A program made the translations under genes and the position numbers. Under the pieces are notes generated by a model. It did not search any database, was not told the origin of the DNA, and saw nothing but the letters and a program-made list of their open reading frames with translations. From Actinomycetota bacterium (lineage in GTDB: Bacteria > Actinomycetota > Acidimicrobiia > Acidimicrobiales > Iamiaceae), in assembly GCA_019639095.1 (NCBI GenBank), contig JAHBSN010000006.1, forward strand, positions 1 through 36,203: a stretch of DNA of 36,203 bases, written 5' to 3'. Of the stretch, positions 1 through 36,203 are shown piece by piece. Within the stretch, counting starts at the first letter, position 1, and the number at the start of each line of letters is the position of its first letter.

Positions 1-11
1 CCGAACCGGAT

Positions 12-227
12 CTAGTGGACGAAGGCGGCGGCGCCGGACTCGAGGCCGAAGATCACCACGAGCACGATCCCGATCACCAGGCCGATGGCGATCGGCGGGA
101 CCACCCAGGCATCGCCGGTGGGCTCCGGGTGGTCGTGCCCGTGGTCGTCGTGGCCGCCGTGACCGTGGTCGTCGTGCCCGTGGGCATCGTGTCCGTGATC
201 GTCGTGGGCGTCGTGACCAGCAGCCAT
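12..227 (-). CDS. Small His-rich single-span membrane protein
   Basis: A 71-residue protein read from an ATG at 227. Residues 1-36 contain twelve histidines interleaved with Asp and Gly (HDAHDDHGHD-like units), followed by Pro/Glu and one strongly hydrophobic segment near residues 46-66. This predicts a single-pass membrane protein with a metal-binding tail. It starts 46 bases downstream of the mscS-like gene on the same strand and may share its transcript. An in-frame GTG at 245 is an alternative start adding six residues. No Shine-Dalgarno site is obvious for either. I do not recognise a named family; similar His-rich peptides are usually inferred to bind Zn, Ni or Cu. The composition could be dismissed as a repeat artefact, but the hydrophobic span, correct strand and operon position favour a real gene. 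Confidence 0.55.
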   Translation of the reverse strand: MAAGHDAHDDHGHDAHGHDDHGHGGHDDHGHDHPEPTGDAWVVPPIAIGLVIGIVLVVIFGLESGAAAFVH

Positions 228-273
228 GGGCCAAGCTTCGCCCACGCCGCCGGGCCGGCGCCACCCGGGCGGC

Positions 274-1290
274 TCAGCGGGCGGGCGACGTGCCGGGCCG
301 GATGTAGTTCGACGGCGGGAGGTCGATCCCCGCCTCCGACAGCGCCTCGGCGATGCGCACCCGGAGCAGGCGGCTCACCCGCCACTGGCCACCGGGACGG
401 GTCTTGCCCTGCACCCGGATCGTGGCGGCGTCGGGGCCCAGGTACTCGAGCCCCAGCACCTCCGGCCGGTCGAGCACGTCGGGCTTGGCCTCGGGGAGGT
501 CCCACACCGCCTCGGCGGCCCGACCGATCACCGCGGCGGCCGCCTCGAGGTCGGCGTTCGGGGCCACCGCCACGTCGAGCACGGCCCGCGCCCACTGCTG
601 CGACTTGTTGCCCACCCGCAGGATCTGCCCGTTGGGCACGTGCCACACCGTGCCGTTCTGGTCCCGCAACCGGGTGCTGCGCAGGGTGACCTGCTCGACG
701 ACCCCCGAGGCCTCGCCCAGGTCGACCACGTCGCCCACGCCGTACTGGTCCTCGATGAGCAGGAACATGCCCGAGAGGAAGTCGCGCACGAGGCTCTGGG
801 CACCGAAGCCGAGCGCCACGCCGGCGACCCCGGCGGTGGCGAGCAACGGCCCCAGGTCGAGGCCGAGGGCACCGAGCACGTAGATCGAGGCGAAGCCCCA
901 GATCACGCTGCTCGTGATGCTCCGCAGGACCAGGGCGATCGTCTGGGCGCGAGCGGCCGAGCGCAGGTTGACCTCGCCGGTGGAGAGCAGGAGCGACGGG
1001 GTGCGGTCCCGCAGGCGGTGCAGGCGACCGCCCGGTTCGTGGGATCCCTCGATGCGCTGGGCGAAGCGGCGGATCACCCGACGGACGATCCGGTTCAGCA
1101 CCGACGCGCCGAGCAGCACGAGGACGATCTGGAGCGGCGTGCCGGTGAGCCAGTCGGCCACCTTGGCCAAGCCGACGCTGTTGGTGGCGTCGGCCACCCA
1201 GCGGCAGGCCACGCCCGGATCGGGTCCGCAGGCCTCCAGCCTCCGAACGGCTTCGGGGTCGACGGCCTGGGCGAGCATCGCGGAGGTCAT
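274..1290 (-). CDS. MscS-family mechanosensitive ion channel
   Basis: 338 residues. Membrane spans are predicted near 51-68, 118-140 and 147-165. The third span reads into the pore-helix signature GVAGVALGFGAQSLVRD (about 154-170), the Gly/Ala-rich packing motif of MscS channels, followed by FLSGMFLLIEDQYGVGDVV and the beta domain (VPNGQILRVGNKS). The C-terminal part matches the MscS alpha/beta vestibule. Family members open on membrane tension to release small solutes during hypo-osmotic shock. The length is typical for a small MscS with a short extra N-terminus. The start is ATG at 1290, with a TAGGGT -10 box nine bases upstream, so the gene probably has its own promoter although the MMPL gene lies only 47 bases upstream on the same strand. 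Confidence 0.93.
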   Translation of the reverse strand: MTSAMLAQAVDPEAVRRLEACGPDPGVACRWVADATNSVGLAKVADWLTGTPLQIVLVLLGASVLNRIVRRVIRRFAQRIEGSHEPGGRLHRLRDRTPSLLLSTGEVNLRSAARAQTIALVLRSITSSVIWGFASIYVLGALGLDLGPLLATAGVAGVALGFGAQSLVRDFLSGMFLLIEDQYGVGDVVDLGEASGVVEQVTLRSTRLRDQNGTVWHVPNGQILRVGNKSQQWARAVLDVAVAPNADLEAAAAVIGRAAEAVWDLPEAKPDVLDRPEVLGLEYLGPDAATIRVQGKTRPGGQWRVSRLLRVRIAEALSEAGIDLPPSNYIRPGTSPAR

Positions 1291-1299
1291 GTCCGATCC

Positions 1300-1305
1300 A
1301 CCCTA
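1300..1305 (-). promoter_or_regulatory. Putative -10 box of the mscS-like gene
   Basis: Read on the minus strand this is TAGGGT, ending nine bases before the ATG at 1290. It follows the TANNNT-near-start pattern seen at many other genes here and would give an almost leaderless transcript. No convincing -35 box is visible. Confidence 0.4.
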
Positions 1306-1337
1306 CCGAGCGCCTCCGGCGGCGCCCCGGCGTGCGC

Positions 1338-3587
1338 TCAGCGGGCGCCCACCGGCTCGGGGTCGGGCTCGGGGTCGGCATCGGCGGTGCCGGCGACGGC
1401 ACCCAGGCCTCCGTGGCCCGCCTCGTACTCGGGCTCGGGCAGGCCGCCCTCGCCCTCGAGGTCGAGGTTGGGCAGGATGCGATCGAGCCACTCGGGGAGC
1501 CACCAGTTGCGGTCGCCGAGCAGGCGCATGCTGGCGGGCACGAGCACCATGCGGATGACGGTGGCGTCGAGCAGGATCGCCGTGGCCAGCCCGATGCCGA
1601 ACATCTTCACGGTGGGGTCGTCGCCGAACGCGAACGACCCGAACACGCTCACCATGATGATGGCGGCGGCGGTGATCACCCGGGCGGTGTGGCTGATGCC
1701 GGCGCTGACGCTGGCGGTGTTGTCGCCGGTGCGCAGGTACTCCTCGCGCACGCGGGACATGAGGAAGACCTCGTAGTCCATGGACAGGCCGAAGAGGATG
1801 GCGAACATGAACATCGGCAGGAAGCTGATGATCGGCAGCGACTGGTCGACCCCGAGCCAGGCGCCGCCCCACTCCCACTGGAAGACGGCCACGATCACGC
1901 CGTAGGCGGCGCCGATGCCGAGCAGGTTCATGAGGGCGGCCTTGAGGGGCACGAGCACCGACCGGAACACCATCATCAGCAGCAGGAACGACATCACCAG
2001 CACGGCCCCGATGAACATGGGCAGCCGGCCGGTGATCTTGTCGGAGATGTCGATGAAGAAGGCGGTGGAGCCGGTGACGAGGGCGCGGTCCACCCCGGCG
2101 TCGGCCACTGCGTCGGGCAGGACGTCGGTGCGCAGGCGGTGCACCAGCTCCTGGGTCTCGGCGTCCTGGGGCGCGCTGGTGGCGAAGGCGGTGAGCAGGG
2201 CGGTGGTGCCCGACTCGCTGATCTGCGGTTCGGGGCTCACGAACGCCACGGCCGGATCGGCGGCGATGGCCTCCGACAGGGCCGGCAGGGCGGCCGCCAG
2301 CTGGGCGGGGGTCTGCCCGGGCCCGGCGGTGACCACCACGGCGAGGGGGCCGTTGAAGCCGGGGCCGAAGCCCTCGGCCAGCAGGTCGTAGGACGCACGG
2401 GTGGTGGAGCCCTCGGGGTCGTTGCCGGCGTCGGTCTGGCCCAGGCGGATCGAGAAGAAGGGCACGATCAGCGCGCCGAGCAGCAGCGAGCTCCCGAGGA
2501 GGTAGCGCCACGGGTGGGCGCTCACGTGGCGGGACCAGCGCGAGGCGTAGGTGTGGTGGCCGCCGGCCGCCGCCACCTTCACCCCGGGCACCCGCAACTT
2601 GTCGATCGCCCGACCGGCGAAGCCGAGCAGGGCGGGGAGCAGGGTGATGGCGGCGAGCACGGCCACCGCCACGGTGACCGCGATGGCGTAGCCCATGAGG
2701 GCCACCGACGGGATCCCGACGAACTGCAGGCCGCAGATGGCGATCACCACCGTGATGCCGGCGAACACCACCGCCTGGCCGGCGGTGGCGATGGACCGCC
2801 CGGCCGACTCCTCCACCGTCATGCCCTGGTGGAGGTGCTCCCGGTGACGGGTGACGATGAAGAGCGCGTAGTCGATCCCCACGCCGAGGCCGATCATGGT
2901 GGCGAGCGTGGGCGCCACGGTGGGGACGTTGAGGAACGCCTCCCCGATCGAGATCAGCGCCAGGCCGGTGCCGAGGCCGATGAGGGCGGTGCCGAGCGGC
3001 AGCCCCATGGCCACCACCGACCCGAAGGCCACGAGCAGCACGATGATGGCGACGCCGAGCCCGATGATCTCGCTGCTGCCGCCGATCTCCTGGTCGCCGT
3101 ACTGGATCTCACCGCCGAACTCCACGGTGTAGCCCCGGCCGCGCAGGTCCGAGGCCGACGCCACGAGGCGCTCCCCGGGCGCCACGCCGATGTCGCCGGG
3201 CGTGCCGCCGTAGGTCACGAACGCGAACCCGATGTCGGGCTCGAGCGTGGACGGGATCACGGGGCCCACCTCGGTGACCCCGGGCTGGCCGGCCACGCCG
3301 TCGAGGTAGGCGGCGAGCTCCGCGGCCACCTCCGGATCGGTCACCGCGGCACCGCCCGGCGCGCGGAACACGACCTGGGCTCGGCTCCCCTCCCCCGGCA
3401 TGCCCGCCTCGAGCAGGTCCCGGCCGGCCTGGCTCTCGGTGCCCGGGACGTTGAAGTCGTCGACCGGCTCGCCGCCGAGCGACCGGCCGAGGGTGGTCAG
3501 CAGGACCAGCGCCAGGAGCCACGCTCCGAGCACGCGCCACCGCCGTCGGGCCGCGAAGCGTCCGAGGCGGTACAGGAGGAGGGACAC
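1338..3587 (-). CDS. MMPL/RND-family membrane transporter
   Basis: 749 residues with the two-fold RND architecture. There is an N-terminal span (about 18-35), an extracytoplasmic loop (about 40-170), a block of five spans (about 173-325), a second span near 362-380, a second loop, and a final block from about 522. The MMPL proton-relay signatures are present twice: MIGLGVGIDYALFIVTR (about 231-247) and LFGLSMDYEVFLMSR (about 598-612), each with the expected Asp-Tyr pair. The family exports lipids, siderophores or drugs using the proton gradient; the substrate cannot be read from sequence. The C-terminus is short and acidic. The start is GTG at 3587 with GGAG a few bases upstream on the coding strand and a possible TAACCT -10 box at 3623-3628. 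Confidence 0.93.
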   Translation of the reverse strand: MSLLLYRLGRFAARRRWRVLGAWLLALVLLTTLGRSLGGEPVDDFNVPGTESQAGRDLLEAGMPGEGSRAQVVFRAPGGAAVTDPEVAAELAAYLDGVAGQPGVTEVGPVIPSTLEPDIGFAFVTYGGTPGDIGVAPGERLVASASDLRGRGYTVEFGGEIQYGDQEIGGSSEIIGLGVAIIVLLVAFGSVVAMGLPLGTALIGLGTGLALISIGEAFLNVPTVAPTLATMIGLGVGIDYALFIVTRHREHLHQGMTVEESAGRSIATAGQAVVFAGITVVIAICGLQFVGIPSVALMGYAIAVTVAVAVLAAITLLPALLGFAGRAIDKLRVPGVKVAAAGGHHTYASRWSRHVSAHPWRYLLGSSLLLGALIVPFFSIRLGQTDAGNDPEGSTTRASYDLLAEGFGPGFNGPLAVVVTAGPGQTPAQLAAALPALSEAIAADPAVAFVSPEPQISESGTTALLTAFATSAPQDAETQELVHRLRTDVLPDAVADAGVDRALVTGSTAFFIDISDKITGRLPMFIGAVLVMSFLLLMMVFRSVLVPLKAALMNLLGIGAAYGVIVAVFQWEWGGAWLGVDQSLPIISFLPMFMFAILFGLSMDYEVFLMSRVREEYLRTGDNTASVSAGISHTARVITAAAIIMVSVFGSFAFGDDPTVKMFGIGLATAILLDATVIRMVLVPASMRLLGDRNWWLPEWLDRILPNLDLEGEGGLPEPEYEAGHGGLGAVAGTADADPEPDPEPVGAR

Positions 3588-3686
3588 GGTGGCTCCGAGG
3601 AGGGCGGCGACGGTGAGGACCCAGGTTAGGCCACGCGCCGGGTGGCGCTCAACGTGCCGCCCCGGTCATCGGTCACAACGGACCGG

Positions 3687-4724
3687 TCAGGGAGCGCTGG
3701 TCGTGGTGGCCTCGGGCACCGACGTGGTGCTGGCGTCGCCGCCCGGCAGGGTGGTGGTGGTCTCCACCGGCGCCTCGGGAGAGGCCGAGATGATCTGGAT
3801 GACGAACACCAGGGGGTCGTTCGGAGCGATCGAGCCCTGGCCCTGGGCGCCGTAGGCGTCGTCGGCGGGGATCTCGAGCTGCACGAGCGAACCGACCTTC
3901 TGGCCCACCAGGCCGTCGGTCCAGCCCGGGATGACCGAGCGGGTCGGGTCGTTGGCGCCCTTCAGGGCCGCGGTGAAGGCCGAGCCGCTGTCCCAGGACG
4001 AGTCGAACTGCTGACCCGACGAGCACGAGACGCCGAGGTAGTGGACGGTCACGTAGTCCTTCTCGGTGACCTCGGCGCCGGTGCCGGGCGTGAGCACCTT
4101 GGTGGTGGTCTTGTCGGTGGGGGCCTCGACGGGCATCTCGACGGTGGTGGGCTTGCCGGATCCCTCGGGTCCGGCCGGGATCGCCTGCGCGGCGTTGCAG
4201 TAGAGCGGCGACGAGGTAACCGCCACGAGGTCGACCACGAAGATCAGGCTCTTGTCCGCACCCACGCCCTGCTCCGGGCTGCCGCCCGAGCCGTAGGCGA
4301 GCTCCGCGGGGATGGCTATGGTGCGCCGACCCCCCACCTTCATGCCCTCGAGACCCGTCTCGAGGCCCGGCAGCAGCTGGCCGGCGTTGAGCCGGGCGGT
4401 GACGGGCCGCCCGCCCTCGAAGGTGTCGACGAAGGTCTTGCCGTCGAGCGCGGTGGCCCCGACCAGATCGAGGGTGAGGAACGTCTCGGAGTCGCTCGCG
4501 CAGCCCTTGCCCTTGTCGATGTCCTTCTTGGTGACGTCTTTGGGGTCCTTCGACAGCTTCGTGATCGTGGGCGCATCGGTGCGGCGGTCGACCTGGGTGA
4601 CCTTGCAGCCGATGCCGTCCTTCACCACCGTGCCCTCGAGGGTGTCCGAGCTGCCGCACGCCGCCAGCAGCAGGCTGGCAGCGAGGATCACGAACGCGGC
4701 GCGACGAGCGCTGGAGGTCGACAT
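3687..4724 (-). CDS. Lipoprotein with two FKBP-type peptidyl-prolyl isomerase domains
   Basis: 345 residues from ATG 4724. A lipoprotein signal peptide ends in LLLAAC (Cys23). Two FKBP folds follow, at about 75-170 and 205-313, separated by a linker containing Cys176. Domain 2 keeps the usual catalytic aromatic and hydrophobic residues (VHYLG, FDSSW, VIPGWTDGL, AYGAQG, FVIQI). Domain 1 has GLETGL where the Trp of the active site belongs, so it is probably degenerate and may serve in binding. The tail (318-345) is Thr/Ser/Pro-rich, typical of cell-envelope linkers. Likely role: extracytoplasmic prolyl isomerase or chaperone anchored to the membrane. The open frame extends far upstream over the divergent gene, but the lipoprotein signal and the -10 box at 4733-4738 fix this start. 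Confidence 0.88.
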   Translation of the reverse strand: MSTSSARRAAFVILAASLLLAACGSSDTLEGTVVKDGIGCKVTQVDRRTDAPTITKLSKDPKDVTKKDIDKGKGCASDSETFLTLDLVGATALDGKTFVDTFEGGRPVTARLNAGQLLPGLETGLEGMKVGGRRTIAIPAELAYGSGGSPEQGVGADKSLIFVVDLVAVTSSPLYCNAAQAIPAGPEGSGKPTTVEMPVEAPTDKTTTKVLTPGTGAEVTEKDYVTVHYLGVSCSSGQQFDSSWDSGSAFTAALKGANDPTRSVIPGWTDGLVGQKVGSLVQLEIPADDAYGAQGQGSIAPNDPLVFVIQIISASPEAPVETTTTLPGGDASTTSVPEATTTSAP

Positions 4725-4732
4725 GGCGGCGA

Positions 4733-4738
4733 ACCCTA
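4733..4738 (-). promoter_or_regulatory. Putative -10 box of the FKBP lipoprotein gene
   Basis: TAGGGT on the minus strand, eight bases before ATG 4724, predicting a leaderless or near-leaderless transcript. It shares the 92-bp divergent region with the promoter of the lytic transglycosylase gene. Confidence 0.45.
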
Positions 4739-4802
4739 GCGAACCCCGCCCGGGCGGCTGCCGCGGCCGACGCGGAGCGACCGGCGCCGGATCGTGCTCC
4801 GG

Positions 4803-4808
4803 TAGCGT
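4803..4808 (+). promoter_or_regulatory. Putative -10 box of the lytic transglycosylase gene
   Basis: TAGCGT ends eight bases before the GTG at 4817. The same hexamer at nearly the same distance precedes ogt (6805-6810) and the pirin gene (26677-26682), which supports both the promoter and the start choice. Confidence 0.5.
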
Positions 4809-4816
4809 GGCGACCC

Positions 4817-6229
4817 GTGGCTGCGAGGGGGTGCACGTCGGGCCGCGCGCGGCTACTGACCGTCGCGCTGGGCGCAGCGGTGCTGGTGCCCGCCCTCGCC
4901 GAGGCCGCCCCCGAGCCGGCCCCTCCCGCCCCGCCTTCGACCGGCGTCGCCGGGCTGCCCGCTCCCGAGCCACCCGACCCCGTGCTGGACGACGTGGAGG
5001 TGCGCACCGATCGCACCATCGAACGCGCTGCCGATCGACTCGAGGAGGCCCGCGCGGTGAAGGAGGCCACCACCGCGGACTGGCTGATCGCCGAGGCCAT
5101 CCGCCAAGGGGCCACAGACCGCTCCGCCCGAACCGCGACCGCGGTGGCGACGGCGGAGGGCCGGCTGGCCGAGGCCGACCGAGCCGTGGACGTCCAGGCC
5201 CGTCGCTTCGCCGACCTCCAGGCCGTGACCGACCGTCGCCAGGCCGCCCTGGCCGACGAGCAGGCGCAGCTGCGCACCGTGGCCGCTGCCGTCTTCGCGT
5301 CGGCCCCCGAAGACCGCTTCCAGGGCCTCGGCACCTTCGAGCAGATGTCGGTGGGCAACCGACGCGCCGCCATCCGCTCCCGCCTCGTCGACGAGCAGAC
5401 GGCCATCGTCGACGCCAAGGCCGCCACCTGGCGGAGGGCACGGGCCGCCTCGCAGGCGCAGGAGCAGCGGCTGCGCCGAGCCGAGCGGGTGCAGCGAGAG
5501 CGGGCGCGGTCGCTCCAGCGCGCCCGCACCGCCCAGGCCGAGGCCGACCGGGCTCAGCGAGCCGCCGAGGAGGCGACCGCCGAACGATGGGACGCGCTCG
5601 CCGCCGCCGACCGGACCCGCACCGAGCGTCGCGACGACTGGCGGGAGGCTCGGCTCACCGCCCAGGTCACCGGCACCGACATGACCCTGGTGGCGCTGCA
5701 CGCCTACTGGCGGGCGTCACAGCTCGCCCCCTGCCGGCTGCCGTGGTGGGTGGTGGCGGGGGTGGGCCACGTGGAGACCCGCCACGGCACCGCCCAGGGA
5801 AGCCGGGTGCTGGCCGACGGCGCCACCACGGTGGACATCCTGGGCATCCCCCTCGACGGACGGCCCGGCACCGTGGCGATCCCCGACAGCGACGGCGGGC
5901 GGCTCGACCGGGACGCCACCTGGGACCGCGCGGTGGGACCGATGCAGTTCCTCCCGGGCACGTGGGGCTTCTTCGCCGACGACGCCAACGACGACGGCGT
6001 GGCGACGCCCCACAACCTGTACGACGCCGCGGACGCCGCCGGTCGGCTGCTGTGCCGGGGACGAGGTGACCTCACGACCGACGCGCAGTACCGCAGCGCC
6101 CTGCTGAGCTACAACAACTCGCTGCCGTACGCGTCGCAGGTGCTGGCCGTGGGCCACGGGTACCGCGACGAGCTGGGCCTGCCCGACGTGCCGCCCGAGG
6201 ACGAGCCCGCCACCGCCGATGGCGGCTGA
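4817..6229 (+). CDS. Secreted coiled-coil lytic murein transglycosylase (MltB/SLT-like)
   Basis: 470 residues starting at GTG. A signal peptide (about 1-30, ending ALAEA-A) is followed by a Pro-rich stretch. Residues about 60-285 form a long Ala/Glu/Arg heptad-rich coiled coil, and a C-terminal transglycosylase domain spans about 295-455. In that domain VGHVETRHG carries the presumed catalytic Glu320, and [12 protein letters not shown] with LLSYNNS are the hallmark motifs of MltB-like soluble lytic transglycosylases. The enzyme should cleave the MurNAc-GlcNAc bond of peptidoglycan outside the membrane. The coiled coil resembles those that tether septal hydrolases to regulators such as FtsEX, which would suggest controlled activity; that is inference. 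The gene stands alone, divergent from the FKBP lipoprotein and convergent with ogt. Confidence 0.88.
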
Positions 6230-6275
6230 GCCAACGCTGAACCTCCGGACCGACTCGGCGGGGGGACGGACCAAC

Positions 6276-6797
6276 TCACAGCAGCGACCCCACCCCGGCC
6301 TCGAGGTCGAGCAGGAGGCGCTTGCGGTCCATCCCGCCGGCGTAGCCGGTGAGCGTGCCGTCGGCGCCGATCACGCGGTGGCACGGGACCACGATGGCCA
6401 GCGGGTTGCGGCCGTTGGCGAGGCCCACGGCCCGGCTCGCGCCGGGTGAGCCGAGGTGCGCGGCCAGCTGGCCGTAGCTGCGGGTCTCGCCGTAGGGGAT
6501 CTCCAGCAGGGCCTGCCAGACCGACACCTGGAAGTCGGTGCCGGTGGGCGCGAGCACCAGGTCGAACTCGTGGCGGTCGCCGGCGAAGTACGCCTCGAGC
6601 TGGTCGGCCGCGGCCCGGAACGGCCCGGGATCCTCGGCGGCCGCACCCGACGCCACCGACGGCGGGGTTCCGTCGAACCAGATCGTGGTGAGGGCCTCGG
6701 GGTTGCCGGCGAGGGTCAGCGGTCCCACCGGGCTGGCCACCACGGTGAAGGCCGTGGTGGCCCGGAGCCGGTGGTCGGTCACGATCGTCGCTGCCAT
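6276..6797 (-). CDS. ogt: Methylated-DNA--protein-cysteine S-methyltransferase
   Basis: 173 residues from ATG 6797. The C-terminal DNA-binding domain is complete: the helix-turn-helix region ([21 protein letters not shown]), the Arg-finger region ([12 protein letters not shown]) and the active-site motif [10 protein letters not shown] with acceptor Cys139. The N-terminal ribonuclease-H-like domain is present. The protein removes O6-alkyl groups from guanine in a suicide reaction. Length and motif order match Ogt/MGMT; there is no Ada regulatory domain. The open frame continues upstream to 6926, but a TAGCGT -10 box lies seven bases before ATG 6797 and family homology begins there. It is divergent from the ABC exporter genes. 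Confidence 0.95.
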
Positions 6798-6804
6798 GGC
6801 CGTC

Positions 6805-6823
6805 ACGCTAGGACGGTCCGTCC
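6805..6823 (-). promoter_or_regulatory. ogt -10 box with adjacent GGACGG-T-CCGTCC palindrome
   Basis: On the minus strand TAGCGT (6810-6805) lies seven bases before the ogt ATG. Directly upstream, 6811-6823 is an inverted repeat with 6-base arms around one base, well placed to act as an operator between -10 and -35. The regulator is unknown. Confidence 0.4.
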
Positions 6824-6871
6824 CCACCGGCTGGCGGGAATCGGACCAGGCGACGGGGTGCGCGGTGGCCC

Positions 6872-6909
6872 ACCGGTGCACCGGTCGGGCGAGGTCTCGT
6901 GGGTACCGT
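6872..6909 (+). promoter_or_regulatory. Promoter region of the ABC exporter with palindrome
   Basis: A perfect 14-bp palindrome ACCGGTGCACCGGT (6872-6885) sits where the -35 region would be for a TACCGT -10 box at 6904-6909. The mRNA would then have a leader of about 25 bases, with GGAG at 6930-6933 as ribosome binding site before ATG 6941. This is one of the few genes here that looks leadered. Confidence 0.4.
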
Positions 6910-6940
6910 TGGGACCCGTCCGCCACCTCGGAGACCCACG

Positions 6941-7870
6941 ATGATCGAGGCTCGCAACCTCACCAAGCGCTACGGCTCCACGGTTGCGGTCGACGGCCTG
7001 AGCTTCAAGGTCGGCGACGGTCGCGTCACGGGGTTCCTCGGGCCGAACGGGTCGGGCAAGTCCACCACGATGCGCATGCTGCTGGCGCTCGACCGGCCCG
7101 ACCGCGGCGCGGTGCGGATCGACAACCAGAAGATGACGTCGTTCGCCCAGCCGATGCGCACGGTGGGCGCGCTCCTCGACGCGTCCTACGTCCACCCCAC
7201 CCGCAAGGCCCGGGAGCACCTGTGGGCGCTGGCGGTCTCGAACGGCCTGCCGAGGTCGAGGGTCGACCACGTGCTCGGCCTCGTGGGACTGTCCGACGTC
7301 GCGGGCAAGCGGGTGGGCGGGTTCTCGCTCGGCATGAAGCAGCGCCTCGGGCTGGCCGCCGCACTGCTCGGCGACCCGCGCAACCTCATCTTCGACGAGC
7401 CGGCCAACGGCCTCGACCCCGAGGGCATCTCGTGGATGCGCGACTTCCTGCGGGCCCTGGCCGCCGAGGGCCGCTCGATCTTCGTGTCGAGCCACCTGCT
7501 GTCGGAGATGGCCCTCATCGCCGAGGACCTCGTGGTGATCGGGCGCGGAAAGATGATCTTCCAAGGTCCGGTGCGGGAGTTCGTGGGGGCGGCCGCCCGG
7601 TCCTGGGTGACCGTGCGCAGCCCGCAGGTCGGCGCCATCGCCTCGGCGCTCGAGGCGTCGGGGGCCGAGGTCACCCGCTCCGCCGACGGCGGCATCGACG
7701 TGGTCGGCCCCAGCTCGATGGTCATCGGCGAGCTGGCCGCCCACCTCGGCGCCACGCTGCACGAGCTCAGCCCCCGCCAGGGCTCCCTGGAGGAGGCCTT
7801 CCTCCAGGTGACCGCCGAGGCCGTGGAGTACCAGGGCCAGCCCGAGCCCGACCACGGGGCCGGCTCGTGA
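6941..7870 (+). CDS. ABC transporter ATP-binding subunit (ABC-2 type exporter)
   Basis: 309 residues. Walker [10 protein letters not shown] (34-42), signature [12 protein letters not shown] (128-139) and Walker [14 protein letters not shown] (148-160) are all present in order, followed by the SSHLL switch region. The C-terminal extension (about 215-309) matches the CcmA/BcrA-type exporter ATPases, often seen with bacitracin, lantibiotic or daunorubicin-type efflux pumps. The product powers the membrane subunit encoded immediately downstream. The start is ATG 6941, with GGAG seven bases before it; an upstream GTG at 6899 lies within the promoter region and is less likely. The stop overlaps the next gene's start (GTGA at 7867-7870), indicating translational coupling. 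Confidence 0.94.
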
Positions 7871-8619
7871 TCGGCCTCATCCGCTCCGAGGTCGTGAAGT
7901 TCCGCAGCGTGCGCTCCACCGTGGTGCTGCTCACGGTCGCCGGCGCGCTCGTGGTGCTCATCGCCGTCCTCCAGGCGCGCGACATCGCCCACCACGTCGA
8001 CGATCCGGGCACCGTCGCGTCGCAGCAGCTCGGCGACCTCACCGGCGGCGTCGCCCTCGCGGTGTTCCTGTTCGGCGCGCTCGGCGTGCAGGTGATCGGC
8101 CAGGAGTACCGCTTCAACACCATCCGCACCACGCTGGCCGCCGCGCCCAACCGGTGGAAGGTGCTCACGGCCAAGTTCGTGGTGGTCACCGTGGCCTGCG
8201 CGGCCATGTCGGCCCTCATGGTGGGCGCCTGCCTCCTCGTCGGGCAGCTCATGCTCGACGGCTTCTCGATCGACGGCACCGACCGCCGCATCGCCTGGGC
8301 GATCCCGCTGTTCGCCGCCGGCTGGAGCGCCATGGGCCTGGGGGTGGGGGCGATCGTGCGCCAACCGATCGCCGGGATCCTCATCCTCCTCGGCGAGGCG
8401 TTCGTGGCCGAGAACGTCCTGGTCAACCTCTTCCCGCGCACCGCCCCGTGGTTGCCGTTCGCGAACGGCGTGCAGATGGCGATGCGCGACTCGGGCGGAG
8501 ACGGCCCGGGCGGCGAGGTGGTGCTGCGCTCGGTGCTCGCCGGGGGCGTCTACTTCTTCCTCGTCACCGCCGTGGTGCTCGCCGTCGGCGCCTACCTGGC
8601 CAACGAGCGGGACGCGTAG
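7867..8619 (+). CDS. ABC-2 type exporter permease subunit
   Basis: 250 residues starting at the GTG that overlaps the stop of the ATPase gene. About six hydrophobic segments are visible: near 17-36, 57-78 (ALAVFLFGALGVQVI), 103-128, 139-160, 168-186 and 223-245. QEYRFNTIRTTLAAAPNRWK after the second span is the typical cytoplasmic elbow of ABC-2 permeases that contacts the ATPase. It has the same architecture as the permeases of the NatAB/BcrAB group. The substrate cannot be inferred. The YjbR-like gene follows after two bases, so the operon probably continues. Confidence 0.88.
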   Translation: MIGLIRSEVVKFRSVRSTVVLLTVAGALVVLIAVLQARDIAHHVDDPGTVASQQLGDLTGGVALAVFLFGALGVQVIGQEYRFNTIRTTLAAAPNRWKVLTAKFVVVTVACAAMSALMVGACLLVGQLMLDGFSIDGTDRRIAWAIPLFAAGWSAMGLGVGAIVRQPIAGILILLGEAFVAENVLVNLFPRTAPWLPFANGVQMAMRDSGGDGPGGEVVLRSVLAGGVYFFLVTAVVLAVGAYLANERDA

Positions 8620-8621
8620 CG

Positions 8622-9002
8622 GTGGCCACCGCACGCCAGCACGACCGGGCCCTGGCCGAGGTGCGCAAGGCGTGCCTCGCCCTGCCCGAGGTGGAGGAGC
8701 GACTCAGCCACGGGGCGCCCGCGTTCTTCGTGCGGGGCAGGAAGAGCTTCGTGATGTTCCTCGACGACCACCACGGCGACGGCGTCCTCGGCATCTGGTG
8801 CGCGGCGCCGCCCGGCGCCCAGGCGGAGTTGGTGGACACCGAGCCCGACCGCTTCTTCGTGCCGCCCTACGTCGGCCACCGCGGCTGGGTGGGAGTCCGC
8901 CTCGACCGGGCGCCGGACTGGGCCGAGCTGGCCGCGATCGTCACCGATGCCTACCGCCACGTGGCGCCCAAGACCTTGGTGGCCCGGCTCGACGCCGACT
9001 AG
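8622..9002 (+). CDS. MmcQ/YjbR-family protein
   Basis: 126 residues from GTG 8622, two bases after the permease stop, so translation is likely coupled. The sequence has the YjbR (DUF419) signature: an N-terminal helix with a CLALPEVEERLSHG segment, FFVRGRKSFVMFLDD, then RFFVPPYVGHRGWVGVRLD and a C-terminal helix with DAYRHVAPKTL. The fold resembles a CyaY-like alpha/beta sandwich and has been proposed to bind DNA; the molecular role is not established. Length is normal. Nothing in the sequence ties it functionally to the exporter. Confidence 0.85.
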   Translation: MATARQHDRALAEVRKACLALPEVEERLSHGAPAFFVRGRKSFVMFLDDHHGDGVLGIWCAAPPGAQAELVDTEPDRFFVPPYVGHRGWVGVRLDRAPDWAELAAIVTDAYRHVAPKTLVARLDAD

Positions 9003-9012
9003 CACGGTCGGC

Positions 9013-9837
9013 GTGCGCGCCTCCTCCACCGACGGCGTCGAGCTCGAGGTCCACGACCTCGGCGGCGACGGCCCCCCGCTCCTGATCGCCCATGCCACGG
9101 GCATGTGCGCCGGCGCCTACCTCCCGCTGGCCGCCGGGCTGCGGTCGTCGTTCCACGTGTGGGCGCTCGACTTCCGGGCCCACGGCCGCTCCTCCACGCC
9201 GGCCGACGAGGACCTCGCCTGGCCCGGGATGATCGACGATGTGCTGACCGCTGTCGACGCGCTGGGCGGCGGTCCGGTGGCGGCGATCGGACACTCCATG
9301 GGCGGGGCGTGCCTGATGGGTGCCGAGCTGCGCCGACCCGGCACGGTGACGAGGGCCTTCCTGTTCGAGCCGATCATCGTGCCGCCGGGGTTCGACCGCC
9401 CAGGCGCCAACCCGATGGCCGATGCCGCCCGCCGCCGTCGCCCGGGCTTCCCGAGCCGGCCCGAGGCCCTCGCCCGCTACGCGAGCCGACCGCCGCTCGG
9501 CACGTGGCGCGCCGACGCGCTCCACGCCTACGTCGAGCACGGCTTCACCGACCAGGCCGACGGCACCGTCGCGCTCTCCTGCACCCCCGAGCACGAGGCC
9601 CGGGTGTTCGAGGGCACCGGCAAGCCGCTCATCAGCGACATGGGCGCGGTGGCCACGCCGGTGGTGGTGGCCTACGGCGCCCGGGACCAGGGGCCGAGTC
9701 CCGCGGCGTTCGCCCCGCTCGTGGCCGACGCCCTCCCGCACGGCGAGGGCCGCCGGTACGCCCACCTCGACCACTTCGGACCGTTCCAGGACCCCGACAC
9801 CCTCTCGGCCGACGCCGTCGCCTTCCTGGCCGGCTGA
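9013..9837 (+). CDS. Alpha/beta-hydrolase
   Basis: 274 residues from GTG 9013, ten bases after the YjbR-like gene. The alpha/beta-hydrolase layout is clear: HATGMCAGAYLPLA oxyanion region, the DFRAHGRS strand turn, the nucleophile elbow GHSMGG (Ser95), an acid candidate in YGARDQG and a His in HLDHFGPF near the C-terminus. The closest general class is the lysophospholipase/epoxide-hydrolase-like serine hydrolases; the substrate is unknown. An in-frame upstream start at 8947 would overlap the previous gene and precede the conserved region, so the GTG is preferred. It lies 34 bases ahead of the amidohydrolase, which has its own promoter. Confidence 0.82.
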   Translation: MRASSTDGVELEVHDLGGDGPPLLIAHATGMCAGAYLPLAAGLRSSFHVWALDFRAHGRSSTPADEDLAWPGMIDDVLTAVDALGGGPVAAIGHSMGGACLMGAELRRPGTVTRAFLFEPIIVPPGFDRPGANPMADAARRRRPGFPSRPEALARYASRPPLGTWRADALHAYVEHGFTDQADGTVALSCTPEHEARVFEGTGKPLISDMGAVATPVVVAYGARDQGPSPAAFAPLVADALPHGEGRRYAHLDHFGPFQDPDTLSADAVAFLAG

Positions 9838-9846
9838 GCCCGCGAC

Positions 9847-9864
9847 TGGAACGCGTTCTAGCCT
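9847..9864 (+). promoter_or_regulatory. KstR-like operator overlapping a -10 box
   Basis: TGGAACGCGTTCTA (9847-9860) fits the published KstR consensus TNNAACNNGTTNNA exactly. Its last two bases begin a TAGCCT -10 box (9859-9864) that ends seven bases before ATG 9872. A TetR-type repressor bound here would block the promoter. KstR controls sterol and fatty-acid catabolism in mycobacteria and rhodococci; no KstR gene lies in the window. Confidence 0.55.
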
Positions 9865-9871
9865 GACCGCC

Positions 9872-11062
9872 ATGGTCGACCCCGAACCCGCGCTCGGCTT
9901 CCGGCCGTTCGACGCCGACAACCACTACTACGAGGCGCTCGACGCCTTCAGCCGCCACCTCGACCCGCGCCACGCCTCGCGGGTGTTCGAGTGGGCGCAG
10001 ATCGGCAGGCGGTCCTACCCGGTGCTCGGCGGCCAGGTCTTCCGCGGCGTCAAGAACGCCACGTTCGACCCCGTGGCCTACCCCGGTGTGCTCGCCGACT
10101 ACTTCCGCGGCAACCCCAACGGCGACGACCCGCTCGAGCTGCTCAGCCGCCACGAGCCCATCCGCCCCGAGTACCGCGACCGCGACGCCCGCCTCGCCAC
10201 CATGGACGCCCACGGGCTGGAGAAGGTCTGGCTGTTCCCCACGCTCGGGATGATCTACGAGGACCCGCTCAAGCACGATCCCGGCGCCGTGCAGCTCCTG
10301 TTCACCGCGTTCAACCGCTGGTTGGACGAGGACTGGGGGTTCGCCTACCGGGATCGGATCTTCGCGGCGCCGTACCTCACCCTGGTCGACCTCGACTGGG
10401 CGTGCGCCGAGCTCGAGTGGGCGCTCGACCGCGGCGCCCGCACCATCGTCACCCGGCCGGCCGCGCCCACCACCGTGGACGGCCCCTTCTCCCCGGGCAA
10501 CGCCCGGTTCGACCCGTTCTGGGCGCGGGTCAACGAGGCCGGTGTGACGGTCGTGGTCCACGCCGGCGACAGCGGCTACACGTCCCACGGCTACGCCACC
10601 GACGGGTTCACCACCGACTTCGGCGGCGTCCCCCAGCCCATCCGGATGCTCCAGCTCGAACGACCGGTCGAGGACTGGTTGTCGTCGCTGATCTGCGACA
10701 ACCTCTTCCACCGCTTCCCCAACCTGCGGGTGGCGTCGGTGGAGAACGGATCGAAGTTCCTGCCCGGGATGTTCGAGCGCCTCCGGGTGGTGGCCCGCAA
10801 GATGAACGGCTGGTTCCCCGAGGACCCGGTGGAGACGTTCCGCCGCCACGTCTGGATGAACCCGTTCTGGGAGGACCAGGTGGACGACGTGATCCACGCC
10901 GTCGGCGCCGACCGCGTGATCTTCGGCAGCGACTGGCCCCACATCGAGGCCCTCCCCCAGCCGCTCGACTACGTGGCCGAGGTGGCCCACCTCCCCGCCG
11001 CCGAGCAGAAGCTGATCCTCTCCGACAACGTCGCCGCCCTCAACGAGCTCCAGCCCGCCTAG
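9872..11062 (+). CDS. Amidohydrolase family protein (Amidohydro_2)
   Basis: 396 residues from ATG 9872. It begins with FDADNHYYE (residues 13-21), the form of the metal-dependent hydrolase N-terminal motif common in actinobacterial members, and ends with VIFGSDWPHIEAL carrying the conserved metal-binding Asp. Internal VVHAGDSGY supplies another His. The family (PF04909, TIM barrel) includes hydrolases and non-oxidative decarboxylases acting on aromatic or enol acids; the exact reaction is unknown. In actinobacteria such genes often sit in steroid or aromatic catabolic regulons, and the KstR-like site just upstream agrees. The start is set by the -10 box seven bases before the ATG. It is convergent with the nitroreductase-like gene. 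Confidence 0.88.
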   Translation: MVDPEPALGFRPFDADNHYYEALDAFSRHLDPRHASRVFEWAQIGRRSYPVLGGQVFRGVKNATFDPVAYPGVLADYFRGNPNGDDPLELLSRHEPIRPEYRDRDARLATMDAHGLEKVWLFPTLGMIYEDPLKHDPGAVQLLFTAFNRWLDEDWGFAYRDRIFAAPYLTLVDLDWACAELEWALDRGARTIVTRPAAPTTVDGPFSPGNARFDPFWARVNEAGVTVVVHAGDSGYTSHGYATDGFTTDFGGVPQPIRMLQLERPVEDWLSSLICDNLFHRFPNLRVASVENGSKFLPGMFERLRVVARKMNGWFPEDPVETFRRHVWMNPFWEDQVDDVIHAVGADRVIFGSDWPHIEALPQPLDYVAEVAHLPAAEQKLILSDNVAALNELQPA

Positions 11063-11094
11063 CTCGGCGCGGTCCGACCGTTCTCGCACCCAGG

Positions 11095-11112
11095 TTCGCC
11101 AGTCCTGGCGAA
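11095..11112. terminator. Hairpin between convergent genes
   Basis: TTCGCCAG-TC-CTGGCGAA is a perfect 8-base-arm inverted repeat in the 101-bp gap between the stops of the amidohydrolase (11062) and nitroreductase (11164) genes. There is no T-run. It probably acts as a bidirectional terminator or mRNA end-stabilising hairpin. The rest of the gap shows nothing else. Confidence 0.55.
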
Positions 11113-11163
11113 TGCGGGCACAAGAAGGGATCGGGCCGGGTCGTCGCGGAGGGTGGCGACGCC

Positions 11164-11901
11164 CTAGTCGGTCGTCGGCGAGGTCCAGCCGAGGAAGGGC
11201 CGGTTGCCGTAGCGGTCGAGGTGGACGACCTCGCCGATGGGGCGGCGCTTGGTGGGGCCGTAGTTGCCCTTCGCCCAGCCGATGGGGATGATGCAGACCG
11301 GGTTCATCGACCGTGGCAGGCCGAGGATGCGGCGCGCGGTCGGGATGTACCAGATGGGCAGCGTCTGCAGCGACGCCCCGAGCCCCACCGCCCGGCAGCC
11401 GAGCAGCAGGTTCTGCACCGCCGGGTAGACCGAGCCGTAGAACGACGCCACCGAGATCTGCGGGCGTCCCACCGGCCGGTGCTTGATGTTGCGCTTGTAG
11501 CAGGGGATCACGAAGACCGGCAGGTCCTCGAAGTGCTCGGCCTGCCACTGGCCCGGCGCGATGGCCCGCTGCTCCTTCGGGTCCTTGCGGGCCTGGCGGC
11601 TCACGATCGGGTTGAACAGCCGGTAGAGCTTCCGGTACAGCTTCGCCAGCTGGGCCTTCTGGGCCCGGTCCTCCACCACCACGTACACCCAGTCCTGGGT
11701 GTTGGAGCTCGTGGGCGCCTTGAGCGAGAGCTCGAGGAGCGGCAGCAGCACGTCGTGCGACACGGGCTCGAGGTGCAGGCGGCGCACGGCGCGCTGGGTG
11801 CGCATGGCGTCGGCCATCGGCATCCCCAGGCGGGCCAGCGCCTCGGCCGGTTCGGGGGCCTCGAAGGGCTCGGTCGACGGGGTCGGGGCGGTCGGGGCCA
11901 T
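11164..11901 (-). CDS. Nitroreductase-family FMN oxidoreductase
   Basis: 245 residues from ATG 11901. The nitroreductase fold is recognisable: a RTQRAVRRLHLEPV segment supplies the FMN-phosphate Arg residues, followed by APTSSNTQDWVYVVVED, a PAVQNLLLGCRAVGLGASLQT helix and a CIIPIGWAKG strand near the C-terminus. Members use FMN and NAD(P)H to reduce nitro groups, quinones or enones, or act as dehalogenases; this one cannot be assigned further. The first 25 residues are Pro/Thr-rich and probably disordered. Internal Met27, Met29 and Met33 are alternative starts, but a TAGCTT -10 box (11913-11908 on the minus strand) lies six bases before Met1 and favours it. Confidence 0.85.
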   Translation of the reverse strand: MAPTAPTPSTEPFEAPEPAEALARLGMPMADAMRTQRAVRRLHLEPVSHDVLLPLLELSLKAPTSSNTQDWVYVVVEDRAQKAQLAKLYRKLYRLFNPIVSRQARKDPKEQRAIAPGQWQAEHFEDLPVFVIPCYKRNIKHRPVGRPQISVASFYGSVYPAVQNLLLGCRAVGLGASLQTLPIWYIPTARRILGLPRSMNPVCIIPIGWAKGNYGPTKRRPIGEVVHLDRYGNRPFLGWTSPTTD

Positions 11902-11907
11902 GGCCGC

Positions 11908-11913
11908 AAGCTA
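11908..11913 (-). promoter_or_regulatory. Putative -10 box of the nitroreductase gene
   Basis: Minus-strand TAGCTT six bases before ATG 11901, predicting a leaderless transcript. It is back to back with the leu leader promoter at 11923-11952. Confidence 0.4.
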
Positions 11914-11922
11914 CGCCAGAGG

Positions 11923-11952
11923 TTGACAGCGCCGCCCCGGGAGGTGGAGCAT
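11923..11952 (+). promoter_or_regulatory. Putative promoter of the leu leader
   Basis: A perfect -35 TTGACA (11923-11928), an 18-bp spacer and a weak -10 GAGCAT (11947-11952), seven bases before the leader-peptide ATG at 11960. The leader peptide mRNA would be leaderless. A purine-rich stretch at 11940-11949 could instead be its ribosome binding site. Confidence 0.5.
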
Positions 11953-11959
11953 TGTCCCG

Positions 11960-11992
11960 ATGCGTTCGACCACCCTGCTCCTCCTTATGTAG
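11960..11992 (+). CDS. Leucine leader peptide (leuL-type)
   Basis: A 10-codon frame encodes M-R-S-T-T-L-L-L-L-M and stops at TAG. Four consecutive leucine codons (CTG CTC CTC CTT) directly upstream of leuA are the hallmark of a translated attenuator sensor: ribosomes stall here when charged Leu-tRNA is scarce. The stop codon runs into the first hairpin arm at 11992. It is too short for ordinary gene finders. Confidence 0.85.
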   Translation: MRSTTLLLLM

Positions 11993-12072
11993 GCACGTGC
12001 CCCGCCGCATCGCGGCACGTGCCACCGCTCCTGCGCCGAAAGGCCAGGGGCTTCTTTCGTTTTCGGGCCCCT
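11992..12072 (+). promoter_or_regulatory. leuA transcription attenuator with competing RNA structures
   Basis: Right after the leader stop come two copies of the self-complementary 10-mer GGCACGTGCC (11992-12001 and 12014-12023) that can pair with each other. Downstream, CGAAAGGCC (12037-12045) pairs with GGC (12049-12051) plus CTTTCG (12054-12059) and is followed by TTTT, forming a terminator. Alternatively AGGGGC (12046-12051) pairs with GCCCCT (12067-12072), which destroys the terminator stem. This set of mutually exclusive structures behind a Leu-codon run fits attenuation control of leucine synthesis. The exact switching path is inferred. Confidence 0.75.
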
Positions 12073-12107
12073 GTCCACCGCCCGACGCCCACCGACCGCC
12101 ATCCTGA

Positions 12108-13841
<1,734 letters not shown>

Positions 13842-13871
13842 CCAACCCGCGGGTGGCGTCGCGCCCCGGGA

Positions 13872-15695
13872 TCAGCGGGTCGAGAACCGGCGCGATCGCA
13901 GCACCAGCGTTCCGCCGACCACCATGAGCACGAGCGCGACCAGGAGTGCCGTCCCGACGTCGGAACCCGTGCGAGCCAGGGTGCCGTCGCTCCCCCCGCC
14001 GGACACCGCGGGCGGTCCGGCGGGGCCACCGTTGCCCTCCGACACCAGGCCGGATGTCGACGGGGAGTCCGGTGAGGTGGTCGAAGCGCTCGGCGGAGGG
14101 GCGGAGGTCGAGGTCGAAGCGACGGGCAACGAGGTCGATGTGGAGGTCGTTGTCGAAGCCGTCTGCAGGGGGATCGACGTGGTCGGCGTGTTGGTGCTGG
14201 CCGGGCGAACAACCACCGAGACGCGATCGACGTCCGCTCCGGCGCGGACCAGAAGCTGGGTGCTCCCGGGTTCGGACACCACGGCGCCCCCGTCGACATC
14301 CACCTCGTAGCCCTCGTCGTAGGTCAGCTTCGGGACCCGGATGAGGGTGTCGCCGGTGGTGCCGCGACGTGTCGCGCCCGGAGCAGTGGTGCTCCACGAG
14401 GCCCGCAGGACGCGCGTGGCCCGGTCGAAGTCCTGGCCGGTGGGCGTGCCGGCCACGGCCACGAGGTGCGGCCGGACGAGGGCGCCGAGGACCGGACCGT
14501 TGACGTTGTCGCCGGTGGGGGCCTGGCGGATGTCGTGGACGACGTTCTCGTCGTAGGACCACCACATCCAGGGCACGAGCCCGTCCTCGACCACGCCGAT
14601 CTGGCGCTCGATCACCGCCGGGTCGTTCGTGGCGCCGAACTCGGTGGTGAGCAGGGCGCCACCGGTGCGGTCCGACCAGTCGACCGCGTTCGCCACCACG
14701 TTGGGCTCCAGGCTGGGGTCGACGGTGTAGATGTGGAACGACAGGCCCGCGCGGGGGTCGTTCCCGGGCTTGGCGATGCTGGTGCCGGCGCCGCCGAAGT
14801 TGAACAGCACGTAGGGCTCGCCGAACACGATGTGCGTCGGGTCCTTCGCGCGGATGGCCGTGGTGGCCTTGGCGTGGAACTCGTCGAGGCCGGCGGCGTC
14901 GAGGTCGGGGCAGCCGGGGGCGACGGCGCAGGGCTGCCAGGTGGTGCCGGGCCACGGCTCGTTCAGGACGTCGTAGCCGAGGACGCCGTCGTCGTGGCCC
15001 ACCGCCCCGGCGAGGGCGCCGAACATCGTGGCCACCTGGTCCTGGAGGCCGACGCCGTCGGGACCGGCCTCGTTGTCCCAGAAGCTCTGGAAGGCGGCCT
15101 GGATGGCCGGGTTCGTCACGTAGTACAGGGGGAAGGTCGTGCAGGTGTTCTCCGCGCCGTGGGTGATCGTCATCCACGCCGGGAAGCCGTTACCGCAGAC
15201 CGCCGGGCCCCAGCCGTCCTGGTGGAGGTCGACCAATACGAGCAAGCCGCGATCGGTGAGGGTCTTCACCGTCTGGGCGTAGCTGGCGAGGTAGGCCTGG
15301 TCGACCTGGCCGGGCGTCGGCATGAACGCGTCGGGCGACAGGCCGAGGCGGACGGCCTCGAACCCGTTCTCCACGAGGAAGTCGGCGTCGTCGGCCCCGA
15401 AGCCCCGGCCGTCGGGGGTGAGCGCGCCCTTGGCCACCATGTTGACGCCGGTGAGCATCAGGACCCGCCCGTGCGCGTCGGTGAGCCACCGGCCCTCGTG
15501 GCCGACGGGGCCGGTCAGGCTCGACGCCGCAGCCGGCGCCGGGCCGAGGCCCTGGTCGCCCGAACCGCCATCGGCCTGGGCCACCGAGGCCGCGCCCAGG
15601 GCCAGGGCGAGGGCCACGCCGATCGGCGCGGCGATCCGCGTACGGCGACGGCGGGCGGACGACGGGGCGGCGGACAGCTCAGCGGTGTGGCGCAT
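13872..15695 (-). CDS. Cell-wall-anchored GH5 glycoside hydrolase, endoglycoceramidase-like
   Basis: 607 residues from ATG 15695. A signal peptide (about 1-41) is followed by a GH5 TIM barrel (about 65-440). VLNEPWPG contains the acid/base Glu246 and TTEFGAT the nucleophile Glu352; VRLGLSP, LVDLHQDGWG and the later VAVAGTPTG segment resemble Rhodococcus endoglycoceramidase, which releases glycans from glycosphingolipids. A beta-sandwich (about 440-510) and a Ser/Thr/Pro linker (about 512-555) follow. The C-terminus has LARTG (573-577), a hydrophobic span and an Arg-rich tail: an LAxTG sorting signal of the type used by class E sortases in high-GC actinobacteria. The substrate could instead be another beta-glucoside. 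The open frame reaches 15998, but the signal peptide places the start at 15695. Confidence 0.85.
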   Translation of the reverse strand: MRHTAELSAAPSSARRRRTRIAAPIGVALALALGAASVAQADGGSGDQGLGPAPAAASSLTGPVGHEGRWLTDAHGRVLMLTGVNMVAKGALTPDGRGFGADDADFLVENGFEAVRLGLSPDAFMPTPGQVDQAYLASYAQTVKTLTDRGLLVLVDLHQDGWGPAVCGNGFPAWMTITHGAENTCTTFPLYYVTNPAIQAAFQSFWDNEAGPDGVGLQDQVATMFGALAGAVGHDDGVLGYDVLNEPWPGTTWQPCAVAPGCPDLDAAGLDEFHAKATTAIRAKDPTHIVFGEPYVLFNFGGAGTSIAKPGNDPRAGLSFHIYTVDPSLEPNVVANAVDWSDRTGGALLTTEFGATNDPAVIERQIGVVEDGLVPWMWWSYDENVVHDIRQAPTGDNVNGPVLGALVRPHLVAVAGTPTGQDFDRATRVLRASWSTTAPGATRRGTTGDTLIRVPKLTYDEGYEVDVDGGAVVSEPGSTQLLVRAGADVDRVSVVVRPASTNTPTTSIPLQTASTTTSTSTSLPVASTSTSAPPPSASTTSPDSPSTSGLVSEGNGGPAGPPAVSGGGSDGTLARTGSDVGTALLVALVLMVVGGTLVLRSRRFSTR

Positions 15696-15745
15696 CGCCG
15701 AAGTGAACCACAGCAGGCTGCCGATGGGTGTCGATCCGGACGTCG

Positions 15746-15771
15746 GCGCAGAATCTGCGCAGATTCTGCGC
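15746..15771. repeat. 26-bp perfect palindrome, copy 1 of a dispersed family
   Basis: Reads the same on both strands over all 26 bases; the core is GAATCTGCGCAGATTC. It lies 51 bases upstream of the GH5 start. The first 21 bases recur exactly at 15944-15964, and a diverged copy occurs at 33095-33120. Confidence 0.85.
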
Positions 15772-15816
15772 GATGTGCGGTCGGTCCCGGTTCGTCCGGT
15801 TCTGCGGGCTGACCCG

Positions 15817-15871
15817 TGCGAGGTGGGCGCGTTCGATGCTCGTGGGCGGCATCGAGCGCGCCCACCTTGCA
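15817..15871. repeat. Long hairpin, about 23-bp stem with 9-base loop
   Basis: The arm 15821-15839 pairs with 15849-15867 over 19 positions with a single T/G wobble, and the stem extends to 15817/15871 with one more wobble. The loop is 15840-15848. It sits midway between the two GAATCTGCGCAGATTC palindromes. No T-run follows on either strand, so a simple terminator is not obvious in a divergent region where none is needed. Confidence 0.8.
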
Positions 15872-15893
15872 GGGCCCGGTCGCTCGCTCGCAG

Positions 15894-15938
15894 CGCGTGT
15901 GCGCAACACGTTGCCTGACGACCGGATGCGCACACGCG
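15894..15938. repeat. Inverted repeat CGCGTGTGCGC / GCGCACACGCG
   Basis: Perfect 11-base arms at 15894-15904 and 15928-15938 around a 23-base loop, ending six bases before the second GAATCTGCGCAGATTC palindrome. Confidence 0.7.
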
Positions 15939-15943
15939 GCGGC

Positions 15944-15964
15944 GCGCAGAATCTGCGCAGATTC
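15944..15964. repeat. GAATCTGCGCAGATTC palindrome, copy 2
   Basis: 21 bases identical to the first 21 bases of the palindrome at 15746. The 16-bp core 15949-15964 is a perfect palindrome. It lies 20 bases before the operator-like repeat of the acyl-CoA dehydrogenase gene. Confidence 0.85.
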
Positions 15965-15983
15965 GGTGCGACCCCGAGCACGA

Positions 15984-16004
15984 GTAATGCAGTCGCATTA
16001 CAGT
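15984..16004 (+). promoter_or_regulatory. Operator GTAATGC-AGTC-GCATTAC overlapping a -10 box
   Basis: An 18-bp inverted repeat with perfect 7-base arms (15984-15990 and 15995-16001), strikingly AT-richer than its surroundings. Its right arm overlaps TACAGT (15999-16004), a -10 box eight bases before ATG 16013. The geometry suits a TetR- or GntR-type repressor responding to acyl-CoA; the regulator is not in the window. Confidence 0.5.
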
Positions 16005-16012
16005 GCGGCGAC

Positions 16013-17245
16013 ATGGCCATCGACTTCACCCTCTCGCCCGAGCTCGAGGACCTGCGGATGCGGGTGCGCTCCTTCGTCGACGACGTGATCAAGCCCACCG
16101 AGGCCGAGCTCACCGACCCCGACCACATCGAGGACCGCGCCGAGTACCTCACCAAGCTCATCGGCATGCGCACCAAGGCCCAGGAGGCCGGCATCTGGCT
16201 GCCGCACATGCCCCCGGAGTGGGGCGGCATGGGCCTCGGCCACGTGGAGCTGGCCATGGTGCAGGCCGAGGCGGCCAAGGCCTACTACGGCCCCTTCGTC
16301 TTCAACTGCATGGCGCCCGACGAGGGGAACATGCACACCCTCCTCCACTGGGCCACCGACGAGCAGAAGGAGCGGTACCTCCGTCCGCTCTGCGAGGGCG
16401 TCGCCATGAGCTGCTTCGCCATGACCGAACCCGAGGTGGCCGGGTCGGACCCCACGCTCATCCGCACCACCGCCGTGCAGGACGGCGACGAGTGGGTGAT
16501 CAACGGCCACAAGTGGTTCATCTCCAACGCCCGGCGGGCCAAGTTCGCCATCCTCGTGTGCCGCACCGAGGACAACCCCGACCTGCCCCAGGCCGCCAAC
16601 ACCGCGTTCATCGTCGACATCCCGAGCGACGGCTGGAACCGCGTGCGCGAGGTGGAGACGATGCACGGCGGCACCGGCCACTCCGAGATCGTGATCGAGG
16701 ACCTGCGGGTGCCGAACGAGAACATGCTCGGCGGCCGCGGCCAGGGCCACATGCTCGGCCAGTACCGCCTGGGCCCGGCCCGCCTCGCCCACTGCATGCG
16801 CTGGATCGCCCAGGCCGAGACGGCGCTCGACATGATGGTGGACCGGTCGCTCAACCGGTTCAGCCACGGGTCGATGCTCGCCGAGAAGCAGGGCATCCAG
16901 TGGATGATCGCCGACTCCACCATGGAGCTGTACCAGGCCAAGCTCATGGTCCTGCACGCCGCCTACCGCATCGACAACAAGCTCGACTTCAAGAGCGAGG
17001 TGTCGATGGCCAAGCACTTCGTGGCCAACATGCTCGGCCGGGTGATCGACCGCTCGATCCAGGTCCACGGCGCCCTCGGCTACTCGACCGACACCCCGCT
17101 CGCGCACATGTACCAGCACGCCCGCTGGGCCCGGTTCGCCGACGGCGCCGACGAGGTCCACCAGATGCGCATCGCGCAGCGCACCATCGCCGCGTACCGC
17201 GACCACGGCAGCACCCGCACCGGTACCGGCGACCTCCCGATCTGA
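16013..17245 (+). CDS. Acyl-CoA dehydrogenase (ACAD10/11-like)
   Basis: 410 residues from ATG 16013. All acyl-CoA dehydrogenase landmarks are present: N-terminal helical domain, CFAMTEPEVAGSDP FAD-binding signature (about 131-144), WVINGHKWFISNA, TMHGGTGHSEIVIEDLRVP, and C-terminal QVHGALGYSTDTPLAHMY with ARFADGADEVHQ. The last motif resembles the ACAD10/ACAD11-like branch, where an Asp in this segment is thought to be the catalytic base rather than the usual Glu. It is an FAD enzyme that introduces a 2,3-double bond into an acyl-CoA; chain preference cannot be told. The gene stands alone with an operator-like palindrome over its promoter. In-frame upstream codons back to 15728 cross the repeat region and are not part of the gene. 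Confidence 0.95.
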   Translation: MAIDFTLSPELEDLRMRVRSFVDDVIKPTEAELTDPDHIEDRAEYLTKLIGMRTKAQEAGIWLPHMPPEWGGMGLGHVELAMVQAEAAKAYYGPFVFNCMAPDEGNMHTLLHWATDEQKERYLRPLCEGVAMSCFAMTEPEVAGSDPTLIRTTAVQDGDEWVINGHKWFISNARRAKFAILVCRTEDNPDLPQAANTAFIVDIPSDGWNRVREVETMHGGTGHSEIVIEDLRVPNENMLGGRGQGHMLGQYRLGPARLAHCMRWIAQAETALDMMVDRSLNRFSHGSMLAEKQGIQWMIADSTMELYQAKLMVLHAAYRIDNKLDFKSEVSMAKHFVANMLGRVIDRSIQVHGALGYSTDTPLAHMYQHARWARFADGADEVHQMRIAQRTIAAYRDHGSTRTGTGDLPI

Positions 17246-17268
17246 CCCGACCCGGCCCCCTCCGCCGC

Positions 17269-17315
17269 AGGCTCGTGCAGCCGTGCCGCTCCACGCGGCA
17301 CGAGCGCACGAGCCT
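17269..17315. terminator. Strong nested hairpin between convergent genes
   Basis: Outer arms AGGCTCGTGC (17269-17278) and GCACGAGCCT (17306-17315) enclose inner arms CGTGCCGC (17282-17289) and GCGGCACG (17295-17302), giving 18 base pairs with small internal loops. It lies in the 100-bp gap between the stops of the acyl-CoA dehydrogenase and allophanate hydrolase genes and would terminate both strands. Confidence 0.8.
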
Positions 17316-17345
17316 CGGTGCAGTGGGGGTGGGCCGGGCGGCGGG

Positions 17346-19043
17346 TCAGCGGGTGGGGTCGAGCGAGGCGAGGTAGCGGCGCCAGCCGCCGAACGACGTG
17401 ATGTCGGTGGCATCGGCGAGGCCGTGGGTCTCGCAGATGAAGCCCTTCACCCAGCGGCCGTCGGCCAGCTCCACCGAGCCGATGCCGAGCGGGGGCGCCA
17501 CCGCGGCGAGCACGCGACCGAGCCCGGCGGGGCTGATCGCCCACACCTCCACCTCGATCGCCCGGCCGCCCGAACCCACCCGCTCGAGCCCGGGCCGCGC
17601 CGGCGGGCCGCCCTCGAGGCGGTAGAGGCGGTACCGGGGCGACGTGGCGGTCACGGCCACGAGCTCGGCGCCCTGGTCGACGAGCTGGCCGTTGAGCGGT
17701 TGGCCGCGCAGGTGCGCGCCCACCACCGCGAGGTGGACGCGGTCGCCGGCCGCGGCCCACCCGGGCGCCAGCCGCTCGCCGTGGAGGTCGGCGGCCAGCG
17801 CGGCCACCGCACCGGAGGACGACGGCGGCGCCAGCACGGTCACGCCACCGGCGCCCGCCGGGGCCGGCACGGCGATGGCGGTGAGCCCGAGCAGGTTGGC
17901 GAAGGTGGTGTTGCGGCCGAGCCGGGCGTTGGCGCCCACCGGGTCGGCCGCCACCTCGGCCAGGGTGGGGAGCCACGGCACGGTGGGCACCACCATCGCG
18001 TCGACGCCCGACCACCACGACGCCAGGTCGGCGCGGATCTCGCCCAGGCGGCGCAGCGCGGCGAACACCTCGGTGCCGCGGTACGCCTCGCCACCGGCCA
18101 CCACCGTGGCCACCACCTCCACGAGGCCGTCGGGCCCGGCGGCGAGCACGTCGTGCAGGGCGGCGGTCCGGTCGGCGAGCCACGGGCCGCCGTAGAGGAG
18201 GTCGCCCGCCTCGTGGACGCGCGCCAGGTCGAGGGGGACGAGGTGGTGGCCGAGACCCTCCAGCTCGGCCCCCGCCTCCTCCGCGCCGGCGGCCACCGCC
18301 ACCGTGAACGGGCCGCTCGCCACCGGCCACGGCGCCGCGGCCAGCACCGACTCGACCGCCAGGCCGTCGGCCACCGACCGCGAGAACGTCGACACGCAGT
18401 CGATGCTCGGGCTGGCCGGCACCACGCCGTCGACCGGCCGGGAACCGGGCGCGCCCTTCAGGCCCACCACGCCGCACATGGCCGCGGGAACACGGCCCGA
18501 CCCCGCCGTGTCGGTGCCGAGCGCGAACGCCACCTCGCCGGTGGCCACCGCCACCGCCGAGCCCGACGACGACCCGCCCGGCACCAGGCCGGCGTCGAAG
18601 GGGTTGCGGGGCACGCCGTAGGGCGACCGGGTGCCCACGAGCCCCGTGGCGAGCTGGTCGAGGTTGGTCTTGCCGACGTAGAGGGCGCCGGCGTCGAGCA
18701 GCCGGCCCACCACGGTGGCGGTGGCCGTGGCGGTGCGGGCCAGGCCGGGAAGGCCGGCGGTGGTGACCCGGCCGGCGACGTCGATGTTGTCCTTCACGCC
18801 GAACGGCACCCCCCAGAGGGGCTGCCGATCCCGGTCGCCGGGCACGAGGGCCTTCGCCGCGGCGCGCAGCGCGGCGGCGGGCTCCACGTCGATCCACACG
18901 GCCGGGTCGTCGGACCGGTCGATGCGGGCCAGCACCTCGTCCACCACGGCCACGGGGTCGAGGCCCCGGCCGTAGGCGGCGCGCAGGCCCGCCACCCCGC
19001 CGTCGAGCGCGGCCGCCGCGCTCGGCGCCTCGGGGTCAGCCAT
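17346..19043 (-). CDS. atzF: Allophanate hydrolase
   Basis: 565 residues. An amidase-signature domain occupies about 20-430 with the Ser-cisSer-Lys triad visible: Lys84 in GVKDNID, Ser158 in PGGSSSGS and Ser182 in [13 protein letters not shown]-terminal allophanate hydrolase domain follows (about 440-560) with [20 protein letters not shown], which is specific to AtzF-type enzymes. The length fits AtzF (about 600). The enzyme hydrolyses allophanate; with decarboxylation, the products are ammonia and CO2. It overlaps the biuret hydrolase gene by eight bases (19036-19043) and is the last gene of the nine-gene operon, followed by a strong terminator. It is a stand-alone hydrolase, without the urea carboxylase partner, so allophanate must come from biuret or a similar compound. 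Confidence 0.93.
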
Positions 19044-19752
19044 CGACGGTCAGGCGGGCGTCGACCGCACCCAGGGCGTCGAGCAGGGCCCCCGACGGCG
19101 CCACGGCACCGAACACTCCGCCCTGCATGGTGACCATGTGGAGCGCGGCCTGGTAGTTGCCCACGTCGGTGGCGCCGGTGCAGTCCTCGAGCAGGAGGCA
19201 CTCGAAGCCCCGGTCGTTGGCCTCGCGCATCGTGGTGTGCACGCACACGTCGGTGGTGATGCCGGTGAAGATCAGGTGGGTGATGCCCTTCGTGCGCAGC
19301 ACGAGGTCGAGCTCGGTGGCGTAGAACGCGCCCTTGCCCGGCTTGTCGATCACCACCTCGCCGTCGATCGGGGCCACCTCGGGCACGATGTCCCAGCCCT
19401 CCTCGCCCCGCACCAGGATCCGGCCGCAGGGCCCGGCGTCGCCGATGCCGGCACCGATCTGCTGGGAGCGCCACAGCTTGTTCGGCGGGCAGTCCGACAG
19501 GTCGGGGAGGTGGCCCTCGCGGGTGTGCACCACCAGCATCCCCACCTCCCGGCAGGCGGCGAGCACCCGGGCGGTGGGCTCGAGCCCGGCCCGCGTCAGG
19601 TTGAGGTCGTAGCCCATGGCGTCGACGTAGCCGCCCGGCCCGCAGAAGTCGGTCTGCCAGTCGATGTTCACCAGGGCGGTGCGAGCCGGGTCGATCGACC
19701 CGTCGTAGGGCCAGGTGTAGGGCCGGGCCTCGATCGGTCCGAAGGTGGTCAT
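19036..19752 (-). CDS. biuH: Biuret amidohydrolase (isochorismatase-like cysteine hydrolase)
   Basis: 238 residues. From memory, the match to Rhizobium leguminosarum BiuH runs along the whole length. Shared blocks include [83 protein letters not shown] and MQGGVFGAV. The catalytic Asp31, Lys137 and Cys170 align with the BiuH triad (Asp36, Lys142, Cys175), and Gln210 aligns with the Gln215 linked to substrate recognition. Reaction: biuret plus water gives allophanate plus ammonia, in the cytoplasm. It lies directly upstream of atzF with an 8-base overlap, so product and next enzyme match. It begins one base after the stop of a degenerate paralogue. A related ureide amidohydrolase activity is the main alternative. 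Confidence 0.9.
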
Positions 19753-19753
19753 G

Positions 19754-20329
19754 TCAGGCCTCCTGGGCGGTGGGGGAAGGGGTGGGTCGATCGGTGGGTG
19801 CGACCGCGTCGAGCACGGCGGCCACGGTGCCGACGGCGCCGAAGATGCCGCCGGACATGGTCACGGTCTTGGCCGCCGCCGGGGCGAGGTCGGCCACGAG
19901 CGCGGTGCAGGCGTCGACCACGAGCAGGCACTCGTAGCCGCGGTCGTTGGCGGCGCGGAGGGTGGAGTGCACCGGGCCCTCGATGCCGTGTCCGGCCACG
20001 AGGAGGTGGGTGCGGCCCTCGGCGCGCAGCAGGTGGTCGAGCGGGCCGCCGAAGAACCCGTCGAGCCCGGCGGCGTTGGCCACCCGGTGCGGCACGGCCA
20101 GCGAGAGGTGCGCCGAGCCGTGGGCCACGGCCACCACCAGCCCGCCGTGGGCGGCCACGGCGGCCGCGAGCTGGAGGGTGCGCTGGGCCACCGGCGCGTC
20201 GGCGGTGGGTCCGGCCCGGCCCCGCCAGCCCTCGTCCCACCCGGCGAGCACGAGGGCGAGGTGGTGGCCGTGCAGGCGGCCGTCGTAGGGCCAGGCGTAG
20301 GGCTCGGTGCCCGCCACCCACCCGTTCAC
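19754..20329 (-). CDS. Catalytically degenerate BiuH paralogue (pseudoenzyme)
   Basis: 191 residues from GTG 20329. It retains BiuH framework blocks: EPYAWPYDG, then [21 protein letters not shown] and [13 protein letters not shown], each nearly matching its neighbour. Every catalytic position is lost. The Asp of DWQTDF is Gly30 (LAGWDEGW), the KPGKGAF lysine loop is replaced by an Ala/Gly stretch near 85-92, and the Cys of TTDVCVHTT is Pro119 (IEGPVHST). About 45 residues of the substrate-cap region (NKLWRSQQ to GWDIVPE) are deleted. The frame is intact, with GTGA overlap to the hydrolase upstream and one base to biuH, so it appears maintained and co-translated. I infer a non-catalytic partner or regulator of BiuH; recent decay is possible but the clean frame argues against it. 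Confidence 0.8.
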
Positions 20330-21078
20330 GAGCGGCCCCCCACCAGCGGGTGCCAGGCCTCGAGCACCGAGGCGAAGGCGTCGGGGGCATCGAGGTGGGC
20401 GGCGTTGCCGGCGCCGGGCACCTCCACCACGTCGACCCCCGCCAGGTTCTGAAGCACGGCCGCGGCCAGGCGACGCTCCACGGTGCTGCGGGCGCCGACG
20501 GTGGCGAGCACCGGCCGGTCGTGCAGGCGGCCGAGCTCCTCGGCGGTCGGGTCGAAGGCGGCGAACCGGGGGATCTCGGCCTGCCAGCGGGCCGCCTGGT
20601 CCCACGCCGCCGCCCGACCGTGGGGGCCGAGGGCCTCCCAGGTGTCGTCGCCCATCACGCTCCTCACCACGGTCATCGCTCCTTCGAGCCCGGTGGCGGC
20701 CAGGGCGGCCGCCTCGTGGAACCGGGCGTGGAGCCCGGCCGCGTGGCGGCCGAGCAGGGGTTCGTGCAGGACGAGGGCGCCGGCCGCCTCGGGATGGCGG
20801 ATGGCCAGGGCGAGGCCCACGGTGGCCCCGCCGCTCACGCCCACCACCAGGCCGCCGGCCAGGCCGCGGGCCACCAGGTCGTCGGCGAGCCGGTCGGCCT
20901 GGTCGACCACGTCCAGGGCCGTCCCGGCCGGGCCGAGCGGTCGTTCGACCGCGACCACCCGGTGGCGCCCTTCGAGGCGGGCGGCCAGTCGGTCGAACGA
21001 GGCCGGGCCGGCCCCGACGCCGTGCACGAGCACGACGACGGGGCCACGGCCTCGGTCCAGCAGGAGGACGGTGGGCAC
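20326..21078 (-). CDS. Alpha/beta-hydrolase of the biuret operon
   Basis: 250 residues from GTG 21078, five bases after the binding-protein gene. Features: VVVLVHGVGAGPASF oxyanion loop, AVERPLGPAG, nucleophile elbow GVSGGA (Ser82), and AGNAAHLDAPDAF with the probable catalytic His near 225. The Asp is not certain (perhaps in the AT-VGARS region, where an acid is not evident). It encodes a compact cytoplasmic serine hydrolase with a helical cap (about 115-190). No named family is recognised. Its stop overlaps the next start (GTGA), so it is co-expressed with the BiuH-like pair. It may open or deacylate a precursor that is converted to biuret or allophanate; this is inference from context only. 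Confidence 0.8.
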   Translation of the reverse strand: MPTVLLLDRGRGPVVVLVHGVGAGPASFDRLAARLEGRHRVVAVERPLGPAGTALDVVDQADRLADDLVARGLAGGLVVGVSGGATVGLALAIRHPEAAGALVLHEPLLGRHAAGLHARFHEAAALAATGLEGAMTVVRSVMGDDTWEALGPHGRAAAWDQAARWQAEIPRFAAFDPTAEELGRLHDRPVLATVGARSTVERRLAAAVLQNLAGVDVVEVPGAGNAAHLDAPDAFASVLEAWHPLVGGRS

Positions 21079-21083
21079 GGTGG

Positions 21084-22223
21084 TCAGCCGATCTTGCCGA
21101 CGACGCCCTTCACGAAGAAGTCCATCGTCTCGACCTCGGCGTAGGTGGGCTGCTCGCCCTCGGCGTAGACCTCCTTGCCGTCCTGGTCGAGGACGGGCCC
21201 CTCGAACGGCGAACCACCGTCGACGAAGCGCTGCTTGGCCTCGTCGATCTTGGCCTTGGTCTCGTCGTCCACCATGGAGCCGTAGGCCGACTGCACGAAC
21301 GGGTTGTCACCGGTCTGGAGACCCACCCGGAAGTCGCCGTTGTAGTCCGACTCGGCGAACTCGCCGGCCTTCACCGTCTCCACGATGTCGGTGTAGAGCG
21401 GGCCCCAGTTCCACTCGGAGCCCGTGATCCAGCCCTTGGGGGCGAGCTCGGAGGCGTCGGCGTGGTAGCCGACGGAGTAGGCGCCGGCCGCCTCGGTGGC
21501 CTCGATGATCGTCTTGGTGCAGTCCTGGTGCTGGGTGATGACGTCGACGTCCTGGTCGAGCAGCGTCTTCACCGCCTGCGACTGCACCGACGGATCGCAC
21601 CAGCTGCCGGTGGAGATCGTGGTCACGGTGGCCTTCGGGTTCACCGACTGGGCGCCCAGGGCGAAGGCGTTGATGTTGGCCAGCGTCTGGGGGATCGGGA
21701 AGGCGTAGACGTACCCGAGCTTGCCGGTCTCGCTGGTGGCCCCGGCGGCGATGCCGGCCAGGTACACCGGCTCGTACACGGTGCCGAAGTAGGTGCCCAC
21801 GTTGTCGAGCTGGTTGTCGCCCTCGAGGCCGCCCTGGTGCACGAAGATCACGTCGGGGTTCTTCTCGGCCACGTTCTGGGCGAACTCGAGGTGCCCGTAG
21901 CTCGTGGCGAAGATCACGTCGGCGCCCTTGTCGATCATGTTCTGCATGACCTGCTCGGACTCTGCGGTCTCGGGCACGTTCTCGGCCTGGAGCAGCTCGA
22001 CGTCGCCCACCGCCTCCTTCATGGCCAGGCTGCCCTCGTAGGCGGCCTGGTTGTACCCGAAGTCGTCCTTCGGGCCGACGTAGATGAAGCCCGCGGTGAA
22101 GGTGCCGTCGTCCTTGGCGCCGCCGCCGCCGTCGGAGGAGGACGCGGTGTCGCTGCCGCCGCAGCCGGCGGCCACGAGGGCGAGGCCGAGCGCGAGCGCA
22201 GCAGCACGGATGGATCGGGACAT
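21084..22223 (-). CDS. BMP/PnrA-family ABC transporter substrate-binding lipoprotein
   Basis: 379 residues from ATG 22223, with AAGGAG five bases upstream (22229-22234). A lipoprotein signal ends in LVAAGC (Cys21), followed by a Ser/Gly linker and a basic membrane protein/PnrA periplasmic-binding fold from about 40. FTAGFIYVGPKDDFGYNQ, FATSYGHLEFAQNVAEKNPDVIFVH, GYVYAFPIPQTLANINAFALGAQ and TQHQDCTKTIIEA are typical. The family delivers nucleosides, purines or related ureides to a two-permease transporter. It follows the second permease by 53 bases and shows the only strong ribosome binding site in the operon, fitting the higher expression usual for binding proteins. Given biuH and atzF downstream, I predict a biuret-like or N-rich heterocyclic ligand. 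Confidence 0.93.
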   Translation of the reverse strand: MSRSIRAAALALGLALVAAGCGGSDTASSSDGGGGAKDDGTFTAGFIYVGPKDDFGYNQAAYEGSLAMKEAVGDVELLQAENVPETAESEQVMQNMIDKGADVIFATSYGHLEFAQNVAEKNPDVIFVHQGGLEGDNQLDNVGTYFGTVYEPVYLAGIAAGATSETGKLGYVYAFPIPQTLANINAFALGAQSVNPKATVTTISTGSWCDPSVQSQAVKTLLDQDVDVITQHQDCTKTIIEATEAAGAYSVGYHADASELAPKGWITGSEWNWGPLYTDIVETVKAGEFAESDYNGDFRVGLQTGDNPFVQSAYGSMVDDETKAKIDEAKQRFVDGGSPFEGPVLDQDGKEVYAEGEQPTYAEVETMDFFVKGVVGKIG

Positions 22224-22228
22224 GGGAT

Positions 22229-22234
22229 CTCCTT
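22229..22234 (-). promoter_or_regulatory. Strong ribosome binding site of the BMP lipoprotein gene
   Basis: AAGGAG on the minus strand, five bases before ATG 22223. It is the best Shine-Dalgarno sequence in this operon, where the other genes use overlapping starts, and it also excludes the much longer upstream frame. Confidence 0.75.
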
Positions 22235-22276
22235 GGGTGGGGTGCTCGGGGTGGGACGGATGGCGGGAGGGGGACG

Positions 22277-23176
22277 TCAGCCCTCGAAGACCTTCTCGAG
22301 GGCGGCGGGCCCGCCGTGGATGCGGCGCCGGCTGAGCAGGGCCAGGACCACGAGGACGGTGACGTAGGGCAGGGCCTCGAGCAGGTAGCGCGACAGCTCC
22401 CAGCCCCGCGCCTGCAGCTGGAGGTTCAGCGCGATGGCGCCGGCGAACAGGTAGGCGCCGCCGGCGAGCTTGATCGGTTGCCAGCCGGCGAAGATCACGA
22501 GGGCCACGGCCACGTAGCCCCGGCCCACCGTCATCTGCTCGGACCAGTTGAGGGTGGCGGCGGTGGCGAGCTGGGCCCCGCCGACACCAGCCAGCGCCCC
22601 GCCGGTGAGCAGGGCGACCCAGCGCACCCGACGGGCCGACGTGCCGTAGATCTCGAGGACCTCGGGCCCCTCGCCCGCGGCCCGCAGGACCAGGCCGGCC
22701 CGTGTCCGCCAGATCATCCACGTGAGGGCGGGCACGGCGAGGAACGACACGTAGGTGAGCGGGTCGTGCTGGAACAGGACCGGTCCGAGGAACGGCAGCT
22801 TCGAGAGCAGCGGGACGTCCCAGGTCTCGAGCGGCACCACCCCCTGGCCCACGTAGTCCTGGCCGAACAGGGCGGTGACGCCGATGCCGAGGAAGCTGAC
22901 CACGAGGCCGACGGCGATCTGGTTGGCGCCGCGGTGCAGGACGAGCACGGCGTGCACGCACGCCAGCACCGCACCGGCCACCAGGCCGGCGACGACCCCG
23001 ACCCAGGGGCTGCCGGTCTCGATGCCCACCGCGTAGGCGGCCAGGGCGCCGCAGAGCATGGACCCCTCGGTGCCGAGGTTGATGACCCCGGACCGCTCGG
23101 CCACGATCTCGCCGAGCCCGGCGAACACGATGCACGTGCCGCCGGCCACCGCACCGGTGAGGACGGCCTCGATCAT
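22277..23176 (-). CDS. ABC transporter permease 2 (nucleoside/BMP type)
   Basis: 299 residues from ATG 23176, whose ATGA overlaps the stop of the other permease (23173-23176). Eight or more hydrophobic segments are visible. SGVINLGTEGSMLCGALAAY (about 30-49) is the BPD_transp_2 signature shared with YufQ/RbsC-like permeases, and LRAAGEGPEVLEIYGTSARR is the cytoplasmic coupling loop. It is the smaller member of the permease pair and pairs with the 374-residue permease to form the channel. The frame extends further upstream over the partner gene, but the coupled ATG and the length typical of the family set the start. Confidence 0.92.
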   Translation of the reverse strand: MIEAVLTGAVAGGTCIVFAGLGEIVAERSGVINLGTEGSMLCGALAAYAVGIETGSPWVGVVAGLVAGAVLACVHAVLVLHRGANQIAVGLVVSFLGIGVTALFGQDYVGQGVVPLETWDVPLLSKLPFLGPVLFQHDPLTYVSFLAVPALTWMIWRTRAGLVLRAAGEGPEVLEIYGTSARRVRWVALLTGGALAGVGGAQLATAATLNWSEQMTVGRGYVAVALVIFAGWQPIKLAGGAYLFAGAIALNLQLQARGWELSRYLLEALPYVTVLVVLALLSRRRIHGGPAALEKVFEG

Positions 23177-24297
23177 CGGGCCGCCTCCGCCTTCCGACCG
23201 CCCCACCCGAGCACGGCGAGCAGCACCACCGCCATGAGGATGTTGACCGCCCCGCCCGAGAGGCCCGCGGTGATCTTCAGGCCGCTGCCGCCCACGGCGA
23301 TGGCGCCGAGCACCACCGCGGCGCCGATGCAGCGCAGCGGGTCGTGGCGGGCCAGCCACGAGGCGAGGAACCCGATGAACCCGTAGCCGGCGAGCAACTC
23401 GGGGCGCAGGCGCCCCTCGGTGCCGGCCACCTCGATCATGCCGCCCAGGCCGGCCATGGCCCCGCCCACCACCATGGCGGCGATCGACAGTCCGCCCACC
23501 GCCAGGCCGGCGCGGCGGGCGGCCGACGGGTTCCCGCCCAGCACCCGCAGCTTGAAGCCCCAGGTCGACCAGCGCAGCAGCGCCCACAGCACCAGCGCCG
23601 CCACGAGGCCCACGAAGATCCCGGCGTGCACCCGCTGGCCCCAGATGATGGGGAACCGCTCGGGGCCGGTGAGCTCGCGGGAGTAGGCCTGGCCCAGGCT
23701 CGCCGGGTCCTTCCAGGGCTCGAAGCACAGCCAGGTGACCACCAGGCCGGCGATGTAGTTGAGCAGCAGGCTCGAGATCGCCTCGTTGGTGCGGGTGGCC
23801 ACCTTGAGCACCGCCGGGATGGCCGCCCACAGCGCGCCGAGGGCGGCACCGCCGGCCGCCATCAGCACCAGGGTGGGCCACGTGCCGGCGCCACCGTCGA
23901 GCTGGTTCGCCACCAGGATGGCCCCGATGGCCCCCATCAGGAGCTGGCCCTCGCCGCCCAGGTTGAACAGCCCGGCGCGGGCGGGGACGGCGGCGGCCAG
24001 CGCCGCGAGCAGCAGCGGCGTGGCCCGGATGAAGGTCTCGCCGGCGCTGTCGGGCGTGCCGAGGGCCGTCTTCCACATCGACTCGAGGACCGACGCCGGG
24101 TCGGCGCCCTTGGCGAGCAGGAACGCCGAGAAGATGGCGACGGTGCTGGCGATCACCACCGCCCATCGCAGCGCGGTGCGCAGGTGGCGCTGCACCTGGG
24201 CGGCCGCCGTGGGCGCGACGTGGTGGTCATCGGCCTCGGGGCCGGGCGGCACCGGCGCCTCCGGCTCGACGTCGGACGTGGTCTCGAGCACGGTCAT
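23173..24297 (-). CDS. ABC transporter permease 1 (nucleoside/BMP type)
   Basis: 374 residues from ATG 24297, overlapping the ATPase stop by ATGA (24294-24297). A long cytoplasmic N-terminus (about 1-43) precedes eight to ten membrane segments. [20 protein letters not shown] is the permease signature, [20 protein letters not shown] follows, and [16 protein letters not shown] is the coupling motif. The architecture matches YufP-like permeases of BMP transporters. With the ATPase, second permease and lipoprotein it forms a complete importer. Confidence 0.92.
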
Positions 24298-25853
24298 GCC
24301 GCGGCCCCCTGGAGCATGAGGCGGCCGATGGCCTGCCGGTCGGTGGTGGCCGGGTCGACGATCCCGGCCAGGTGGCCGTCGTGGAGCACGAGGATCCGGT
24401 CCGCCAGGGCGAGGAGCTCGTCGAGGTCCTCCGAGACCATCAGCACCCCGGCGCCGGCGGCGCGGCGCTCGAGCAGCAGCTGCTGGGTGGCCCGCACCGA
24501 GGCGATGTCGAGCCCCCGGCTGGGGTAGGCGACCACGACCAGGCTGGGATCGTCGACGAGGAACGTGCGGGTGAGCACGACCCGCTGGATGTTGCCGCCC
24601 GACAGCGTGGCCACCTCGCGCCCGAGCGGCGCCAGGCTCAACCGGTCGGCCACGTCGGTGGCGGCCACGGCGCGGCGGACCGCCTTCCAGTCCACGCGGG
24701 GCCCCGACGTGGGCAGCGGGCGGCCGTTGAGGGCGAGGTGCTCGAAGATGGCGAGGCCGCCGACCACGGCGTCGTTCACCGGATCCTCGGGCACGATGAC
24801 CGCGCCCGCCCGCAGGGCCTTCTTGGGGTGGCCGCCCCGGCCGATGTCGTGCCCGGCGATGTGGATCTCGCCGCTCTCGAGGGGCAGGACGCCGAGCACG
24901 GCGTCGAGCAGCTCGCGCTGGCCGTTGCCGGACACGCCCGCCACCCCCACCAGCTCGCCCGGCTGCACCAGGAACGTGACGTCGTGCAGGCGGGCGTGCC
25001 CGTCGACGCTGCGTGCGCTCACCCCGTTGACCACGAGCGCCGGCTGGCCCTTGCGCGGCGGTTCGCGATCCGCCGGCAGCGGCGGCGGCACGCTGCCCAC
25101 CATGGTCTCCACCAGCTCGTCGTCGGTGAAGCCCGCGGGTCGGGCGCCCGAGATCACCATCTTCCCGCCGCGCAGCACCGTGAAGCGGTCGGCCACGGCC
25201 CGGGTCTCGGCCAGCTTGTGGGTGATCAGGGCGATGCCGAGGCCGTCGGCGCGGAGCCGGTCGATCACCGCCAGGAGGGCGTCGACCTCCTGCGGGGCCA
25301 GCGCGCTGGTGGGCTCGTCGAGGATCACGACCCGGGCGTCCATGAGGAGCACCCGCAGGATCTCCACCAGCTGGCGCTCGGCGATCGAGAGGTCCCGCAC
25401 CACCGCGTCGGGCGACACGGCGAGGCCGTAGCGCTCGGCTCCGTCGGCCACCCGGGCCCGGGCCGCAGAACGCCGGTAGCGGCCCTGGCCGCAGGCCAGC
25501 TCCACGTTCTCGGCCACCGTGAGGGCGGGCACCAGGCGCAGGTCCTGGAAGACCATGCCGATCCCCGCGGCGCGTGCGGCGGCGGGCGAGCCGAGCTCGA
25601 TGGGCTCGCCGTGCACCAGGACCTCGCCCTCCTGGGGCACGTTGACGCCGTAGAGGACCTTCATGAGGGTGCTCTTGCCGGCGCCGTTCTCGCCGAGCAG
25701 GGCGTGCACCTCGCCGGCGCGCAGCGAGAAGTCGACGGCGTCGTTGGCCACCAGGGACCCGAACCGCTGGGTGATGCCCCGGGCGTCGAGGATGGCCGGG
25801 GCCGACCCGTCGGCGCCGGTGGCGCCGGTGAGGTCGATGGTCGGCTCGCTCAC
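24294..25853 (-). CDS. ABC transporter ATPase with two nucleotide-binding domains
   Basis: 519 residues from GTG 25853, overlapping the regulator stop (GTGA). Domain 1 (about 22-260) has a full Walker [22 protein letters not shown] as signature and [13 protein letters not shown] as Walker B. Domain 2 (about 270-515) has [11 protein letters not shown] in place of Walker A, signature [11 protein letters not shown] and [13 protein letters not shown] in place of Walker B. This asymmetry, with a degenerate second site, is normal for the YufO/RbsA-type importers, so it is not damage. The protein powers import by the two downstream permeases. The N-terminal 20 residues are a variable extension. Confidence 0.94.
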
Positions 25854-26554
25854 CGGTCGCGCCGATCGAGCATGCGGGCGATGGTGTGGGCGGCCCGCTC
25901 CTCCACCACGTCGAGCGATTCGGCGAAGTGGCCGACGAGCCGTGCCTCCGCCAGGTCGACGTCGCCGTAGAGCAGCGCGTCGAGCACGCCCACGTGCTGT
26001 TCGATGGTGAGCTCCACCCGGCCGGCGCTCAGGAAGTCCTGCATCCGCACGATGCGGATCCGCTCGTTCACCTTGTGGAGCTGGTCGGTGAGCGACTGGT
26101 TGCCCGACGCCCCGGCCAGGCGCTCGTGGAAGTCCTCGTCGAGCAGCACGAAGTCGGTGAGCACCTCGTCGTCGTGGGCGGGGGCGTCGAGGTCGGCCCA
26201 GTCGGCGCGCAGGTGGCGGAGCTGCTCCTCGTCGTGCACGGGCTCGCCGTGGCGGTCGGTCCGGCGCAGGGCGCAGCGCTCGAGGGCGAAGCGGATCTCG
26301 TAGAGCTCGCGGACCAGGTGGAGGTTGATGAGCGTGGGCCCGAAGCCGCCGTCGGCCAGGCGCTCCACGAGCCCCTCGCTGTGCAGCCGCGAGAGCGCCT
26401 CGCGCACCGGGGTGCGGGACACGCCGAGCTGGGCGGCCAGCCGCTCCTCGCCGAGGCGCGCCCCGGGCGGGTACTCCCCCGCCAGCAGCCGGTGCTTCAA
26501 GCCCTGGTAGGCCAGGTCACGTCGGCTGCTGCCTGTATCCGAGGCTGTATACAC
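25850..26554 (-). CDS. GntR-family (FCD) transcriptional regulator
   Basis: 234 residues from GTG 26554. The N-terminal winged helix (about 13-72) contains [34 protein letters not shown], the GntR signature. The FCD effector domain (about 80-225) shows the metal/ligand residues in [12 protein letters not shown] and VGHFAES. It is the first gene of the operon and overlaps the ATPase by GTGA. I chose GTG 26554 because a TACGTT -10 box (26567-26562, minus strand) lies seven bases before it; an in-frame TTG at 26563 would start inside that box. Four GTAT(A/C)(C/G) sites flank the promoter, consistent with self-repression lifted by a pathway intermediate. Members of this subfamily usually respond to small carboxylates. 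Confidence 0.9.
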
Positions 26555-26594
26555 GCAGGTCAACGTACGGATGGGCCGTATCGAGGTCGTATCC
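26535..26594. promoter_or_regulatory. Promoter and operator cluster of the biuret operon
   Basis: Minus-strand -10 TACGTT at 26567-26562. Four similar sites surround it on the plus strand: GTATCC 26535, TGTATACA 26546-26553 (palindrome), GTATCG 26578 and GTATCC 26589. The first two and last two are 11-12 bases apart, about one helical turn. TGTATACA resembles known FCD-type GntR operators. The pirin gene promoter lies on the far side. Confidence 0.55.
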
Positions 26595-26676
26595 GCTGCG
26601 TGAGGGGCGCGGGTCGGATCGCTGTCGCCGGGCTGACGGGTCCCTGCCGCCGGGACGCAAGGTTGCGGGCCGCCCG

Positions 26677-26682
26677 TAGCGT
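26677..26682 (+). promoter_or_regulatory. Putative -10 box of the pirin gene
   Basis: TAGCGT ends six bases before ATG 26689, predicting a leaderless mRNA. No matching -35 box at standard spacing. Confidence 0.5.
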
Positions 26683-26688
26683 GGGCCC

Positions 26689-27735
26689 ATGGACGAGAAC
26701 GTCGACGATCCGGTGCTCCAGCAGGTGCCGCTGGGGCCGCAGTGGCCCACGGTGGACCCGTTCCTCTTCTGCGCCCACCACCTCGATCGCTACCCCGCCG
26801 GCGACGACCGCCTCGGACCGGCGGTGCCGCTCCACGGGCGCCAGATCGGGTCCGACTTCGCCGGGATCGACGGCTGGAACATGTACCACGGCGACGTCGT
26901 GCCCGGCTTCCCCCAGCACCCCCACCGCGGGTTCGAGACGGTCACGTTCGTGCGCCGCGGCCTCATCGACCACGCCGACTCGCTGGGCGCCACCGCCCGC
27001 TTCGGCCGCGGCGACGTGCAGTGGCTCACCGCCGGCGGCGGCGTGGTGCACTCGGAGATGTTCCCGCTCACGAACCCCGACGGCCCCAACGACCTCCAGC
27101 TGTTCCAGATCTGGCTGAACCTGCCGGCCGAGGACAAGCTCGTCGACCCCTACTTCACGATGCTGTGGGCCGAGGACATCCCCCGCGTGGTCCGCACCGA
27201 CGCCGAGGGCCGAACCGTGGAGCTGACCGTGATCGCCGGCGACACCGAGGGCGTCACCCCGCCCGCGCCACCGCCGAGCTCGTGGGCCTCGCGCCCCGAG
27301 TCCGACCTCGCCATCTGGCACCTCGCCCTCGACGACGGCGCCTCCTGGGAGCTCCCGCCGGCCGCAGGCGCCGACACCATCCGCACGATCTACGTGTTCG
27401 AGGGCCGGGGCGTCTCCATCGGCGGCCACGGCGTCGACGGCGACACCGGCGCCCTCGTCCGCTGCGACCGGCCGGTCGCCCTCACGGCCGAGCGAGGGTC
27501 CGCCGAGGTGCTCGTGCTCCAGGGCCGGCCCATCGGCGAGCCGGTGGCGCGCTACGGCCCGTTCGTGATGAACACCGAGGACCAGCTGTCGCAGGCGTTC
27601 GAGGACTACCGCGCCACCGGGTTCGGCGGCTGGCCCTGGGACGTCGACGCCCCGCACCACGGGCCCACCAAGGGCCGCTTCGCCCGCCACGCCGACGGGC
27701 GCGTGGAGGAGCGCAGCCCCTCAGCCGCTCGCTGA
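26689..27735 (+). CDS. Pirin-family bicupin protein
   Basis: 348 residues from ATG 26689. The N-terminal cupin has the pirin metal site FPQHPHRGFETVTFVRRG (about 76-93) and WLTAGGGVVHSEMF (about 113-126). The C-terminal pirin domain ends with VLQGRPIGEPVARYGPFVMN and a FEDYRATGFGGWPW segment. Pirins bind Fe or another metal; characterised members include quercetin dioxygenases and redox-responsive regulators, so the activity here is open. It is divergent from the biuret operon regulator with 134 bases between starts, and convergent with the PAP2-like gene, whose stop region it overlaps by 15 bases (27721-27735). Confidence 0.9.
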   Translation: MDENVDDPVLQQVPLGPQWPTVDPFLFCAHHLDRYPAGDDRLGPAVPLHGRQIGSDFAGIDGWNMYHGDVVPGFPQHPHRGFETVTFVRRGLIDHADSLGATARFGRGDVQWLTAGGGVVHSEMFPLTNPDGPNDLQLFQIWLNLPAEDKLVDPYFTMLWAEDIPRVVRTDAEGRTVELTVIAGDTEGVTPPAPPPSSWASRPESDLAIWHLALDDGASWELPPAAGADTIRTIYVFEGRGVSIGGHGVDGDTGALVRCDRPVALTAERGSAEVLVLQGRPIGEPVARYGPFVMNTEDQLSQAFEDYRATGFGGWPWDVDAPHHGPTKGRFARHADGRVEERSPSAAR

Positions 27736-28569
27736 GAGCACCTCGTCGACCGACCCGGCGGGCTCCTCGGCGGGGGGCCCGCCGAGGACGGCCACCCGGC
27801 GCCGGCGCACCACGGTGTCGATCCGCAGCGCCACGCCGAGCAGGGCGATGGCCACGATGCCGTCCATCCACCAGTGGTTGCCGGTGGCCGACACGACGAT
27901 GATCGTGAGCACCACGTGCAGCAGCGCCAGCCAGCGCCACCGGCTGGTGCTGGCGGCCACCACCCCGAACGACACCACCGCCGCCCACCCCACGTGGATC
28001 GAGGGCATGGCGGCGAACTGGTCCGACACGCCCGTGCCCACCGGTCCGTAGATGTTGAGCCCGTACCGGGTGGAGAGGTCGACGTAGCCCAGGTCGCCGA
28101 GGAACCGCGGCGGGGCCACCCGGATGAACCGGATCACCAGGCAGAACCCGGTGAGGATGGCCAGCGCGTTGCGCCAGCGGGCGAAGTGCTCGCGATGGCG
28201 CACGAACAGCCACACGAGGAATCCGAGCAGCATCGGCACGTGGAGCGTGGCGTAGTACGTGTTGGCCAGCCGGGCGAGCGTGTCGTGCTCCAGGAACCAC
28301 TGCTGGAGGCTGAGCTCGGTGGGCAGGTGCAGGGTGTGCTCGAGGTCGACGATCTGTCGGGCCCGATCCACCGCACCCTCGTCCTGGGCGAGGGGCAGCT
28401 TCCGGGCCACGCGCCACACCGAGTAGAGGCCGGCGATGATGGCGAACTCGGTGGCGGCCTGGCCGACGGCCGCCCGCCAGCCGTCGAGGTCGCGCCGGCG
28501 CAGGGCGAGCGCGAGCAGGCCCGAGAGCGCCGCCGCGATCGCGGCCTGGTCCCACGTCGGCCAGTTCAC
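27721..28569 (-). CDS. PAP2-superfamily membrane protein
   Basis: 282 residues from GTG 28569 with about six membrane segments (near 9-24, 39-54, 108-124, 135-150, 189-210 and 214-250). The phosphatase motifs are present: VIRFIRVAPPRFLGDLGYVD region, AMPSIHVGWA (second motif, with catalytic-type His) and GNHWWMDGIVAI (third motif, His and Asp). This set matches the PAP2_3 group that includes inositol phosphoryl transferases and lipid phosphatases acting at the membrane surface. The substrate is unknown. It is divergent from the RpiR-type regulator (63 bases apart), which could control it. Confidence 0.85.
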   Translation of the reverse strand: MNWPTWDQAAIAAALSGLLALALRRRDLDGWRAAVGQAATEFAIIAGLYSVWRVARKLPLAQDEGAVDRARQIVDLEHTLHLPTELSLQQWFLEHDTLARLANTYYATLHVPMLLGFLVWLFVRHREHFARWRNALAILTGFCLVIRFIRVAPPRFLGDLGYVDLSTRYGLNIYGPVGTGVSDQFAAMPSIHVGWAAVVSFGVVAASTSRWRWLALLHVVLTIIVVSATGNHWWMDGIVAIALLGVALRIDTVVRRRRVAVLGGPPAEEPAGSVDEVLSASG

Positions 28570-28632
28570 GTCGTGGCAGCCTGCCGAACCGGCTCCGTTC
28601 CATCAACCCGCGCCAGGTGCCAGGATCCCGGC

Positions 28633-29475
28633 GTGGACGTGGCCGAGCTGATCCGAGCCAACCGGGACGTGCTCTCCCCCGCCGAGCGTCGGGTGGCCGA
28701 TGTGGTGCTGGGCGACCCGCACGCGGTGGCCTTCGGCACCGTGGCGTCGGTGGCGAAGGCGGCCCGCACCAGCGGCGGCAGCGTGGTGCGCCTCGCCGCC
28801 CGGCTCGGACTCGACGGCTTCGCCGCCCTCCAGGAGCGGGTGCGGGCCGACCTCACCCCCGAGCGCCGGCGGGCCGCCGAGCGCATCCGCGAACCCCTGG
28901 ACAACGATCTGCTGGCCCGCGCGCTGGAGGTGGCGGCCGAATCGGTGCTGTCCACGCTCGACCGGGTGGACCGAGCCGACTTCGACGCCGCCGTCGGCCT
29001 GCTCGCCGCCCGGTCTCGCACCGTGTACGTGCTGGCGGCCGACGCCTCGCAGGGCATCGGGGCCCAGTTCGCCACCGAGCTGGCGATGCTGCGTCGCGGC
29101 GTGGTCGAGGTGCACGGCACCGAGGTGGCGGTGAGCCGGGCCATGGCCCTGCTGGCCCCGGGCGACGTGGTGGTCACGCTCGACCTGCCCCGCCACGACC
29201 GCTGGCTCCTCGCCGCGCTCCACCAGGCGAAGGCCGGCGAGGCCCGCATCGTGGCGCTCACCGCCTCGCCGCTCTCCCCGTTGGCCGCCCACGCCGAGCT
29301 GGCCTTCACGATCGCCTCCGAGAACGCCGGGCCGTTCGACTCCCACCTCGCCGCGCTGGCCCTGCTCGAGGCGCTGGTGGCGGGGGTGGCCGAGCGGCTG
29401 CGGTCGTCGGCCACCGACCGACTGGAGCGCATCGAGGCGGCGTGGCGCGAGTCGGGCGCGCTCGCCGACGAGTAG
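28633..29475 (+). CDS. RpiR-family transcriptional regulator with SIS domain
   Basis: 280 residues from GTG 28633. The N-terminal RpiR helix-turn-helix (about 1-75) shows LSPAERRVADVVLGDPHAVAFGTVASVAKAARTSGGSVVRLAARLGLDGFAAL, the classic arrangement. The SIS domain (about 115-250) follows, with VYVLAADAS, MALLAPGDVVVTLDLPRHDR and ARIVALTASPLSPLA. SIS domains bind sugar phosphates in most regulators. A CAGGAT hexamer six bases before the GTG is a weak -10 box. Downstream, 62 bases away, the oxygenase gene has a GGAACG-AA-CGTTCC palindrome at its promoter; the GGAA/TTCC arms resemble RpiR operators, so local control is plausible. Longer upstream frames run antisense over the PAP2-like gene. Confidence 0.9.
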   Translation: MDVAELIRANRDVLSPAERRVADVVLGDPHAVAFGTVASVAKAARTSGGSVVRLAARLGLDGFAALQERVRADLTPERRRAAERIREPLDNDLLARALEVAAESVLSTLDRVDRADFDAAVGLLAARSRTVYVLAADASQGIGAQFATELAMLRRGVVEVHGTEVAVSRAMALLAPGDVVVTLDLPRHDRWLLAALHQAKAGEARIVALTASPLSPLAAHAELAFTIASENAGPFDSHLAALALLEALVAGVAERLRSSATDRLERIEAAWRESGALADE

Positions 29476-29484
29476 CCCGGCAAG

Positions 29485-29531
29485 CGGAACGAACGTTCCG
29501 GTCTTGACCACGACTGGAACAGTTGTATCGT
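29485..29531 (+). promoter_or_regulatory. Operator and promoter of the 2-oxoglutarate oxygenase gene
   Basis: CGGAACG-AA-CGTTCCG (29485-29500) is an inverted repeat with perfect 7-base arms. It is followed by -35 TTGACC (29504-29509), a 16-bp spacer and -10 TATCGT (29526-29531), six bases before ATG 29538. This is the most complete promoter in the window and predicts a leaderless transcript controlled by a regulator bound just upstream of -35. Confidence 0.65.
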
Positions 29532-29537
29532 GGCGGG

Positions 29538-30533
29538 ATGCTGCTCGACGCCACGCACCACCCGGTGCCCGAGATCGCCACGGTCCCCGGCGACTGGGCC
29601 GCGCTCGTGGCCCGGTCGCACCTCGTGGCCGAGGGCGCGCCCGTCGACGAGGCGCTCGTCGACCTCGCCGGTGCGTCGCGCCGCCTCCTCCCCCCCGCCG
29701 TCCGCCGGGCCCTGGCCGACCTCCTGGTCGACCCGGGCCCGGCCGGTGCGGTGCTCCTCACCGGCGTCCCCACCGGCGAGCTGCCGGCCACGCCCGAGCG
29801 CCCCACGGCGCCGGTGGCCAAGGACCGCCTCAGCGAGCTGGTGCTGCTCACGGTGGCCCGGGCGCTCGGCGAGCCGGTCGGCTACCGGCCCGAGCACGGC
29901 GGCGCCACGGTCCAGAACCTGCTGCCCGTGCGCGGCACCGAGGCCACCCAGACCTCCACCTCGTCCGCCGTGGACCTCGAGTTCCACACCGAGACCGCGT
30001 TCCACCCGCACCGGCCCCACCACCTGCTGCTCACCTGCCTCCGCAGCGACTCGGCGGCCAGCACCTACCTCTGCAGCGTCCGCGAGGTCCTGCCGCACCT
30101 GACCGCCCGCGAGCGCGCCGTGCTCGCCGAGCCGCGCTTCCGCACGCGGGTGGACGAGTCCTTCGGCGGCACCCCCGCCACCCCGCCCGGCCCGCCGGTG
30201 GCGGTCCTCCAGGGCGATCCGGCCTCGCCCACCCTGCTCTTCGACGCCGACCTCATGGACGGCACCGATCCCGAGGCCGACGCCGCCCTGCGCCGCCTCG
30301 CCGCCGTGGCGCTCGAGCGCCGACTCGCCGTGGTCCTCCAGCCGGGCGACCTGCTGGTGGTCGACAACCACGCCTGCATCCACGGGCGCAGCTCGTTCGC
30401 CGCCCGCTACGACGGCACCGACCGGTGGCTGCAGCGCGCCTTCGTGGTGGACGACCTGGCGTCGAGCGCCCCACACCGCACCGGACGCACGATCGACCTC
30501 GACCTGACCGTCGGCCGCCACCCCGTGGCCTGA
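29538..30533 (+). CDS. Fe(II)/2-oxoglutarate-dependent oxygenase, clavaminate synthase/AsnO type
   Basis: 331 residues from ATG 29538. The jelly-roll oxygenase motif is complete: LEFHTETAFH gives His150 and Glu152 as iron ligands, NHACIHGRSSF gives the distal His282, and DRWLQRAFV places Arg296 fourteen residues later for 2-oxoglutarate binding. The HxE (not HxD) form and the motif spacing match asparagine oxygenase AsnO, arginine hydroxylase VioC and clavaminate synthase. The predicted reaction is beta-hydroxylation or a related oxidation of a free or carrier-bound amino acid. No peptide synthetase or other biosynthetic gene is nearby, so the substrate is open. An in-frame TTG at 29523 would overlap the -10 box and was rejected. 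Confidence 0.87.
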   Translation: MLLDATHHPVPEIATVPGDWAALVARSHLVAEGAPVDEALVDLAGASRRLLPPAVRRALADLLVDPGPAGAVLLTGVPTGELPATPERPTAPVAKDRLSELVLLTVARALGEPVGYRPEHGGATVQNLLPVRGTEATQTSTSSAVDLEFHTETAFHPHRPHHLLLTCLRSDSAASTYLCSVREVLPHLTARERAVLAEPRFRTRVDESFGGTPATPPGPPVAVLQGDPASPTLLFDADLMDGTDPEADAALRRLAAVALERRLAVVLQPGDLLVVDNHACIHGRSSFAARYDGTDRWLQRAFVVDDLASSAPHRTGRTIDLDLTVGRHPVA

Positions 30534-30598
30534 CACCGCCGCGCCGCCCGCCCGTCACCGGGTGGACCGGTGTCCGACACCGGCCAGAGGGGAGCGGG

Positions 30599-30604
30599 TA
30601 CCGT
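30599..30604 (+). promoter_or_regulatory. -10 box suggesting an ATC start for the PhoX-like gene
   Basis: TACCGT ends six bases before the ATC at 30611, exactly the spacing seen at other leaderless genes here (for example 29526-29531 to ATG 29538). The twin-arginine signal begins two codons later. Confidence 0.45.
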
Positions 30605-30610
30605 CGCCGC

Positions 30611-32077
30611 ATCGACCGACGACGCTTCCTCCGGGGCGCGATCGTCGCCGGAGCCGGTGGTGCGGTGCTGCCCACCCTGGCCATGGCGACGGCCGGTGCC
30701 CAGACCGCCCAGCCCGGCGAGAGCCCCTACGGGCCCCTGGCCGACACCCCCGACGAGAACGGCCTGCTCCTGCCCGAGGGCTTCACCTCGCGGGTGGTCG
30801 CCACGTCCGGGGAGAAGGTGCTCGGCACCACCCTCACCTGGCCCGCCTACCCCGACGGCGCCGCCTGCTTCCCGGTGCCCGAGGACGACGACGGCGGCTG
30901 GATCTACGTCTGCAACAGCGAGGTCTTCACCTTCGTGGTGCCCGACGCCGGGGGCGTGAGCGCCATCCGCTTCGACGCCGACGGCGACGTGGTGGCGGCC
31001 TACCCGATCCTGCGGGGCAGCAACTCGAACTGCGCCGGCGGGCCGACGCCGTGGGGGACCTGGCTGTCGGGCGAGGAGTCGCCCGACGAGAAGGGCCGCA
31101 TCTGGGAGTGCGACCCCACCGGCGAGCAGGAGGCCGTGGCCCACCTCGCCATGGGCCTGTTCGCCCACGAGGCGGCGGCGGTGGACCCCGAGGGCAAGGC
31201 CGTCTACCTCACCCAGGACAACCCCGCGGGCCTGCTGTACCGGTACACGCCCACCAACTACCCCGACCTGCGCACCGGCCTGCTCGAGGCGGCGCTCGTG
31301 GCCGACGACGGCGCCGTCACCTGGGCCGAGGTCCCCGACCCCTCGGCCGCCTCCACGCCCACCCGAGACCAGGTCCCGGGTGCGGCGGTGTTCCCCGGGG
31401 GCGAGGGCATCTGGTACCACGACGGCTTCGTCTACTTCACCACCAAGTACGACCACTCCGTGCACTCGATCGACCTGGCCGAGCAGCGCCACCGGGTGAT
31501 CTGGAAGGGCGACCCCGACCGCCTCGGCGTGGAGGGCGCGGTGCTCTCGGGCGTCGACAACATCACCGTCGACGACGGCAGCGGCGACCTGTTCGTGGCC
31601 GAGGACGGCGGGAACATGGAGGTCGTGATGATCACGCCCGATGGCGCGGTAGCCCCCTTCGTCCGCATCACCGGCGACGGCCAGGAGGGCTCGGAGGTCA
31701 CCGGTCCCTGCTTCAACCCCGCCGGCGACCGGCTCTACTTCAGCAGCCAGCGCGGGCCGACCCCAAAGGCGGTCAGCGAGATCATCCCGGGGGCTGGCAT
31801 CACCGAGAAGCTGGGCGGCATCACCTACGAGGTGACCGGGCCCTTCCGGGGCGCGAAGGCCAAGGCGGAGGCGGCGGCGGGCTCCACCACCACGGTCCCG
31901 TCGCCGGTCGACACGCTGGGCGAGGCGGGCGGGACCGACGAGAGGAGCGGGTCGGGATCCGACGACGACAACACGCCGCTGCTCATCGGCGGTGGGGTGG
32001 TCGTGGTGGCGGCGGCGGCCGGCGGGCTCATCGCCGTGCGCCGGCGCCGCAACGCCGAAGGCGACCCCACGCTCTGA
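30611..32077 (+). CDS. Tat-exported PhoX/DUF839-like beta-propeller protein, C-terminal anchor
   Basis: About 488 residues if read from ATC 30611. The N-terminus IDRRRFLRGAIVAGAGG is a twin-arginine signal, with cleavage near AGAQT. The beta-propeller (about 40-420) carries DUF839/PhoX-type blocks: NCAGGPTPWGTWLSGEES, EKGRIWECDP, GLFAHEAAAVDP, YLTQDN-LYRYTP and LFVAEDGGNMEVVMI. PhoX enzymes are calcium/iron phosphatases; whether this relative is active is uncertain. A Ser/Thr/Asp linker and one membrane span (about 455-478) with an RRRR tail anchor it. No ATG, GTG or TTG lies in frame between the previous gene and the Tat motif. The choices are ATC 30611, supported by the -10 box, or a CTG at 30530 overlapping the oxygenase stop. 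A sequencing error at the start cannot be excluded. Confidence 0.8.
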   Translation: MDRRRFLRGAIVAGAGGAVLPTLAMATAGAQTAQPGESPYGPLADTPDENGLLLPEGFTSRVVATSGEKVLGTTLTWPAYPDGAACFPVPEDDDGGWIYVCNSEVFTFVVPDAGGVSAIRFDADGDVVAAYPILRGSNSNCAGGPTPWGTWLSGEESPDEKGRIWECDPTGEQEAVAHLAMGLFAHEAAAVDPEGKAVYLTQDNPAGLLYRYTPTNYPDLRTGLLEAALVADDGAVTWAEVPDPSAASTPTRDQVPGAAVFPGGEGIWYHDGFVYFTTKYDHSVHSIDLAEQRHRVIWKGDPDRLGVEGAVLSGVDNITVDDGSGDLFVAEDGGNMEVVMITPDGAVAPFVRITGDGQEGSEVTGPCFNPAGDRLYFSSQRGPTPKAVSEIIPGAGITEKLGGITYEVTGPFRGAKAKAEAAAGSTTTVPSPVDTLGEAGGTDERSGSGSDDDNTPLLIGGGVVVVAAAAGGLIAVRRRRNAEGDPTL

Positions 32078-32092
32078 TCCCGCACCGCCGGC

Positions 32093-33073
32093 TCAGGGCT
32101 GGTGGGCCTCGCCGGAGTCGGCGCTGATCCGCAGGCCGCTGGCGTCCACGGCCTCGAAGTCCGACCCCTCGATGGTGCGCAGGGCCTGGAGGGCGTCGTT
32201 GTCCCATCGCTCGTCGGGCACGCCGCTCATGAACCAGGCCGAGCCGTTGTCGGCCACCACCGCGCCGTAGGTCTGCAGGGCGACGACGATCGGCCGGACC
32301 TGGGCCGGGTAGGCGGCGGGGTCCACCGATGCCTTGAGGCGGAACCGCTCCCCCATGGCCGGCGCGTTGGCGTCGCTCGTGGACCCGGCCTGGTGGCGGG
32401 CGGGCCAGAGGTAGGCGCGGCGGGACGTGGGCACCGTGATCCGGATGGCGTGGTCCACGGTGCCCGACGCCACCTCGTCGTAGCGGACCAGGCCGGGGAG
32501 GATCGGCAGCCCGGCCGCGTCGGCCGAGGTCCACCCCGCCGGGCGCAGGGCGTTCGACCGGAGGTCCCACGTGGCGCCCGAGCCGGCGTGCCAGGAGCCG
32601 TCGGCCTGCGGGTGGGCGTCGTAGAGCTCGTGGAGGCGGCAGGTCCCCCGGTCGACGATCAGGATGTGGCGGTCCCCGTCGGCGTCGGGACCGCCCTCGA
32701 TCGGGGCGTCGGCCGGCACCGGGTAGGGGCCGGGGTCGCTCTCGTCGTCGTAGTCGAAGGTGACCTCCACCGGCGCCTGGCCGGCGGGCACCACCACGTA
32801 CGGGATGCCGATGGGACCGCCGTCCCAGAGCCCCGAGCCGAAGTCGGCCTTGAGCCCGGCGTGCGCCCCGACGGCGGCCACGAGGTTCGACGAGTTCGCC
32901 CGCACGGGCAGCGCCCGCACGTCGGCGTGCCAGTGCGACGTGGCCGGGAACATCGGGCAGTCGGTGCCCGGCACGGTGGGGTTGCAGCTGGTGAGGACGG
33001 TGGCCACGAGGAGCGCGGCGGCGGCCGTGCCCACCCGACGGAAGGTGCGTGGGAGGTCGACCGATGCCCGCAT
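32093..33073 (-). CDS. Conserved secreted lipoprotein of unknown function
   Basis: 326 residues from ATG 33073. A lipoprotein signal ends VATVLTSC (Cys30). The mature part shows well-defined motifs: NSSNLVAAVGAHAGLKADFG, GGPIGIPYVVVP, DESDPGPYPVPADAPIEGG, DRHILIVDRGTCRLHELYDA, RPAGWTSADAAGLPILPGLVRYDE, FRLKASVD and VVADNGSAWFMSG. I recall proteins with this motif set from several phyla, all unnamed. Many acidic, aromatic and Gly residues suggest a carbohydrate-active or metal-binding fold, but no catalytic assignment can be made. A TAGACC -10 box (33084-33079, minus strand) lies five bases before the ATG, with a palindrome of the GAATCTGC family just upstream. Its stop is 16 bases from the PhoX-like gene's stop (convergent). 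Confidence 0.8.
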   Translation of the reverse strand: MRASVDLPRTFRRVGTAAAALLVATVLTSCNPTVPGTDCPMFPATSHWHADVRALPVRANSSNLVAAVGAHAGLKADFGSGLWDGGPIGIPYVVVPAGQAPVEVTFDYDDESDPGPYPVPADAPIEGGPDADGDRHILIVDRGTCRLHELYDAHPQADGSWHAGSGATWDLRSNALRPAGWTSADAAGLPILPGLVRYDEVASGTVDHAIRITVPTSRRAYLWPARHQAGSTSDANAPAMGERFRLKASVDPAAYPAQVRPIVVALQTYGAVVADNGSAWFMSGVPDERWDNDALQALRTIEGSDFEAVDASGLRISADSGEAHQP

Positions 33074-33094
33074 GCGGTGGTCTACGGCACCTCG

Positions 33095-33120
33095 GCGACG
33101 AATCTGCACCGATTCGTCGC
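33095..33120. repeat. GAATCTGC-family inverted repeat, copy 3 (diverged)
   Basis: GCGACGAATC-TGCACC-GATTCGTCGC has perfect 10-base arms. The centre AATCTGCACCGATT differs from the 15746 copy at two positions (AATCTGCGCAGATT). It lies 22 bases upstream of the start of the orphan lipoprotein gene, about where its -35 region should be, and within the gap to the aminotransferase stop. Confidence 0.75.
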
Positions 33121-33167
33121 GCCGGGCGACGATCCGGGCCGATCGGCCCATGAGGTCCCCCAACGCC

Positions 33168-34379
33168 TCAGGGCACCTCGAGGGTGCGGGCGAGGCGGCG
33201 GACGGCCTCGGCGAGGTCGGCGGGGGTGGCGGTGGCGAACGAGAGCCGGAGCGCGTGGCGGTGGGGGCGCTCCACGCCGAACGCGGCGCCGGGCACGAAC
33301 GCCACGCCGTGGTCCAGGGCCCGCCGCAGCAGCTCGCTCGTGTCGACGTCGCCACCCGTCCCCGACGAACCGGCCACCGTCGCCCACAGGAACATGCCCC
33401 CCTCGGGCGTGCGGAACGCCAGGCGGTCGCCGAGCTGGGCCCGGAGCTCGGCCATCAGCGCGTCGGCCTGCGCGTGGTAGCGGTCGCGCACGACGGCCAG
33501 GTGGGCATCGAACCACCCGTCGGGGCGGGTGACGAGGCGGTGCACCACCTGCTGCGACAGCGACCCGGTGTGGAGGTCGGCGGCCTGCTTGAGCACCACC
33601 ACGGCCCGGCTGAGCTCGGCCGGCGCCACCGCCCAGCCCACCCGCAGCCCCGGGCAGAGCATCTTCGACGTGGTGCCGAGCGAGATCACCCGGTCGCTCA
33701 GGTCGCGCAGCGGCGTGGGGCGCGAGCCGGCCCAGCGCAGGGTGCCGTAGGGGTCGTCGTCCACGATCCAGAAGCCGTAGCGCTCGGCCAGGTCGACCAG
33801 CGCCGCCCGGCGCTCGAGCGGCAGCGTCGCACCCGTCGGGTTGTCGAGGTCGGCCACCACGTAGACGAGCGTCGGGCGCAGGCCGTCGGCGAGGCGCGCC
33901 GCCAGGTCGTCGACCCGCAGCCCGTGGGCATCGCTCGCGATGCCGGCGAGCGTGGCCCCGGCGGCGCGGAACGCCTGGACCGCGCCCACGTAGCCCGGGT
34001 CGGCGAGGGCGATGACCTGGCCGGGATCGGTGGTGGCGCGCGCCAGCAGCTCCAACGCCTGCTGCGAGCCGTGGGTCACGGTGACCTCGTCGACCTCCAC
34101 GGCGTAGCGGTCCGCCACCCAGGTGCGCAGCGGACGGAACCCCTCGGTGGCGCCGTACTGGAGGGCGGCCTCGGCGTCGTCGGCCAGGACGTCGGCGGTG
34201 GCGGCGGCCAGCGCGGCCACCGGGAACGCCTCGGGGGTGGGCAGCCCGCCGGCGAGCGAGAGGACCTCGGGCCGCTCGGTGATCTCGAGGAGGTCGCGGA
34301 TGGCCGACGATCCCGTGCGGCCCACGGCGGCGGCGAGGGGGATGCGGGGCGGTGCGGCGGGGCCCGGGGACTTGACCAT
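33168..34379 (-). CDS. PLP-dependent aminotransferase (class I/II, 2-aminoadipate transaminase-like)
   Basis: 403 residues from ATG 34379. It has the fold-type I layout: LSLAGGLPTPEAFP (about 40-53), LQYGATEGFRPLR, THGSQQALELLAR, ADPGYVGAVQAF, DLDNPTGATLPLERR, VDDDPYGTLRW, and the Schiff-base lysine in SLGTTSKMLCPGLRVGW (Lys239). The sequence is typical of the LysN/ARO8-like branch that handles 2-aminoadipate, kynurenine or branched/aromatic amino acids; the substrate is undecided. It is divergent from a MocR regulator with 27 bases between starts. A CAGAGT hexamer eight bases before the ATG is a probable -10 box, lying inside one arm of the shared inverted repeat, so repression by the neighbour is likely. 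Confidence 0.93.
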   Translation of the reverse strand: MVKSPGPAAPPRIPLAAAVGRTGSSAIRDLLEITERPEVLSLAGGLPTPEAFPVAALAAATADVLADDAEAALQYGATEGFRPLRTWVADRYAVEVDEVTVTHGSQQALELLARATTDPGQVIALADPGYVGAVQAFRAAGATLAGIASDAHGLRVDDLAARLADGLRPTLVYVVADLDNPTGATLPLERRAALVDLAERYGFWIVDDDPYGTLRWAGSRPTPLRDLSDRVISLGTTSKMLCPGLRVGWAVAPAELSRAVVVLKQAADLHTGSLSQQVVHRLVTRPDGWFDAHLAVVRDRYHAQADALMAELRAQLGDRLAFRTPEGGMFLWATVAGSSGTGGDVDTSELLRRALDHGVAFVPGAAFGVERPHRHALRLSFATATPADLAEAVRRLARTLEVP

Positions 34380-34387
34380 GGCGGTGG

Positions 34388-34435
34388 ACTCTGGCAGAAG
34401 TGGATCATGGATCACAGGGCCACTTCGGCCAGAGT
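34388..34435. promoter_or_regulatory. Long inverted repeat at the MocR/aminotransferase divergent start
   Basis: The arm ACTCTGGCAGAAGTGG (34388-34403) is the reverse complement of CCACTTCGGCCAGAGT (34420-34435) except at one base, with a 16-base spacer. Arm centres are 32 bp apart, about three helical turns. The repeat covers both gene starts; the right arm lies within MocR codons 5-10. Confidence 0.7.
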
Positions 34436-35873
34436 GGCCCGGGCCGACGCCGTGCACCACCTGGCCGCCGAGCTCGGGGATTGGTCCGCCGGCACCGGGC
34501 CGCTCTTCCGGCGCCTGGCCCGGGCCCTGGCCGAGGCGGTGGATCGCGGCGTGCTCGTCCCCGGGGCCCGGCTCCCGTCCGAGCGGGCGCTTGCCGCGGC
34601 CACGTGGTCCAGCCGGGGCACGGCCGTGGCCGCCTACGACCTCCTCGTGGGCGACGGCGTCATCGAGCGCCGGCGCGGGAGCGGCACGTACGTGGCCGCC
34701 GACGGCCGGCCCGCCGACGAGCCCGGCCTGCCGGCCGACCGCGAGGGGACGGCCCTGCTCGCCCGGCTCGTGGGTTCCGGCATGGGACCGACGCCGGGGG
34801 CGCCAGCCGTGATCGACCTGTCGATCGCCGTCCTCCACGACGCCCCGGGCCTGCCCGACGTGACCGTGAGCAGCACCGAGCTCGCCGCACCCGCGGGCGG
34901 CGACGACCCCTGGGGCCGGGTCGAGCTGCGCGCCGCGGTGGCCCGCCGGCTGACGGCCCAGGGCCTGCCCACCAGCGCGGGCCAGGTGGTGATCACCACC
35001 GGCGCCCAGCAGGCCATCCACCTGGCGGCGGCGTGCTGGGTCCGCCCCGGTGACCGGGTGGTGGTGGAGGACCCCACCTACCCCGGTGCGATCGCCGCCC
35101 TCCGAGCCGCCGGTGCCGAGCTCGTGGGCCTCCCGGTCGATCGCCACGGCGTGGACGTCGACGCGCTGGAGCACGCCCTGGCCGATCGCCCCGCCCTCGC
35201 CTACCTTCAGTCGGCCGGCCACAACCCGACCGGCGTGGTCCTCGCCGACCACCGCCGCCGCCGGGCGGCCGAGCTGCTCGGACGGGCCCGCGTGCCGCTG
35301 GTGGAGGACGTGGCCCTGGCCGGGCTGGGGCGGGCGGGACGCCGACCGCACGGCCTCATCGCCGCCGCGCTGCCCGAACATCCCTCGGTGGTGGCCGGCT
35401 CGTTCTCCAAGGAGCTCTGGGCCGGGCTGCGGGTGGGCTACGCCCGGGCGCCGGGACCGGTGGCCGGGCGCCTCGCCCGCATCAAGGCCACCCACGACCT
35501 CGGCTCCTCGGGCGCCGGCCAGGCGCTCGCCGCCCGGCTGCTCGACCACCCCGACATCGGGGCGTTCCTCGCCCACCGCGACGCGCTGCTCGACGCGCGC
35601 CGGCGCCTCCTCGCCGATCAGGTGCGGACCCACCTCCCCGGCTGGCGCGCGGACGAACCCGATGCCGGCCTGAGCCTGTGGGTCCGGCTCCCCACGCCCG
35701 ACGCCGAGCGCGTCGCCCACCTCGCGCTCCGCCACGGCGTGGCGGTGGCCACGGCCGAGGGCCTCGCCCCCATCGGCGGCCATCCGGACCGGCTCCGCCT
35801 CGCCTTCGCCCTGCCGGAACCGCTCCTCGAGGAGGGCGTGGCCCGGCTCGCCGCCGCGTGGGCCCGGCGCTGA
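34407..35873 (+). CDS. MocR-family regulator (GntR helix-turn-helix fused to aminotransferase domain)
   Basis: 488 residues from ATG 34407. A GntR winged helix (about 30-98) includes PLFRRLARALAEAVDRG, LPSERALAAATWSSRGTAVAAYDLL and IERRRGSGTYVA. A linker leads into a fold-type I aminotransferase domain (about 130-488) with TTGAQQAIHLAA, VEDPTYPGAIAA, SAGHNPTGVV and the PLP lysine in AGSFSKELWAGLRVGY (Lys335), all intact. MocR proteins use PLP or an amino acid-PLP adduct as signal; family examples include PdxR, GabR and TauR. It most likely controls its own gene and the divergent aminotransferase through the inverted repeat at 34388-34435. The long frame upstream of ATG 34407 is antisense to the aminotransferase gene. 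Confidence 0.93.
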   Translation: MDHRATSARVARADAVHHLAAELGDWSAGTGPLFRRLARALAEAVDRGVLVPGARLPSERALAAATWSSRGTAVAAYDLLVGDGVIERRRGSGTYVAADGRPADEPGLPADREGTALLARLVGSGMGPTPGAPAVIDLSIAVLHDAPGLPDVTVSSTELAAPAGGDDPWGRVELRAAVARRLTAQGLPTSAGQVVITTGAQQAIHLAAACWVRPGDRVVVEDPTYPGAIAALRAAGAELVGLPVDRHGVDVDALEHALADRPALAYLQSAGHNPTGVVLADHRRRRAAELLGRARVPLVEDVALAGLGRAGRRPHGLIAAALPEHPSVVAGSFSKELWAGLRVGYARAPGPVAGRLARIKATHDLGSSGAGQALAARLLDHPDIGAFLAHRDALLDARRRLLADQVRTHLPGWRADEPDAGLSLWVRLPTPDAERVAHLALRHGVAVATAEGLAPIGGHPDRLRLAFALPEPLLEEGVARLAAAWARR

Positions 35874-35880
35874 GCGCCCG

Positions 35881-35886
35881 TACGCT
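35881..35886 (+). promoter_or_regulatory. Putative -10 box of the terminal lipoprotein gene
   Basis: TACGCT ends seven bases before GTG 35894. It lies just after the MocR stop (35873), so the next gene can be transcribed separately as a leaderless mRNA. Confidence 0.4.
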
Positions 35887-35893
35887 CGGACGG

Positions 35894-36203
35894 GTGCGCC
35901 GGCGTCCGTTCCTCCCCGTGGTGCTGGTGGTACTCGTCGCCCTCGCGCCCGTCGCCGCCTGCGCCGGCGGCTCGGACCGGTCCGGGTCGCCCGGTGGCCT
36001 GGAGGTGGCGCACCGCGTGCGGGCGGCGCAGGCCACCGGGCTCGCGGTCGACGACGGCACGCTGCTCGTGGGCGAGCTCGAGACCGGGCGGTTGCTGGCG
36101 GTCGACTGGCGGCGGGGCACCTCCTCGGCGCGCGGGCAGGTCGGCCCGCTCGACACCCGGCCCACCCAGCGAGGGCTCCTCGGCCTGGCGGTCACGCCTC
36201 GGG
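35894..36203 (+). CDS. Glucose/sorbosone dehydrogenase-like lipoprotein, cut by the window end
   Basis: 103 codons are visible from GTG 35894 and no stop is reached. The N-terminus MRRRPFLPVVLVV with a lipobox VAAC (about residue 25) marks a lipoprotein. The visible part contains a first beta-propeller blade (GLAVDDGTLLVGELETGRLLAVD) and RGLLGLAVTPR at the very end. The latter closely resembles the ERGLLGLAFHPDF block of soluble PQQ-dependent glucose/sorbosone dehydrogenases. The assignment rests on that short motif and the signal peptide, so it is tentative. Confidence 0.65.
   Translation, partial: MRRRPFLPVVLVVLVALAPVAACAGGSDRSGSPGGLEVAHRVRAAQATGLAVDDGTLLVGELETGRLLAVDWRRGTSSARGQVGPLDTRPTQRGLLGLAVTPR

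Follow-up and report, generated by a model that had tools for sequence, protein, structure and literature searches.

In the 36,203-nucleotide stretch of Actinomycetota DNA analyzed here (contig JAHBSN010000006.1 of assembly GCA_019639095.1; hereafter, the window), the gene preceding that of biuret hydrolase (BiuH) encodes a BiuH paralogue that lacks the catalytic triad (the dead paralogue), and this protein belongs to a genuine pseudoenzyme family whose members very probably act as BiuH subunits. No description of such a BiuH partner was found in the CC-licensed literature searched. The subunit status of the dead paralogue is well supported, and BiuH is very probably its partner; heterodimerization, the face used, and the effect on substrate are what we infer. 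The reading favored here, held with some confidence, is that the paralogue would be conserved as the non-catalytic member of a complex with biuret hydrolase and would present an altered trans loop to BiuH. Considered separately, the chances that it acts through this loop are about even.

The genes are arranged on the minus strand in the order GntR regulator, ABC importer, α/β hydrolase, dead paralogue, BiuH, and allophanate hydrolase (Table 1), and the last two share 8 nt. The operon likely encodes a route from biuret through allophanate to ammonia because BiuH and allophanate hydrolase both score above their NCBIfam equivalog cut-offs. The genes examined here included no identifiable cyanuric acid hydrolase, which agrees with a published account of biuret use as largely unconnected to that enzyme (PMC7948467). 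The α/β-hydrolase-fold protein carries a GVSGGA motif resembling a nucleophile elbow and a late His. Elsewhere in the window, two 93%-identical palindromic copies (GCGCAGAATCTGCGCAGATTCTGCGC; 15746–15773 and 15944–15971) are located near the divergent starts of GH5 cellulase-like and acyl-CoA dehydrogenase genes, with a hairpin of 26-nt arms between them.

Table 1. Features of the operon and of the dead paralogue (positions in the window).
Feature	Position	Strand	Basis or remark
GntR-type regulator, head of operon	25850..26563	-	position same in related loci
ABC ATPase, two nucleotide-binding halves	24294..25853	-	
ABC permease 1	23173..24297	-	
ABC permease 2	22277..23176	-	
BMP-type ABC substrate-binding lipoprotein	21084..22223	-	conserved upstream of dead paralogue; present in 50/52 loci
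α/β-hydrolase-fold protein	20326..21078	-	only in part of related loci
Dead BiuH paralogue, 191 aa, proposed non-catalytic BiuH subunit	19754..20329	-	ORF, profile matches, AF2, Foldseek
Gly30 at catalytic Asp position (BiuH D31, RlBiuH D36)	20240..20242	-	alignment
Ala86 at catalytic Lys position (BiuH K137, RlBiuH K142)	20072..20074	-	alignment
Pro119 at nucleophile Cys position (BiuH C170, RlBiuH C175)	19973..19975	-	alignment
Helix α4 of BiuH dimer face and next strand	19925..19966	-	second most conserved stretch
Trans loop MSGGIFGAV; Ser159 at RlBiuH Gln215, Ile162 at RlBiuH Val218	19832..19858	-	alignment
AGGAGG, ribosome-binding-like site for BiuH, inside 3′ end of dead gene	19759..19764	-	direct sequence read
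BiuH, biuret hydrolase, triad D31/K137/C170 and Q210/V213 intact	19036..19752	-	NF050097, 415.7 bits (cut-off 370)
Allophanate hydrolase, AtzF-like amidase and AH_C domain	17346..19043	-	TIGR02713, 548.8 bits (cut-off 511); PF21986

The dead-paralogue frame runs uninterrupted from a GTG start to a TGA stop; translation might alternatively begin at a second GTG four codons further on (20317). Its third-position GC content is 0.97, the same as that of BiuH. The encoded protein is 31% identical to BiuH (E = 1e-23), and matches the Pfam Isochorismatase family (PF00857; 52.2 bits, cut-off 27). With the NCBIfam model for BiuH (NF050097) it reaches 88.6 bits, below the cut-off of 370. The stop codon of the upstream α/β-hydrolase gene and the GTG start overlap as GTGA, and the ATG of BiuH lies 1 nt past the dead-paralogue stop. 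A sequence-only reading had proposed a BiuH paralogue with an intact frame and translational coupling on both sides, and both proposals are borne out. The same reading placed Gly30 and Pro119 at the positions of the catalytic Asp and Cys, correctly according to the alignment to BiuH. It also described the Lys loop as lost: the Lys is indeed replaced, by Ala86, but the loop is present, and NAAGLDGFF of the paralogue aligns with DKPGKGAFY of BiuH. Substrate-binding Lys145 is replaced by Leu89. The cap, from which about 45 residues had been described as deleted, is shortened; the 47 residues by which the paralogue falls short of BiuH are mostly the insert between strands 2 and 3.

These losses extend across the family. 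Among 50 full-length members, the triad is lost completely in 43, and a single residue of it survives in seven (six Cys and one Asp, the latter alignment-dependent); no member retains more than that. The catalytic Lys position is Ala in 37/50 and Lys in 0/50, and the nucleophile position is occupied by Pro (15), Thr (11), Gly (9), Cys (6), and others. Aligned cis active-site columns are identical to BiuH in 3% of cases. The fold is predicted with confidence: an AF2 model based on 49 family members reached a pLDDT of 94.3 and a pTM of 0.89 with a BiuH-like fold, and the best Foldseek matches were BiuH (6azq/6azn, TM 0.79–0.82), followed by TrtA and RutB. According to the Pfam match and this model, the dead paralogue is a protein of the cysteine hydrolase/isochorismatase fold. 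It is nevertheless very improbable that the protein is catalytically active through a remodeled active site of another kind. The intact AF2 fold, the conserved polar residues E117, D129, E133, and D139, and the Cys at the nucleophile position of six members would suit such an enzyme; however, except for E117 (Asp in BiuH), the conserved polar residues are common to BiuH outside the catalytic set, the pocket-lining positions vary freely, and the cap is missing.

Loci were collected from two sources. In a sample of the order, 397 genomes were searched and 31 had BiuH-type matches; the paralogue is present in 26 of these 31, and BiuH is found alone in five. A scan of a genome collection added Cellulomonas, Demequina, Nocardioides, Microbacterium, Microbispora, Acrocarpospora, Jatrophihabitans, and many Acidimicrobiia. 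Altogether, the proposed survey of biuH loci for an adjacent short paralogue yielded 52 non-redundant loci, 50 of them full length, from Acidimicrobiia and other actinobacterial genera. The paralogue is uncommon overall, since it occurs in 3/396 genomes of an evenly drawn phylum sample. A plasmid search returned no record matching at least 80% of the query; the matches listed were BiuH-like enzymes aligned to the second half of the query only. Three loci (L033, L035, and L080; family f40 and kin) have the BMP protein, BiuH, and allophanate hydrolase without the paralogue, which was probably lost in these lineages, as their BiuH nests among partner-bearing BiuHs.

Although the median identity between pairs of paralogues is 0.43, every one of the 52 loci has an intact gene, and no broken or decayed copy was seen among them. 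In ten pairs, dN/dS is about 0.22–0.55 for the dead paralogue and 0.04–0.24 for BiuH, as rough values obtained by NG86 at high GC and partial saturation, with YN00 usable for the one unsaturated pair. The selection suspected from the sequence is thus supported by dN/dS and by conservation over 52 loci, and the decay or frameshifts at related loci that would indicate the opposite were not encountered. A decaying duplicate, kept only through polar effects on BiuH translation, would account for evolution about 2–5 times faster than that of BiuH and for the ribosome-binding-like site of BiuH inside the 3′ end of the dead gene. However, intactness at all 52 loci despite such divergence, dN/dS well under 1, invariant motifs, the confident fold, and four gene fusions leave it scarcely credible and, for practical purposes, refuted. 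A pseudogene or chance ORF was likewise rejected on the basis of conservation, dN/dS, and fusions.

BiuH is the next gene downstream in 51/51 dead-paralogue loci with a continuing contig, and at the junction a TGA stop usually abuts or overlaps the BiuH start. BiuH is therefore the constant partner, because the other neighbors vary: several Cellulomonas loci lack allophanate hydrolase in the flank that was fetched, and less than half of all loci carry the α/β hydrolase. Furthermore, dead paralogue, linker, and BiuH form a single open frame in four loci (L050, L057, L065, which is 5′-truncated, and L067), all from metagenome-assembled genomes only; the linkers are 42–53 residues long and the BiuH triad of the fusions is intact. 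They represent one to three fusion events, a number that is unsure because an unfused relative groups with two fusions in the tree. At another locus (L012, 2086–2664), about 90 internal residues are missing from the BiuH that accompanies the dead paralogue, through an assembly error or a real second degeneration. The AF2 model of the L050 fusion has a pTM of 0.76, with disorder mainly in the linker, whereas a simple calculation gives roughly 0.43–0.55 for freely oriented domains; hence, the two domains are predicted to dock. The alignment for this model consisted of the fusions, three rows read through the in-frame TGA, and BiuH rows, and replaced a mixed alignment of separate dead and BiuH rows that had placed all dead rows on the BiuH half. 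The docking may be a recall of the BiuH homodimer; the BiuH structures were released in February 2018 and may be in the AF2 training set. In summary, the 52 loci, strict adjacency, purifying selection, four fusions, and confident fold favor the selected non-catalytic BiuH partner that the sequence-only reading had envisaged.

The strongest clue, passed over in the sequence-only reading, is a loop known from the structures of RlBiuH, in which a tight dimer interface of over 1800 Å2 is built by helices α2, α4, and α5, and Gln215 on this loop of the neighboring monomer reaches into the active site, where it binds biuret at its distal amide (PMC5806882). Gln215 and Val218 gate the main tunnel, and the Gln215Ala mutation reduces kcat/KM from about 150,000 to 357, about 400-fold (PMC5806882). 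In triuret hydrolase (TrtA), the second subunit likewise supplies the equivalent residue, Gln202, in trans; this Gln is kept further out by Ile205, which takes the place of Val218 (PMC7948467). The corresponding loop, MSGGIFGAV, is the most conserved 9-column window of the dead family (mean 0.96), and position 215 is Ser in 50/50 and position 218 Ile in 50/50 members. Next in conservation is ANDRGYECL, the end of helix α4 and the following strand; helix α5 is of average conservation and the aligned α2 positions are poorly conserved. The adjacent BiuHs, fusions included, keep their own Gln215 and Val218 in 49/49 cases, and their active-site pocket is unchanged in 49/49. As the loop is fixed beside a randomized pocket of its own and the BiuH pocket is unchanged, the simplest explanation of the pattern is that the pocket served by the loop belongs to another protein, although SGGIFGA could be conserved for folding alone. 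A comparison of partnered and unpartnered BiuHs over about 224 columns revealed strong differences at only two (positions 93 and 200), both in dimer-face helices. These switches (L93 and Y200) were considered as proof of a heterodimer and rejected, since the differences are confounded with ancestry: the label follows the tree and a test on phylogenetically independent pairs is not significant.

The following mechanism is proposed. The dead paralogue would keep the cysteine-hydrolase fold, helix α4, and the trans loop while dispensing with its own catalytic and substrate-binding residues and its cap, and most likely would use the BiuH dimer face to pair with the BiuH encoded directly downstream. 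Ser and Ile would then be offered to the working active site of BiuH in place of Gln215 and Val218, and the distal end of the substrate would be held differently, with altered specificity, affinity, or regulation. Pairing exclusively as a heterodimer is unlikely, unless something else holds Gln215 and Val218 in BiuH, because a BiuH Gln215 that faced a degenerate pocket should drift; it is probable that BiuH forms homodimers as well or that the dead subunit attaches at another site. A distinctly less probable alternative is a scaffold or stability subunit, in which dead:dead and BiuH:BiuH homodimers are stacked in a mixed tetramer via the smaller dimer–dimer face, so that the dead half stabilizes or localizes BiuH and the Ser loop stays outside every working active site. 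The RlBiuH tetramer has a second interface, of about 700 Å2 (PMC5806882); the mixed arrangement fits with the fusions and the docking, and it accounts for the retention of Gln215 and Val218 by BiuH. However, the pocket of a dead:dead dimer is randomized, and fixation of Ser and Ile in 50/50 members, along with their presence in triad-intact relatives, is left unexplained. An inhibitory or regulatory competitor, which would swap into BiuH dimers and lower or switch activity, for example by halting biuret hydrolysis while another substrate is present, is improbable. The effect of Gln215Ala implies that the Ser loop alone could damp biuret turnover, but tight coupling and natural 1:1 fusions speak against a dose-dependent inhibitor.

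Two relatives outside Actinomycetota bear on the origin of the loop, and in both a gene with MSGGIFGA directly precedes a normal-looking BiuH with the Gln loop. In Rokubacteria (L081, 5920–6627; partly masked with N), the first gene has an intact triad. In Candidatus Manganitrophus (L070, 5923–6684), it keeps Asp and Lys, the Cys is replaced by Ala, and the cap is partly shortened; in this complete genome, the BiuH that follows (6546–7368) is broken up across three frames, perhaps owing to sequencing errors. The dead family forms one group in the tree (SH-aLRT 96), and the two first genes are placed, unsurely on account of long branches, at the base of the BiuH/TrtA side next to the dead-family branch; in a BiuH-only tree, the two loci fall among non-actinobacterial BiuHs. 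Searches of the phyla of these two loci, first by exact DNA pattern alone and then by a search read above the level of single residues, gave no clear further Ser-loop relatives. Since the rokubacterial relative combines the Ser/Ile loop with an intact triad, the loop switch apparently preceded the loss of catalysis, and the simplest series would be loop switch, loss of Cys, and loss of the remaining triad and cap. A fuller reading is also tenable, at slightly less than an even chance: BiuH of these actinobacteria would be a heteromer in which the Ser/Ile pseudo-subunit is a dedicated trans-loop donor, its substrate would be other than or in addition to biuret, and the Rokubacteria and Nitrospirota relatives would preserve intermediate steps. 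If this were true, the biuret enzyme of many actinobacteria would be a heteromer whose substrate could be misassigned. The loci also provide an evolutionary series, of new loop with triad, loss of Cys, loss of triad and cap, and fusion, along which the origin of a pseudoenzyme subunit could be followed.

Biuret and triuret hydrolases have been described as homo-oligomers in which a glutamine of an identical neighbor finishes the active site. The dead paralogue resembles BiuH (RlBiuH, PDB 6AZO/6AZQ; Rhodococcus sp. Mel, 6XJM; NF050097) in fold, family, and operon and shares with it the N-terminal PYxWPYDG, the helix α4 motif, and the trans loop; it differs in the absence of the triad, substrate-binding Lys145, and Phe41, in the shortened cap, and in the Gln215-to-Ser and Val218-to-Ile replacements in trans. 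TrtA (PDB 6XIX/6XJE) is likewise a BiuH paralogue often encoded beside biuH, with an active site completed in trans and Ile at the Val218 position. However, TrtA is active, about 50% identical to BiuH, and keeps the full triad and trans Gln202, and the dead paralogue has neither of these hallmarks. AtzG is a small non-catalytic protein whose gene immediately precedes that of AtzE, an amidohydrolase of the same pathway that requires it (PMC6219798). The comparison with AtzG, which had been drawn in the sequence-only reading, stands as a functional analogy only and not as a relationship in fold: AtzG is GatC-like and has no kinship with AtzE (PMC6219798), whereas the dead paralogue shares the cysteine-hydrolase fold of BiuH. 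Presumed pairing of a dead paralogue with its active counterpart is also a feature of prozymes, such as the trypanosome AdoMetDC prozyme (PMC5201418). Although these proteins are eukaryotic, belong to another enzyme family, and have a demonstrated activating effect, the dead paralogue is, in the manner of a prozyme, conserved together with its partner, in 52 loci and with BiuH adjacent in 51/51.
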